The translations under genes and the position numbers were made by a program. Positions 1 to 64,000 of a stretch of 64,000 bases of DNA are shown here, piece after piece. The number at the start of each line of letters is the position of its first letter. Position 1 is the first letter of the stretch. Origin of the DNA: Dehalococcoidia bacterium (GTDB lineage: Bacteria; Chloroflexota; Dehalococcoidia; UBA6926); the NCBI GenBank assembly GCA_009841045.1, contig VXMO01000002.1, positions 55,292 to 119,291 on the forward strand, given 5' to 3'. Under the pieces are notes generated by a model. That model was not told the DNA's origin, ran no database searches, and saw nothing but the letters and a program-made list of their open reading frames with translations.

Positions 1-1
1 G

Positions 2-1789
2 TCCGCATTTTCTCTGACAATGAACGCGATCTTGCGAACAGGCATAGCGCGTGTTCAGCCACCGAGACTGGACATCATCACAGTCATTGGCGGAGTCACG
101 GCGGTAATCGCGCTGCTGATTGCGGGCAACTTGAGCGGCGGGGCACGGGCCATCACGGAAACACTGTCGTTGGAAGGAGCGACAGGATTCAGCTTCTGGT
201 GGTGGGACTCAACGCGCATCATCAAGGATCCGGGAACGCTTTCTCCCATCGACGAATTCCCCGCGTTTAGCTTCCTGCTGGGCGATCTCCACCCACACGT
301 CATGTCCCTGCCGTTTGTCCTGCTCGCCCTTACCGTGGCGCTCGCGTGGCTATGCAAACCGGACGCCCCGGACATGTCGTGGCCGCGACAGCGCGCCGGT
401 GAACTCTTCCTAACGGCGCTGATAATCGGCGCGCTTGGCTTCATCAACACGTGGGACTGGTTGGCCTATATGTTGCTGCTCTTGGTTGCAATCAAGGCAC
501 GGCGACTACGCGAAGAGGGCTTTGGCGGGGCTCTGCTGAGCAAGCAGGCGGCACTTGACATCCTTATCCCGGCAGCAGCAATCGCCCTCCTGTCGTTAGC
601 CCTTTTCTCACCGTTCTACCTGACCGTGAGCAGCGGCGTGCGTGGTGTGCTGCCCATCCACGCCTCTGGTACCGAGCTCAGCCACTACGCGCGTATCTGG
701 GGACCGATGGCGCTCGCCATACTCCCGCCCGCCGCAATCACGGTCATTCGTGTGAGGCGCAAGGATGTGTCGAATCTGTACTTGGGTGGTGTCATGTTGC
801 TGGCCGCGGGTCCGCTCATTCTCTGGACTTTCGTCGTGGTCGGGTGGAACCTCCTGCCTCATGACGCCCTCATTCCGGTTGATCCGCCAACAGTGGCCGA
901 TATCGGCCTTCGCTGGCTTGTGGCCGCGCCCGCGATGGCATTGGCGGCAGTTGGATTCCTGGCGGTGCTGCCAACCGGACGGGAAGACGGCCCGATGCCG
1001 CAAGGGATTCAGTTTGCGTGCCTGCTGGTGGCCACAGCCGCGATGGGAATCGTCATCACGGAAGTGTTCTACGTCTGGGACTCCTTCGGCGTCCGCATGA
1101 ACACCGTCTTCAAGGTGCATTACCAGGTATGGACATTGCTGGCAGTCGCGACGGGTATCGGCGCCGCTTGGCTCATTGCCCAACGCCCGCAACGACTCTC
1201 ACCCTCCCGCGGCGGACTCATTCTGATGGGTGCAGGCGGACTGGCTCTGCTGCTGGTCGGTGCCGTCTACGGCCCCCTTGGCGCAGCGGAACGCATTGAA
1301 GGCTCGCCTTCTACTAGCATTCAGTTGGATGGACTCGCGACGTACCGCGAACGATTCCCGGATGACGCTGCTGCCATCGATTGGCTAGTGGACAATGCCG
1401 ACCGTGGCGACCACCTTCTTGAAGCACACGGCAATGACTATTCGGATTACGGCCGTGTCTCCGCGATTACGGGACTGCCAACGCCCATGGGTTGGCAGGG
1501 ACATGAATATCAATGGCGAGGAAGTACTGAACTGTTTGGGCCGCGAATCCAATACACCGAGGAGATTTACCGCGGACAAACCGTCGCGGACGGTGAAACT
1601 CTCAGCGAAGATCAACTGAAGCTCAGGCTCGAGTTCTACGGCATTGACTATATCTTCGTCGGCTCGCTGGAGCGTGCTGACTTTGGAGAGGACACAGCGG
1701 ACAGGTTGCTTGCCGCCATGCCAAACCGCCTCGAAGTGACTTTTGGATCGGGGAACACAACCGTCCTGCGATACGTGCCCATCGTCTGA
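2..1789 (+). CDS. DUF2298-type multi-pass membrane protein (probably 5'-truncated by the window edge)
   Basis: ORF 20..1789; frame is open upstream to base 2 with no stop. Motifs DEFPAFSFLLGDLHPHVMSLPF and EHGNDYSDYGRVSAITGLPTPMGWQGHEYQWRG are typical of DUF2298 proteins. Confidence 0.8.
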   Translation, partial: SAFSLTMNAILRTGIARVQPPRLDIITVIGGVTAVIALLIAGNLSGGARAITETLSLEGATGFSFWWWDSTRIIKDPGTLSPIDEFPAFSFLLGDLHPHVMSLPFVLLALTVALAWLCKPDAPDMSWPRQRAGELFLTALIIGALGFINTWDWLAYMLLLLVAIKARRLREEGFGGALLSKQAALDILIPAAAIALLSLALFSPFYLTVSSGVRGVLPIHASGTELSHYARIWGPMALAILPPAAITVIRVRRKDVSNLYLGGVMLLAAGPLILWTFVVVGWNLLPHDALIPVDPPTVADIGLRWLVAAPAMALAAVGFLAVLPTGREDGPMPQGIQFACLLVATAAMGIVITEVFYVWDSFGVRMNTVFKVHYQVWTLLAVATGIGAAWLIAQRPQRLSPSRGGLILMGAGGLALLLVGAVYGPLGAAERIEGSPSTSIQLDGLATYRERFPDDAAAIDWLVDNADRGDHLLEAHGNDYSDYGRVSAITGLPTPMGWQGHEYQWRGSTELFGPRIQYTEEIYRGQTVADGETLSEDQLKLRLEFYGIDYIFVGSLERADFGEDTADRLLAAMPNRLEVTFGSGNTTVLRYVPIV

Positions 1790-1818
1790 TGGCCGTCTGG
1801 GTATAGTTAGATTTGACC

Positions 1819-4119
1819 ATGAGCAAATCCCGACGAAGACGCAACCGTAGCCGCCAGCAGAGCAGAAGCGGCCAGCCGGTGGTCGCCGACCACACAACGT
1901 CAGATCTGACAGAAGACCGATCGGACGAGGAACTCGACGATACTCCGGCGCCTGCCCGGCAACGAGCATGGCTCTCACAAGAAGCGCGACAGAAAGCGGT
2001 CAATGACCTTGCTGCGTGGGCGCGGCGACCTGAAGCCGCCATCCTCATAGCCATCGTCGTTGTAGCCGCCCTCTTGCGTTTCTGGGATCTGGGCACGCGA
2101 GCTGTTCATCACGACGAAAGCCTGCACGGCTATTATTCGTGGTTCATGGTGCAAGGCGGAGGGTTCATCCACAACCCACTCCTTCACGGAACCGTCCAAT
2201 TCATCGCGACCAGCTTCGTGTTTCGGTTGTTCGGTGCATCGGACGCGACTCTACGGTTCCTACCGGCGCTTCTGGGCACAATCGTGGTTGCCCTGCCGTA
2301 TCTCCTGTACCGCCACCGGATGGGTACGCTCGGCGCTCTCATGGCATCGGGCCTGCTGGCAATTTCCCCCGGCATCCTGTATTTCAGCCGATTCGCCCGC
2401 AACGACATCTACATGGTTCTCATCACGCTCGTCCTCTTCTGGACGATGTGGGCATACATGGACTCGCGGCGACTACGGTACCTGGTCATTGCCTCAGCAA
2501 CGTTGGCGATTGGCTTTGCCACCAAAGAAGTAATGTACCTGCTTGTGCTGGTGCCGCTCACGTTTCTCTTCCTTGCCCACGTGGGCGATGCCAAGCGGCT
2601 CATTCGCACGCCGCTGCGTGAATGGCCGCCCGCCGCAGTATTCGGCCTGATCCTGACAACACTCGTGCTGCCGATGGGCGCAGCGGGTGTCGCGCTCTTC
2701 CAGAACATTCTTGGCCTCCACCTGGCTAATCCGGATTCGGGGGTAAGTGTTGCGGAGGGCGCGCTGGCAAATCTTCCGGGCCCGGTCGGCGCGCCGATTT
2801 CACAAGGCCCGGGCGTAACGACGTGGATCATTGAAAGGCTCTCCGGTTTGCCGGGCGTCGGATTCGACTTGGCAAACCTGGATGAAATCCAAAATCCCGC
2901 CGCGGGAACACTGCTCGGCATTCAGGCGCTGGACATTGCCGTTTTTGTGCTGCTGGCGCTGTTTGGCGTTGGTGCGGCGCTGGGCATCATCTGGCACAGA
3001 CGGCATTGGCTGATCATCGCCGGCGTCTTCTGGTTCCTCATCGCCATACTCTTTACCACGCTGTTCACGAACGGTATCGGCTTTGGCAGCGGCGTCTGGC
3101 AGTCTCTGGGTTATTGGGTGGCGCAGCAGGATGTCGGACGCGGGAGTCAACCTTGGTATTACTACTTCATGGTTCTGTCCGTGTACGAACTCATGCCCCT
3201 CGTCGCCGCCCTCGTAACGGGATTCTTTATCCTCCGGCGTCGCCCCTCATTCATGACCTTTGACGTCTTTCTCATCTACTGGTTCCTGCTCGCGCTTGTT
3301 TTGCTGTTGATGGCTGGAGAGAAGATGCCGTGGCTGTCCATCCATCTCACGCTGCCGATCATCATGATTGCGGGACGTGGACTGGGAGAATACTTGCCGC
3401 AAGCCCTCAATCAGGTTCGCCAGATAACCCGGCAAGCCGATGCGCTGCGTGTTGGCCATGCGGTAGCCGTTGGCGGCCTGGCCGTGCTCCTCATCCTCAC
3501 GGTCAATTCCTCACTCCGCGCCAGCTTTGAAAATGGCGACGTTCCTGTGGAGATGCTTGTTTACACTCAGACTTCGCCCACACTCGAGCAGGCCGTTGAC
3601 GAGATTGACCGCTACGCAGCCGCCACAGGCGACGGACAGCACCTGCCCCTCACCATCGACACGGCGCATGGGTACTCCTGGCCATGGCATTGGTATTTGC
3701 GTGACTACACCAACGTCGAATACCGCTGCATGGGCGGTGAGAGCGTCTGTGGGGCCGGATCGCCTGTCGTGACCGATGAGAACCCTCCGCGCGGCCTCAT
3801 AATGGCCCTCAACACGGACAGCGCCTCCAACATCCAAACGACTGAGTGGGGTTCTATTGAGGCAAATCGCGTGCGCATTCCGCTCCGATGGTGGTTCCCG
3901 GAAGGGGTTTATCGGGGCGACCAGTACTATGAGGGACTCGGTATTGGTGATATTGCCCGGGGTGCCATCGACCCAGGCGCGTGGTCGACCATCTGGACCT
4001 ACTGGACTCTGCGGGAGCCGCCGTGGCGCCTTGGCAGTTCTGACATCTACGTTTACTTCCCGTCCGACTATGCGCCGGAGTTGAGTACGCCGCCCGATCC
4101 GGTCTACGGGCCTGCCTAG
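1819..4119 (+). CDS. TIGR03663-like / GT39-type membrane glycosyltransferase
   Basis: 768 aa ORF (track start TTG 1813, ATG at 1819); HHDESLHGYYSWFMVQGGGFIHNPLLHGTVQF and many TM segments. Confidence 0.8.
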   Translation: MSKSRRRRNRSRQQSRSGQPVVADHTTSDLTEDRSDEELDDTPAPARQRAWLSQEARQKAVNDLAAWARRPEAAILIAIVVVAALLRFWDLGTRAVHHDESLHGYYSWFMVQGGGFIHNPLLHGTVQFIATSFVFRLFGASDATLRFLPALLGTIVVALPYLLYRHRMGTLGALMASGLLAISPGILYFSRFARNDIYMVLITLVLFWTMWAYMDSRRLRYLVIASATLAIGFATKEVMYLLVLVPLTFLFLAHVGDAKRLIRTPLREWPPAAVFGLILTTLVLPMGAAGVALFQNILGLHLANPDSGVSVAEGALANLPGPVGAPISQGPGVTTWIIERLSGLPGVGFDLANLDEIQNPAAGTLLGIQALDIAVFVLLALFGVGAALGIIWHRRHWLIIAGVFWFLIAILFTTLFTNGIGFGSGVWQSLGYWVAQQDVGRGSQPWYYYFMVLSVYELMPLVAALVTGFFILRRRPSFMTFDVFLIYWFLLALVLLLMAGEKMPWLSIHLTLPIIMIAGRGLGEYLPQALNQVRQITRQADALRVGHAVAVGGLAVLLILTVNSSLRASFENGDVPVEMLVYTQTSPTLEQAVDEIDRYAAATGDGQHLPLTIDTAHGYSWPWHWYLRDYTNVEYRCMGGESVCGAGSPVVTDENPPRGLIMALNTDSASNIQTTEWGSIEANRVRIPLRWWFPEGVYRGDQYYEGLGIGDIARGAIDPGAWSTIWTYWTLREPPWRLGSSDIYVYFPSDYAPELSTPPDPVYGPA

Positions 4120-4131
4120 GTCCGCGTCTCA

Positions 4132-5163
4132 ATGCTCATCAATAGGCGTACTCTCTTCGCGCTCGCGGTAAGCGTGGCCTTTCTCGCTGTTGTCTTCTGG
4201 AGCATTGATTTCGACGAGTTTCTCGATGCGTTCGCAGAGGCGAACTATCTCTGGCTGATCCCTGCGGTAATCGTCTATTTCCTGGCATTTACCCTGCGCG
4301 CGTGGCGCTGGCAGAGCCTGTTGGCGCACCTGGGCGGAGTGACCTTGGGGCGATCCTATTTCGTGGCCACTATCGGCTACGCGGCGAACAATGTCCTGCC
4401 CCTTCGGCTAGGCGAGTTCGTCAGGGCCTATCTGCTACGCCGCAACCCCGGACTGGACATGACCGCCAGCCTCGCGACAATCGCCGTGGAGCGCATCCTT
4501 GACGGCTTAACCCTCCTCCTCTGGCTTGGCATCGGCCTGCTGTTCTTCGCCTCCACGTGGACGCTCTCGCCGTTGCTAACGCTCGCCGCGCAGGTGGCTG
4601 CCGTGGTGTTCATCGGCGCTGGGGTGGCCGTCATCCTCGCTGTGCTGTTTCCTGACGCTGCCCTGCGTGTGAGTCATACCGTTACACGGCCTCTCCCGGA
4701 CCGCTATGCGGCACGTATGATGGGCATTGCGGAGTCGTTGTTGCATGGTTTTGCAGCCCTCAAGGACGCGCGCAAGATACCGTTCTGGTTCGTGGTCTCC
4801 AACTCTGTATGGGCGGGCGAGGCTCTGGTCTATATCCTCGTTGCCGTCGCCATGGATGTGGACACCCCTATCGTCGTGCTGTTCGTGGCTGTCGCGGCGT
4901 CTAATCTCGCCACAGCCGTGCCCTCGTCATCCGGCGGCATTGGCCCGTTTGAGCTCCTGGCTAAAGAGACACTCGTCCGCGCCGGCGTGGGGGCCGGACT
5001 TGCCACAGCGTACGCAGTCGTCATTCACGCCACGCTGTGGGTTCCCGTTACGATAGCGGGAGCGGTTCTGCTCATTCTGGAGGGTGTCCCGCTGCGCGAG
5101 GTGCTGAGACCCACCAGCGGGATGAACGGATCGGACAACGGACAAGCAAGGGCAACCGAATGA
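4132..5163 (+). CDS. Lysylphosphatidylglycerol synthetase TM-region / flippase-like (UPF0104) membrane protein
   Basis: 343 aa, multi-TM; RAWRWQSLLAHLGG, LRLGEFVRAYLL, ATAVPSSSGGIGPFELLA motifs. Confidence 0.8.
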   Translation: MLINRRTLFALAVSVAFLAVVFWSIDFDEFLDAFAEANYLWLIPAVIVYFLAFTLRAWRWQSLLAHLGGVTLGRSYFVATIGYAANNVLPLRLGEFVRAYLLRRNPGLDMTASLATIAVERILDGLTLLLWLGIGLLFFASTWTLSPLLTLAAQVAAVVFIGAGVAVILAVLFPDAALRVSHTVTRPLPDRYAARMMGIAESLLHGFAALKDARKIPFWFVVSNSVWAGEALVYILVAVAMDVDTPIVVLFVAVAASNLATAVPSSSGGIGPFELLAKETLVRAGVGAGLATAYAVVIHATLWVPVTIAGAVLLILEGVPLREVLRPTSGMNGSDNGQARATE

Positions 5164-6476
5164 AAGTCGGAGTTATTGGTGGGGGTGTAGGCGGCCTTGC
5201 CGCGGGCTATGAGTTCGCCAAGGCCGGTCATACCGTGGAATTGTTCGAACGCGCGCCGTTCTTGGGCGGACTTGCGTCCACGTTCGACGTTGGTGGCGGG
5301 CGGTTGGAGCGCTTTTACCATCACCTCTTCCTGTCCGATGTCACGATTATCGGCCTGCTGGATGAGCTTGGCCTGAAAGACCGCCTCATCTGGGAGGACT
5401 CGAAGGTCGGCTATTTTACACACGGCCGTATATACCCGTTCGCCACGGCGACGGATCTTTTGCGATTCAATCCCGTAAGCTTCATCGACCGCATCCGCAT
5501 GGGCTTGGTGACGCTCTACATCCAGCGCATCAAGAACTGGAAGAGGCTGGAAGACACGACCGCCGCCGCGTTCATGCGCAAATGGGCCGGGCGGCGCAAC
5601 TACGAAGAGATCTGGGAGCCGCTGCTTCGCGGCAAGTTCGGGCGCTATGCCGAGCAGATCGCCATGCCGTGGATGTGGAGCAAGTTCGCCACGCGCGTTG
5701 CCTCCCGCAAGAGCCTGCTTGGCCGCGAGCAGCTTGGCTATATCGAGGGCAGTTGGCAGGTGCTGATTGACGCCCTTGAGCAGCGCATCACGGAGATGGG
5801 CAGCGAAGTGCGAACGGGAGTTGGCGTGTCCCGCATCGAAACCACGGACAACCATGTAACGGGGTTAACGATTGCCGATTCAGACGGCACCGAGGAAAAG
5901 CGCGACTATGATGCCGTGCTCGCCACCGTACCCAGTTTCCTGCTGCCCCGCCTCGTGGACCTACCCGAGGACTATCTCAGCAAGGTCAGCACAATCGACT
6001 ACGAAGGTGCGATCGCCGTGATCTGGGTGATGAATCGTAGCCTCTCGCCCATCTATTGGCTCAACATCGCGGATGCCGATATTCCATTCCTGCTCGCGCT
6101 GGAGCAGACCAACCTCGTCCCGCCGTCCGTCTACGGCGGCAAGCACATCCTCTACACGGCGGACTATGTGACGCCGGACGACCATCGCTGGGGACTGTCA
6201 GACGATGAACTCATTGAGAGCTACGTCGAGCACCTGCGCAAGATTAATCCTGAATTCGACCTGTCATGGGTGGAGCGGACATACGTCCACCGCGAGGGCG
6301 CGGCGCAGCCCATCATGACCACGCATTTCAGCGACAAGATACCGCCCAACAAGACGCCCGTCGACGGCCTCTGGCTCGCGGCCATGAGCCAGATCTACCC
6401 GGAGGATCGGGGAACCAACTACAGCATCCGCCAGGGTCAGGACGTTGCCCGCGCCATGATGGCGGAGGCGGACTAA
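5160..6476 (+). CDS. NAD(P)/FAD-dependent oxidoreductase (protoporphyrinogen oxidase-like amine oxidase)
   Basis: ATGA overlap with upstream gene; N-terminal MKVGVIGGGVGGLAAGYEFAKAGHTVELFER dinucleotide-binding motif. Confidence 0.85.
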   Translation: MKVGVIGGGVGGLAAGYEFAKAGHTVELFERAPFLGGLASTFDVGGGRLERFYHHLFLSDVTIIGLLDELGLKDRLIWEDSKVGYFTHGRIYPFATATDLLRFNPVSFIDRIRMGLVTLYIQRIKNWKRLEDTTAAAFMRKWAGRRNYEEIWEPLLRGKFGRYAEQIAMPWMWSKFATRVASRKSLLGREQLGYIEGSWQVLIDALEQRITEMGSEVRTGVGVSRIETTDNHVTGLTIADSDGTEEKRDYDAVLATVPSFLLPRLVDLPEDYLSKVSTIDYEGAIAVIWVMNRSLSPIYWLNIADADIPFLLALEQTNLVPPSVYGGKHILYTADYVTPDDHRWGLSDDELIESYVEHLRKINPEFDLSWVERTYVHREGAAQPIMTTHFSDKIPPNKTPVDGLWLAAMSQIYPEDRGTNYSIRQGQDVARAMMAEAD

Positions 6477-6934
6477 CGCACCTTGAAGTTGGTTTCCACC
6501 TCCACGCAGGAGCCGCGTGGCAGGGATCCCATGCCGATGGCGTTGCGCGCGTGTCGTCCCGCGTCGCCCAGAACGGCAACAAGCAGGTCCGACGCCCCGT
6601 TCGCGACGATCGAGTGCTGATCGAAATCGGGCACGGCATTCACAAAAACAGTTATCCGCGTCACCGACTCAATGGCATCAAGCCCACCATCAAGCGCGTT
6701 TTCCACTGCTGAAAGCGCATTGAGCGTCGCGATGCGAGCCGCCTCTGTCGCCTGCTCAACCGTCACGTCCGCGCCAACCTTGCCGGGTGAAATCAGCTCG
6801 CCGTCTTGCGTCGGAAGTTGTCCGGCCACGTAAAGGGTATTGTGGACACGATTGGCGGGTGTGTAGTTGCCGCCGGGTGTGGCGGGTGGAGGAAGAGTGA
6901 TTCCGAGTTCCTTTAGTCGATCCGCTACTGTCAT
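6473..6934 (-). CDS. RidA family protein
   Basis: MTVADRLKELGITLPPPATPGGNYTPANRVHNTLYVAGQLP ... GSLPRGSCVEVETNFKV; start set at 6934 with a 4-bp overlap with the upstream gene. Confidence 0.85.
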   Translation of the reverse strand: MTVADRLKELGITLPPPATPGGNYTPANRVHNTLYVAGQLPTQDGELISPGKVGADVTVEQATEAARIATLNALSAVENALDGGLDAIESVTRITVFVNAVPDFDQHSIVANGASDLLVAVLGDAGRHARNAIGMGSLPRGSCVEVETNFKVR

Positions 6935-8220
6935 TGCTGCGTGCCTCCTGTATTGATCTCTTCCGTCTCCGGTCGCTGCGTCACCGGCCAAATGGAATCC
7001 AGTTCAGAGTACTGCGGATAGCGCCCGGCGAGCAGCGGCATATGGTCGGGTGTCAGCAGGACGGGCGGGAGATCGTCCAAGCCGCCGCGCGCGCGGCTGA
7101 TGACAATCTCATCAGCACCAAACGGCTCGCCCGCCTCTGTGCCCGTGCTGTGGATGAGGACGCCGAACCCGCCGAACCCGCTCGGCTTGGTGAGTTCAAG
7201 TATCGCCATGCGATTGGCCATAACGTCCTGCGGCGGTAGATCTAGCTCGCGCAGCGCGTCAATGAACGCCTGCGAGCCGAGTTTCTTGAGATACCGCTGC
7301 TGCGTCAACAAACCCTCTGTCCATAGTCCCGCCGCCTCCCCGGCCCATGCCAGCGACGTGAAATCCACGTGCGCCGTGATGTCCTGCCTGCCTAGCCGGA
7401 TATAGGGGTTAGTGGAGGACGTGTGGTGGTGGTAGCAGAGCAGGGTGCCCTCCCGCCGTGAGCCGTCATACAGCGTGGCGGCAGGATAGCCGTAATCGAT
7501 GGTGAAGACGAACCCTCTCCGCAGCCGGGACGCGGTCTCCGTGAGATGTGCCGGGCCGCCAAGGTCGATTTCCGCCTTGCTGCCATTCGGCAGCGTCACA
7601 TCCAACTTCCTCAACCGTTCCGCCAACGCTGGCGTCGACGGCTGCGCAATCGTCTCGATGAATCCCCCGTCCGTCGCGTCGACGAGCAGCTCATAGAGCG
7701 TTTCACCCTGTTGAATCACACGGTGGCGAGGCATGGCGTCATACAACTCATTCGAGATAATCACACCGGCCTCAATCTCGTCCGGGGACGTGTTACCGTT
7801 CCAACTGATGGCAATTCCCGTGTTGCCGTCCTGTGGCGCCGTCACACGCCCAGTCCGCCCAAACTCTACGATCCGATAATCGACAGCCCTGCAGAAATCT
7901 GCCGCCAAGTGTTGGGTGTAGTTGAAAACATCCTGAGCGAGACGCCCCTTGCCGCCGCCCTCTTCAACAACGGTGAACGACTCCGGCTGGCCCAGCAGCT
8001 CCCAGCAGCGCTCAAGCTGCAAGGCGAGCAACGCCCCAAACGCCGGGTGAGTGGCGGGCGCAGTATAAAAGTCCCCCGCTGGCCCAATACGCTCGTCGAG
8101 GCTGCTGTAGTAGCCGCCGTCGAGGTCATAGAGGACGACGCGCATGAAATCGGCGAAGGGGATAGGACCCCTTCGCCGTATTTCGTCTCTAAGCCGGGCC
8201 TCCAGCGTCTGCCGGGCCAT
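6931..8220 (-). CDS. MidA/NDUFAF7-like class I SAM-dependent methyltransferase (COG1565)
   Basis: IPFADFMRVVLYDLDGGYYSS...GPAGDFYTAPATHPAFGALLALQLERCWELLG, VVEEGGGKGRLAQDVF. Confidence 0.85.
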   Translation of the reverse strand: MARQTLEARLRDEIRRRGPIPFADFMRVVLYDLDGGYYSSLDERIGPAGDFYTAPATHPAFGALLALQLERCWELLGQPESFTVVEEGGGKGRLAQDVFNYTQHLAADFCRAVDYRIVEFGRTGRVTAPQDGNTGIAISWNGNTSPDEIEAGVIISNELYDAMPRHRVIQQGETLYELLVDATDGGFIETIAQPSTPALAERLRKLDVTLPNGSKAEIDLGGPAHLTETASRLRRGFVFTIDYGYPAATLYDGSRREGTLLCYHHHTSSTNPYIRLGRQDITAHVDFTSLAWAGEAAGLWTEGLLTQQRYLKKLGSQAFIDALRELDLPPQDVMANRMAILELTKPSGFGGFGVLIHSTGTEAGEPFGADEIVISRARGGLDDLPPVLLTPDHMPLLAGRYPQYSELDSIWPVTQRPETEEINTGGTQQ

Positions 8221-8240
8221 GGGCGTATGTGTTTCCGTGT

Positions 8241-9110
8241 CTACTGGATTGCGAACGACTCAATCATCTGGTCGACGTCCCGTGAGCGCAGTCGGGAATT
8301 CAGGCTGGCGTAACGCTCATCCAGAGGCTCGGGGTTGTCCGCCGCGTATAGGACACCGAGCGGGATACCCGGATCCTGCGCAATCCTCAGTGCCTCCCTG
8401 AAGTCCGTCGGATCATGGCTCTCCGGGACGTCATACGTCAGTGGATCGATGCCCTTCTTGGCGTTGCCTCGAAGGACATCGTAGTTGTCGTTATAGGTGG
8501 TGCAGGGGGACTGTACGTGGACGATCGAGAAGCCCGGGTAGTCCATGCCTTCTCGAATCATCTGCGCCATCTCGCGCGGCTTGCTGGAGAATGCCGATGC
8601 GACAAACGACGCGCCCAGTGACAGGTAGTACTGGAACGGCTTGACCTCTCCCTCGATCTTTCCGCCGGGCGTGGTGCTGGTCACGACACCGAACTGCGTC
8701 GTGGGGGAGCTCTGTCCCTTTGTCAGGCCGTATACGCCGTTGTCCATGATCACGCAGGTCACGTTCAGGTTTCGCTGGGCCGCAGGGCCGATGTGCTCCG
8801 CTCCGATGCTCAGGAAATCCCCGTCGCCGGCGACAACCATGACCTCAAGGTCCGGGTTGCCGCTCTTGATGCCAAACGCGACAGGCAACGTGCGCCCGTG
8901 GATGCCGTGAAAACCGAACGGCTGCGGGCCGTCTGTCAGGTGAACCAGGTTGCCCGAGCAACCGATTCCCGCGACGATCACGTTGTTCTCAAACGGGATG
9001 TCCATTTCGGTCGTGCGCGCTGCAATCGTCAACTCAATGGCGCGTTTGACGCCGAAGTCGCCGCAGCCGGGGCACCACTTGAAATCGTACTCGGGATTCC
9101 GCTTCGTCAT
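8241..9110 (-). CDS. korB: 2-oxoacid:ferredoxin oxidoreductase beta subunit (TPP-binding)
   Basis: WCPGCGDFGVKRAIELTI..., GIGCSGN, GDGDFLSIGAEH, DNGVYGLTKGQ. Confidence 0.88.
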   Translation of the reverse strand: MTKRNPEYDFKWCPGCGDFGVKRAIELTIAARTTEMDIPFENNVIVAGIGCSGNLVHLTDGPQPFGFHGIHGRTLPVAFGIKSGNPDLEVMVVAGDGDFLSIGAEHIGPAAQRNLNVTCVIMDNGVYGLTKGQSSPTTQFGVVTSTTPGGKIEGEVKPFQYYLSLGASFVASAFSSKPREMAQMIREGMDYPGFSIVHVQSPCTTYNDNYDVLRGNAKKGIDPLTYDVPESHDPTDFREALRIAQDPGIPLGVLYAADNPEPLDERYASLNSRLRSRDVDQMIESFAIQ

Positions 9111-9153
9111 TGCCTGCTACCTCTTTCTTTCGACTCTGCCCGTGCTTTGGGCG

Positions 9154-10884
9154 CTAGACTCCGACCTTGCTGCCCGCCATGGCCTCAACCTCGGCGGTGA
9201 CTCTCTCAACCAGGTCTGCCACCTTGAACGGCAGGCCCGTGTACTGCGTGATTGATTTCGCGTTGACGCCGTGCTGGCGCAGAATGGAGGACAACTGCCC
9301 AAGGTAGTTGAGCTCCGGCACCAAGACCAGCTTCTTCTCTCGCAGCTCATCCAGCAGCTTGGGATTGAGCGGCGAGATGAACATGGTGTAGTACCAGCCC
9401 ACCGGCACACCGTTCTCCATCATCTTCTCATATGCCTCATGGGCCGGCCCCTTGGACCCGCCCCACGGCATGATGACCACGTCGTTGTCCGTGTTTCGCG
9501 TCTCGTACGGCGTGTCCTCAAGCAACTTCAACTTGCCGAACCGACGCTCCGTGCCGCGGACGTGGTGAACCGGCAGGTGCGTTGTGTCGCCGATCGTATC
9601 GTGCTCGCTCGCGTTGGCGACGTATGCCCCCGGGCCGCCGGGAAGCGGCATAGGAGTAACGGTATCTCCCTCGTAGCGCTTGTACCCGTTCGTGCCGGTG
9701 TAGACCTGCCGTGCTTCTACCTCAACCAGCGAAGGATCAGGCTTGCGAATGTTCTGCACGCGCTCGGAAAGCATGTGCTCGGAGAGCACAATCACTGGAC
9801 CTTGGTAGCGCTCCGCCCAGTTGAGAGCGTGCATCGCTGCGTAGAAGCACTCCTCGATGGTGCCGGGCGCTATGACCGGCAACTGCGAGTCGCCGTGCGC
9901 TGGATGCATTGCCATGTACAGGTCCGACTGCTCTGACTTGGTGGGCAGTCCGGTTGCGGGGCCTCCCCGCTGAACGTCGATGACCACGCATGGAATCTCC
10001 ATCATCCACGCCATGCCCAGTCCCTCGCTCATGAGTGAGAAACCGGGCCCTGCGGTGGATGTCATGGCCTTCTTGCCCACGAACCCTGCGCCGACGATGG
10101 TGCTGATGGACTCGATCTCGGAGCTTGCCTGGTAGACGAAAGTCCCCTCGCCACGGAGATTCTGCTCCATAAAGACGAGGATGGACGTAGCAGGGGAGAT
10201 CGGATAGCCGACAAAGAAGTTTAGCCCGGCGGCGAGTGCGCCCAGTCCAAAGCTCTCATTGCCCTTGATGATGATCTGCTCGTAATCGGGCGGATCGGGG
10301 GCGGCCAACTCGCCAAGCGAGAATCCGCTCTCCCTCGCCGCGTCGCGCCCAAGCCCAAGGCCCATGCTATTGGCCGCGACGACTTCGGCGTCGTTCGGGC
10401 GGCCCCGTGTGAACCGCTTGACGTTGAAGTCTTCGAGGTACTGCTCAGGCCACGTGACGAACTGTGCCACGGCGCCAAGGATGACCATGTTGGCGGCGCG
10501 CGGGTTGCCGGTGGACTTTCCAAGCTCCTCGTAGGGAAGGGCCACGATGTTCATCGAGCCCTTGTCTTCCTCAGGAACTTCAAAGACTGCCGAGTCATAA
10601 ACAAGAATGCCGCCGTCACGAAGCTCTTCCTTGTGGACCTCGTAGGCCTCCTCGTTGAATGCGACGAGCACGTCAAGCGTGTCGCCATTGCTGAGCGCCG
10701 GTGTCACGGAGATGCGACACTGGCTCCACGTGGGCCCGCCCATAATCTGGGACGGGAATGTAACGAACGTCATCACGTGGTATCCCACCTGCGCGGCTGC
10801 TGCGGCGAGGGCCTCGGATGCGGTCACCATGCCCTGTCCACCTTCGCCCGCGAAGCGGATCACAAAGTCTCGTGTGGCTGCCAC
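9154..10884 (-). CDS. korA: 2-oxoacid:acceptor oxidoreductase alpha subunit with fused gamma domain
   Basis: FAGEGGQGMVTASEALAAAAAQVGYHVMTFVTFPSQIMGGPTWSQ gamma domain, then GNESFGLGALAAGLNFFVGYPISPATSI alpha domain. Confidence 0.88.
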   Translation of the reverse strand: MAATRDFVIRFAGEGGQGMVTASEALAAAAAQVGYHVMTFVTFPSQIMGGPTWSQCRISVTPALSNGDTLDVLVAFNEEAYEVHKEELRDGGILVYDSAVFEVPEEDKGSMNIVALPYEELGKSTGNPRAANMVILGAVAQFVTWPEQYLEDFNVKRFTRGRPNDAEVVAANSMGLGLGRDAARESGFSLGELAAPDPPDYEQIIIKGNESFGLGALAAGLNFFVGYPISPATSILVFMEQNLRGEGTFVYQASSEIESISTIVGAGFVGKKAMTSTAGPGFSLMSEGLGMAWMMEIPCVVIDVQRGGPATGLPTKSEQSDLYMAMHPAHGDSQLPVIAPGTIEECFYAAMHALNWAERYQGPVIVLSEHMLSERVQNIRKPDPSLVEVEARQVYTGTNGYKRYEGDTVTPMPLPGGPGAYVANASEHDTIGDTTHLPVHHVRGTERRFGKLKLLEDTPYETRNTDNDVVIMPWGGSKGPAHEAYEKMMENGVPVGWYYTMFISPLNPKLLDELREKKLVLVPELNYLGQLSSILRQHGVNAKSITQYTGLPFKVADLVERVTAEVEAMAGSKVGV

Positions 10885-11171
10885 TAAATTCCCCCTTGCG
10901 ACCTTTGTTTTCGGCAGGCCAGTAGTGCATGGCGATTGCTAGAAAGGCTGTAGTTACCGAGCCCCCGCGAAGCGTCCGCCGTAAACCTGCCCCGTGCATT
11001 ATGACGCAACGCATTTGAGTATAACAAACGTTTGAATGACGCGGGCATTATTCGGACAAGGTTATGGAACGTTCAGAGACGATTTGCGCGGAGCTAGGGA
11101 GTACGTCGGCTGATATAATCGGCGGCAACATAGCACGAGATGCGCAGAGGCGCATAAGAGGTACTTGCGTA

Positions 11172-12320
11172 ATGTCCGAATCCGTCAATGAAGTAGCCCC
11201 CGGCATCTTCCAGATGCGAATCCCGATGCCGGAGAACCCGCTCGGCTACACCCTTCCATATCTCGTCACCGGCCCGGACAAACCCATCCTCATTGACACC
11301 GGCCTCCGCTCCGAGGAGGGCATTGAGGCCCTCGAAGACCAGTTGAGGGGGCAGTTGGGCATCAAGCCCGGCCAGATCGATTTCATTCTTATCACCCATA
11401 ACCACCCCGACCACTATGGTCTTGCTATCGATGCCAAAAAGCTCACCGGTGGGCGCACGGCCATGCACCGCATCGACTGGGAACAGAGCCCATTCCGAGA
11501 AGCGATGGAGGCCATCAAGCGCGACCCTAAAGCAGCGCGAACAGGCGGCGAGGATCGCATGAAAGCCTGGTATCGCCGACACGGCGTGCCCGAGGAGGAA
11601 TTGCAGGGACAATTATTTGGTGGGAGGCGCGGCCGCCGGGCAATTCAGGAGGAAGAACGGCGACAGGAGCATCCGGAAGGCATCCCATCTCACGGAGACT
11701 CAGCGGAACGCGGCGCGGGAGAAGAACGTGAGGCAAGGCAGTGGGCGCTATTCCGTGAGTTTGAGCCGCCTGACCTGCTGCTTGACGGCTCGGAGGTCTA
11801 CAAGACCGGCAAGCACAACCTGCGCGCGTTCTGGACGCCCGGCCACACCCCAGGCCATCTCTGTTGGGTCGATGAGGAAGCCCGGCTTGTCTTTACCGGC
11901 GACCACATCCTTCCCATCATCACGTCCAACGTCTCAGTGCGGATGACGTCGGACGGTGACCCCTTGGGTGACTATCTTGATTCCGTAGCGAAGGTTGGCG
12001 AACTGGATGTCGATCTCGTCCTGCCCGCTCACGAACATCACTTCACTGACCTCAAGGGCCGCGTGGCGGAACTGCATAAACACCACGACGCCCGCCTGGA
12101 TGCCGTCCTGAAAGCCGCGGACGGCCCGCCCCGCACAGCCTATGAGGTCGCGGCAGGTGTGCCCTGGGACGTCGGTGGCTGGGATGAGATGGATGAGTTC
12201 CTCCGCCGGGCAGCCGTTGGAGAGACGCTTTCGCACCTGGAGCACCTGAGCCGCAAGGGAACAACACGCCGTATCCGTGACGAAGGGTCGCCTCTGGTAA
12301 GGTGGCAGGCGGTGCAATAA
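11172..12320 (+). CDS. MBL-fold metallo-hydrolase
   Basis: THNHPDHYGLA (HxHxDH), FWTPGHTPGHLCWVDEEARLVFTGDHIL; start chosen at internal Met (MSESVNEVAPGIF). Confidence 0.85.
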   Translation: MSESVNEVAPGIFQMRIPMPENPLGYTLPYLVTGPDKPILIDTGLRSEEGIEALEDQLRGQLGIKPGQIDFILITHNHPDHYGLAIDAKKLTGGRTAMHRIDWEQSPFREAMEAIKRDPKAARTGGEDRMKAWYRRHGVPEEELQGQLFGGRRGRRAIQEEERRQEHPEGIPSHGDSAERGAGEEREARQWALFREFEPPDLLLDGSEVYKTGKHNLRAFWTPGHTPGHLCWVDEEARLVFTGDHILPIITSNVSVRMTSDGDPLGDYLDSVAKVGELDVDLVLPAHEHHFTDLKGRVAELHKHHDARLDAVLKAADGPPRTAYEVAAGVPWDVGGWDEMDEFLRRAAVGETLSHLEHLSRKGTTRRIRDEGSPLVRWQAVQ

Positions 12321-12366
12321 CCGGCAAAGAAGGTACAATCGGGACAAGCGAGCGCGGGGAGAGGAC

Positions 12367-13215
12367 ATGGCGGACGTAGAAACTGCCGTACAGGCTCTCA
12401 AGGAAACGGCATCGGCGCATGAAGGACGAAATATAGTTGACCGCGCATTCGCTCGTGAAGTCGATACCCTTCTCGACGGCTTCTACGCTGACATCACTCA
12501 ACTCAAGCGAATAGAGCTCCAGAGTCTGTTTGACTTGTTCCTGCTCAAGGCGCTTTACATAGACCGCCACAGCACCAGCATCGCCACGCTTGACTATCTT
12601 GGGAGCTTGCTTGCGCGCCATGTGCGGATGAGAGAGATCTTTCCGATTCCTGATCTCGCCGCCCACTTTGGCAACCTGCTGGAAAGCCTCATGGAAGAGG
12701 CGGAGCATGGCGCGGCACGGGAAGCGCAGAATCTCTTTGAAGCCAACAGGAACATCGCGGATAGCACGCTCTTCCTGATCGGCATCTTTCCAGCGAGCTT
12801 GACTGGCCGCCGTAGCAGATGGCGCCGCCGCCGCAGTCCCGCGATGCAGGCCATCCCTCGGCTGGACATCAGCTACTACACGCGACTGGGGCGGAGCCAT
12901 TACGCGCTCGCCTCGGAACATGAGTTGGCGCGCTGGACGGGTCTGGACGGCGTGCTCAGCCGTCTCTCCAACAACTTCGATATCTACGCGGAAGTCCTGT
13001 CAGAAGTGGCGCAGACATTCATCCATGGCGTGGACGTGCAGCGCGTGACAAATCTCATGCTGGACAGCTACAACGCATGGCGGCGGACGGGCGACCCACA
13101 GAGGATGGAGGAGTTGCGCAAGTACGCGGCTCTACTCGCCCTGGATCCACGTCGAGCGTTCTCGCGCCTGCGCCGCCGTCAACGCTACGTCCTGCTTGAC
13201 CAGCCCGGTCAATAG
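12367..13215 (+). CDS. Hypothetical protein (282 aa, predicted mainly alpha-helical)
   Basis: Intact ORF between coding neighbours; no family recognised. Confidence 0.65.
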   Translation: MADVETAVQALKETASAHEGRNIVDRAFAREVDTLLDGFYADITQLKRIELQSLFDLFLLKALYIDRHSTSIATLDYLGSLLARHVRMREIFPIPDLAAHFGNLLESLMEEAEHGAAREAQNLFEANRNIADSTLFLIGIFPASLTGRRSRWRRRRSPAMQAIPRLDISYYTRLGRSHYALASEHELARWTGLDGVLSRLSNNFDIYAEVLSEVAQTFIHGVDVQRVTNLMLDSYNAWRRTGDPQRMEELRKYAALLALDPRRAFSRLRRRQRYVLLDQPGQ

Positions 13216-13230
13216 CTTTTCCGCCTTACG

Positions 13231-13728
13231 CTAAGCTAGCGCAAACTCGCGCTGTAGCCGTTCGTCGCTGTCCGGCGCTTCCGGTTTCGCCTCGTCCACC
13301 CACAGACTACCGTGGCGTTCAGCGATGACCAGGGTGGGTAGGGGGCCGTCCGCCGGTCCCGCGACCAATTCCCCGAGACGGTTGAAAATTGAAGCGTTAC
13401 GGGAACAATAGAACCGGCCAATCGACGCCAATGCATCCTCAGATTGTTCGTCTCCCCGCCATTCAACTAATGCCCCGTCATTTGGACAACGGGAACGCAG
13501 GGCGAGAATGCCTGTCGCCGTACGGACGGCGTGGATATCGGCACGCCGAGGCGACGTGACAACGTCGCCTACTGCCAGTTCACGCAGACTCTCGATACTG
13601 CCGATCAGAGTGAGATTGTCAGCAGTCGCGGATCGTGACGTCTCTGTTGGTGAGGCCGAATCATCCCGCCGCCAGGACATAGTGAGGAAGGCGCGGCGGC
13701 TCAGTTCATTCTCGTTGTGGCTGGTCAT
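13231..13728 (-). CDS. Rieske-fold-like protein with degenerate cluster motif
   Basis: RCPNDGALVEW...IGRFYCSRNASIFNRLGELVAGPADGPLPTLVIAE lines up with Rieske CxH...CPCHGSxF...G..vaGPA..PLP but with His->Asn twice. Confidence 0.7.
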   Translation of the reverse strand: MTSHNENELSRRAFLTMSWRRDDSASPTETSRSATADNLTLIGSIESLRELAVGDVVTSPRRADIHAVRTATGILALRSRCPNDGALVEWRGDEQSEDALASIGRFYCSRNASIFNRLGELVAGPADGPLPTLVIAERHGSLWVDEAKPEAPDSDERLQREFALA

Positions 13729-13839
13729 TGCGGTCTCACGTGTATACTTGCGCCCAGTTCTTTGGCCTTTCCTGCTACCGTTGTATCATGGTGAACGCAG
13801 TGTAAACGAGGTGAATGCCCTCATTGCACGACATTTCGC

Positions 13840-13933
13840 GGAGGGATCGCATAGCCAGGTCTAGTGCGGCCGCCTGCTAAGCGGTTTGTCCTTTAATCGG
13901 GACACATGGGTTCGAATCCCATTCCCTCCGCCA
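13840..13933 (+). tRNA. tRNA-Ser(GCU), CCA encoded
   Basis: GGAGGGA/TCCCTCC acceptor stem, CTGCTAA anticodon loop (GCT), long variable arm, GGTTCGAATCCC T-arm, 3' G-CCA. Confidence 0.93.
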
Positions 13934-13987
13934 TCGCATATAATCCGCCCGTACAGGGCAATTGAAACGGGGATGTTGAGGGACGGA

Positions 13988-15325
13988 ATGGCGAGTTATC
14001 ACCTGTGGACTGTCGGCTGTCAGATGAACGTGGCCGACTCAGACCGGCTTGGCCTCTCTCTTGACCAGCTGGGTTACGAGTCCGTCCAGAAGGCGGAAGA
14101 CGCCGACATTGTCGTCCTCAACAGCTGCGTTGTGCGCCAGGGGGCGGAGGACAAGGTCGTCGGCAGGCTGGATTCGCTCAAGTCGCACAAGAAAAAGAAC
14201 CCGGACGCGACCATCGCCCTGATGGGCTGCATGGTCGGCCCTCGAACCGACGCCCTCCGTGAGAGATTCCCTCACGTGGATTTCTTCCTGCGTCCGCAGG
14301 ATTTCACCGCGCTCGTCGAATTTGCCGCAGACCGGCAAGGTCTCTCCTGCGACACGGACCAGGCATTCCTCGTCCCGTCACAGCCCACGGTGAGCACCTT
14401 CGTGCCCATCATTCAGGGCTGCGATGAGTTCTGCACGTACTGCATCGTGCCCTACCGGCGTGGCAGGGAGACCAGCCGCCCCGTTGATGAACTGGTCCGG
14501 GAAGCCGAGATGCTGGCGGCGCGTGGCGCGAAGGAGATCACTCTCCTCGGCCAGATCGTCGATCGCTACGGCCACGATTTGCCGGATAAGCCTGACCTTG
14601 CCGATTTGCTCCGCGCCATCCACCCCGTAGAAGGTCTGGAGCGCATCCGATTCCTCACGTCCCATCCCCGTGACATGACGCAGCGAATCCTCGATGCCGT
14701 CGCGGAACTCCCAAAGGCGTGTGAGCATCTCAATCTGCCGTTCCAGGCCGGTTCGGACGAAGTCTTGGAGCGAATGCGCCGTCCGTACACCATCGCGCAA
14801 TACATGGAACTTATTGAACGCGCCCGCGAAACGATCCCGGGCGTCGCCATCAGCACGGATGTTATCGTCGGTTTCTGCGGCGAAACGGACGAGGAGTTCC
14901 AGCAAACGATGGACGTGCTGGAGCAGGTGAAGTTCGACATCGTGCATGTCGCGCCCTACTCAACGCGCCCCGGCACCATCGCGGATCGCAAACTCGTCGA
15001 TGATGTTCCGCCAAAGGTGAAGATTCAGCGGCGCAAGGCCGTCGAAGAGCTGCAGGAGCGCATTGCCACAGATCTAAACGCCCTACTGGCCGGTACCCGG
15101 CAAGAGATTCTCATCGAACGGCGCGTCAAGGATGCCTGGACAGGCCGCACACGAACGAACAAGATCGTTCACGTTCAGGGCTCCGACGCCAACCTTGAGG
15201 GCCGTGTCGTCGACGTCGATATCGTGCGCGCGGGTCCTTGGTCCCTGACGGCGGTTCTGCCTGGCACAGATGCAGCCGATTCAAGTAGCACGCCCATCCG
15301 CGAAATAGAGTTGATGCCCTCATAG
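13988..15325 (+). CDS. miaB: tRNA-2-methylthio-N6-dimethylallyladenosine synthase
   Basis: YHLWTVGCQMNVADSDRLG..., radical SAM CDEFCTYCIVPYRRGRE, C-terminal TRAM-like region. The longer track ORF start lies inside the tRNA. Confidence 0.92.
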   Translation: MASYHLWTVGCQMNVADSDRLGLSLDQLGYESVQKAEDADIVVLNSCVVRQGAEDKVVGRLDSLKSHKKKNPDATIALMGCMVGPRTDALRERFPHVDFFLRPQDFTALVEFAADRQGLSCDTDQAFLVPSQPTVSTFVPIIQGCDEFCTYCIVPYRRGRETSRPVDELVREAEMLAARGAKEITLLGQIVDRYGHDLPDKPDLADLLRAIHPVEGLERIRFLTSHPRDMTQRILDAVAELPKACEHLNLPFQAGSDEVLERMRRPYTIAQYMELIERARETIPGVAISTDVIVGFCGETDEEFQQTMDVLEQVKFDIVHVAPYSTRPGTIADRKLVDDVPPKVKIQRRKAVEELQERIATDLNALLAGTRQEILIERRVKDAWTGRTRTNKIVHVQGSDANLEGRVVDVDIVRAGPWSLTAVLPGTDAADSSSTPIREIELMPS

Positions 15326-15350
15326 ACGCCACCTGCCTCTGAACGCAAAG

Positions 15351-15382
15351 AAAAGGGGCGGCCATTTGGCCGCCCCTTTTTT
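15351..15382. terminator. Bidirectional intrinsic terminator between convergent genes
   Basis: AAAAGGGGCGGCC-ATTT-GGCCGCCCCTTTTTT. Confidence 0.93.
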
Positions 15383-15410
15383 GTCTGCGAATCGAGTCGC
15401 GTGAGCGCGA

Positions 15411-16154
15411 TTACTCCATGCTCTCGACTTCGATGTCCTTGATGGTGATCTCACCGTTCACCATCGTGCCGGTGAACGTGAATTCCGGCCCGAACACCGC
15501 GTGGTTGAATGGAGCCGTCTCAGGATCGAAGAACGTCGTGAACTCAAACCGGTCACCGGCTCCGCCGCCGCCCATGCCGCCGTCGACCGCGGTCACGCGA
15601 TAGGTGGCCGGCTCAGGGTCCGTCCGGCTGCCGTGGACTGCCTTGAACTCATCGGGCACCAGCGCATTCTCGGTGAGGTCGACTTCTGTGAAGCAGTCCA
15701 AAGTTCCCAGAAGAACAATCTGGGTTGAGCCGTCGGCGTTGGTGGAGATTTCATAGCTATCAACACTATTGGACGCCATGGCCATGTAGAACGTGTGCGC
15801 ATCAATCGGGATCTCACCCAGCGCGTTCGTCGGCATCACGAAGTCCGTGAAGTTCGTATCTACACGGCACATTGCGTACTCTGTGCTGAACGAGAAAACC
15901 TCATCCATCACGTGCGTCACGCCCATATCAAGCGTCGGCATCGACTTCTCATTAACGCCTCCGCCGAATGCGGTAATGGCCGCCAGTTCCTCAACTTGTC
16001 CTGAAAGCGCGCTCTTATCGCTCTCGAGGGCTGCGTTGTCGTCCTCCAGTCCGCTGATGGTTCCCTGCTGCGAGAAATACACCGCGCCGCCCGCGATGAT
16101 TGCAAGCACCAATGCCGCAACCGCCGCAATAGAAAGTGGAACGTTATTGTTCAC
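15411..16154 (-). CDS. Membrane-anchored exported hypothetical protein
   Basis: N-terminal TM (VPLSIAAVAALVLAIIAGGAVYF), short coiled coil, beta-rich C-terminal region. Confidence 0.7.
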   Translation of the reverse strand: MNNNVPLSIAAVAALVLAIIAGGAVYFSQQGTISGLEDDNAALESDKSALSGQVEELAAITAFGGGVNEKSMPTLDMGVTHVMDEVFSFSTEYAMCRVDTNFTDFVMPTNALGEIPIDAHTFYMAMASNSVDSYEISTNADGSTQIVLLGTLDCFTEVDLTENALVPDEFKAVHGSRTDPEPATYRVTAVDGGMGGGGAGDRFEFTTFFDPETAPFNHAVFGPEFTFTGTMVNGEITIKDIEVESME

Positions 16155-16252
16155 GTGAATCCTTCCTTCCCGGGAAAAGCCCGCTCAACAAGTGGCAAAC
16201 ATTTGCCGTTTACTGTATCCCACATTTGCAAAACGGGAAAGCAAATCTATAA

Positions 16253-16268
16253 ATACGCATATGCGTAT
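16253..16268. promoter_or_regulatory. Perfect 16-bp palindrome ATACGCATATGCGTAT, candidate operator upstream of the exported protein
   Basis: Self-complementary; flanked by TATAGAT on both sides on the minus strand. A second interrupted palindrome GGCAAA-CA-TTTGCC lies at 16194-16207. Confidence 0.5.
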
Positions 16269-16294
16269 CTATAACAAAGGTAATTTCTATTGAC

Positions 16295-16480
16295 CTAAAG
16301 ATCCCGTATGGGTTCAAGCATCCATGCCGCCCACGCCCGGAGCTGGTCCTCAATGTCGTTGCCGCAGCGGGGGCATTCATAGTCGCCGTAGCGGATTCGC
16401 GTCTTGCACTCTGGGCAGGAGATAGTTGCGCTGCTCATCGCCTGCACTACGTGGCTGATCTGTTCTTCGGTGGCACTCAT
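16295..16480 (-). CDS. Small zinc-ribbon protein
   Basis: SCPECKTRIRYGDYECPRCGNDIEDQLRAW; two CPxC knuckles. Confidence 0.7.
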   Translation of the reverse strand: MSATEEQISHVVQAMSSATISCPECKTRIRYGDYECPRCGNDIEDQLRAWAAWMLEPIRDL

Positions 16481-16648
16481 CGGTAAATCGGCATTGTCCC
16501 TTCGTAATGATTGCCTACCGATGCTAGCACGGCACAGGGAATCTCGACGCGCATTCAAGCGCAACTGAAATCGCGGACTAACGGTCAAGTGCGCAGGCGC
16601 ACACTTCACATCATCTTGGCGGTACGCGGTGACTAAGCAGGGAAACGA

Positions 16649-18424
16649 TTAGGCGCCCCGCTCCTGCACGAATTTCGCCCGCCGGTGTATCCCTGTCGCC
16701 CCGCTTGGGCGATTCCCCATCTGGGCCTCAATCTGCGGCGTCCCGTCGGCCTCGTAGCCCCGAACCCGCATGCTGTGGTTGCCAGCCTCAAACGGCCAGT
16801 CGTATCGCCAGATCACCCACGTCGTGTCTGAAAGCGGTTCGCGAAGCTGTGCTGGCTGCCACGCTCCGCTGTCCACGCTGACCTCAACACGTGAGATACC
16901 GCGGGCCCCGGCATAGGCGATGCCGCCCACCGGCACCAGTGTCTGACCGTCCCGCTCAAAGACCGCTTGGTCGGATATCGTGTCCACCACGGACGTGGCC
17001 CGCACCCGCGCAACCTCATCCCAGTTCCGCGCAACCCAATACCCCGGCGTGTACTCCTCCTGCACCGTCATGTTAGTAATCCACTTCGGCTGCTTCATCC
17101 CATACCGGTCCGGTAGCCAGATGCGAAGCGGGAAGCCGTGCTCGACGGGTATTGGCCGTTCGTCCCACGCATACGCCAGCATGATCCGCTCATCTTGGTC
17201 AATGAGTTCGAGATCCACAATTTCGTGAAATCCGTCGCCACTTTCGATGTTCACGTACCGCGCCCCCGGCAGTGGCTGAACGTCCGCTAGAATGTCCTTG
17301 AAGCTTGCCCCCGTCCACTGCGTCGTGCTGATCAGCGGACCGGCAATGCGGTTCGAGATGCAGGAAAGCGTGATGAATTGACTGCGCGGTTCGTAGTCGT
17401 CACGGATGTTATCAATCGACAACTCGATGGGATTCGCCACCAGGCCACTTATGGGCAGCGTCCACGACACCCCATCAATAACCGTAGGCGTCGTCCGGAT
17501 GAAGATTCGATAGTGATCTTCAACAGCTGTGTACTCGGTCCGCGTCCCGGGTGCAGGCATCACCGGATCGCCGTCGTTCGGGAACGAGGTAACACCCCCC
17601 GCCATCAACTCCTCATCCACACCTTCTGGCATGGTAACTGTCGACCCGCCGCTGCCCGCCCTGCCGATGAGATTGCCAGTTACGGTTCCGGCAACTGTAA
17701 TAACTGCCGCGGCTCCCCCCACACGGACAATGAACTCGCGGCGGTTCATCCTACCGTCGAGTCCCCACGTCGGCTGCGCAGAAGCCTCCTGGTATTGCCG
17801 CGTGTGAACGACCGGAGTTGGCTCCGCGACTCCATCCATGTCTTCTGGCACATCGTCAGAAACTATGGGCTCGGCCGTTGTGTCGGCGCTGGTAGCCATC
17901 GGTGTGGGCACGGGCTCTTCCACCGTGCGCGGCAGCACGCCCTCCAGCACAACACCCGCCGCGTAGCCCCATGCCGCATACACTCCTGTGATCCACACGA
18001 TGCTTACCAATGCGGGCAGAGTGGAGCCGCCAATCGACAGTGAAACGAACGACATGGCCAAGCCATTGATGATGCCCGCGACCAGCGCAGCACGGCGCAG
18101 GTCAATCGTGAGAACAGGGGCGATGATCGCCACAAGCATGATCAGCGCCACGTCCATGGCAAAGAATTGCAGCAGGGCGATGGCCAACTCCGCCGTCTTC
18201 GCCGTATCCGCCACGTCCAACCCGACAAGAATCATCCCGTCGATGAACAGATCCAGCCCGAATGTGACAAGTGGCCCCGGCAGGACGCGTGTTATCCAGT
18301 CGAAGAGGTCATACGGAGGGAAGGGTAGCTCGAGGAGTTTGTTCGCCAAATAAAACAGCGCCATCAATGGCGCCGTCACCATCACTCCCGCCGCTGCTCC
18401 GCCGACTATCCGTGACCAGGGCAT
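16649..18424 (-). CDS. Sulfite-oxidase-family molybdopterin oxidoreductase with N-terminal TM region and internal Tat-like signal
   Basis: Several TM helices, then MNRREFIVRVGGAAAVITVAGTVTGNL, then a SUOX-like domain with FITLSCISNRIAGPLISTTQWTG (candidate Mo-ligand Cys). Confidence 0.82.
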   Translation of the reverse strand: MPWSRIVGGAAAGVMVTAPLMALFYLANKLLELPFPPYDLFDWITRVLPGPLVTFGLDLFIDGMILVGLDVADTAKTAELAIALLQFFAMDVALIMLVAIIAPVLTIDLRRAALVAGIINGLAMSFVSLSIGGSTLPALVSIVWITGVYAAWGYAAGVVLEGVLPRTVEEPVPTPMATSADTTAEPIVSDDVPEDMDGVAEPTPVVHTRQYQEASAQPTWGLDGRMNRREFIVRVGGAAAVITVAGTVTGNLIGRAGSGGSTVTMPEGVDEELMAGGVTSFPNDGDPVMPAPGTRTEYTAVEDHYRIFIRTTPTVIDGVSWTLPISGLVANPIELSIDNIRDDYEPRSQFITLSCISNRIAGPLISTTQWTGASFKDILADVQPLPGARYVNIESGDGFHEIVDLELIDQDERIMLAYAWDERPIPVEHGFPLRIWLPDRYGMKQPKWITNMTVQEEYTPGYWVARNWDEVARVRATSVVDTISDQAVFERDGQTLVPVGGIAYAGARGISRVEVSVDSGAWQPAQLREPLSDTTWVIWRYDWPFEAGNHSMRVRGYEADGTPQIEAQMGNRPSGATGIHRRAKFVQERGA

Positions 18425-18469
18425 CGTTAACTCCTACTTCTTACCCCCAATAATACTCGTCCCGCCAAC

Positions 18470-19396
18470 CTATGCGGCCAGACGCTGGTCCTCCTCCAGC
18501 GCCCCTTCGAGCGCGCGAATCGCCACCTCAATCTGATCATCGTCCGGCTGCCGGGTTGTTAGTGCCTGCAACAGCAGATTCGGCCAGATGATTGCCTTGA
18601 CGAGGATGTTCTCAGCGTGGAACCCGCTGAACCTGATGATCTCGTAGCTCAGCCCCGCAATCAGCGGCAGCACCACAACCCGTGAGATAACGCGATCCAC
18701 CAATCCCGGCGGCGTCCAGAACACGTGAACGATGATCGCGACCACCAAGACCACCAGGATGAAAGCCGTGCCGCAGCGCGGATGAGCTGTGTCGTACTGG
18801 CGTATCGACGCCACGTCCAACGGCTGCCCGTGCTCCCGGGCGTGGATCGTCATATGCTCCGCGCCATGGTAGGCAAATACACGCCGTATATCCGGCATCA
18901 GCCCAATCAACCCGATGTACGCCACAAACATGAGGAGCCGAATCACCCCCTCAATCACGTTGCTCCAGAGATTGGTTGTGTCCAGCCACGAATCAAGCAA
19001 CCCTGTCGCAAAGACCGGCGTCGCAAAGAAGATCCCGATTGCCAGTAGCAGACTGACCCCCACCGAGCTGGCAACCGCCCAGGATGACAGGCCACCCGGC
19101 CCGTCATCTGTGTCCGGGTTCCCTTTGCTCTCCTCCTCGGAAGCAACATTCGCGGAAAAAATCAGCGCCCGTGTCCCCACCACGAGCATCTCGCTCAGGA
19201 CAATCACACCCCGAACGAATGGAATGCGACGAATCGTCCGCGCCCAGCGCCAACCGATGGGCTGTGTTTCAACCAGGATTTCGCCATTGGGGCGGCGCAC
19301 TGCCATGCTCACGCACGTCTGGCCGCGGATCATCACGCCCTCAATGAGCGCCTGACCCCCATAGGTGCTTGCCGTCGGTCGGCCCGCCTCAGTCAT
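18470..19396 (-). CDS. DUF1385 family membrane protein
   Basis: YGGQALIEGVMIRGQTCVSMAVRRPNG..., YHGAEHMTIHAREHG. Confidence 0.88.
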   Translation of the reverse strand: MTEAGRPTASTYGGQALIEGVMIRGQTCVSMAVRRPNGEILVETQPIGWRWARTIRRIPFVRGVIVLSEMLVVGTRALIFSANVASEEESKGNPDTDDGPGGLSSWAVASSVGVSLLLAIGIFFATPVFATGLLDSWLDTTNLWSNVIEGVIRLLMFVAYIGLIGLMPDIRRVFAYHGAEHMTIHAREHGQPLDVASIRQYDTAHPRCGTAFILVVLVVAIIVHVFWTPPGLVDRVISRVVVLPLIAGLSYEIIRFSGFHAENILVKAIIWPNLLLQALTTRQPDDDQIEVAIRALEGALEEDQRLAA

Positions 19397-19423
19397 CGCC
19401 GTGCGGCGACCACGTAACGAAAG

Positions 19424-19648
19424 TTAACTCTGGCGCCCTTGCTGCTGCGTGGCTTGCGCGTAGCGGCGGCGCAGCCGCTCAACGCGACCAAGCGTATCGA
19501 CAATGCGCTGCTGGCCCGTGAAGAACGGGTGACACGTGTTGCACACGTCCACACGAATCTCGGGCGTTGTCGCGCCGGTCGTCCATGTGGTCCCGCAGGC
19601 GCACGTCACCTGTGTCTGGTAGTACTCAGGGTGAATTCCCGGCTTCAT
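19424..19648 (-). CDS. rpmE: 50S ribosomal protein L31
   Basis: MKPGIHPEYYQTQVTCACGTTWTTGAT..VDVCNTCHPFFTGQQRIVDTLGRVERLRRRY. Confidence 0.93.
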   Translation of the reverse strand: MKPGIHPEYYQTQVTCACGTTWTTGATTPEIRVDVCNTCHPFFTGQQRIVDTLGRVERLRRRYAQATQQQGRQS

Positions 19649-19678
19649 CGTTAAGCTCTCCGCAAATGAAAGGCGCTG

Positions 19679-19939
19679 CTATGCCTCAACAGGATAGACG
19701 CTGACACGCTTCTTGGCGCGGGTCTGATGCTCGAACTTGACCGTGCCGTCAATCAGGGAATACAGCGTGAAATCACGACCGCGACCGACATTGGTTCCCT
19801 CAAAGATCTTCGTCCCGCGCTGCCGCAGGATGATTGTCCCTGCTCGCACAGTCTCGCCGTCGTAGCGCTTCACGCCCAGCCGTTGCCCTTGGCTGTCGCG
19901 GCCGTTTCGAGTGGTTCCGCCGCCCTTCTTATGCGCCAT
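19679..19939 (-). CDS. rpmA: 50S ribosomal protein L27
   Basis: [48 protein letters not shown]. Confidence 0.95.
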
Positions 19940-19985
19940 TACTGTCTATCCCTTTTCGTTTTCTCTTTGCCTTTAGGACAACCCG

Positions 19986-20318
19986 CTATGCAGGAACAAT
20001 CTCTCGCACGAGCAGTTCTGTGATCGGCTGTCGATGTCCCCGCTTGCGTCGATACCGCACCTTGGACTTGTACTTGAAGACAACGATCTTCTTGTCCTTG
20101 CCCTGCTTCTCGACCTCCGCGATCACCTTCGCCCCTTCAATCGTTGGTCTCCCAACAGCGATATCGTCGTCATTGGTAATCATCAGAACCTGGTCAAGCT
20201 CGATGAGTTCCCCTTCCTCGGCGTCGAGTTTCTCCACGGAAACCCGCTGGCCGGGGGACACACGATACTGCTTGCCGCCCGTCTGGACGATTGCGTAGTT
20301 GATGGAAACACCTCTCAA
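19986..20318 (-). CDS. rplU: 50S ribosomal protein L21 (start codon uncertain)
   Basis: [31 protein letters not shown]...[15 protein letters not shown]. Confidence 0.93.
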
Positions 20319-20403
20319 ATAAGAACGAAAGTGGCATCAATCATACGGGCCGCCCCCGCCCTCGGTCAAGAATACGTACCCGTTCTCAATCAGGAATATG
20401 TAC

Positions 20404-20436
20404 CCGTTCGTGGTGAGCCTGTCTAACCACGAACGG
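20404..20436. repeat. REP-like palindromic element, copy 1
   Basis: CCGTTCGTGGT-GAGCCTGTCTA-ACCACGAACGG, 11-bp perfect stem; loop contains the core GAGCCTGTC. Confidence 0.75.
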
Positions 20437-20445
20437 CAAGTGCCC

Positions 20446-21021
20446 CTATCTAACGCTCCACCACTTGACGGGGTTGTCCATGTCCAGCTCCTCCAGCGTT
20501 TCAAGCCGGATGATGCGGACCTTTGGCTCCTCCCCGCGATTCAATTCCAGCAGCCCCACCGTCCCGACAAGGTGATCAAGGTTGTGGGGCAGGGTGGGAC
20601 TTCCCGGATTTACGCACAATACGTCCTTGACCTTAACGACCTCCTCCGTGTGCGTGTCGCCAAAGACGATAATGTCCACGGCCCGACCAAACTCATGCCC
20701 CATCACCGACTCAATTGTCCGATGTGGCGGAAACTCCGGAATCGCCAGCCCGTGCGTCAGTCCGATGGAGAACCCCTCGACCTCCATCACCCGTGTCCGT
20801 TCGATGCGCGGATCCGCAATCTTCCGAAAAAAATCACCGTTCCCCTCGCATGCGTACACGGGCGCGGCGCGTTCAATGTCATCGAGGCATGAAGGGCTGT
20901 AGATGTCGCCCGCATGGAGGACAAACTCCGCCCCTGCGCCGGTGAAAACCTCCAACGCGCTCTCCGGCAATGCCAAAGGCGCCTCCGGCACGTGCGTATC
21001 GGAGATTAAGCCGATGATCAA
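20446..21021 (-). CDS. YfcE/MJ0936-type metallophosphoesterase
   Basis: IGLISDTHVPEAP..., LHAGDIYSP, CEGNGDF, VFGDTHTEEV. Confidence 0.87.
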   Translation of the reverse strand: MIIGLISDTHVPEAPLALPESALEVFTGAGAEFVLHAGDIYSPSCLDDIERAAPVYACEGNGDFFRKIADPRIERTRVMEVEGFSIGLTHGLAIPEFPPHRTIESVMGHEFGRAVDIIVFGDTHTEEVVKVKDVLCVNPGSPTLPHNLDHLVGTVGLLELNRGEEPKVRIIRLETLEELDMDNPVKWWSVR

Positions 21022-21033
21022 GAGTCGTCCCCG

Positions 21034-22275
21034 TCACTTCTTGAGTGCGACACGTGCGTCCTTCTCACCAACAACTATCCGTGATACGGCTAGAAGAACG
21101 ACGTCACGCAGCAAGGAGTGCAGCGCCATGTCGTCATCAGCCAATTGGAGAAGAGAATCAATTGCCACCGAGGCGCTTCCATGCGTCCGCGTCGCGTCGC
21201 GCAACCGGCCTGCCTCGTGGAACAGCAGCTGCGCCGCCGACCGAATATCCTCTGCGCGGGTCCGACCCTTCGCTGCCTCCCTGGCCAGGTTGCTTATTCG
21301 TAGATCGACTGCCGCCTCGATCCGCGAGGCGATCCCGTCCAGGCCCACCCGTGCCAGCACCGCAGCATCCAGGTCCCGTGCCCGCCGTGTGTGATAAGAG
21401 CAGCGCCCTTGGTTCGTCGCCGCCTCGCACTGGTAGTACCGGTACGTGTTGGAACCTGAAGACCCGTCATTGCGTGTCCATGATTGGCGGCGTGTTACCC
21501 CCACCATGTGGCTGCCACATGCGCTGCAGATTGCTGTCCCGGACAAGAGATAAGGCCTCCCGGCCCCGTAGCCGGCGCGCTTTGCCCGCTCATCCAGTCG
21601 TTCCTGGATTTCCCTGAACAGCGGGGTCGCAACAAGGGCAGGGTGATTTCCGGCAACACGCGCCCCAAACCGGTTGTAGGCGCCGGTGTAGACGCGGTTG
21701 CGTAGCATGTCGCGGATTGTGACGATGCTCCACGCGCCTCCCCGGCGGGTCCGCAGTCCGCGTGAATTCAACTCCGCGGCAATAGCGCGGATGCCCTTTC
21801 CTTGTGCGGCAAGCCCAAAGATGATCTTGACGACAGTGGCTTCCTCGGGGTGTTCTTCAAGCTGACCGTGTTCTCCGGTCTTGTATCCGTAAGGAATCCG
21901 ACCCAGAACGACGCCGCGCAGCGCCTTGCGCGCCATGCTCTGTCGGATCACTTCTCCCCGGTCTGATGGCGCGTTGCCGTTTTCCGGTGTCAGGGCAATT
22001 TCCAGCGGATGTCCCGCAGCCTCCGCTGAGACCAGCTCCACACCCATCGCCTCAAGACGAAGCAACTCCTCAATGAGCCGGATACGGGGAATACGGTCCC
22101 CGGGTGAAATCATTACGGAGACGCCGGCTGTCTCCTTTTCTTCGATGAGACGTTGGCGCAGAGCCCAAAAGCCGTCTTCTGTCGCCGCGTACATCCCGTC
22201 GAACGGCTCATTACTTTGCTCGGCCGCCCGATCAAGATCGCGGCGGTCTCCCACGCCGAATAAGATACTTGCCAC
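21034..22275 (-). CDS. Serine-recombinase-like protein with divergent N-terminal resolvase domain
   Basis: Recombinase domain (GRIPYGYKTGEHGQLEEHPEEATVVKIIFGLAAQGKGIRAIAAELNSRGLRTRRGGAWSIVTIRDMLRNRVYTGAYNRFG) and zinc ribbon (CSACGSHMVGVTRR). Track ORF starts 22329; GTG at 22275 has a better upstream G-rich RBS. Confidence 0.75.
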   Translation of the reverse strand: MASILFGVGDRRDLDRAAEQSNEPFDGMYAATEDGFWALRQRLIEEKETAGVSVMISPGDRIPRIRLIEELLRLEAMGVELVSAEAAGHPLEIALTPENGNAPSDRGEVIRQSMARKALRGVVLGRIPYGYKTGEHGQLEEHPEEATVVKIIFGLAAQGKGIRAIAAELNSRGLRTRRGGAWSIVTIRDMLRNRVYTGAYNRFGARVAGNHPALVATPLFREIQERLDERAKRAGYGAGRPYLLSGTAICSACGSHMVGVTRRQSWTRNDGSSGSNTYRYYQCEAATNQGRCSYHTRRARDLDAAVLARVGLDGIASRIEAAVDLRISNLAREAAKGRTRAEDIRSAAQLLFHEAGRLRDATRTHGSASVAIDSLLQLADDDMALHSLLRDVVLLAVSRIVVGEKDARVALKK

Positions 22276-22403
22276 GGCTCTCTGCTCCCCACCTGAGTCC
22301 GCCGCTTTGTGCTTCGTAAATGTTAGCACACCGTGCCAACTACCGCGTCGTCTCCCCTTCCTTGCCCACCCTTCTGTATCACCGCTACCCTAATTTCGAG
22401 ACC

Positions 22404-24452
22404 ATGAAAGCCAGCAGAAAGAAACACCGCCGTTTTCCACCGCGAAGCGGAAAAGCTACCACCCCCGAGGGCCCGCCGCAGCGACTCACACTTGAACTTG
22501 AGCGCCCGGGCCATCAGGGTGAGGCCGTCGGACGCCGTGACGACGGCAAGATCGTTCTCGCCTCCTACGGCATCGCAGGAGAGCGCGTCGTCGTCGAGGT
22601 ACGTGAGGAGCATCCGACATACATTGTTGGCGAAGTCGTAGAAGTCCTACGATCATCGCCGGAGCGCGTGGAACCACACTGCCCGCACTTCGGTGCCTGT
22701 GGGGGTTGCCAGCTCCAACACATAGCGTATGAAGAGCAGGGCAGAATCAAGCAGAGCGTCCTCACTGATCAGCTCCGACGGATCGGCCACATTGTGGAGC
22801 CGCCGGTCTCAGAAATACTCGCTGCGACAGACCCATGGCATTACCGCAACAACGCGCGATTCACCGTGCGGCGCGAAGGCGTAACCGGATTTACCCATTG
22901 GCACACCCATCGGTTCGAGCCCATCGATGAGTGCCTGATCATGGACTCGCGCATTAATGACATCAAACGCAAACTGGATGGCGCGCTCACCAATCGCGAG
23001 CGCCAGCTTGCCGTCCGCATCGGCCGCAACACTAGGGATACGCTAGTCCATCCCGCCCTCAACGGGCGCGGCGATGAGCACGGTGTTGAAACTGGTCAGG
23101 AATCGTACGAAGAGCGGCTGTTCAACGTGCCGTTCAGGGTCTCCGCCGCCTCCTTCTTCCAGGTCAACACCGCCCAAGCGGAGCGCATGATTGCACTGGT
23201 GAGAGATCGACTCCAACCTACGCCGGGGGACACCGTTGTTGATGCCTACGCCGGTGTTGGCACGATTGCAGCCCTGATCGCTCCGATGGTCGGGCGTGTC
23301 ATCGCCATCGAGGAATCTGCCGCCGCGGTCCGCGACGCTGAGGTCAACCTTGCGCCATTCCCAAACGTCGAAATGGTCCTTGCCAAGACGGAAGAAGCCC
23401 TGCCGGAACTTGATGAGCGCGTCGACGCCGTCATCCTTGACCCACCCCGTGCCGGCTGTTACCCCGAGGTCATCGACGCCTTACGCCGACTCAAACCCCG
23501 CCGCATCGTCTATGTTTCCTGCGACCCCGCCACCCTCGCACGCGACCTCAACCGCCTGATTCTTAGCGGCTACATGCTTACGGATGTCACGCCTGTCGAT
23601 ATGTTTCCCCACACATACCACATCGAGAGCGTCTCAACGCTGGAGCGGATGCCGGCAAACGGCTTTATCCTCGCCTCCACCTCTGCCCGCCGCCGTGAAA
23701 TCCTCTCCCAGCAAAACGCGCGCTTCGCCACCCTCGCCCCCGCCACAAACATTGAAGAATCGGCAGATTCTGTCATTCCAACGTCCAATCCCGTCGCCTA
23801 CGCCCAAAACCTCGCCCTCCAAAAAGCCCAATCAGTGGCGACCGAAAACACAATGACCCCCGTCGTTGGTGCGGACACCGTCGTTGTCGCCCCGGACGGC
23901 GCCATCCTCAATAAACCACAGGACGCAGACGAAGCCCGCCACATGCTCCGGACACTAAGAGAAGGTGACCATCAGGTCATAACCGCTATCGCCGTCATCC
24001 CATCCGGCGACAATCCCGAGCCGGTGGTCGGCTACGAAATCACCACAGGCCGAATGCGCGCGTACACGGACGCGGAAATCGAGGATTACATTGCCACCGG
24101 TGATCCGTTTGATAAGGCAGGCGCATACGGCATCCAGCACCCGGAGTTCCGCCCAGTCGCAGAACTCAACGGCTGCTATCTGAACGTCGTCGGCCTACCC
24201 CTCTGCCTCCTGGATCGACTACTAACGCAAGCCCGCGGTGTTACAAATTCCCCTCATTCCGCCGAAAGCATGTCCCGTACTCCGATACGGGGCCAGAATC
24301 CATCTGTCATTCCGAGCGAAGCCGAGGAATCCAAAGGGTCTGTTAGCCAGCTAACCCCTCCGAACTCCAACACGAAAACCCAATGCGCCTACTGCGCCCA
24401 GCGCACGCCGCCGCACCTCAGGCTGCCACAAGTCCCACCCCGCTCACCCTGA
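22404..24452 (+). CDS. Fusion: RlmD/TrmA-family RNA (uracil-5-)-methyltransferase + Maf nucleotide pyrophosphatase
   Basis: TRAM, CPHFGACGGCQLQHIAY Fe-S motif, LDPPRAGCYPEV...YVSCDPATLARDL, then ILASTSARRREILSQ...PVVGADTVVVAPDG...DPFDKAGAYGIQ in one frame. Confidence 0.85.
   Translation: MKASRKKHRRFPPRSGKATTPEGPPQRLTLELERPGHQGEAVGRRDDGKIVLASYGIAGERVVVEVREEHPTYIVGEVVEVLRSSPERVEPHCPHFGACGGCQLQHIAYEEQGRIKQSVLTDQLRRIGHIVEPPVSEILAATDPWHYRNNARFTVRREGVTGFTHWHTHRFEPIDECLIMDSRINDIKRKLDGALTNRERQLAVRIGRNTRDTLVHPALNGRGDEHGVETGQESYEERLFNVPFRVSAASFFQVNTAQAERMIALVRDRLQPTPGDTVVDAYAGVGTIAALIAPMVGRVIAIEESAAAVRDAEVNLAPFPNVEMVLAKTEEALPELDERVDAVILDPPRAGCYPEVIDALRRLKPRRIVYVSCDPATLARDLNRLILSGYMLTDVTPVDMFPHTYHIESVSTLERMPANGFILASTSARRREILSQQNARFATLAPATNIEESADSVIPTSNPVAYAQNLALQKAQSVATENTMTPVVGADTVVVAPDGAILNKPQDADEARHMLRTLREGDHQVITAIAVIPSGDNPEPVVGYEITTGRMRAYTDAEIEDYIATGDPFDKAGAYGIQHPEFRPVAELNGCYLNVVGLPLCLLDRLLTQARGVTNSPHSAESMSRTPIRGQNPSVIPSEAEESKGSVSQLTPPNSNTKTQCAYCAQRTPPHLRLPQVPPRSP
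24307..24332. repeat. Second repeat type, GTCATTCCGAGCGAAGCCGAGGAATC
   Basis: Translated as VIPSEAEES inside the C-terminal tail of the preceding ORF; looks like an intergenic dispersed element rather than domain sequence. Confidence 0.5.
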
Positions 24453-24473
24453 GCCTGTCGAAAGGGAGCGGGG
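24438..24473. repeat. REP-like palindromic element, copy 2
   Basis: CCCCGCTCACCCTGAGCCTGTCGAAAGGGAGCGGGG. Confidence 0.75.
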
Positions 24474-24484
24474 AAGAGCCTAAC

Positions 24485-25372
24485 TTACCGCCTTGCCCTT
24501 GGCCCAAATGGCTCCGGCTGGAATGGGGCGTCGCGGGTCTCGATGTAGCTTCGGAGTCCGCCTTTTTCGTTGGCGTCGTCCAGGTGCCGCTTGAAATCCT
24601 CGCGCTGTGAGGTGTGAGCAAGGGCGGCAAGCTCTGCGTTCAGGCTCCAAGCCTTGTCCAGCCCCATCATCTCCAGCCCCAGCGTCGCCACGTGCAGGTT
24701 GATCTTCACGGTCTCCGGTGACACCAGCGCGATGCGCTCCCCGATGTAGAAGCACTCGTCCAGCAGGTCATCGTGCGGGACAACCTTGTTCACGATGCCA
24801 ATCCGCAGCGCCTCCTCCGCGTCAATGTGGTCACCGGTGAGCGCATAGCGCAGCGCGTTCTTGTAGCCCGCCAACAGCACCCAGATGAAGTTCGTGTTGG
24901 AGATGTGCCGCACCTCAGGCTGCCCAAACACAGCGTTCTCTGAGGCAATCGTGATGTGGGTGGTCAGAGCGAGCCATGAGGCTGCCCCAAGCGCCCACCC
25001 GTTGATCGCGCCGATGATGGGCTTGGGATATTCCCACCGCCGCATCTGGTCGCGGATGCCGTTGCGGTCTCCGTCGCGCCACGAGTCCAGGAACTCCGCC
25101 ACGGACTGCCCTTCGCGGAGGCCGTATGGCCAGACGACAGGCGGCAACGACCCATCACGAGAGCCGCGCATATTCGCCCCCGCCGAGAAAGCCCGGCCCG
25201 CGCCCGTGAGAATCACGTAGCGGATTGAGTCATCCTGTTCCGCCTCATCAAGGGCGGCATTGAGATCGGCCCGCAGCTCAACACTGAGCGAGTTCATCGC
25301 CTCAGGCCGGTTCAGCGTGATCAACACACCATTCTTCTGCGGCTCATACAGAATATTTTCGTACGTGGTCAT
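24485..25372 (-). CDS. Enoyl-CoA hydratase/isomerase family protein
   Basis: VLITLNRPEAMNSLSVELRADL..., LTGAGRAFSAGANMRG, AINGWALGAASWLALTTHITIASENAVFGQPEV. Confidence 0.88.
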   Translation of the reverse strand: MTTYENILYEPQKNGVLITLNRPEAMNSLSVELRADLNAALDEAEQDDSIRYVILTGAGRAFSAGANMRGSRDGSLPPVVWPYGLREGQSVAEFLDSWRDGDRNGIRDQMRRWEYPKPIIGAINGWALGAASWLALTTHITIASENAVFGQPEVRHISNTNFIWVLLAGYKNALRYALTGDHIDAEEALRIGIVNKVVPHDDLLDECFYIGERIALVSPETVKINLHVATLGLEMMGLDKAWSLNAELAALAHTSQREDFKRHLDDANEKGGLRSYIETRDAPFQPEPFGPRARR

Positions 25373-25408
25373 TGTGGTGACTCCTTCCTGTTTTGTTCGC
25401 GGTGCGTG

Positions 25409-27820
25409 TTACACCAACGCCCCGCTCTCCGTCAGGCTCTTGATTTCGTCATCCCTGAGACCAATCACATTGCGGTAGATGTCCTCGTTGTCTTGGCCGG
25501 ACGTGGGAGCGGGAACATCGGACTGCCCCGGCGTATCCGAAAGAAAAGCGCTCAGAGCGGGGTGAGTGAGCGGCGGGCCGATGTCCCACGGCGCGGGCGG
25601 TGGGACACTGACAACCGAGCCGCGCTCTCGTAGATGCGGATCCCAGATGAGCTTGTCTGGCCCCTGGTCCATACCCGCTGGAATCCGGCGACGCTGGAGC
25701 CGGTCGAAGACCTGCTGCGGATTCATGGTGGCCGTCCATTCGCCGATGCGACGGTCAAGCTCCTCCTTGTTCGCCAGCCGGCCCTCAAGCGTGTCCCACT
25801 TGGCATCCTGCGCCCACGCCGGGGAATCCATGGCCTGGACAAGCCGCCGCCAATCATCGTCGTCACGGCACACGATGGCACACCATGCATCGTGACCAAC
25901 ACAGGGATAGACCTCATGGGGCGCGAACCGCTCCGAGTTGTTGCCCTTCGCGACAGCATCGACGCCGTTGATGGTGTAGTCCATGTAGAGAACGCCAAGC
26001 GTGGAGGCAAGACCTTCAAGCTGGGCAACCTCGATAAACTGTCCCTCGCCGGTCTGTGTCCGATGCTCCAGCGCGGTCAGGATCGCACCGACAGTCGCGG
26101 AACCGGCGACATAGTCCGTATAGCCGAGCTTGGGGCGGGTAGTCATGGGACTGCCCTCATGTCCCCAGATGTACCCGAGGCCGCAGAAGCCGAAGATCAT
26201 CTGGCCGTAGGTGGTGAAGTGGTGCGAGGGGCCCGTCAGGCCGAGGCCGGGCATCTGTACGGAGATGATGTCGGGCTTCACCTTGACCAGTTCTTCGTAG
26301 CCGAGCTTCATCCGATCCATGACGCCCGCGCGCCAGTTGTCTATGACGACATCGGATTGCGCGACCAGTCGCTTGACGACCTCCAGTCCTTCCGGGTTCT
26401 GCGCATTGATGTTGACGCTGCGCTTTCCGCGGTTGAGTTCGGCAAAGGCGGGAGCGTCCGGGCGGCGGGCGATCGGGTGGGCATCTGTCTCCACCTTGAT
26501 CACATCAGCGCCGAGGAACGCGAGAAATCCTGTCGCAACGGGCCCCGCGACAGCCTGTGTGAAATCAACGACGCGCACGCCGTCGAGCGGCTTGATCCGC
26601 TCCGCGCTGTGATTGTCACTCGCTCCATTTCTTGCGGCTCCGGCCGGCACAGGCGCTCTTAATTCGGATAGAACTTCATCCGTGTGCTGGCCGACGGATG
26701 GCGCAGGGCGATTCACACGCCATGGCGTGCGTGACATGCGGAAGGGCGCGCCGGCAGTGCGGTACTTGCCGATGACAGGATGTTCAAGGTCCTCGAACCA
26801 GTCGCGGGCATTCGGGTGTGGATGATGAACGAACTCGGAGACCTTATGGATGGCGGTGGACGGGATGCCTCGCCGTTGCCCCTCGTCCACAAAGCCCTCG
26901 CGGTCTAGCTTCAGAATGTGGTCCACCATCACAGCGTCGATAACGTCGATATTCTCGCGCCGCCACGCAGGATCAAGCATGTTCTGGGAGGTTACGTTCT
27001 CCGAATCCAGCCATTCGGCAAGGCGCGTATAGTGACGATCCATGTACGTGGATGTCTGGACGAAACCGCCGTCTCGCGTTTCAAAGATGGACACGCCGGG
27101 GTTGCTTGGCGCGGCGCCTGCGCGGCGGCGGATGTACTGGGAGAACGAGTACTCCCCGAGCACTGTCATAAGCTGCCAGAGGCCAACATCCTGCATGGAT
27201 ACGTCCACCTGCTGACCCCGGCCTGTCAGATGCCGGGCGCGCACTGCGGCCATGACGCCGAGAACCGTATGGAATCCCGTGACGCGATAGAGCTGCTCCA
27301 CGGGAACGATGCACGGGCGCTCCTCGCTGTCGCCATGGATATACATGACAGCCGTCATTGCCTGCACTGTCAACTCCGTGCCGACGTAGTCCTTGCGTGG
27401 CCCTGACCTGCCGTAAGGGCTGACTGAAGCAAGGATTATGCCGGGATTGACTGAAGACAGAGCCCCGTAGCCAATGCCCCGGTCATCAAGATATGTCCTG
27501 TCAAAACACTCAACGACAACGTCCGCCGTTGCGGCAAGCTGCCCAAACGCGTCGCGTCCATCACTCGTCTCAAGGTCAAGAACAATGCTCCGCTTGTTGT
27601 GGTTATCGGAAATGAACGGGATGCTCCGATCAGGATCAGGCGTGTTCCCGGCAAGTGGTGCCTGGTTGCGGAGGGGATCGCCGCCGGGCGGTTCTATCTT
27701 AATGACATCTGCGCCGAGATCGCCGAGCAGGCGTGTAGCGAACTGAGGCGTCGGCCCGCCGAGGTCAAGAACGCGCAGGTGTCCAAGCGCCGCGGCGCCG
27801 TGTCCATTCTGGTCAGTCAT
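25409..27820 (-). CDS. Tandem-fused class III (CaiB/BaiF) CoA-transferase
   Basis: Two CaiB units: LRVLDLGGPTPQFATRLLGDLGADVIKIEPPGGDPLRNQAP and VRVVDFTQAVAGPVATGFLAFLGADVIKVETDAHPIARRPD. Confidence 0.87.
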   Translation of the reverse strand: MTDQNGHGAAALGHLRVLDLGGPTPQFATRLLGDLGADVIKIEPPGGDPLRNQAPLAGNTPDPDRSIPFISDNHNKRSIVLDLETSDGRDAFGQLAATADVVVECFDRTYLDDRGIGYGALSSVNPGIILASVSPYGRSGPRKDYVGTELTVQAMTAVMYIHGDSEERPCIVPVEQLYRVTGFHTVLGVMAAVRARHLTGRGQQVDVSMQDVGLWQLMTVLGEYSFSQYIRRRAGAAPSNPGVSIFETRDGGFVQTSTYMDRHYTRLAEWLDSENVTSQNMLDPAWRRENIDVIDAVMVDHILKLDREGFVDEGQRRGIPSTAIHKVSEFVHHPHPNARDWFEDLEHPVIGKYRTAGAPFRMSRTPWRVNRPAPSVGQHTDEVLSELRAPVPAGAARNGASDNHSAERIKPLDGVRVVDFTQAVAGPVATGFLAFLGADVIKVETDAHPIARRPDAPAFAELNRGKRSVNINAQNPEGLEVVKRLVAQSDVVIDNWRAGVMDRMKLGYEELVKVKPDIISVQMPGLGLTGPSHHFTTYGQMIFGFCGLGYIWGHEGSPMTTRPKLGYTDYVAGSATVGAILTALEHRTQTGEGQFIEVAQLEGLASTLGVLYMDYTINGVDAVAKGNNSERFAPHEVYPCVGHDAWCAIVCRDDDDWRRLVQAMDSPAWAQDAKWDTLEGRLANKEELDRRIGEWTATMNPQQVFDRLQRRRIPAGMDQGPDKLIWDPHLRERGSVVSVPPPAPWDIGPPLTHPALSAFLSDTPGQSDVPAPTSGQDNEDIYRNVIGLRDDEIKSLTESGALV

Positions 27821-27833
27821 GACAGCCTCCCCG

Positions 27834-27857
27834 TTCGCCCTGAGCCTGTCGAAGGGC
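27834..27857. repeat. REP-like palindromic element, copy 3
   Basis: TTCGCCCTGAGCCTGTCGAAGGGC. Confidence 0.7.
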
Positions 27858-27919
27858 CACTTCTGCCGATTGTGCGCGTATCATCCCGCGATGGGAATAA
27901 TCTGTCTAGTTTTTGGACG

Positions 27920-28435
27920 TCAATCAGCTATAAACCGCAGTAGCAGCCCAAGCAGAATCACGACAGGCCCAAGAACGAACAGCACGTTGGTTGGAGAGGT
28001 AAGGCGGGCCAGTGATGATCCGGCATCCGTGACAAGGCGTGTCAGCGGCCCTGGCAGGATTTCGCTCCAGAGTCCCTCAACAGGCGAGGAACGGCGTCGC
28101 GGGCCTCGCCGACCAAGCGAAATCGCGATGAGGAACATGACTGCGGAGAGACCGACCTTTAACCCAAGGAGAAGTGCGAAGCCGAAGCCGATTTCCTCCG
28201 TCAAGCGATCGTAGATGAGCAGGACACCGGTAATCAGCAACACCCACATGGACAGATCAACAATCTGCTTGAACCGCTCGCCGATGAGGCGGGGAAGATC
28301 GGGCGAGCCGCCCCCGCTCTGTCGCATGGCAGGCCGCAGTGCCGCCAGATAGAAGATGTTCCCGCCAACCCATGCGACGGTGGCAATAACATGCGCCCAC
28401 CGCGTCACAAGGACAGTCACTTCAAGGAAAGTCAT
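27920..28435 (-). CDS. CopD-like small membrane protein
   Basis: VLVTRWAHVIATVAWVGGNIFYLAALRPAM; 4 predicted TM segments. Confidence 0.6.
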   Translation of the reverse strand: MTFLEVTVLVTRWAHVIATVAWVGGNIFYLAALRPAMRQSGGGSPDLPRLIGERFKQIVDLSMWVLLITGVLLIYDRLTEEIGFGFALLLGLKVGLSAVMFLIAISLGRRGPRRRSSPVEGLWSEILPGPLTRLVTDAGSSLARLTSPTNVLFVLGPVVILLGLLLRFIAD

Positions 28436-28500
28436 GACGATAGTGTACGGGGCGACCTTCCGAGACGTGCTCTGCCATTCTTTCCTACAATAGTTGCACC

Positions 28501-31407
28501 ATGCCGAGCTTTGAAATCATCAAGGGCGGGGCGGGCAGCGGAAAGACACGCAGAATAGTCGAGCGCCTCGCAGACCTTTATCGCCAAGACCCCTTCAGCG
28601 CCGCTCTTGTCCTCGTCCCGACCATTCGCCACGCTGACCAATTTCGACGCCGCCTCGTCCAGGAGTGCGCCATCGCCATGAACCTGCGTGTGGAAACGAT
28701 GACGATGTTCGCGCGTAGCGTGACGAAGGGATCCCCGATTCTGAGCGCCTCACGGGCTACAGACGAATTGGCGCGTGTTGCGCGCAGAACTGTCGCGCGT
28801 GGTGGGGACGCCGACTATTTCAACCCCATCGCCGGCATGGCTGGCTTTGTTCCAATGATCGAATCGGCCGTTGGGAGCCTCCTTGAAGAAGACATCAAAC
28901 CTGGCTCCTCGCAAGCCGCCGCCGCGCAAACCGACTCCGCACTCGCTAGCGCCTTGGCGAGCATCTACGCCGCCTACGTTCAGGAACTGGAACAACGGAG
29001 GCTCATACATCCGGTACAGGTCAACTCCGTGGCGGCGAGTGCTATCCGGGCGGGGGCAGATGTGCCGGGCATCGTGATGGTGGATGGCTTCCAGCGGTTT
29101 ACGGCTCAGGAGATCCAGCTGCTCGCGGCCCTGTCCGAACGCGCGGACATGACAATCACGTTTGACCCCGAGGCTTCGGGACGTTCAGAGTCTGACCTCA
29201 AACGTCTACAAGAAAAATGGCCTAGTACTCACCCCACACAACTTTCCCCGCCGCAGGACAACGTCGCTGACATGACGAAGGGAGAGGCTGCCAATCCAGA
29301 ACAGCACGCGCGAGAGATCGCGCGGCAGATCAAAAGGAAACTGGCAGATGATCCCACGCTGAGGCCGTCCGACTGCGCCGTCACGTTCAGGCAGGTCACG
29401 CCATATCTCGCCATGATGCGCCGCATCTTCGCCGAATATGAAATCCCCCTTGACCCTGCGGCAGGCGCGCGCCTGCGCGATACCCCGCTCGGCTCCTGGC
29501 TGAACCGCCTGCTCGGCGTCAAAGACAACGGATGGCGTGTCAAGGACGTCACCGCCATCCTCCGTAGCGGCGTCGTCAACCTCAATCGCTGGAACCTGAC
29601 GGGCAACGACCTTGATTACATCGCCCAAACGGCTCGCGAAAACAACTTCTGGTCTGGCTTGGAAGCGCTTGAGGGATTGAGCGGCCAAGCCCCCTCAGGT
29701 TTCAAGGACGCGCTGAACGACGTCACCGCACTGCATAACCTCATGGAGTCCGATGACTGTGACAGTGTGCAGATTCTGGCGGACGCGCTGTACGGCGAGA
29801 ATGGCTGGCTGCAAGACCCTCGGGACGTTGATGATGAATCGGCGCAGTGCATTGATCAGCTACGGTCCTATCTGACTGAAATGGCGGACTCGCAGCGTGA
29901 CGATGCTGATGACGCAGGCGACAACGAACAGGAACCTTTCGAACGCTTCCGCGAACGCCTTGATCGCCGCCTCGGAATGCCAATTCTCATGCGAAGAACG
30001 CCCGGCGGTGTGCTCCTTGCTCCTATGCACACCATGCACGGCCTGCGTTTCAAACACGTCATGGTGGGTGGACTGTCCGAGGGCGAATTCCCCGCAGGCC
30101 GCCGTTACGGCGACCTGCTTAGCGATGCAATGCGCCAGGAATTGATTGATGCCGGCCTTCCCCTCCCGCCTGCCCCCCGCTCCACCGAGGAAGAACTCTG
30201 GCAATCCGTCACATCTCGCGCGGAAGACTCAACCAACCTGTGGCGTTACCGCCTCAATGCTTCAGGCAAGGAAGCTACTCCGGCGTGGGTGTTCGAAGAT
30301 GACAAATCTGACACCGTGAATCGCCCCGACGTTCAGGAGATTGGAGAATCGGCGTCAACAAGAGAGCTTGCCATCGCCTGCGCCCGCGGATGGTTGAATG
30401 GAGAGTTCCTCCGACCCCAGGACTCTGCCTTGTCGGATGCATATTCCTGGCACGCGGTTCGCCGCGCGGCCCGGGCTGAACAGACCCGGCGGTCGTTCGA
30501 GTTTGCCGGTGAACATGAGGGTCAGATTTCAGGTGGGCTTGTGAGATGGAGAACCCGCGAGGGAGGGGTTTGGAGCGCGTCGTCGCTCGACTCCTATCTC
30601 ACCTGCGCGTTCCAGTTCTTTGGCAGGTACGTCCTTCGGCTTGAGGAGCTTGATGACGAGCCTGAGGAGGGAGACGCCGCCATACGCGGCACAATCATCC
30701 ACACAATCCTCGAAAAAGCATTCGAGCCACTTGTAGAGCAAGAACAACCGCTCTCGGTGGAGACATTAGGCGATGTCATTCACTTTATCGACACCGAGGG
30801 CCGCGCGATGTGGGATCGCGCGCCGGAGGAACATGCCTTCGGGCAGGCGGCTCTGTGGAAACTCGAATGGCAGCGCTACCGCGATCGCATCATTGCGATG
30901 CTCTCGCAACAGGTGATGGGTCAAGGCTCATATGATGGCTACCGTGTGCTTGGAACGGAGTACGAATTCAACGAGGAAACGGATACAAATCCGCCACTCA
31001 GGATTCACGGCAAAATCGACCGCGTCGATGAGACGCCAAATAATCTTGTCGTCATCGACTACAAGACCGGATCAATTCCAACACAGCGTCAGGTCAGACA
31101 AGGAAAGAGCGCGCAGTTGCCTCTCTACGCGCTGGCGCTTAGAAACCACATCTGGGCACATGACAAGAGTGTGATAACGCGATACGCCAAGCTGCCGTCG
31201 GCGGGCGATGTCAGGCCGTGGGCGCTGGATGACGCCATCGAGGAGGATTCAGAGGTCATCGACAATGTCGTGAACCTTCTCCAACAAAGCCGCGACGCAA
31301 TAGAAGCTGGAGATTTCCGAGTCAATCCACAGGCTCCCGAATGTCCCCCGTTTTGTGCGATGAGGCGCGTGTGTCGCGTTAACGCGTTCAGCAGGCAGAA
31401 GTCATGA
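28501..31407 (+). CDS. addB: AddB-like PD-(D/E)XK nuclease/helicase subunit
   Basis: GGAGSGKTRRIVERLA Walker A, NLVVIDYKTGSIPTQ nuclease motif, C-terminal Cys cluster ECPPFCAMRRVC plus YLTCAFQF. Confidence 0.78.
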   Translation: MPSFEIIKGGAGSGKTRRIVERLADLYRQDPFSAALVLVPTIRHADQFRRRLVQECAIAMNLRVETMTMFARSVTKGSPILSASRATDELARVARRTVARGGDADYFNPIAGMAGFVPMIESAVGSLLEEDIKPGSSQAAAAQTDSALASALASIYAAYVQELEQRRLIHPVQVNSVAASAIRAGADVPGIVMVDGFQRFTAQEIQLLAALSERADMTITFDPEASGRSESDLKRLQEKWPSTHPTQLSPPQDNVADMTKGEAANPEQHAREIARQIKRKLADDPTLRPSDCAVTFRQVTPYLAMMRRIFAEYEIPLDPAAGARLRDTPLGSWLNRLLGVKDNGWRVKDVTAILRSGVVNLNRWNLTGNDLDYIAQTARENNFWSGLEALEGLSGQAPSGFKDALNDVTALHNLMESDDCDSVQILADALYGENGWLQDPRDVDDESAQCIDQLRSYLTEMADSQRDDADDAGDNEQEPFERFRERLDRRLGMPILMRRTPGGVLLAPMHTMHGLRFKHVMVGGLSEGEFPAGRRYGDLLSDAMRQELIDAGLPLPPAPRSTEEELWQSVTSRAEDSTNLWRYRLNASGKEATPAWVFEDDKSDTVNRPDVQEIGESASTRELAIACARGWLNGEFLRPQDSALSDAYSWHAVRRAARAEQTRRSFEFAGEHEGQISGGLVRWRTREGGVWSASSLDSYLTCAFQFFGRYVLRLEELDDEPEEGDAAIRGTIIHTILEKAFEPLVEQEQPLSVETLGDVIHFIDTEGRAMWDRAPEEHAFGQAALWKLEWQRYRDRIIAMLSQQVMGQGSYDGYRVLGTEYEFNEETDTNPPLRIHGKIDRVDETPNNLVVIDYKTGSIPTQRQVRQGKSAQLPLYALALRNHIWAHDKSVITRYAKLPSAGDVRPWALDDAIEEDSEVIDNVVNLLQQSRDAIEAGDFRVNPQAPECPPFCAMRRVCRVNAFSRQKS

Positions 31408-34400
31408 ACCTGACCTCTGCACAGGAACAGGCCGTAACCGAGCGAGGTCGTGATGTCATCGTGACCGCCGGCGCGGGCAGTGGCAAGACGCGCGTCCTCG
31501 TGGAGCGTTACGTCTCGCTCCTTGAAGACCACGATATCGATCAGCTCGTCGCCGTTACATTCACGGACGCCGCCGCCGCTGAGATGCGTGGGCGTGTTCG
31601 GCAGGCCGTCACGAGTCGGCAGAACCTGAAGCGCCATATCCCCCATCTTGATCACGCCATCATCGGCACCATCCACTCCCTCTGCCTTCAACTGTTGCGT
31701 GATAACCCTGTGGCGGCCGGCATTGACCCCGGCGCGACTGTGTTGGACGAAAATGAGGCGCAGGTTGAGCTGCTCATCGCGTGCCGTGATGCCATCGAGG
31801 CAGCCGCTACAGGCGAGGGGCCGGGCGTGGAGGCTCTGCTGTGGATTGGCGTCCACGCTACGCGAGAAGCGCTGCCACGCATGGTTGAGCGACGCGACGA
31901 AGTGGAGGGCGCTTTCGGCAGTGACTCACGTCCTGAACGCGAGGCGCATATCAAGAGCGTGCTGGATGCTCATGTGGATGGGCTGGTGCGGGAACTGCGC
32001 CCAATTCTTGCTGACCATCGCGGATTTTTGATACACGCGCGGATTCCCGACAGGATAGACAGACTCACCGGCACAGTTGAAGCGGTGCTGGAAGAGCTCG
32101 GCGACCCCATGGCGGGAGACAACGACGATCTGATCAGCCGTCTTCGTGCCGTCTCAGAGATTCCGAGCCCCGGAAGTGTCGGAAGCAGAAATACCTGGTT
32201 CGCTACCCCAATAGAAGTCCGTGCTGTCGTCAGGGAACTCCGCGCCGCATACGAAACAGTCGGGCCGTTTCAGTGGAACGACGCGGATGTGGATGCCTTG
32301 GATGCGCTGGAGTCGCTGAAAGAGCTTTTTCTCGCGGCCTGTGATCGCTACGAAGCTCGAAAGCACGATTTATCAGCTCTGGATTTCCTCGATCTTGAAT
32401 TGAAAGCTATTGCATTGCTGCAAGAATCGCCAAGGACGGTAGCCGCGTATCGCTCGCGATTCAGGCATATCCTCGTCGATGAGGCACAGGACCTCAACCC
32501 GCCCCAATTCAGATTCCTTGAGTTGTTGACAGGCGAGCGGGGAGACTCGCCTGAATCGCGCCCTGAGCGATTCTTTGTCGGAGACATTAAGCAGTCGATC
32601 TATCGTTTCCGCCGCAGCGATGTCCGCAACCTGAACAACCTGCTTAAACAGGTCAAACATGACGATGGCGCTCTTGTTTCTCTCAATACGTCTTTCCGCT
32701 CCCACGAGCGTCTTGTGAAGGGTGTGAATGTCGTTATGAGAGACGTGTTCGGCGAGGCGAAAGCGGACTACGAGGCGCCGATGGAGCCAATGATAGCTAT
32801 TCGCGCCTCTGGGAACTCCCACCCGGCTATGGAAGCTCTGCCCATTGCCCGGGAGTTCGCCAATCCTGACGAGGCCGGAACCCCAAGGGATTCTGAAAAG
32901 CGCCGCATGGAAGCGGATCGTTGCGCACAACGCATCAGGAGACTCATTGATGACGGATTTCCGGTCTGGGACAACGACAAGAACGAATACCGTCCCGCAA
33001 CCGCCGGTGATGTCGTTATCCTCATGCGCGGCATGATCCACGCCTATGAATATGAGCGCGCGCTTGAGAATCACGGCATCCGGTATCGAACCGCATCGGG
33101 TGGAGATTTCTACACTCGCTCTGAGATCGTCGACCTCACGAACCTGATGGAATGGCTGGCTGAGCCTGCCAACGGCATTGCGCTTGTTGGACTGCTGAGA
33201 TCACCGTTCTTTGCCATTGATGATGAAACCTTGCTTGCGTTAACCCAAACACAGAGTTCTCGTCCCGATGGCAATTCGATCTTGCATGCGCTGAGCAACC
33301 TGCCTGAAGACATCCTGCGTCAAACCCGCCCGCTCCGTGTTCGCGCTGCGCGAATTTTGGAGCAACTCCGAGAAGAATCCCGCCTGGCCACGCCCGAGCA
33401 ACTCCTTGAACAGGCGCTGAACCTGACCAACTATGAGGCGGCATGGGCGCCGGTGCGTGGCGGTGACCAGGTACTCGCCAACATCCGGCAGTTCGCCGGA
33501 ATAGCGCGTTCTCTGCCGGACAAGACCGTTGATGAGTTTGTCGACCACATAAGAACTCTGCGGGATGACCTGGAGACCCGTGCGCCACAGGCTGCTCTTG
33601 ATGCCGTTGACGCCGTACGCCTGTTGACCATCCACTCGTCCAAGGGCTTGGAGTTCCCGATCGTTTTTCTTGCGGACGCAGGAGCAAATCGCGGTGGCCC
33701 GCGTACCTCGACAGTGCTGTGGCGCGCGGAAGAAGGTATCTCTCTGACGCTTGAGCGAGATGTTTCGGAAATCGACGAGAACCGCAGGCAGCCCGGGTTC
33801 TACGCCTACCTCAAGGAACTTGAGAGACGCGAGGACGAAGCCGAGAACAAGCGATTGCTCTATGTCGCTGCGACTCGCGCCGCAGACCTGTTCGTCGTGA
33901 GCGGTGCGGAGCCCACTGAAAACAACGAGCCGTGGCTCAGCATTTTCACGAAGCCGGAATATGGTGATCACATCAATATAAGTGAGCCAACGCGGGTCGA
34001 TTTGGACGCGCTCAAGAGTCGTTCCCCCAAGGTCTCGCTGAAAATCCCGGAATCCGAGACAGAACAACCCGCGGACGCCCCACTCCTCGGCCGCCGTGGC
34101 GCAATCCCCATCCGCTCAAGCACGCCCGCAACCGCCCTGGAGCAGGGCGACGGAACCAGATTCTCCGGCAGATCTGATCCTCTTGCCCTCATTCGTGGAA
34201 CGTTGACTCATGCGGCAATCGAAGAGTGGTTCACTAAAGAGAAACGCCCAGACATTCGAGACTTGGCGCACCGTACCGGCCTGCGCCTAAACGACGAAGA
34301 CATGGCGGACATCGAGGCGGACGTGAACGCTATGCTCGGCGATTTTGACTCCTCTAATCTCGCTGCAACTCTTCGCGGAGATGCCACCACACAAAAACAC

Positions 34401-34772
34401 TTTGAGATGCCGTTCTCGTGGGAATGGGGCGGTGTCGCCGTCCATGGCGCCATCGACCTTGCCTATTTGACCAACGGTGAATGGCACGTCGTGGACTTCA
34501 AGACGGACCGCGTAGAAAAGGGCAGGGAAGCCGAACACGCCGAGACCTACCTCACCCAACTTGGTGTCTACGCGGGTGCGATTGAAGCGGCCACCGGCCA
34601 CCGCCCCAAAGCCGGCCTCATGTTCCTGCGCACGGGAACGCTCCATTGGGCCGAGCCGGATGAAATCGATGCCGCGCTCAGTGGCACCCGCCAAAAGATT
34701 GACAGTGGTGAAATTGCGCTTACAGAAACCGACGAGACAGGCGAATTCGCAGACGAGCAACTAAGCATATAG
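31404..34772 (+). CDS. addA: AddA-like UvrD-family helicase-nuclease subunit
   Basis: LTSAQEQAVTERGRDVIVTAGAGSGKTRVLVERYV, LVDEAQDLNPPQFRFLELL, TIHSSKGLEFPIVFLAD, VVDFKTDRV; 4-bp overlap with addB. Confidence 0.87.
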   Translation: MNLTSAQEQAVTERGRDVIVTAGAGSGKTRVLVERYVSLLEDHDIDQLVAVTFTDAAAAEMRGRVRQAVTSRQNLKRHIPHLDHAIIGTIHSLCLQLLRDNPVAAGIDPGATVLDENEAQVELLIACRDAIEAAATGEGPGVEALLWIGVHATREALPRMVERRDEVEGAFGSDSRPEREAHIKSVLDAHVDGLVRELRPILADHRGFLIHARIPDRIDRLTGTVEAVLEELGDPMAGDNDDLISRLRAVSEIPSPGSVGSRNTWFATPIEVRAVVRELRAAYETVGPFQWNDADVDALDALESLKELFLAACDRYEARKHDLSALDFLDLELKAIALLQESPRTVAAYRSRFRHILVDEAQDLNPPQFRFLELLTGERGDSPESRPERFFVGDIKQSIYRFRRSDVRNLNNLLKQVKHDDGALVSLNTSFRSHERLVKGVNVVMRDVFGEAKADYEAPMEPMIAIRASGNSHPAMEALPIAREFANPDEAGTPRDSEKRRMEADRCAQRIRRLIDDGFPVWDNDKNEYRPATAGDVVILMRGMIHAYEYERALENHGIRYRTASGGDFYTRSEIVDLTNLMEWLAEPANGIALVGLLRSPFFAIDDETLLALTQTQSSRPDGNSILHALSNLPEDILRQTRPLRVRAARILEQLREESRLATPEQLLEQALNLTNYEAAWAPVRGGDQVLANIRQFAGIARSLPDKTVDEFVDHIRTLRDDLETRAPQAALDAVDAVRLLTIHSSKGLEFPIVFLADAGANRGGPRTSTVLWRAEEGISLTLERDVSEIDENRRQPGFYAYLKELERREDEAENKRLLYVAATRAADLFVVSGAEPTENNEPWLSIFTKPEYGDHINISEPTRVDLDALKSRSPKVSLKIPESETEQPADAPLLGRRGAIPIRSSTPATALEQGDGTRFSGRSDPLALIRGTLTHAAIEEWFTKEKRPDIRDLAHRTGLRLNDEDMADIEADVNAMLGDFDSSNLAATLRGDATTQKHFEMPFSWEWGGVAVHGAIDLAYLTNGEWHVVDFKTDRVEKGREAEHAETYLTQLGVYAGAIEAATGHRPKAGLMFLRTGTLHWAEPDEIDAALSGTRQKIDSGEIALTETDETGEFADEQLSI

Positions 34773-34786
34773 AGGAGGTAGTTCAC

Positions 34787-35251
34787 ATGGCAAAGGCAAA
34801 GCGCATCAGCCCGTTTCTCTGGTTTGACGGCAAAGCGAAGGAAGCAGCTGAACACTACGTGTCCGTCTTTCCCAACTCTCGAATCACAAATCTAACGGAG
34901 ATTTCTGCAGGCCCTGCAAACGGAGCGGCCCAAATAGAGTTTGAACTGAACGGCCTCACATTTACCGCTCTTGACGGTGGGCCGATGTTTGAAATGACCC
35001 CGGCAATCTCCTTCGTCGTCCCTTGCGAATCACAGGAAGAGATTGACTACTACTGGGACAAGCTGGCTGAGGGCGGCACGCAGGGTTTCGCTGGCTGGCT
35101 CACTGATCGCTTTGGCCTCTCCTGGCAAGTTGTGCCGGCGAATCTTGATGAATTGATGGCGCGTGCGCCCACCGCCGTTATGGAGAGCCTGTTGACCATG
35201 ACGAAGATTAATATTGATCAATTGATTGAGGCCAGCCGCCGTGTCGGGTAA
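34787..35251 (+). CDS. VOC/PhnB-like (3-demethylubiquinone-9 3-methyltransferase-domain) protein
   Basis: ISPFLWFDGKAKEAAEHYVSVFPNSRI...GGPMFEMTPAISFVV...GLSWQVVP; RBS GAGGAGG upstream. Confidence 0.87.
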   Translation: MAKAKRISPFLWFDGKAKEAAEHYVSVFPNSRITNLTEISAGPANGAAQIEFELNGLTFTALDGGPMFEMTPAISFVVPCESQEEIDYYWDKLAEGGTQGFAGWLTDRFGLSWQVVPANLDELMARAPTAVMESLLTMTKINIDQLIEASRRVG

Positions 35252-35298
35252 CTCCGCGTATGCGGGTGGTTTGCCAACTGGATCGAGACAATGACCGC

Positions 35299-36210
35299 CT
35301 ATGTCGGCGTGAGGCTCTGGATGTACTCCCGCACTGACGCAGCGCACTCCTCCGGTCTCTCGAAGATCATGAAATGGGTAGCCTCCGGCATGAAATCGTA
35401 ATCAATGCTGAGGATGTCACTGAGGTCCATTGTCGGAAGGTATGAGTACGGCAGGGTGGGATCTGCTCCCAAGACTCTGACTGGACAGACCATGCTGTCA
35501 AAATTTATCGATACAGCATAGACGCCGGCATATTCAACAACCTGCGCCTCATACTCGCGGGGGCAGCGGAGTACAAACCCTTCCCCGTCCACCGATTCTC
35601 CAAGCGTAGTCTCAGCCACAAGATTTGCAATTCCTGGGATAACATTCTTGAATGTTGGCATGTAGGGCAGCACGCCCGCGAACTCGGAACGAGTTTTATA
35701 CCGCTCAGTACGCGTTCTGGTCAGATTGGCCGCGCGGGTCGCCGCGACTTCAAATTCTTCATAACCCACCCCCGGCTTGCATGTAGGTGGATCGAACAGA
35801 TAGAGGCCGGACAAACCGCTGCCCTTTGTTGGGGCTAGCAAGGCGACTAGCGCTGAAATAGAGTGAAAGACTCCAAAGGTAGGCTTATCCCCATACTCCT
35901 CACGGATCGATTCTAGCACTTGTTCGTAATCACGCATAAACGTCGGAAGGTTGTGATTCCGAATGTCTCCCACGGGGTTCCAGCCATGATTTCTCAGGTC
36001 GTAGATGATCAGGTCGTAGTCGTCCAGCAGGTTTGACCAGAGCGGATAGTAGAGGTCAATGGCCAGACCGTTGCCGTGGCACATAACAAGTCGTGGTCCA
36101 TCGGGATTACCATGGCGTCGCACCCGGATGATCGTCGTTTCATCGACGGTCACGTCATGAATGGAAATTGGCTCAGGAACGTGCCAAACAGGCTGGGGTT
36201 CTTCGGTCAC
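35299..36210 (-). CDS. Alpha/beta hydrolase (candidate release/editing enzyme of the PKS locus)
   Basis: RLVMCHGNGLAIDLYYPLWSNLLDDYDLIIYDLRNHG..., FGVFHSISALVALL elbow, ATHFMIFERPEECAASVREYI; overlaps PPTase gene by 4 bp. Confidence 0.8.
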   Translation of the reverse strand: MTEEPQPVWHVPEPISIHDVTVDETTIIRVRRHGNPDGPRLVMCHGNGLAIDLYYPLWSNLLDDYDLIIYDLRNHGWNPVGDIRNHNLPTFMRDYEQVLESIREEYGDKPTFGVFHSISALVALLAPTKGSGLSGLYLFDPPTCKPGVGYEEFEVAATRAANLTRTRTERYKTRSEFAGVLPYMPTFKNVIPGIANLVAETTLGESVDGEGFVLRCPREYEAQVVEYAGVYAVSINFDSMVCPVRVLGADPTLPYSYLPTMDLSDILSIDYDFMPEATHFMIFERPEECAASVREYIQSLTPT

Positions 36211-36974
36211 TCGAACATATCCTCACTTGTGCAGGACACCACTGTTTCTACGGCGAGCGCGCCCACAAAATCGCTGGTACTGAACTTGTGCAGCCGCCAG
36301 GCTACGTCCGGAAACTCGGGTAGTCGGATGTGGCCCGTGATTGCTCCCCGGCGTATGGCGGTCGGCGTTTCTATGCATTGTAGGTTCGCGGAGAGCCCCA
36401 CGCCGGTGGCCTTGGCAATTGCCTCCTTGAGCGTCCATATCTCAAAGAATGCCCTTGTGTCGAAGCCTTTGTCCGCGATCGAAACCGCAGCCTGCTCATC
36501 TGGACTGAAGGTCGATCCAATAATCGCGTCGAATCGAAATTCCTGGTTGAGCTCTTCGATATCGATTCCTAGCTGATGATCCGGCGAAATTGCGAGCATC
36601 CCACTATCTCCGCTATGGCTCACATTGAAATGGAGTGGGGCAGGGACGCCGTCCACGTATGCGCGTGGTTTGCCGCGTTCCACCCAGCCAAACTCAAGCT
36701 CCTCATTATCGCAGGTGAGAGTTTCGCAAAGAACCGCTCGAAGCGCTGCTCGGCTTAGCGCGAAGCGTCGCTTCGGTGCGCCGGGGTGATAGCGTGTCCA
36801 CCGTTCACGTTCCAATTTGTTCAGGGATTTCACGGCTTGGGACTCGCGTGCCGCGTTTGGTGATAGATCGATATGAACAATATCAACGCCGTCAATTTGC
36901 GCGAAGCAAGACCACCACTGATTGACCATATCGGTGTCCATCGTTTCAATTGTACGTGAACAATGGAGACCCAA
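36207..36974 (-). CDS. Sfp-type 4'-phosphopantetheinyl transferase
   Basis: RFALSRAALRAVL, FNVSHSGDSGMLAIS, LGIDIEELN, FFEIWTLKEAIAKATGVGLS. Confidence 0.88.
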   Translation of the reverse strand: MGLHCSRTIETMDTDMVNQWWSCFAQIDGVDIVHIDLSPNAARESQAVKSLNKLERERWTRYHPGAPKRRFALSRAALRAVLCETLTCDNEELEFGWVERGKPRAYVDGVPAPLHFNVSHSGDSGMLAISPDHQLGIDIEELNQEFRFDAIIGSTFSPDEQAAVSIADKGFDTRAFFEIWTLKEAIAKATGVGLSANLQCIETPTAIRRGAITGHIRLPEFPDVAWRLHKFSTSDFVGALAVETVVSCTSEDMFE

Positions 36975-36986
36975 ACCAATTGACGG

Positions 36987-37023
36987 CGGGAGGGAGCAGA
37001 TTATAACTGCTCCCTCCCGTTTT
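36987..37023. terminator. 13-bp stem hairpin inside the PKS operon; T-tract only on the + strand
   Basis: CGGGAGGGAGCAG-ATTATAA-CTGCTCCCTCCCG-TTTT. Confidence 0.7.
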
Positions 37024-37069
37024 GTGCCCTTACTTCAATTGGCGTTTGCCTGGAAGTGTGGGGCGTGTA

Positions 37070-37306
37070 CTACGCGGCGTTCGCGTTGATGTGGTTGACT
37101 AGATCACCAACGTTGTTGAGTCCGGCGAAGTCCTCCGGGGTCACGGAGATGCCGAACTCGTCCGCTACGAGCTTGGCGAAAGCGACGACCTGTGCCGAGG
37201 GCACGCCTGCCGACGCGAAATTCAGGTTCGTGTCCAGACTCTCGGTAGCCGGAACATCGAGGTTGTCATGGATCAACTTGTGAAGCCTCTCTTCTGTGGT
37301 TGCCAT
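37070..37306 (-). CDS. Discrete acyl carrier protein, atypical attachment-site context
   Basis: 78 aa; ERLHKLIHDNLDVPATESLDTNLNFASAGVPSAQVVAFAKLVADEFGISVTPEDFAGLNNVGDLVNHINANA. Confidence 0.8.
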   Translation of the reverse strand: MATTEERLHKLIHDNLDVPATESLDTNLNFASAGVPSAQVVAFAKLVADEFGISVTPEDFAGLNNVGDLVNHINANAA

Positions 37307-37385
37307 TGTGCAACTCCTTTCCCTGTTCTTGCCTGTGCTGTGTATTAGCCTATCGTATTCAGTGATGTGTGTCTCTTAAAATCCC

Positions 37386-40300
37386 TTAACCTGCTCCGTT
37401 CCTTGACCGTACCCAATACCGTCTACGCTGGAATGGGTAGCCGGGTACGGAGATTCTCAGGCGCTCCTCTCCCGCGAAGAATTTCACGAAATCGACATCC
37501 TGTCCGGCCTCGTACGCTCGCGCCGCAGCGCTCACAGGGTCGGTGTCTCTGTTCGCCGCCGCGCCATTCGCCGGGGAAGAACCGTCAATGAGCCGCTGGA
37601 GGCCCGCCCGCAAGTCATCCACGTTTGTGAAGACCACGCCCCCGCGGGCAGGGAAGTGGCTGCGCCCGACAGATGCTGTCCATGCCATGTCCGCAAGCGC
37701 CTCGTCAACGTGGTTGGCGTTTTCCGCCGACCCATTCACGCGGGTATCGAGCCAATCGCGATATCGCTCCGCAAGTTCGCGCAGGGCAGCATCGTCCTTG
37801 GCGGAAAGCGGTAGCAGCCGCGCCTTTGGTGCGGCGGATGGAGTGGGTTGCCGGGCGCCTGCCTCGTAGCCCTCGATAATAACGTGAGCGTTTGCGCCCG
37901 TCATGCCGAAGACGTTGATCGCCGCCATCGTGGGTCGATCAGCAGGCGCGGGCCAGTCCATTGCCTCTATGGGGATGTGCAGTGGCATGTTGCTCCAGTC
38001 GATTTCTGGGTTGGGCGTCGTGAAATTAAGGTGTTTGGGGATGAGACGGTGCTTCATTGCGAGAACGACCTTAATGAGGCCTGCCATTCCCGAGGCCGCC
38101 TCGAGGTGTCCCATGTTCGTCTTGACCGATCCCATGATGAGCGGGCGATCCGCCTCACGATCCCGTCCGTAGACGGCGGCGACGGCGTTGGCCTCGATAG
38201 AGTCTCCGAGCGGCGTGCCCGTGCCGTGTGCCTCCAGGTAGTCGATATCGGACGGCGTAACACCTGAACGTTCGAGGGCGTCCCGCATCACCGTCTGCTG
38301 TGCGGCCCCGTTGGGGCTGATCATGCTGAATCCCGCACCATTCTGGTTGACGGCCGAACCACGTACCACGCCCCAAATATGGTCTCCGTCTCTCTCTGCA
38401 TCGCTAAGTCGCTTCAGTACAACAAAGCCGCAGCCTTCGCCACGCACGTAGCCGTCGCCTGACGCGTCAAAGCTGGCTGTCCTTCCGCTTCGGGAGAGGA
38501 TGCCCAATTCAGCAAGGAAGCGCGACGTCGACTGGGAGAGAATGATGCTCACACCACCGGCAAGCGCCAGGTCAACCTCGCCATTTCGGAGCGCCGCCGC
38601 GCCCTGATGGACCGCCGCCACCGATGACGTGCAGGCAAGGTCGATTGGCACGGCAGGTCCCTGTAGCCCGAATGTAAACGCGATCCGACCAATGGCCATG
38701 CTTGGAGTGGTTCCAAAGATATCCTCGCCGCCATTCCTGGCAAGCACAGTACGATACTCACTGCCACTGATACCGGCGTAGACCCCGGTCTGGCTCCCTC
38801 GCAATTCGTCCGGATTGATCCCCGCGTCTTCCAATGCCTGCCATGCTGTTTCCAGGAGTAATCGCTGCTGAGGGTCCATCGTCCGCGCCTCAATGGGCTG
38901 GATTCGGAAGAACCGTGGATCGAACTCGTCGATGTTCTCCAGGAACGCGCCGTGCCGCTCATACGAGTTCTTGGCGTTTGGATCGCCGAGCAGCCCCGTC
39001 CAGTCGCCGCGGTTCGTGCGTCCGTCCGTAACGGCGGATTCGCCGTTCTCAAGCAGATGCCAGAAGGCATCAAGATTCTCTGACCCCGGGAAGCGGCATG
39101 CCATTCCAACGATGGCGATAGCGTCCTGATCCGTCTGTCTCTTGACGCGTGGTGTGGCTGCAGGTGTCTCCACGACCCGCGCGGGAGATGGCGGCGCAGG
39201 CAATTCCACGACGGGCGCAGGAAGCGGCGGTGTGGACCTCTCCACGATTGGCGTGGCAGAAGGTGCGATCTCGCCAAGCTCGCCCGCCACGTGGGCGGCC
39301 AGTCTCCCAATGCTCGGATAGTCAAAGACGACAGTGTTGGGCGCGACATATGCTCCAACGAGCGCGCGATTAATCCTGTTCCGCAGTTCGACGGCCATCA
39401 ACGAATCCATGCCGAGTTCGGAGAACTCCGCCGCGGGAGTCGGCTGCGACGGCATTCGCATCACCGACTGCAACTCCCGCCGGAGGAATTCGATGATCAG
39501 CTGCTCGCGCTCATCCGGAGCGGCGTTCCCGAGACTGGCAAGCAGTGTCTCGCCCGCATCCGCCGATCCTGCGTCCTCGTCTGATTCCACGTGCTCGAAC
39601 TCCGTGAACAACGGCGGCGTGAACCCCACGCTGTCAAGGAACGACTCCCACTCGATGGAAGTCACGGTTGCGTTCGTCCAGTCTTGGTGAACAAGCCAGT
39701 CAAAGGCGCGCATGCCTTGATCAGGAGACATCCAGAGCGTTCCTCGCTCCGCCAGCGTCTCCTCGATTCGCTCCCGCTGCTCCGCCGCCTCTCCGATGTC
39801 CGACCACGCGCCCCATGCGATGGTCTGACCGGCAAGCCCCATCGCGCGGCGGTGCCCGGCCAATTGATCGAGGAACGCGTTAGCGGCGGCGTGGTTCGCC
39901 TGTCCGGGGTTGCCGAACACGCCCGCCACGCTGGAGAACAGGATGAACATGTCCAGATCGCGATTCAGCGTCGCCCGATGCAACTGCCACGCGCCCAGGA
40001 TCTTTGGCGAGAGCACTCGCTCAAACGAGTCCCATGTCTGGTTGGCGACGGATGCATCCGCTAGGACGCCAACGCTGTGGATGACGCCTGCCAGTGGTGG
40101 GAGTGACGCATCGATCCGCTCAAGCATTGCATCAATTGCCGCGCCGTCCGTCACGTCCGCGAGTTCCACCTGCACGGTAACGCCCACCTCGCGCAGTTCG
40201 TCGATGACCTCCTGCGCCTCCGGATCAGGATTGCGCCGCCCGTTGAGCACGATTGCGCCCGCCCCCTTGTCCGCGAGCCACCGCGCCACCTCCGTGCCGA

Positions 40301-43300
40301 TACCTCCCAACCCGCCGGTCACGAGGTACGTCCTGTCGGCGCGGAGGCTGCCGCTCTGCAACGGTGAATTGGCGACGACGATCTTGCCGATGTGCAGAGC
40401 GTCCCGCATGAATTTGATGGCAGAGGGAACTTCGGCCATCGACCACGCAGTGTAGGGGATAGGACCAAGTTTGCCGTCATCCAACTGCTCCACCACGGCT
40501 CTGAGGGCGGTCCCTATGATCTCTGGGTGCGTCACCTTGAGTTCATCGTTCTTCAGGATGTGGTACTTCACGTCCGGCCGCGCCGTCGCCATTTCCTCCT
40601 CGGTCAGGATGCCGTCACGCGCCAGCTCAACGAATCGTCCGTCCTGAGCTAGGCACGAAAGGCTTGCGTCGATAAACCCCTCTCCGGTGAGGCTATTCAG
40701 CACAATGTCAACGCCCGCGCCGCCGGTGTCCTCCAGGATTTGTTGCCCAAAGAGCGTGCTACGGCTGTCATAGATGTGATTGATGCCGAGTTCCCGCAGA
40801 TATGTCTGCTTGCGGCTGCTTGCCGTCGCGAAGATCTCCGCCCCTGCAGCCTGCGCCATTGCAACCGCCGCCATCCCCACCCCGCCTGAAGCGGCATGGA
40901 TCAAAACGCGGTCGCCCGCCCCAAGACCGGCGAACTCGTAGGAACGCAAGGCTGTGGTATAGGCGGTTGGCACTGTCGCCAACTCTCGGGTTGACATCGT
41001 TTCGGGAGCATGAGCGATGAGTTGCTCATGGACGACGGTCTCAGCCGCCAACGTTTCAAATGAGAGACTGATGACGCGATCACCCGGAGACAGACGCGTG
41101 ACATCCGCGCCGACCTCTGTCACTCGCCCCATAAACTCAAGCCCTAGGTTGGTAGCATCCTCCATGCCGATGCTGAGCAGGACGTCACGGAAATTGAGAC
41201 CGACGGCGTCAACCGCGACGCGCGCTTGCCACGGCTCCAGGGCGGCATCCTCCACGTTATCGACGTAAATCCTGTCCGGATCTCCCGATTCATCCGGCAT
41301 CAACAACCAGCCCGAACCCTCTGGAATGGTGAGCCGGTCGGCAACGTCGCTGCTACGCACAAGCCGCGCAGCCTGACGATAGCCCCTGCGCCAAACGACA
41401 TGATTCTCACTGTCGGGTCGGAGTAACTCATCAATGAGATCGGTACTCTCTATGCCGTCATCATCCAGGTCAATCATTCTCGCCTGAAGCGCAGGAATCT
41501 CGCGAATCAGAACCTTGCCGAGTCCCCACAGGGCTGCCCCGGCCGGTTCGATGAGCGGCTCGCGTCCGATGGACTGCGCTCCGCGCGTAATGATCCAAAG
41601 GCCGCCTGACGGAATCACGTCCGCATCTAACAGCCCCTGGACCATCGCCAAAGCGGAGCCGCCAGCTTGCCGAATGTCTGCGGATAGTTCGTCGGTCGTC
41701 GCGTCCGAACCGTGACCGCCGGCGGCGACGAGGTGAATGACGCCACGCACGGGAACATCCTGCGGCAAGCTGTCAAACAGCGCGCGCCACGACTCCCGAT
41801 CCAGCAAGTCGACATCCGCGAGAGTAACGGTCTGGTTCCTTGCAGTCAGTTCGGCGGCCAGCGTGTCGGCAACGTCGCCGTCATCAGCGGCAATGACCCA
41901 TGCGCCGGGCTCCTCGATGATTTCGGCGGGTGCTCTAGCGAGGAAAACGGAACGGTCAGGGGCTTCGGATGATTCACCTGAGCCGAGTCCGAGAACCTGC
42001 GGGTCTTCAAACCCCGTGTCTAGTAGTGCCTGCGTCCATACGTCCGGGCCAACGATGGCATGGTTGGTTCGATACTTGTCGTTAAAGTGCCACCATCCCT
42101 CCAGCGCGCCAAACGTCACATCCTGCCAGCCCATCCCCACGAGGGCCTCTAGCGCGATCAGGTGGCCGGATGGCGCAAGGAGATTCATGCAGTTGCGCAG
42201 GGTCTCACTGAGGGAAACCGTGTCGTGCAGGACATTTGCCGCGATGACGAGGTCATAGCGATGAGGTTCAAACCCTTGTTCAACCGGGCTCTTTCCAATG
42301 TCGAGGGGCCTGTAGTCTATCGCGCCGTCGGCAGTCCCGAACCGGGCTTCCGCCTCTGAGAAGAATCCGGCGGAGATGTCTGTGTACACGTACTCGAAAC
42401 TGCCGGCCGGGAGCCTGGGCAAGACGGCGGCCGTGCTTGAGCCTGTCCCTGCGCCCACCTCGATGATTCGCAGCGTTCGTCCGGCAGGCACTTCTTGAAT
42501 AAGCGCGGCGATGGTATCGCCAAGCATGTTGTTCACTGCGCCTGTGGAAGGGGCGGTGTTGTAGAGGTCGCCGGGCGTTGGGTAATCGCTCCCAAACAGC
42601 ACGGTCAAGGGGTCGGTCTCTCTTTGCAGGATGCCGGGCAACTCCGCCGCCGTCCGTTGGCAGAGGGCAATCTCAATCGATCCAAAAGGATAGCGCTCCA
42701 GCATGGACTCAGCGAATGCGTTCGGATCAGGGGGCAGATCCGCCGGCAGCGGGTCATCCGGCCCGATCAAAACGTGGAAGCCATCCGCGGTTTCCCGCAT
42801 CACACCGGCGCGCACGAGTAGTTCAAAGACGCGCCTGAACAGCTTGGCGCGGTCACCCGTGATATTCAATTCGTCACTCAACGCCTCCGGGTTGATCACC
42901 TCTCCGGCGGCGTAGTGGCAGCCAAGCTCGCGGACGGCGGCCAGCGCAAACGAGTACGAAAGCCGTTCGATGTCGGCCATGAGATTTGTGCGGTCGCCCC
43001 AGTCCACCCCTTCACGTGAGATGTACTCCTTGAACGACGGCGTCGCAGCCTGAATCACAGAAGGCTCTGTGAGGAAATCTGCAGGCTGGAGCGGGAACAA
43101 CGGCCGGTCTTGCCAAACGACATCGTAGAGCAGGTTTGACAAACCTTCGTCTGCCGAGAACAACGCCTCGCGGGTGGCTCGCTTGATTGTCAAGCCAATG
43201 ATTCCGCCAAGCGGCTCGCCGTCGGGGCTGTAGATGGTCACGTCCGTTGCGTACACTTCCGGCGTGCCGCGTCGGCTGTCCGTTGCGGCGTCAGAGGGCC

Positions 43301-46300
43301 TTTCGCGCATGGTGGCGTGGCACAGGACCCGGGACGGCAGTGGGCCGCTCATCCAGAGCCGCTCCCACGCAAAAGGAAGGTAGGTGGTGCTATTGCTGAA
43401 GTCGTCGTCTATCCGTGCGGCAGAAGCGGCCTGCACACAGCCGTCGAGGAGCACGGGATGGAAATCAAGTCCGTTTCGGACGAGTTCATCAGGGAGTGTA
43501 ACTTCTCCAAGAGACGCCCCGTTTCCTGCCCACAGCTCTGTTACGGTCTGGAACAGTGGCCCGAAATCGAGGCGGATTTCCGCCTTGGACCGGTAGAACT
43601 CTACAATGTCGATTTGACGCAGACCGTCGCGTAACTCGTCCGGTGATATGGCCGTAACACCGTCCGGCAACCCGCGCTGATCGAGTGCCGTGCCCTTGGC
43701 GTGGAGCGTCCAGTTGTTCTCAGTGTCGGAAGTGCTGTAGATTTCGAAGCCGCGACTCGCGTCTTTGCCCCGAGGTTCAAGGATTACCTGGGCGGAGCGT
43801 TCGGCGGACTCAGGCGTGTCGTTGTCTTCGGCATCGGCAAAGACCATCGCGGTCTGTATCTGCGTATCGTCGAGGGCAACTATCCCGTCGTAATCGGCGC
43901 GCGCGGCCGTTAAGGCCATTGAGGCGTACATCGCCCCCGGCGCGATGACCCGCCCGAACACGCGATGGTCGCTCAGCCACGCCGGATTGGAGGGCGACGG
44001 GCGGCTTTCAAAACTCACCTCGCCGCGTGGGGACACATGGCGAATTCCCAGCAGCGGATGTCCCGCAACCGCTGCTGGTCGCGCGGACGTGTCAACCCAG
44101 TGGCGGTGTCGCTGGAAGGGATAGCCGGGAGCTATGACCCGGCGGCGCGACTCGCCCGTGAAGAGGCCCGGAAAATCGATGGGAACACCGGCTTCATAGG
44201 CGGCTGCAACCGCGGTTATGAAACCACGAGTCGCATCAACGGGCGGCTCCGTCTCGTCATGGGGAGGACGAATCATGCTCGATAAGACGGGCGGATCCTT
44301 GACGGGGGCGTTGGGCGGCCATGCTAGGGAGACGACAGGGCCGAGAACCATGCCGGGTCCAATCTCGATGACGAAGTCCACGCCCATCTCTGCCATGGAC
44401 TCGATGCTGGATCGGAAGAGTACTTTTTCACGAGCGTGCCGACTCCAGTAAGCGGCATCGATAAGCTCCCCCTCCTCCAGGGGTCGCCCCGTATAGTCGC
44501 AGATCAGAGGTATTTGCGGCGTGCGCGGGGACTTGAGGATTTCGCTGAACGTGCTTTCCTGCGTGTCCAACATCGGCTCGACAAAGGCGCTATGGAAAGC
44601 AGGCCCCGGGGTCAATCGTCGGACGCGGACCTCCTCCGCCTCAAACCGCTGCAGGATTGCCTCAACGTCATCCTTGCCTCCGCTGACGACCTGGTTGATG
44701 GCGTTATCGAGGCCGATGGTGAGGCGTGTATCGCCGCTGATAGCTTGTTGTTCCACAATTGCGGCCTCAACGGCGGCCTGCGGCGCGAAGACCGCGCCCA
44801 TCGCCGCGTCCAGAGGCAATCCGCTCATCAACTCTCCGCGCGCCGTTGTCATGCGCAGCCCTTCCTCAAAGGTCAGGGCTCCGGCGGCTTGCGCCGCCGC
44901 GAACTCACCCAAACTGTGTCCGGCGACGACTGATGGCGTAACACCGATGCTCTTCCACAGCGCCGTGAGCATACATTCCACCGCGTAGACGGCTGGCTGT
45001 GCCCACCGAGAATCGTCCAGGTCGCCGGCGCGGCCAAAGATGACGTCGAGTAGCGATTCGCCCCGTTCGCTCTGCACGATGGCCTCACACCGGTCCAAAA
45101 TGTCTCGTGCGACCGGCTCAGTCTCATACAGCGTCTGCGCCATGCCGACCCATTGGCTGTTTTGGCCGGTGTAGACGAAAGCAATCTTTGATGGGGCGCC
45201 CGCCGGGCGGCGTGGGGAGGTTGATTCAGCGATTTTATCGAGGCCGTCTCTAAGGGATGCGGCATCGCGGAATGGGATGGCAGCGCGGTAGCGGAAATGG
45301 CTGCGGCCGATGCTCGTTGTCCACGTCAAGTCTGAGAGGACGGGGTCGGATGTGGGAGCGTCCGGGGACGGCCCGCCGGATGTCTCGCTGAGTTGGTCAA
45401 GATAGCGCTGGGCCAGATCTTGCAAAGTTTCGGGCGTTTTAGCCGAAAGCGGCAGTATGCGTGTTTGACGCGGTGTGGTATCCGTCACGTCGACAGAGTC
45501 GGGAGCATCCAATTCAACGGATGCCCCTAAGGGCCACATGGTGGTTCCGGCTGACAGGGACGGTGCGGCGGGCGCGCCGTAGCCTTCCACGATGACGTGG
45601 GCATTCGTGCCGGACCATCCAAACCCGCTCACAGCGGCTCGTGGCGGCCTGCCGTCGACTTGCGGCCAGTCCATTGCCTCGGTCGGCACGTGCAGGTTGG
45701 CCGTCTCCCAGTCGATTGCCGTGGTGGGATTCTCGAAATTGAGGTGCTTGGGGATGATGCCGCGCCGCATTCCCAGGATAACCTTCATCATTCCCGCAAC
45801 GCCTGACGCCGGCTCGAGGTGCCCAAAATTCGTCTTGACGGAGCCGATGATCATGGGTTGGTCCGCTGGTCGGCCACTGCCGTACGCGGCTGCCGCGGCC
45901 TGCAGTTCAGGAGGGTCGCCGACCGGAGTCGCCGTCCCGTGCGCTTCCAGGTAATCCACATCCATGGGGGTAAGCCCGGCTGAGGCCAGCGCGTCGCGAA
46001 TGACGTTTTCTTGTGCGGAAGCGCTCGGCACAGTCAGGCCCTGGCTTGCGCCGTCCTGGTTGATTGCAGAGCCGCGGATGATTCCCCAGATGCGGTCGCC
46101 GTCCCGTTCGGCGTCGCTCAGGCGCTTGAGCACCATGATTCCGCAGCCCTCGCCGCGCAGATAACCGTCCGCCGCCTCATCAAACGTCCGGCATATACCG
46201 TTGGGTGAGAGCATCCCGGCCTGTCGTCGAAGGAACATGACCCTGCCGGAGAGCATCGCGTTGACACCTCCGGCCAGGGCAATATCTGCCTCCCCGCGCT

Positions 46301-46895
46301 GAAGGCCGACAATGGCCTGGTGCGTGGCGACGAGGGATGACGAGCAAGCCGTATCGATAGCAAGCGCAGGCCCCTCAAGACCAAGCGTGTAGGAGATGCG
46401 CCCGATAGCGGTATTGAGGTTGCTCCCGCTGGCTGCGTAAAGACTGGTGGCGGGATCGTCCAGTTCAATCGACGCAACGGCCGCAGCGCGATACTCATTG
46501 TTGCTGATGCCGCCGTAGACGCCGGTGCGCGTTCCCCTGAGGGTTTCCGGATCGATCCCCGCGTCTTCGAGGGCGCGCCAACTCGTTTCCAACATAAGCC
46601 GCTGTTGCGGATCCAGAAGCTGTGCCTCTATCGGCGCGATTCTGAAGAACTCGGCATCGAACTTGTCGATGTCGTCGATGAATGCTCCGTAGTGGATGAT
46701 GTCGCCCTGCGTGGAGGGAAGCTCAAGGAATTCGCCCATGCGACCGGGCCCTTCGCCGACCCTCCCCTCTGTTCGCACCATGGTGCCAGAGGACAGCAGC
46801 CGCCAATAGGAATCGTAATCGTTCGCGCCGGGAAATCGGCACGCCATACCGATGATTGCGATGGGTTCGCCCGTCTGGGAGATGTATCCTGCCAC
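37386..46895 (-). CDS. Type I polyketide synthase: KS-AT-DH-cMT-psiKR-ER-KR-ACP-KS(-AT deleted)
   Basis: Approximate positions: KS1 46880-45590 (DTACSSSL, EAHGTATP, KTNFGHLEPASG), AT 45190-44290 (GQNSQW, GHSLGE), DH 44080-43150 (HRVFGRVIAPG), cMT 42560-41960 (IIEVGAGTGSST), ER 41310-40370 (HAASGGVGMAAVAMAQ), KR 40340-39790 (TGGLGGIG), ACP 39500-39290 (LGMDSLMAVEL), KS2 39140-37870 (DLACTSSV, EAHGTGTP, KTNMGHLEAASG). Track start GTG 46907; GTG 46895 follows GGGAGGG. Confidence 0.93.
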   Translation of the reverse strand: MAGYISQTGEPIAIIGMACRFPGANDYDSYWRLLSSGTMVRTEGRVGEGPGRMGEFLELPSTQGDIIHYGAFIDDIDKFDAEFFRIAPIEAQLLDPQQRLMLETSWRALEDAGIDPETLRGTRTGVYGGISNNEYRAAAVASIELDDPATSLYAASGSNLNTAIGRISYTLGLEGPALAIDTACSSSLVATHQAIVGLQRGEADIALAGGVNAMLSGRVMFLRRQAGMLSPNGICRTFDEAADGYLRGEGCGIMVLKRLSDAERDGDRIWGIIRGSAINQDGASQGLTVPSASAQENVIRDALASAGLTPMDVDYLEAHGTATPVGDPPELQAAAAAYGSGRPADQPMIIGSVKTNFGHLEPASGVAGMMKVILGMRRGIIPKHLNFENPTTAIDWETANLHVPTEAMDWPQVDGRPPRAAVSGFGWSGTNAHVIVEGYGAPAAPSLSAGTTMWPLGASVELDAPDSVDVTDTTPRQTRILPLSAKTPETLQDLAQRYLDQLSETSGGPSPDAPTSDPVLSDLTWTTSIGRSHFRYRAAIPFRDAASLRDGLDKIAESTSPRRPAGAPSKIAFVYTGQNSQWVGMAQTLYETEPVARDILDRCEAIVQSERGESLLDVIFGRAGDLDDSRWAQPAVYAVECMLTALWKSIGVTPSVVAGHSLGEFAAAQAAGALTFEEGLRMTTARGELMSGLPLDAAMGAVFAPQAAVEAAIVEQQAISGDTRLTIGLDNAINQVVSGGKDDVEAILQRFEAEEVRVRRLTPGPAFHSAFVEPMLDTQESTFSEILKSPRTPQIPLICDYTGRPLEEGELIDAAYWSRHAREKVLFRSSIESMAEMGVDFVIEIGPGMVLGPVVSLAWPPNAPVKDPPVLSSMIRPPHDETEPPVDATRGFITAVAAAYEAGVPIDFPGLFTGESRRRVIAPGYPFQRHRHWVDTSARPAAVAGHPLLGIRHVSPRGEVSFESRPSPSNPAWLSDHRVFGRVIAPGAMYASMALTAARADYDGIVALDDTQIQTAMVFADAEDNDTPESAERSAQVILEPRGKDASRGFEIYSTSDTENNWTLHAKGTALDQRGLPDGVTAISPDELRDGLRQIDIVEFYRSKAEIRLDFGPLFQTVTELWAGNGASLGEVTLPDELVRNGLDFHPVLLDGCVQAASAARIDDDFSNSTTYLPFAWERLWMSGPLPSRVLCHATMRERPSDAATDSRRGTPEVYATDVTIYSPDGEPLGGIIGLTIKRATREALFSADEGLSNLLYDVVWQDRPLFPLQPADFLTEPSVIQAATPSFKEYISREGVDWGDRTNLMADIERLSYSFALAAVRELGCHYAAGEVINPEALSDELNITGDRAKLFRRVFELLVRAGVMRETADGFHVLIGPDDPLPADLPPDPNAFAESMLERYPFGSIEIALCQRTAAELPGILQRETDPLTVLFGSDYPTPGDLYNTAPSTGAVNNMLGDTIAALIQEVPAGRTLRIIEVGAGTGSSTAAVLPRLPAGSFEYVYTDISAGFFSEAEARFGTADGAIDYRPLDIGKSPVEQGFEPHRYDLVIAANVLHDTVSLSETLRNCMNLLAPSGHLIALEALVGMGWQDVTFGALEGWWHFNDKYRTNHAIVGPDVWTQALLDTGFEDPQVLGLGSGESSEAPDRSVFLARAPAEIIEEPGAWVIAADDGDVADTLAAELTARNQTVTLADVDLLDRESWRALFDSLPQDVPVRGVIHLVAAGGHGSDATTDELSADIRQAGGSALAMVQGLLDADVIPSGGLWIITRGAQSIGREPLIEPAGAALWGLGKVLIREIPALQARMIDLDDDGIESTDLIDELLRPDSENHVVWRRGYRQAARLVRSSDVADRLTIPEGSGWLLMPDESGDPDRIYVDNVEDAALEPWQARVAVDAVGLNFRDVLLSIGMEDATNLGLEFMGRVTEVGADVTRLSPGDRVISLSFETLAAETVVHEQLIAHAPETMSTRELATVPTAYTTALRSYEFAGLGAGDRVLIHAASGGVGMAAVAMAQAAGAEIFATASSRKQTYLRELGINHIYDSRSTLFGQQILEDTGGAGVDIVLNSLTGEGFIDASLSCLAQDGRFVELARDGILTEEEMATARPDVKYHILKNDELKVTHPEIIGTALRAVVEQLDDGKLGPIPYTAWSMAEVPSAIKFMRDALHIGKIVVANSPLQSGSLRADRTYLVTGGLGGIGTEVARWLADKGAGAIVLNGRRNPDPEAQEVIDELREVGVTVQVELADVTDGAAIDAMLERIDASLPPLAGVIHSVGVLADASVANQTWDSFERVLSPKILGAWQLHRATLNRDLDMFILFSSVAGVFGNPGQANHAAANAFLDQLAGHRRAMGLAGQTIAWGAWSDIGEAAEQRERIEETLAERGTLWMSPDQGMRAFDWLVHQDWTNATVTSIEWESFLDSVGFTPPLFTEFEHVESDEDAGSADAGETLLASLGNAAPDEREQLIIEFLRRELQSVMRMPSQPTPAAEFSELGMDSLMAVELRNRINRALVGAYVAPNTVVFDYPSIGRLAAHVAGELGEIAPSATPIVERSTPPLPAPVVELPAPPSPARVVETPAATPRVKRQTDQDAIAIVGMACRFPGSENLDAFWHLLENGESAVTDGRTNRGDWTGLLGDPNAKNSYERHGAFLENIDEFDPRFFRIQPIEARTMDPQQRLLLETAWQALEDAGINPDELRGSQTGVYAGISGSEYRTVLARNGGEDIFGTTPSMAIGRIAFTFGLQGPAVPIDLACTSSVAAVHQGAAALRNGEVDLALAGGVSIILSQSTSRFLAELGILSRSGRTASFDASGDGYVRGEGCGFVVLKRLSDAERDGDHIWGVVRGSAVNQNGAGFSMISPNGAAQQTVMRDALERSGVTPSDIDYLEAHGTGTPLGDSIEANAVAAVYGRDREADRPLIMGSVKTNMGHLEAASGMAGLIKVVLAMKHRLIPKHLNFTTPNPEIDWSNMPLHIPIEAMDWPAPADRPTMAAINVFGMTGANAHVIIEGYEAGARQPTPSAAPKARLLPLSAKDDAALRELAERYRDWLDTRVNGSAENANHVDEALADMAWTASVGRSHFPARGGVVFTNVDDLRAGLQRLIDGSSPANGAAANRDTDPVSAAARAYEAGQDVDFVKFFAGEERLRISVPGYPFQRRRYWVRSRNGAG

Positions 46896-46945
46896 GATCC
46901 CTCCCACGCTCGGTAATCAGATTCTCGGGCCGCAAGTCTGCATCC

Positions 46946-46974
46946 ACTATAGATAGCCGCTTCGTAACTGCCAA
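46946..46974 (-). promoter_or_regulatory. Predicted sigma70-type promoter for the PKS operon
   Basis: Minus strand TTGGCA - 17 nt - TATAGT, about 40 nt upstream of the PKS start. Confidence 0.6.
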
Positions 46975-47032
46975 TACATCACAGCCCGATTTATCTATTA
47001 TAGAAACGCAAGTGAGACCCTTTCTCAGGATC

Positions 47033-48685
47033 ATGTCAATCGCTCAAACGGCACTCAATAAACTCGCAGTTCGACCGTCGTACAGCTGGGGTCAACTGCG
47101 CGGCGACGTCTTCGGTGGACTAACGGCGGGAAGCATTGTGCTCCCGGCTGCGGTCGGCTACGGCGTGATCTCCGGTCTCGGCCCTGTCGCCGGCTTGTAC
47201 GGAGCCACCGCCGTCAGTCTCTTTGCCGCGCTCTTTGGCGGCACACGCGGAATGATTTCCGGCCCAAATATCCTTGTTACCCTGACCATGGCCGCGGTCG
47301 TTTCCCAGTACGCCAACAGCCTTGCAGAAGCTGCTGCCGCCGCCGTCCTTGCGGGTTTGATCCAGATCGGTTTCGGAGTTCTCCGGCTTGGACGATTTGT
47401 TTCCTACACTCCGTATTCACTGATAGCCGGTTTCCTCACGGCATTCGGAATCCTCCTGATCATCAAGCAGATACTGCTTGGGCTGGGCGCGTCAGCGGGC
47501 GGCACTGCGCTAGACAGCGTCCGTGCGTTGCCTGACGCGCTGAGGGAAGCCAACGTGGAGGCTATCATTGTCGCGGTCTTCTGTGTCGCGCTGGGAGTAG
47601 CATGGCGGGGAAGGCTCCTGAAAATCGCCCCGGCGCAATTCGCGGTGCTGGTTTTCGGGACAATCGTGGCTGTGTTGTTCTTTACGGGCGCGCCCACCAT
47701 TGGCAATGTCCCACAGGGACTGCCCTCACCAGAGTTGCCTGAGTTCACCCTCGATACGCTGGTCAGGCTTCTCCAACCTGCATTTGCCATGGCGCTGCTG
47801 AGTTCCCTATCAACCCTCATCGTGGCTCTCCCTCTGGACACGATCACCGGGACGCAGCACAAGCCCAATCAGGAACTGGCAGCGCAGGGCATGGGCAACG
47901 TTGCAGCCGGTTTCATCGGCGGCATGCCAGGGGGCGTGTCTCCGGGAACACTTGCCAACGCATTCAGCGGTGGACGTACGCAGGTGGCCGGGCTAACCGT
48001 TGCAGCCCTTATGGTCTCCGTCCTCCTCTTCCTCGGGCCGATCGCGGAACGCGTGCCCCTTTCGGTTCTCGCAGGCATCCTGATCATCAACGGCTGGAAC
48101 ATCATTGATTGGCGATTCATCAAGCGCCTGCATCGTGTTCCTGCCGACTACACAATCGTCATGGTCCTAACCTGCTCCATTGTGCTCTTTGTGGACATCA
48201 CCCTCGCCGTGGTGGTCGGCTTTGTGGTGTCCGCGTTGGCCGCTGCGCGACGGCGTGAAATGATGGAAACCGAGGTCCTCATCTCCACCCCAATTCTTGA
48301 CAGCGTGTTCCTTGAGAATGATGATGCAGACCCATTTGAGGCACGCGCTGGAGTCGTCATTTTCCCAGATCGCGTCACGGTGGCCTCAGCCCGTGAGGTG
48401 AGCCGCATAGTCCGTTCGGACATCCAGGCGCATCAGGTCGTCATCTTTGACATGTCCCGCACCTTTTTCATCGACGATTCCGCGGCAGTGGCTATAGCGG
48501 ATCTGATCAGGATTGCGACCGTTCGCCGCCCGGGCCGCGTTGTCATCGCGGGATTGACAAAACCGGTCACGGAAACGTTTGATGCGTTCGGCCTGCGCTC
48601 CGCCATGCCCGAAGGACTGATTGTTCCCGACATGGATGCCGCACGAGCCAGAGTACGAGACCTGCTGGCCACCCCTGCACCCTGA
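47033..48685 (+). CDS. SulP family anion transporter with STAS domain
   Basis: LRGDVFGGLTAGSIVLPAAVGYGVISGLGPVAGLYGA..., C-terminal STAS VVIFDMSRTFFIDDSAAVAIADLI; start set at ATG 47033. Confidence 0.88.
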   Translation: MSIAQTALNKLAVRPSYSWGQLRGDVFGGLTAGSIVLPAAVGYGVISGLGPVAGLYGATAVSLFAALFGGTRGMISGPNILVTLTMAAVVSQYANSLAEAAAAAVLAGLIQIGFGVLRLGRFVSYTPYSLIAGFLTAFGILLIIKQILLGLGASAGGTALDSVRALPDALREANVEAIIVAVFCVALGVAWRGRLLKIAPAQFAVLVFGTIVAVLFFTGAPTIGNVPQGLPSPELPEFTLDTLVRLLQPAFAMALLSSLSTLIVALPLDTITGTQHKPNQELAAQGMGNVAAGFIGGMPGGVSPGTLANAFSGGRTQVAGLTVAALMVSVLLFLGPIAERVPLSVLAGILIINGWNIIDWRFIKRLHRVPADYTIVMVLTCSIVLFVDITLAVVVGFVVSALAAARRREMMETEVLISTPILDSVFLENDDADPFEARAGVVIFPDRVTVASAREVSRIVRSDIQAHQVVIFDMSRTFFIDDSAAVAIADLIRIATVRRPGRVVIAGLTKPVTETFDAFGLRSAMPEGLIVPDMDAARARVRDLLATPAP

Positions 48686-48700
48686 GCTTGTCGAGAGGTG
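48670..48700. repeat. REP-like element, copy 4 (divergent)
   Basis: CACCCCTGCACCCTGAGCTTGTCGAGAGGTG; supplies the TGA stop of the SulP gene. Confidence 0.6.
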
Positions 48701-48718
48701 AATAGAGGAACCGGGCCC

Positions 48719-49831
48719 TCACCCCCAGACGTTCTGAGCCGTCTCGGCGACTACTCGCAGCTTTGCATTCTGTTCCTCAATGGTGAGTCGATTGCCGACG
48801 ATGGACGTGCCGAACCCGCATTGCGGGCTAATGGCCAGTTGCTCGTGCGGGAAGTGCTGTGAGGCCTCGGTAATCCTGTCCGAAAGCTCCGATAGTGTCT
48901 CGGCGCGTGGCGACTTGGTCGTGACCAGCCCAAGCGCCACTGTCTTGTCGTTGGGCACGCCGCGAAGAGGTTCAAATGAACCCGAGCGCTCGTCATCGTA
49001 CTCCAGCATCAGCCGATGCGCGTTCACCCGTTGGAGTACCGGCTCAACAATGCGGTCGTAACCGCCTTCGGCCAGCCAACGACTGCCCTGGTTGCCTCGG
49101 CAGAGGTGGAACGCGAATGTCGCCTCCGTGAAGCCGTCCATCACGGCGTTGTCCAGCTCGATTCCTTGTGCGACCCAGTCCTCTCCGGTCCGGCCTTGGG
49201 ACTCGTAGAATGCCGCCCATGTTGGATCAAGAATGAGAGGGTAGTGCGGGGCGTCGAGCTGGATATAAGTTGCGCCAAGCCTGATCAACTCTTCGATTTC
49301 CTCGCGGATGATCTGCGCCACGTCACTCAGAAACGCATCAAGCGTGGGGTATGCCTCAACTGATTTGCTCGGCGACCAGAAATTGGCGAATAGGCTGGGA
49401 CTCGGTAGCGTCACCTTCGGCATGCGTGTCGTGTGGCCCCGGAGATAGGTGAACTCCTCTGCCGACAGGTGACGTTTGCGCCGCAGTTCGCCAACAACGC
49501 CAAGCGTCGCCGGGCGCTCCGTCAGTGAATCTCCAACCCGCTCATCGCCACGCCAATCACCCCAGAGAAACGCGTCGATATCGAACTCGCCGAAGCCATC
49601 GACCGCCTCGGGCATCTGGCTCTGGAACGATAACCGCCGCATCTCGCCATCTGTAAGCACCTCGAACCCGGCCGCCTCCTGCGCAGCCACCGCGCCGTCG
49701 ACGGCGGCGTCCTCAATGCGCTTGAACTCCGAGGGCGTGATTTGTCCGGCCGCAACCTCCTCGCGCGCGGCGAGCAACTCCGGCGGCCTGATCATGCTTC
49801 CAACCACGTCGGCATGAGGCAGGTCTGACAT
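48719..49831 (-). CDS. Cobalamin-independent methionine synthase (MetE C-terminal-like) family protein
   Basis: PHADVVGSMIRPPELLAAREEVAAGQITPSEFKRIEDAAV..., YIQLDAPHYPLILDP, CRGNQGSRWLAEGGYD, ISPQCGFGTSIVGN. Confidence 0.83.
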   Translation of the reverse strand: MSDLPHADVVGSMIRPPELLAAREEVAAGQITPSEFKRIEDAAVDGAVAAQEAAGFEVLTDGEMRRLSFQSQMPEAVDGFGEFDIDAFLWGDWRGDERVGDSLTERPATLGVVGELRRKRHLSAEEFTYLRGHTTRMPKVTLPSPSLFANFWSPSKSVEAYPTLDAFLSDVAQIIREEIEELIRLGATYIQLDAPHYPLILDPTWAAFYESQGRTGEDWVAQGIELDNAVMDGFTEATFAFHLCRGNQGSRWLAEGGYDRIVEPVLQRVNAHRLMLEYDDERSGSFEPLRGVPNDKTVALGLVTTKSPRAETLSELSDRITEASQHFPHEQLAISPQCGFGTSIVGNRLTIEEQNAKLRVVAETAQNVWG

Positions 49832-50025
49832 GTTGCGGAGTCTTGCATATCGACGGGGCTTGGGCAAGCGATTCGGGTAGTCATTCGGGATAAAAGTTGC
49901 ATACACAATAAATGTGACTGATAATAATTGCCGTAAACAAATAATAAGGATGTCCTGAAATCTCGACTGCTTGGGCGCAGCGTACATGCTCTATACTGAC
50001 CTCAAATCACCATGGCGATAGACGA

Positions 50026-50511
50026 GTGACAGACAACCACGATCAATCTCAGGGCGGTAATGACTCCCCGCAAGGGGCGCAGCCTATAGGCTTGGGTATT
50101 CAGGTGACCAGCCTGATGAATGCGGTCCTCAGGGGCGCGGCGACCGAATTGGAGCCCTACGACATTACCCCATTGGAGTTCACAGCTCTGCGCATGTGCT
50201 TGGCCAAAGGCGAGACCACCATGACAGAGTTGGCGACGATATTGCCTGTCGACACCTCCCGCACAAGCCGCACCGTGACCGGCTTGGTTGACAAGGGCTT
50301 GCTCCGCAGGCGCAGGCGCCGAGACGACCGCCGTGTTGTTATGCTGCGGCTTTCCGAACAGGGAATTGAGCTAACCTCGACGCTCCAGGAACTGCTACGG
50401 GCCTTCGATGCCAGGCTCACGGAGAACGTCACTGAGGATGAACTGAGGGTGTTCGAATCCGTAATCTCAAGAATTGCCGCCAACTACGCTGCCATGCAGG
50501 AGACCGAATAG
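50026..50511 (+). CDS. MarR family transcriptional regulator
   Basis: GTG start; YDITPLEFTALRMCLAKGETTMTELATILPVDTSRTSRTVTGLVDKGLLRRRRRRDDRRVVMLRLSEQG. Confidence 0.88.
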   Translation: MTDNHDQSQGGNDSPQGAQPIGLGIQVTSLMNAVLRGAATELEPYDITPLEFTALRMCLAKGETTMTELATILPVDTSRTSRTVTGLVDKGLLRRRRRRDDRRVVMLRLSEQGIELTSTLQELLRAFDARLTENVTEDELRVFESVISRIAANYAAMQETE

Positions 50512-50569
50512 CTGCGAGAGGCCGCTCCACGGACATCGGCATCTCCGAGCATATAGACGGCGGCGCTGC

Positions 50570-51397
50570 TTACGAAAACGGCTTGTTGGCAATCGCCTCG
50601 CCGTATCCGACGGCTAGCAGCGCGCCGGGATCCCTCCGCCACCTCTCATAAGCAACGGCTATATCATCGGCGAGTTTCCTGGTGGTTACTCCGTAGCCAA
50701 TCGCCTGCTCTCTGAGACTCGGCGACAAGAACCAGGCGTAGACCAGGCGGTAAATGAACTCGATTTCCTCCGCAGAGTCGAACATGTCAAACGTCGCATT
50801 CATCCTGATGTTGGCAAATCCCGCCTTGATAAGCCGGTCCTTTAGTTCCTTGCCCATCTGCGGATGAGCATCATCAGTCGCCAGGATGTCTTCGAACATA
50901 TCCCATGCCTTCCTGAGGATGCCGAAGTCGGGCACAGTAAAGCTGGACTCGCAGATCATCTCGCGGCAGCCGATGATGCCCCCCGGCTTCAGGACGCGCA
51001 TCACCTCCGCCAGCACGGCCTCGGTGTCCGGAACGTGCATCAGGACGTTATGGCAGTGGGCGACGTCGAAGTAGTCGTCCTCAAACGGAAGGTCCGCCAC
51101 GTCGGCAACCTGGAATATCGTGTTCGTTTGGCCGGCTGCCTCCGCCACGGATCGCGCCAGGTCGATCTGCGATTCCTCCATGTCGACACCGTATAGCTCC
51201 CCCGGTGAGACAGCCTGTGCCAGGCCAACTGATATGGTGCCGGGGCCGCAGCCGAAATCCAGAATACGAAGCCCCGGCCTCAGATAGGGAAGGAGATAGG
51301 CGGCGTTTTTCTGCGCGGTGAAGCGCCGCATAGTCTCAACAAACTCATGGCCGAAGCCCATCGTGTAGTCAGGGGTTGAAGATGTTCCGTGCGTCAT
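50570..51397 (-). CDS. Class I SAM-dependent methyltransferase
   Basis: LRILDFGCGPGTISVGLAQAV.GELYGVDMEESQIDLAR, LPFEDDYFDVAHCHNVLMHVPD. Confidence 0.88.
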   Translation of the reverse strand: MTHGTSSTPDYTMGFGHEFVETMRRFTAQKNAAYLLPYLRPGLRILDFGCGPGTISVGLAQAVSPGELYGVDMEESQIDLARSVAEAAGQTNTIFQVADVADLPFEDDYFDVAHCHNVLMHVPDTEAVLAEVMRVLKPGGIIGCREMICESSFTVPDFGILRKAWDMFEDILATDDAHPQMGKELKDRLIKAGFANIRMNATFDMFDSAEEIEFIYRLVYAWFLSPSLREQAIGYGVTTRKLADDIAVAYERWRRDPGALLAVGYGEAIANKPFS

Positions 51398-51454
51398 TCG
51401 GGTATGCTTCCTCGCTCACCCCCACGGTCCAACATCGCTCCTCTCGGCCAGACT

Positions 51455-51668
51455 GTTGGCGCCCCCGTGTCGGGATCCGGGGGCTGCACAGACCCAAAAG
51501 GCGGGTCAGAACAGGTAGAGACTTTGGGGTGCGACAGCGCAGCGACCAAGGGGATGTTGTCGGGTGTAGTCGCCACCGGACTTGGCGCTGTTGCCGGCAC
51601 AGGCTTTCGCCGTACAAGGGCCAAGTGGGACACCTCCCGACATTGCACTGCGAATCTTGCCGAGTGTC
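51455..51668 (-). repeat. Conserved leader element, copy 1, upstream of the methyltransferase
   Basis: Homologous to 53335-53536; contains the shared 26-nt block TTTCG(C/T)CGTACAAGGGCCAAGTGGGA at 51605-51630 (25/26 identical). Confidence 0.75.
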
Positions 51669-51735
51669 ACTATACCACTTGGGTGTAACCATAGCGTAAC
51701 TATCTCACCGCATCGGCGTTACTTCGTGTAACTAT
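51669..51735 (-). promoter_or_regulatory. Predicted OmpR-type-controlled promoter, copy 1
   Basis: + strand: ACTATA 51669-51674 (TATAGT on minus), TAACCAT 51686-51692, TAACTAT 51697-51703, TAACTAT 51729-51735. Confidence 0.65.
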
Positions 51736-51763
51736 TCGCAGAACTCCGCCGGAATCTTCACTT

Positions 51764-51796
51764 CCGCTCACCCTGAGCCTGTCGAAGGGTGAGCGG
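51764..51796. repeat. REP-like palindromic element, copy 5
   Basis: CCGCTCACCCTGAGCCTGTCGAAGGGTGAGCGG. Confidence 0.8.
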
Positions 51797-51810
51797 GGCG
51801 CTTCCGTCCA

Positions 51811-52416
51811 CTACCTCCAGAACGCCGGTGCAATCTCTCTCACACAGTACGTGCCGGCTGCTCGCCAAGGCCCGTAGCCGTTGTTGGGGCATTCGCTGAT
51901 GCTGCTGACGCCATGGGTCAAGTATCGTTCCACAACCGACGTGCAATTCTTCGCGGCTGATAGCGCAAAGGGCCCGTCACCGTAGTTAACTGAAAAGTTC
52001 GAAGCCAAGAGATAAACAACTTCGTCGGCAGACACCGTCCCTGCCGGTGTTGAGAGAGCCGGGAAGCTTCCACCATGGTCGCTTGAAGCAGTCGTCCAGA
52101 GGGTGCACGGCCCCCGCCGGTCTTTACGTGCAGTTGGAGTGGTTCTTGTCGTGGTAGGAGACGCGCCTTGTGGGGGCGTCGTGGCGCGTGGCGTTGGAGT
52201 GGCAGTGGCCTCAGCCGCCGGGTCGTCGCCGTCCTCCTCTTCCGGAACCGCGGTCGGAGTGGCGGTCGCCAGAGCAGGCGGCGGCAGCAAGGGACCCGGG
52301 TTGCTCGGATCGGGAAGATCATCCTGAGCGGCGACAGAGGCGGCTGTCAGGATCAGCGATGCCAGCAAGACAATCGTTACAGCAAGACCAAAGGCAAGAC
52401 GTCCACGCTTGTTCAT
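51811..52416 (-). CDS. Secreted hypothetical protein with Pro/Thr/Ala-rich linker and Cys-containing C-terminal domain
   Basis: Signal peptide MNKRGRLAFGLAVTIVLLASLILTAASVAAQ; linker PPPALATATPTAVPEEEDGDDPAAEATATPTPRATTPPQGASPTTTRTTPTA; overlaps the end of the upstream gene. Confidence 0.75.
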   Translation of the reverse strand: MNKRGRLAFGLAVTIVLLASLILTAASVAAQDDLPDPSNPGPLLPPPALATATPTAVPEEEDGDDPAAEATATPTPRATTPPQGASPTTTRTTPTARKDRRGPCTLWTTASSDHGGSFPALSTPAGTVSADEVVYLLASNFSVNYGDGPFALSAAKNCTSVVERYLTHGVSSISECPNNGYGPWRAAGTYCVREIAPAFWR

Positions 52417-53213
52417 CAGCTGCCCCTCCTTTCCTGGGAAGCCGTCGAGTACGCGGTATAGGCGGCCAGCGCCGCCTCGTGAGCCTCCGTGTAGCGGGCG
52501 TAAGCGGCCTCAAGCCGGACGAGGCCGTCCTGATCAGTCGCGCAGTTTGAGACCGCCTCAACGCTGCCGCACAGGGAAATCGCCAGATCGCTGTAGTCAC
52601 GCTCAGCGCTCGACCGCTCTTCAAGCCGCTCATAGCTCTCATGGGCAAGCCTGTAGAAGGCGATGTCCTCGGTGAGCGTGCCGGCCGTCTCTGACAGTTC
52701 CCGGTGTTCGACAAAGAGAGTATCGTAGCGACCTTGGACGTTCGCCAACTCTCGCGACAATGAATCAACAGTGACTTGCAACCGTTCACGCTCCTGGTCG
52801 CTCCTGGAGACGACCAGCGAATAGCGCGTGTTCTCGGCTTTCAGATCATTACGGGCGTCTTCCAGGCCCTCGCGTTCCGCGCGTTCTCTCTCCAGCGCGG
52901 TCTCGGAGTTCTCAAGCTGTCGCCCAGTCTCCTGCACGGCCGAGGAAAGGGAATCGCGCTCATTTCCCAGTGAGGCAATCGTTGCCCGCTTCACCTCAAG
53001 CTCAGCCTTGTTCTCACTGAGATCCAGCGTGGTAGCGTTGAGTTGGCCCCGCGTTCCACTTAGTTCATTCAGGGAAAAGACCAGACCAACGCTGGCAACG
53101 CTCAGAAGCGCGATCGCCAGAACCAGTCCGACGATCTTCTTGTTGTTCGGCGCGCTGTCGAAAGCCACAACGGCCATCGCTATTCCAACGCTCAACTTGT
53201 TCATAACTCGCAT
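52416..53213 (-). CDS. Membrane-anchored coiled-coil protein
   Basis: TM (KKIVGLVLAIALLSVASVGLVFSL) followed by a long heptad-rich region; start at ATG 53213 (track ORF starts 53273). Confidence 0.75.
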   Translation of the reverse strand: MRVMNKLSVGIAMAVVAFDSAPNNKKIVGLVLAIALLSVASVGLVFSLNELSGTRGQLNATTLDLSENKAELEVKRATIASLGNERDSLSSAVQETGRQLENSETALERERAEREGLEDARNDLKAENTRYSLVVSRSDQERERLQVTVDSLSRELANVQGRYDTLFVEHRELSETAGTLTEDIAFYRLAHESYERLEERSSAERDYSDLAISLCGSVEAVSNCATDQDGLVRLEAAYARYTEAHEAALAAYTAYSTASQERRGS

Positions 53214-53334
53214 GGCACAGGTCGACCATCCTTTCCTTCTAAATGGGTGCAACCGGCGCTTGTCCAAGCGCAAAAATGTAGGTGAATGCCGAGAGAGGGG
53301 TTAGGGACTAATGCTCCATTCTCACGCTGTCAGC

Positions 53335-53536
53335 CATCGTGTTGGGAGCGAAGGCTGCGCAGACCCATAGCGGATCTGGATACAGGTGAAACCTGTGGAG
53401 TGCGGCAACACAGCGATCGCGAAAAGGCTCCCCGCGCGGTAGCCACCGGACGTGACGCTGCATTGGCACGGTATTTCGTCGTACAAGGGCCAAGTGGGAT
53501 GCCTCCCAACATGCACTACGAATCTGACCGCCCACT
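53335..53536 (-). repeat. Conserved leader element, copy 2, upstream of the coiled-coil gene
   Basis: Homologous to 51455-51668; shared block at 53474-53499; local hairpin ACAGGT-GAA-ACCTGT at 53382-53396. Confidence 0.75.
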
Positions 53537-53603
53537 ACTATACCACGCCGATATAACTATTCCGTAACTATTCGCACATGTTTCCATCACTTCTTGTAAC
53601 CAT
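53537..53603 (-). promoter_or_regulatory. Predicted OmpR-type-controlled promoter, copy 2
   Basis: ACTATA 53537-53542, TAACTAT 53554-53560, TAACTAT 53565-53571, TAACCAT 53597-53603; same spacing as copy 1. Confidence 0.65.
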
Positions 53604-53622
53604 TCACCAAAACACGCATAAT
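53594..53622 (+). promoter_or_regulatory. Possible divergent promoter for the hybrid kinase gene
   Basis: TTGTAA - 17 nt - CATAAT; the -35 overlaps the distal TAACCAT box. Confidence 0.45.
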
Positions 53623-53701
53623 TGGCCGTAGAAACGCAGATTCCTGTGTCCCTGAGGACGAAACCCCTTGGAGCTCCGAAGGCCCATTAAGAGGTGACGA
53701 G

Positions 53702-56062
53702 TTGAATCAACAAGACGACTTGATGCGAGAGGTGGCGGAGCTTCGGGAGCGTCTCTCCAGGCTGAGCGAGGCCAGCCTCCATATCACTGAAGACCTCGAT
53801 ATCGACGCCGTGCTGCAGCGCGTTGTGGATGGAGCGCGGGCGCTGACGGCGTCGCGCTATGGCGCGATCACCATCCCGGGCGAGTCCGTGAGACACCCCA
53901 GCTTCTTCGTCTCCGGCCTGACCCGGGAAGAGCACCAGGGGCTCTTCGATATGCCGGAGGGTCTTGAATTCCTAAAGTACATGAGCGGGCTTGAGGAGCC
54001 TCTGCGCGTCTCGAATATCAACAGCCACCTGAGCGCAATGAATATGCCTGAATTCCTGCCCACGGTGCCGGCGACCTCCGTTCTGATTGCTCCGATACGC
54101 CACCAGGGGGTTGGCGTGGGCACCATCTACCTGGCTCATGGCCTTGATAACAGGGAGTTCAGCCAGGAAGACGAGGATACGCTGGTCCTGTTCGCGTCCC
54201 AGGCGGCGATGGCCATCTCCAACGCCCACAGGCACCGCGAGGAGCGGCTGGCAAGGGCCGACCTGGAGACCCTCATCGACACGTCACCAGTTGGAGTGGT
54301 CGTCTTCGATGCTTTGACGGGAGCCCCGAAGTCCTTCAACCAGGAGGCCAGGAGAATCGTCGACAGTCTGCGGAATGCCGACCAGTCCCCTGAGCAGCTG
54401 TTGGAAGTGTTGACCTTCAGGCGGGGCGACCGGCAGGAGGTCTCCCTGCGGGAGTTTCCCCTTGCTGAACTTCTGAGGATCGGGGAGACGCTTCGGGCTG
54501 AAGAGATTTTCATGCATGTCCCCGATGGGCGGAGCATCACGGTGCTCCTCAACGCCACTCCCATCCGCTCCGAGGACGGCACGGTGGAATCGATGGTCGT
54601 CACCCTGCAGGACATGGCCGATATCGAAGAACTGGAGCGGCTGCGGGCCGAGTTCCTGGCGATGGTGAGCCACGAACTGAGAACTCCTCTCACCTCCATC
54701 AAAGGCTCCGTCTCCACGATCATGGATGCTGGGACGGACCTTGACCCCGCCGTGGCTCGCCAGTTCGTCCGAATCATCAATGACCAGGCCGATCACATGA
54801 ACGCCCTGGTTGCAGACCTGCTCGACGTGGCTCGCATTGAGACGGGCACGCTGCCGGTTGATCCGGAACCTGCCGAGGTGGCCGTATTGATGGACAGGGC
54901 GCGGAGCGGCTTCGCCAGCGCATGGGGCAGAAACAACCTCACCATCGACATCGAGCCGGATTTGCCGCTGGTGATGGCGGACAGGCGGCGCATCGTCCAG
55001 GTGCTGGGCAACCTGCTGTCCAACGCGGCGCGCAACTCCCCGGAGTCGGCGGTCATCCGGGTGGCCGCTGCGCGGGATGGCGTTCACGTCGCGTTCTCTG
55101 TGGTCGACGAAGGGCGAGGCATCCCGGCGGAGAGCCTCCCCCACCTCTTTCGTAAGTTCTATGGAACACAGTCCGAGGAACAGGGAGGAGACACAGGGCT
55201 GGGTCTGGCTATCTGCAAGGGTATCGTGGAAGCGCACGGAGGCCGCATCTGGGCCGAGAGCGACGGGCCCGGAATGGGAGCGCGCTTCACCTTCACTCTT
55301 CCGGCGCTCGAAGACTCCGGAAGCGACGCGGCCGGGAGATTCCCATCGGCGTCAACACGGCACGAAGAAAGCGCGGAGGAGCGGCTGCGCGTTCTGGCAG
55401 TGGACGACGACCCCAACGATCTCCGCTACGTGCGCGACACTCTTGCCAGATCGGGCTATGCGCCGATCTTGACCGGAGACCCGGAAGAAGCGCTCCGCCT
55501 CGTAGAGCAGGATAGGCCGGAGCTTGTCCTGCTGGATCTGATGCTCCCGGGAACGGACGGCATCGAGCTGATGAAGGACATCCTCGATATGGCCGATGTG
55601 CCCGTCATCTTCCTGTCCGCCTACGGACGGGAGGAACTCATCGCCCGGGCCTTTGACATGGGAGCCACCGACTACGTCGTAAAACCCTTCTCACCAACGG
55701 AACTCTCGGCCAGGATCAGGGCTGCCCTGCGAAGACGGGCGACCACAGAGCCGATGAAGCCCTACGTGCTGGGCGACTTAACCATCGACTACACGGAGCG
55801 CAGCGTGACAATTGCAGGGAACCACGTCTATCTCACGCCCACTGAGTATCGGGTGCTGGCCGAACTATCGGCCAATGCGGGACAGGTCGTGACGTATGAG
55901 CGCCTTCTGGTGCAGGTCTGGGGAGAGAAGAGCGATGGTGACGTGCGGCCAATGCGCACCATCGTGAACAAGCTCCGCCGCAAGCTGGGCGAGGACGCGG
56001 AAGCCCCCACCCGCATATTTACCGAAGCCCGCGTCGGCTACCGCATGCCCAGGGGGGAGTAG
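53702..56062 (+). CDS. Hybrid sensor histidine kinase: GAF-PAS-HisKA-HATPase-REC-OmpR winged helix
   Basis: FLAMVSHELRTPLTSIKGSVS (HisKA), VDEGRGIPAESLPHLFRKFY (HATPase), LAVDDDPND..VLLDLMLPGTDG (REC), YLTPTEYRVLAELSANAGQVVTYERLLVQVWG (OmpR wHTH); TTG start. Confidence 0.9.
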   Translation: MNQQDDLMREVAELRERLSRLSEASLHITEDLDIDAVLQRVVDGARALTASRYGAITIPGESVRHPSFFVSGLTREEHQGLFDMPEGLEFLKYMSGLEEPLRVSNINSHLSAMNMPEFLPTVPATSVLIAPIRHQGVGVGTIYLAHGLDNREFSQEDEDTLVLFASQAAMAISNAHRHREERLARADLETLIDTSPVGVVVFDALTGAPKSFNQEARRIVDSLRNADQSPEQLLEVLTFRRGDRQEVSLREFPLAELLRIGETLRAEEIFMHVPDGRSITVLLNATPIRSEDGTVESMVVTLQDMADIEELERLRAEFLAMVSHELRTPLTSIKGSVSTIMDAGTDLDPAVARQFVRIINDQADHMNALVADLLDVARIETGTLPVDPEPAEVAVLMDRARSGFASAWGRNNLTIDIEPDLPLVMADRRRIVQVLGNLLSNAARNSPESAVIRVAAARDGVHVAFSVVDEGRGIPAESLPHLFRKFYGTQSEEQGGDTGLGLAICKGIVEAHGGRIWAESDGPGMGARFTFTLPALEDSGSDAAGRFPSASTRHEESAEERLRVLAVDDDPNDLRYVRDTLARSGYAPILTGDPEEALRLVEQDRPELVLLDLMLPGTDGIELMKDILDMADVPVIFLSAYGREELIARAFDMGATDYVVKPFSPTELSARIRAALRRRATTEPMKPYVLGDLTIDYTERSVTIAGNHVYLTPTEYRVLAELSANAGQVVTYERLLVQVWGEKSDGDVRPMRTIVNKLRRKLGEDAEAPTRIFTEARVGYRMPRGE

Positions 56063-56272
56063 CCCGCGACCAACCGTCCCGGCGTCCCCGACACCGTTTC
56101 TGCGTGTGCCACGGGTTAGACATCCCTTAATTGATGACCACGCCCGGTGGTGTAATGCCGCCTCCGTCGCTTGGAATTACAAGCGGAATTGATGCCATGC
56201 GAGTTGTCTAAATCGAAGGATATAGGAGAATCTGTGTAACTTCACGCAAAACTCATATAAATTAGCCCACTT

Positions 56273-56291
56273 CTTGTGATATTCTCACAAG
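56273..56291. promoter_or_regulatory. Inverted repeat CTTGTGA-TATTC-TCACAAG overlapping a possible promoter of the giant surface protein
   Basis: 7-bp arms; TTGTGA - 16 nt - TAATAC reads as a weak promoter just upstream of ATG 56324. Confidence 0.4.
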
Positions 56292-56323
56292 GAATTAATA
56301 CCTTGCATGGTACTATCAACGAC

Positions 56324-59300
56324 CATGCACCGGAACTCTCATTCCAAAGGCGCTTCCTGGGTCCTCACCGTGGCAGCCCTCGGCCTCCTCGTGGCCCTCC
56401 TTTTGCTCCAAACCCCACAGACACATGCGCAGCAGCTTCACGATGTCACCGTCCCCTCACTGCAAGTAGTGAATGTGGATGGAACGTCTCTGATCCTCAT
56501 CTATAACGAGCTCCTTGATGAAAGCTCCACCCCCGCAACGACTGATTACTCGGTGGTTGTTGGCAGCGCCGCAGCTGCCAACCCGTCGAGCGTCGCCGTG
56601 CGGGGCGCTGAGGTGGCGCTCACGCTGTCGACAGGCGCCGCTATGGGCGACACGGTGACCTTGTCCTACACGAAGGGAACAAACCCGGTGAAGGACTTGG
56701 CGGGCAACGAAGCAGTGGCGGAGACAAACAGGCCGGTCACAAACCACACCGGCGCAACCAACGACAGGCCGGTTTTCTCGTCCGAAACGATCACGCTCAC
56801 GGTTGATGAGAACACAGCGTCCGGGATGAACGTCGGAAGCGCGATCACCGTCACGGGCAACACCGCGGGCGACACACTGACCTACTCGTTTCCCTCAACC
56901 TTCTTCATATTCACCATCGATAGCACCGGTCAGGTCAAGACAGCTTCCGCCCTGGATTTCGAGACGGTACCCTCCCATGTTGTACCCCTCTATGTAAGAG
57001 ACAACAAAGGCCCCACCGGAGGCAACGACAGCATATTTGACGACAGCATCAAGGTGACCATCAACGTCAATGACGTCAATGAGCAGCCCAGCATCTCCGG
57101 CACCCCTTTCCCCGATGTTGATGAGAACACCACCACCGTTGGCACGTACACGGTCTCGGACCCGGACACATCGGACACCCACACGTGGTCGATAGACAGT
57201 GATACCAGCACTGAGGAGAACCAGGACGGATCATTGTTCCAGATTGGTTCGACCTCCGGCGAACTCTCATTCATCAACGCGCCGGACTATGAGACGCCGG
57301 GCAGCGCAACAACCCCTCCCAGTAACACGTACCAGGTAACCATCGTGGCCACCGATAATGGTTCCCCCGCGATGAGCGCCACCTATCACGTTGTCGTCAC
57401 TGTCGACAACGTCAACGAGCCGCCCGTCATTACGACCACGGGGTCGTCCCACACCGCAATCACCAAGCCCGAGGGCACCTTAACTTCGGAAGTTCTTGCC
57501 ACCTACGCGGCGGATGATCCGGAGAACGATACGCTGGTTTGGTCGCTGTCCGGCGCCGATTCGGCCAGATTACAACTCGTTGACGCCACCCTGTACTTCA
57601 AGGTATCTCCTCCCGACTACGAGAACCCCTTGGACCAAGGCGGCAACAACGTCTACAACGTGATAGTCCATGTTCGCGATACGGCTGATGCAATAGTCGA
57701 TGACACCATCAACGTCGTCGTCACTGTCACCAACATCGAGGAGGCCGGCAGCGTGACGCTGCCCGGCACGATTTCAGGCGGGCAGGCGGTGACCGCGACA
57801 CTGACCGACCCGGACGGGACTCCCAGCAACGTAACCTGGGAATGGTCGCGGTCCGATACGTCAAGTGGAACCTTCAACGCAATCAGCGGAGCTACCTCCA
57901 ACCCCTACACAACCGTTGCCGCGGATGTGGGTAAGTACCTGAAGGCCACGGCGTCCTATACAGACCCCCATGGCTCAGGCAAATCCGCAACCAGCGCAGC
58001 ATCAAGCCAGGTAGGCTCAGGCAACGTTGATCCGTCCTTTAGCAGCATGACCGCCACCCGCAGTGTCCCGGAGAACAGCGCGTCAGGGACGAACGTCGGA
58101 AATCCGGTGTCCGCCACCGGCGGCGATAGTGATCCGCTCCACTACTCGTTGAGCGGCGACGACGCGTCATCCTTCACCATCGTTTCCACAAGCGGCCAGA
58201 TACGGACGAAGTCGGGAATCACCTACAACTATGAGGGCACCAACAGCTACGACGTGACCGTGAGCGTGCGCGACAACAAGGACCTGGCCGGCAACACCGA
58301 CTCCATGACCGACGACAGCATCGACGTGACCATCAACCTCTCCAACGTGGATGAGGCCGGCACGGTGACGATTTCGGGCACGGAGTCGGGCGGCGAGGAG
58401 CTGACGGCTTCCGTGACAGACATCGACGGCACAGTAAGTAACCTGACGTGGCAATGGGCACTGGGGGCCTCGGCCTCAGGACCCTTCGCCCCCATCAGCG
58501 GAGCGACATCCAGCACGTATACAACCGTGGCCGTCGACGTTAACCGGTACCTGCGTGCCACGGCGTCCTACACGGATCCACAAGGCTCGGGTAAGAGTGC
58601 CAATGCCGTGACAGGCCAGATCAGCGCAAGCAACAACGAGCCGACGTTCGACGAGACCTCGCCGGCATCGCGGGAAGTGCCGGAGAACAGCGGAGGGAGT
58701 GTCAACGTCGGCTCGCCTGTTGAGGCCTCGGATGGCGACAACGACACGTTGACCTACTCGTTCGGCACCGGCGGCAACGAGTCGTTGTTCACCATCGATT
58801 CCGGCACCGGACAGATCAAGACCAAGAGCGGCCAGAACTACAACTACGAAAGCACTTCTGCCATCTTGAATGTGAGCGTGCGCGTGCGGGACAGCAAGGA
58901 CTCCGCCGGCAACACCAACACACTTACCGACGACACCATCTCGGTGATCATCAACCTCACCGACGTCAACGAACAGCCCACGATCGAGACCACTCAAACG
59001 TCGATATCCGTCGAAGAAAACCAGACCTCCGTCCTCACATATATGGGTGACGACGTGGACAACAACGGCGAGACCACGGACTCGGCCAACACGCTGACCT
59101 GGTCAGTGGAGAGCGCCGACGACGGAGGCTTCTTTGAAATCGGCTCGACGAGCGGCGTGCTTACGTTCAAGAACGCGCCGAACTTTGAGGACAAGCAGGA
59201 TGCCGGCGCAGACAACGTCTACAACGTCACGGTGACGGTCACGGACAACGGCATCGACGGCGCCCGGGGATCGTCAAACCACCTCAGCGTCTCCAAGTCC

Positions 59301-62300
59301 CTCGCCGTGACCGTCACGGACGTCAATGAGACCCCCACGTTGACCACCGCCCCGGCCTCCGCCACGTTTGATGAGAACGCGACGGGGGTCGTCGCAACGT
59401 ACATAGCAACTGATCCGGACGCGACGACAGGCACGATGATTTGGGACCTGCAGGGCAACGATGCGGGGGACTTCAACATCACCTCCAACGTGAACGGAAC
59501 GGCCACGCTCACGTTCAAGAGTTCACCGGACTACGAGAGGCCGGACGACACTGGCGGCAATAACGTCTACGACGTGACGGTGCGCGTGAGAGACAACGGC
59601 AGCCCACGGCTTGAAGACACGCAGACCGTCGCAATCACAGTCAACGACCTCAACGAGACGCCGGTCGTCACCGGAAATGCTGGCCCAAGCTTTGCGGAGA
59701 TTGAATTCGACCATACCGCCACGGCCTCCGAGCTCGTCATCGGCACTTACAGCGCCACCGACGACGACAACGCTGACAACGTCGGGCTCCAGACAATCAC
59801 GTGGGACGTAAGCGGGACGGACGCCGCGCACTTCAGCATCAACGGAAGCACCGGCGTCCTGTCCTTCAGCATTGAGCCCGACTTTGAGAACCCCTCTGAC
59901 CTGGCGGACTCAAGCATGATGGGCGCCTCCGACAACATGTACGAAGTCGTCGTGGAGGCGGATGACGGAGCGGGTGAATCGAACAGCGTCGGGACCTTCA
60001 CCGTCACCGTGACCGTCGCGAACGTCAACGAGACGCCGGAGATTCCGCTCGGTGTCCCTGACGAAGACTTTGCGGAGATTGAGTGGGACGTTCCAACCGG
60101 CGACACAGTGGATCTGAATGTAATGACCTACGTCCCCCGGGACGAGGAGTTCAGCACCCTCACCCAGTTGTCGTGGTCGCTGGCCGGCACAGACGCCGCC
60201 GACTTCCAGATCACCGAGGACGCCACAACGGGGCACGGCACGCTCAGTTTCCGGAACCGCCCCAACTTTGAGGACCCAACCGACCGCGTGAACACCGGTG
60301 AAAGCCACGCGGCCGACGACAACATGTACCAGGTGATCGTGAAGATCAGCGACGGCCCGAATACGCGAGACTACCCAATGACCGTGACGGTCACCAACAT
60401 CAATGAGACGCCGGGTTTTACCGCCGAATCGACCGGTCGGCATGCGGACGAGATCGAATACGACTCCGGGACGACGGCAAGTGATCTCTCGACCATCCCC
60501 GCCACGGTGCCAAACCAGGCCTATTGGTACCGGTTTGAGGCCCGGGACGAGGAAGGCGACGACATCACCTGGACCATCACCGGGCCTGACGCCGCCGACT
60601 TTGTCATCACCGAGGACGCCGATTTTGTCATGACGGCCGACGCTGACGAGAGCGCCATCGCCCGCTGGGCTATCGTGCCGGACTTCGAGATGCCGATGGG
60701 TTCTTCAACGGACGTAGGGGCTAATGGATACGTGTTCACCGTTAATGCATCCGACGGCACAAATAACTCGACACACGAGGTGTTTGTCCGCATTTTCGAC
60801 GTCAACGAGCGGCCGGAATTCACGGGGACTCCCGAGACAGCGATAGCGCTCGACGAACACGACGCAACTCTTGACGCGAGTTTCCAGGAACCGCCCTACG
60901 CCTTCCCGACCATCGCGTCGTACACCGGGCGCGACGAAGAAGGCGGAGTCACCTGGTCGCTCACGGGCACGGACGCGGGTGACTTCGAGATCGACAGCGG
61001 CGGCAACGTCACCTTTAAGGAGACGCCCAGCTTCGAGGACCCGAAGGATTCCGGCGGGGACAACGTCTACAACTTCAACGTCGTCGTCACCGACATCCTG
61101 AGCAAGACAAACCGCCGCACGGCCATGCAGCCCGTCACCGTCACAGTCCGGGACATAGAGGAGACCGGCGTCATCCAGGTGAGCAACCTGGACCCCGTTG
61201 TGGGGGACACGATCACCTTCACGTTGTCTGACCCGGACGGTGGCATCGACACGGATGCAGTCGATATCAGCTGGACCCTGCGGGCGGATGGGCAGCACAT
61301 CAACATCGGCGGCGGCGCCGCCACCAGACTGATGTACACCGTAGACGAGGACGACGCCGGGAAACGCCTAACGGCCGAGGTGTCCTACTTCGACCGGCGA
61401 AACGCGGACCGCAATCTCTTCAACCGAAAACAGGTGACCAGTGGTGAGACCTCGCCTGTGGAAGCGGACCCGTTGCCCAATGTGAAGCCGCGATTCCGCT
61501 CAGGGACCAGCCGGGCGATTGAAGAAGGGGAGACCCCCAGAAACCTGCCTGAACGCATTACAGCCACGGACCGTGATGGCGACAACCTGACATTCGGTAT
61601 TGAAGCTGGACAAGACTCCGCCCTCTTCGAGATCAACGCGTCTACCGGACAGATCAGGTCCGTTGGAGCCCTGGACTTTGAGACGGCAGGATCAGAAGGC
61701 TTGCTGTTCATCACCGTCACCCTGCACGACGGTAAAGGCCTGGACTCGAACGACATGGTCATAAATGACGACTCCATCGACGTCACCACCGTCGTATCGG
61801 TGCGTGTGATTGACGTGGAGGAGGAGGGTGTCGTCACCCTCTCGGATCAGGAGCCTGAGGCAGGGACACAGGTGACGGCGACCCTGACCGACGGCGACGG
61901 CGGCGTCACTGGCAGGAGTTGGCAGTGGTGGCGGTCGCAGGACGGACGGACAGGCTGGTCGCCCATATCGGGGGCAACCAGCAGCGCGTACACGCCCACA
62001 GTGAACGATGAGGACTCCTACCTGCGCGCCACAGTTGAGTACACAGACCGGCGTGGCGGCGGCAAACGCGCGGAAGCAATCACCAACCCCGTGCCCAGCG
62101 AAAACCGCCGGCCATTATTCCCATCGACGGAGACAGGGCAGCGCAGCGTTGACGAAAACACAAGAAGCGGCCAGAACATCGGCGCGCCGGTGGCGGCGGA
62201 AGACCCGGAGCGCGACCGGCTGACGTACACGCTGACCGGCGCGGACGCCGCCGCATTCACCATCGTCACTAGCACGGGCCAGATTCGGGTGAAGGACGCG

Positions 62301-64000
62301 CTGGACTTCGAGACCAAATCCAGCTACAGCGTCACGGTGGAGGTGCATGACGGCAAGGACGGCACTGGCGCAACGTCCACCACCATCGATGACACGCAGA
62401 GTGTGACCATCACCGTCGTGAATGTCGAAGAACCCGGGACCGTCACTCTCTCTTCAGAGACGGCCACAATCCAGGCGAGGGTTCCGGTGACAGCCTCGCT
62501 GGAAGATGATGACATCCCGACCAACATAAGTTGGCAGTGGGCGCGGTCGCGCAGCGCCACCTCGGGGTGGATCAACATCTCCGGGGCAACATCGGCCACG
62601 TTCACGCCGGATGACGGCGATAGTGGTGGCTACATCCGTGCGACCGCTAGCTACAACGACGGCGAAGACACGGGCAAGACGGCCGTCAAGGTCTCCCCTC
62701 GTGTCGGGCAAGCCCCGCCCGTCAACTCAGCCCCCGCGTTCCCGGCAACGGAAAGAGGTACGCGGGAGATTGCAGAGGACGCCGCCGGCGGCATGGCCGT
62801 TGGCGATCCCGTGGCGGCCACAGACTTCAACAACGACCCGCTGACGTACACATTGAGCGGGACGGACGCGGCGCTGTTCACCGTTGACTCGAACACCGGG
62901 CAGATCCGCGTGGCGTCCGGCGCGGAACTGGACTTCGAGACCAAACGCACCCTTCGAGTCACGGTGGAGGTCACGGACGGGGCGAACTCGCTGGGTGACC
63001 CCGACAGCGACGCCATAGACGACCGGCAGAACGTGACCATCACGCTGACCGACGTCAATGAGGCGCCAGTCGTCACCGGCGATGAGACTCCCTCGATTGC
63101 AGAGAACTCCAGCTCAGCAATAGCCACTTATACGGGCATGGACCCGGAGCGCGACACGCTGACGTGGTCGGTCAACAGCAACGACTTCTGGATTTCCCAG
63201 CAGGGCCGACTCCACTTTGCTGAGCCGCCCAGCTACGAGGATGGGGATTCGTACAGTGTCACCATTACGGCCGAAGACGAGGATGGTTTGCAGGACTCAC
63301 TCTTCGTGACCGTTACCGTGACGGACGTTGAGGAACAGGGCGTCGTTACCATCCATCCCCTGCGTGGGTGGGACGGGACGCGTTTCGAGGCCGAATTGGA
63401 TGACAATGACAACCTCGTTGGCAATGCTAACTGGCAATGGCAGCGCTCTTCCAACCGCTCCAGCTGGGGCGATATTTCGGGCGCGACGTCGAATAGCTAC
63501 ACGGCTGGCGCCGACGACGTCAACCAGTACCTGCGCGCCGTCGCCACCTATGAGGACGATCGGGGCAGCGGCAAAGAAGCCTCGCTGGCGCTGGTTGGGC
63601 GAATAAGTGACTCCGCCGATCAACCCGCAACAAACACCACGCCCGAGTTTGCAGACTCCACGGCTGAGCGCTCCATCGGCCAGGGTACCGCCGCGGGCAG
63701 AAACATCGGCGCGCCCATTCGGGCAACCGACACTGATCTGGGTGACATCCTTACGTACTCTCTAGGCGGATCTGACGCTGACCTCTTTGACATTGACCCC
63801 GCGATCGGCCAATTGAAGACCTTGGCCGTCCTTGACTACGACTCGGAAGGTACGAACACCTACGAAGTACAGGTGGACGTCCACGACAGCTTCAACCCTT
63901 CCTACTCCCCGTCAACAAGCGTGGACGCAACTATCACCGTGACCATCACTGTCACCCAGGTAACGCAGCGACCCAGCGGGGGTGGCGGTGGTGGTAGTGG
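56324..64000 (+). CDS. Giant secreted cadherin/Ig-like repeat surface protein (3'-truncated by the window end)
   Basis: ATG 56324 in frame to base 64000 (2559 codons) with no stop found when read through. Signal peptide MHRNSHSKGASWVLTVAALGLLVALLLLQTPQTHAQ; SWM-like N-terminal domain; many cadherin units (VDENTASGMNVGS..DTLTYSF..LFTIDSTGQ..LDFET) and Ig-like units (WQWARS..G.W..ISGATSSTYTP...YLRATASYTD..GSGK). Confidence 0.9.

Follow-up and report, generated by a model that had tools for sequence, protein, structure and literature searches.

A four-half-site operator shared by two promoters and a candidate auto-regulated regulon of a kinase-fused OmpR-type regulator in a Dehalococcoidia bacterium

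Two homologous control regions in a 64,000-nucleotide stretch of DNA from a Dehalococcoidia bacterium (contig VXMO01000002.1; the whole stretch is called the window below) most likely each combine an operator and a promoter belonging to a single auto-regulated regulon, controlled by the hybrid sensor kinase encoded at 53702-56062. The occurrence of the operator at the kinase promoter, at a methyltransferase gene and at sites on contigs C12 and C18 of the same genome, together with high leave-out matrix scores, indicates that the predicted regulon is multi-locus, auto-regulated and of the OmpR/PhoB/WalR type, and the kinase very probably controls its own gene, the methyltransferase gene and several others that encode secreted or surface proteins. 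Transcriptional regulation has hardly been explored in this uncultivated lineage, and here sequence alone supplies a candidate regulator, a precisely defined operator with at least four sites in a single genome, and a conserved partner gene; the operator also provides an anchor for the methyltransferase.

Geometry of the repeated control region

A sequence-only reading of the window had reported that positions 51455-51735 reappear at 53335-53603, and this repeat was borne out at 70% identity (E = 2.3e-21, positions 27-298 of a 321-base query over copy 1), in an alignment spanning the upstream boxes, the promoter and then the leader. No third copy of the whole element was found in the 1.95-Mb assembly with the same query at E <= 0.001. 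The spacings that had been claimed are exact in both copies, namely 17 nt from the -10 (ACTATA on the + strand, at 51669 in copy 1 and 53537 in copy 2) to box A, 11 nt from box A to box B and 32 nt from box B to box C, and the target-facing -35 is indeed non-canonical. The three TAACYAT boxes are present where they had been named (beginning at 51686, 51697 and 51729 in copy 1 and at 53554, 53565 and 53597 in copy 2), but their total had been put one too low, four half-sites being found in each copy; a weaker additional one, C', lies ten bases ahead of box C in both.

51685..51732, minus strand: operator copy 1, at the methyltransferase promoter (from the sequence; pattern match G000:C25:106977-107023; leave-out matrix score 40.8), with half-sites in + reading GTAAC 51685-51689, GTAAC 51696-51700, GTTAC 51718-51722 and GTAAC 51728-51732
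53553..53600, no strand assigned: operator copy 2, between divergent promoters (from the sequence; leave-out matrix score 40.7), with half-sites in + reading ATAAC 53553-53557, GTAAC 53564-53568, ATCAC 53586-53590 and GTAAC 53596-53600
51669..51674, minus strand: -10 hexamer TATAGT facing the methyltransferase gene, 11 bp past the operator's last GTTA
53537..53542, minus strand: -10 hexamer TATAGT facing the coiled-coil gene

The four GTAAC-type half-sites stand at offsets of 0, 11, 33 and 43 bp (GTAAC, GTAAC, RTNAC and GTAAC on the + strand), an array of two direct-repeat pairs that are separated by two helical turns and lie on the same helix face. The repeat is 11 bp in the A-B pair and 10 bp in the C'-C pair, and the fixed 11/22/10 spacing is common to copies 1 and 2, the sites on C12 and C18 and the related genome G002. 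Between the end of a 201-aa gene and copy 1 lies an inverted repeat, GCTCACCCTTCGACAGGCTCAGGGTGAGC (window 51764-51795), possibly a terminator or a dispersed palindrome.

The hybrid kinase and its own promoter

53702..56062, plus strand: hybrid sensor kinase with GAF, PAS, HisKA, HATPase, receiver and Trans_reg_C domains (Pfam), the proposed regulator
53594..53622, plus strand: kinase promoter TTGTAA-N17-CATAAT, sigma-70-like, its -35 overlapping the fourth half-site of copy 2

The neighbouring kinase had been credited with an OmpR-type DNA-binding domain, and the Pfam search agrees. Kinase, receiver and DNA-binding domain lie in one 786-aa chain, where the receiver (residues 564-673) is followed by a Trans_reg_C winged helix (707-782, E = 9.2e-19), and the closest solved structures for the receiver plus DNA-binding part are MtrA (2gwr) and KdpE (4kny).

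Copy 2 sits between the kinase gene and the coiled-coil gene. In copy 1 no kinase gene is adjacent, and there the kinase-facing -10 is gone and all four half-sites are retained. A -35 overlapping the last half-site (box C) together with a -10 was seen in 15 of the 23 kinase orthologues examined, a set selected on this feature, and the canonical promoter arrangement is missing in the other 8; half-sites outside the selected columns are also enriched at the kinase orthologue promoters (positions -5, -7, -26, -27 and -37). The same operator occurs at promoters of kinase orthologues in other families, and a search of GTDB contigs for kinase relatives returned distant matches only, without the control region. 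Past the kinase gene, a weak box-like stretch, TGTAACTTCACGC ... CACTTCTTGTGATATTC (window 56235-56300; matrix score only 4.7), precedes a large + strand gene for a secreted repeat protein.

Distribution of the operator

Random scatter of the motif across the genome had been named as the result that would speak against a regulon, and the outcome of this check favours the regulon. Genome-wide scans for the operator were pattern-based, in an assembly 91% complete, and the core RTAACYATNNCGTAACTAT has three perfect matches there, copy 1, copy 2 and a site at C12:2120, which belongs to another promoter, that of a gene for a secreted protein of 683 aa containing an Ig-like He_PIG domain. The composite pattern added a site at C18:20694, upstream of a leucine-rich-repeat (LRR) lipoprotein. 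The regulon that had been proposed as small and local is thus supported as a regulon and not as a purely local one, with at least two sites on other contigs.

The simple pair GTAACN6GTAAC with 2 mismatches gave 14 matches in the window against 19.5 expected and is not enriched, so the half-site pair alone is uninformative, unlike the composite pattern. Over 393 genomes of the class, the composite pattern gave 22 matches against 25 for the reversed control and is therefore not enriched overall. When the genomes were split by the presence of a kinase orthologue (about 60% identity or more), the 23 genomes having one gave 14 matches against 1 for the reversed control and the other 370 gave 8 against 24 (Fisher p = 1.5e-5), so that the composite operator is concentrated in kinase-orthologue genomes, where it stands before a recurring set of genes. 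Half of the 14 matches (C12, C18, G321:C14:263972, G178:C35, G242 downstream of the kinase, G336:C78 and G078:C9) lie away from the defining loci, the rest being window sites or sites beside the kinase that had gone into defining the pattern.

The matrix was trained on sites of other loci and genomes, without copies 1 and 2 and C12, and the C12 site scored 39.4, close to the two window copies. The next independent window position scored 8.8, and the maxima of shuffled windows were 12.4 +/- 3.1, the largest 20.4 (30 mononucleotide shuffles, not dinucleotide-preserving). In 12 of 14 target-facing promoters the best -10 lies 11-12 bp past the array, and most targets begin with a signal or lipoprotein peptide (in G240, G242 and G336 as read from translated starts only). 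G001, of the same genus, has no close orthologue of the kinase or the methyltransferase and no operator site. When the whole element was searched as DNA against 60 relatives, only G002 matched, which makes the element as a whole genus-level. On the minus strand of G178:C35 (L117), two operator-like arrays (about 1364-1425 and 1488-1549) stand in tandem about 124 bp apart, preceding a gene whose product, possibly a metallopeptidase, contains a HEIGHS motif and has a lipobox-like N-terminus.

Genes behind the operator

50570..51397, minus strand: class I SAM methyltransferase (Methyltransf_31/25/11, UbiE-like; Pfam and orthologues), the copy 1 target
52416..53213, minus strand: coiled-coil protein with an N-terminal membrane segment (ORF), the first gene behind copy 2
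51811..52416, minus strand: 201-aa protein with a signal-peptide-like N-terminus (ORF)

The start of the 201-aa gene overlaps the stop of the coiled-coil gene, and the two therefore probably share one operon; neither protein had a match in the Pfam search. The methyltransferase is, as judged from gene neighbourhood and operator sites, a conserved partner of the kinase, and operators precede its orthologues in several families. Its orthologues (59-69% identity) lie within a few kb of the kinase on the same contig in G002, G238, G240, G321, G178 and G332. In G321 the two genes face each other across a single operator, while in G002 each has its own, in the same order as here with different inserted gene(s) between, so that this two-operator layout is older than the divergence of the two species. 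The methyltransferase of G356 and G078 is off the contig of the kinase match and nonetheless has the operator upstream. At the methyltransferase loci of G002, G356:C48, G178 and G078:C9, which were kept out of matrix training, the upstream operator scored 18-31 against shuffled maxima of about -3 +/- 3.5. The methyltransferase gene is tandem, in two or three copies, beside the kinase in two genomes of other families (G238:C71:2808-4558 and G240:C8:10057-12775). A 3173-aa polyketide-synthase-like ORF lies on the minus strand at window 37386-46907, a few kb from the regulon genes.

Possible reuse of the 5' block before surface proteins

The LRR lipoprotein behind the C18 site of this genome and an RCC1-repeat lipoprotein of G321, from another family, have in common the operator (G000:C18:20694-20740, L129; G321:C14:263972-264018, L119), the promoter, the UTR and the lipoprotein N-terminus, while their mature bodies, leucine-rich repeats and RCC1 repeats, are completely different. 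Similarly, C12 and the window copies have a common operator, UTR, GGGAGG box and M[AT]LVRR start before different genes. This sharing and the recurring M[AT]LV[RQ]R starts suggest that the whole 5' block was copied before different surface proteins. We tentatively propose, as a possibility short of an even chance, that operator, promoter, 5'UTR and signal or lipoprotein start are reused as a cassette before unrelated ectodomains, which would couple one cytoplasmic sensor to a changeable set of surface proteins. If so, surface-protein genes would join one switch through the copying of a promoter together with a secretion signal.

The leader and alternative explanations

51397..51662, minus strand: copy 1 leader, presumed to be transcribed (homologous with copy 2 and G002; presumed transcription start), with a Shine-Dalgarno-like GGGAGG box at 51633-51638 and, towards its end, a GC-rich hairpin
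51394..51624, minus strand: possible short ORF of copy 1, TTG start, 76 aa, MALVRRKPVP...
53308..53530, minus strand: presumed leader of copy 2, with a GGGAGG box at 53502-53507
TTG at 53491-53493, minus strand: short ORF of copy 2, 61 aa, MALVRRNTVP...

It is rather unlikely that the transcribed leader is what matters, with both genes controlled by a cis-acting RNA (riboswitch or attenuator) or through a regulatory peptide in the leader. The leader had been counted as part of the shared element, and it is homologous only within the genus: identity across its roughly 200 nt is 70-72%, both between the copies and with G002, about as high as for coding sequence. The GGGAGG box, the TTG or GTG start and the M[AT]LV[RQ]R frame recur in copies 1 and 2, G002 and C12 (a contig end in G281 has MAIVQR), the TGA of the copy 1 ORF overlaps the methyltransferase ATG as ATGA, and the terminal GC hairpin carries one compensatory change, all of which would suit such control. 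Against it, no Rfam family came near threshold, the folding energies are no better than those of shuffles (z -1.1 and 0.0) and neither is the hairpin covariation (168/500), with low power from 3 sequences only; a riboswitch or structured RNA was set aside on these null results, and a functional RNA element is not supported. The leader is also unlike in other families that retain the operator, and an exact 21-nt leader core had no match in GTDB contigs. The excess of third-position changes in the short-ORF frame, which also speaks for such control, is a weak coding signal confined to the first 10 codons, and on this ground the ORF was rejected as a conserved protein; the frame is broken downstream by indels and the start is missing from the G002 methyltransferase leader. 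At C12, GGGAGG and the M[AT]LVRR start are the true start of the secreted protein, and the window frame may be either a short leader ORF or a remnant of a secreted-protein-type gene.

The operator might instead be read by a different OmpR-family regulator, either a stand-alone protein like MtrA/WalR or a paralogous hybrid kinase, leaving the adjacent kinase as a target only. This is unlikely, as the operator tracks the orthologues of this very kinase and occupies its own promoter across families, and no operator of this kind stands upstream of a paralogue on G000:C21, where the best score, 14.2, falls in the shuffled range. The product of the MarR gene at 50026-50511 was set aside as regulator, MarR sites being inverted repeats. 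The copies lie in tandem 1.87 kb apart with inserted genes between them, as would be expected of a recent tandem duplication or a mobile repeat devoid of regulatory meaning; yet G002 has both operators in the same order around different inserted genes and the operator outlasts its surrounding sequence across families, by which the simple form of this explanation is already refuted, and the explanation as a whole is highly improbable.

Under the favoured explanation, a regulon run by the hybrid kinase, the kinase would sense a cytoplasmic signal via its GAF and PAS domains and pass phosphate to its own receiver, after which the C-terminal OmpR-type domain would bind the two direct-repeat pairs as head-to-tail dimers. 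The pair near the target -10 would be GTTAC-N6-GTTAY, and the pair one to two turns upstream GTTAC-N5-RTNAY. Target promoters would be activated, a sign that we infer from promoter geometry only, with the repeat standing in for the -35 and the -10 lying 11-12 bp further, and the same array, covering the -35 of the kinase's own promoter, would provide feedback. The predicted targets are the methyltransferase gene, the operon of the coiled-coil and 201-aa proteins and, on other contigs, at least two genes encoding secreted or lipid-anchored proteins.

Comparison with known regulatory systems

A literature search on two-component regulation in Chloroflexi and SAR202 turned up no such system, which is a weak argument that none exists. 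The HTCS of Bacteroides also combine a sensor, a kinase, a receiver and a DNA-binding domain within a single protein chain, with AraC-type output and periplasmic sensing. The present kinase resembles them in its all-in-one chain and in having adjacent surface-protein genes as predicted targets, and differs in its OmpR-type output and its GAF/PAS domains.

The WalR/VicR (YycF) boxes of Bacillota are direct repeats, TGTWAH-N5-TGTWAH (PMC4168254), from which the A-B pair on the + strand deviates once in copy 1 (TGTAAC-N5-CGTAAC) and twice in copy 2 (TATAAC-N5-CGTAAC), the C'-C pair having a 10-bp spacing. The 11-bp period, the OmpR-family regulator and the envelope or surface targets (the last two here predicted) are common to both systems. 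Different from that regulon, two pairs are set here in a fixed 11/22/10 array, in what is likely a different phylum, and the regulator is fused to its kinase, in place of a separate WalR and membrane kinase WalK; no walK/walR-type operon is present.

The pho boxes of Escherichia coli PhoB consist of two 7-nt direct repeats with 4 nt between (PMC4415409), and their distance from the core promoter is strictly kept (PMC10294691). The format of TAACYAT-N4-TAACYAT is identical, and it likewise replaces the -35, whereas the half-site is GTTAC/GTAAC instead of TGTCA, four half-sites are common to divergent promoters, and no phosphate genes are evident among the targets seen here. ArcA sites in E. coli are direct repeats with 11-bp centre spacing, and further repeats one or two turns off are usual (PMC3798270). 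This multi-repeat format is similar, but the number and spacing of repeats vary widely for ArcA, while the four-element geometry here is nearly invariant over families, and ArcB and ArcA are separate proteins where one chain is found here. By these sequence comparisons, the site is placed among the OmpR-family operators, set apart by its unusually constant four-element array and by the predicted kinase-fused regulator.
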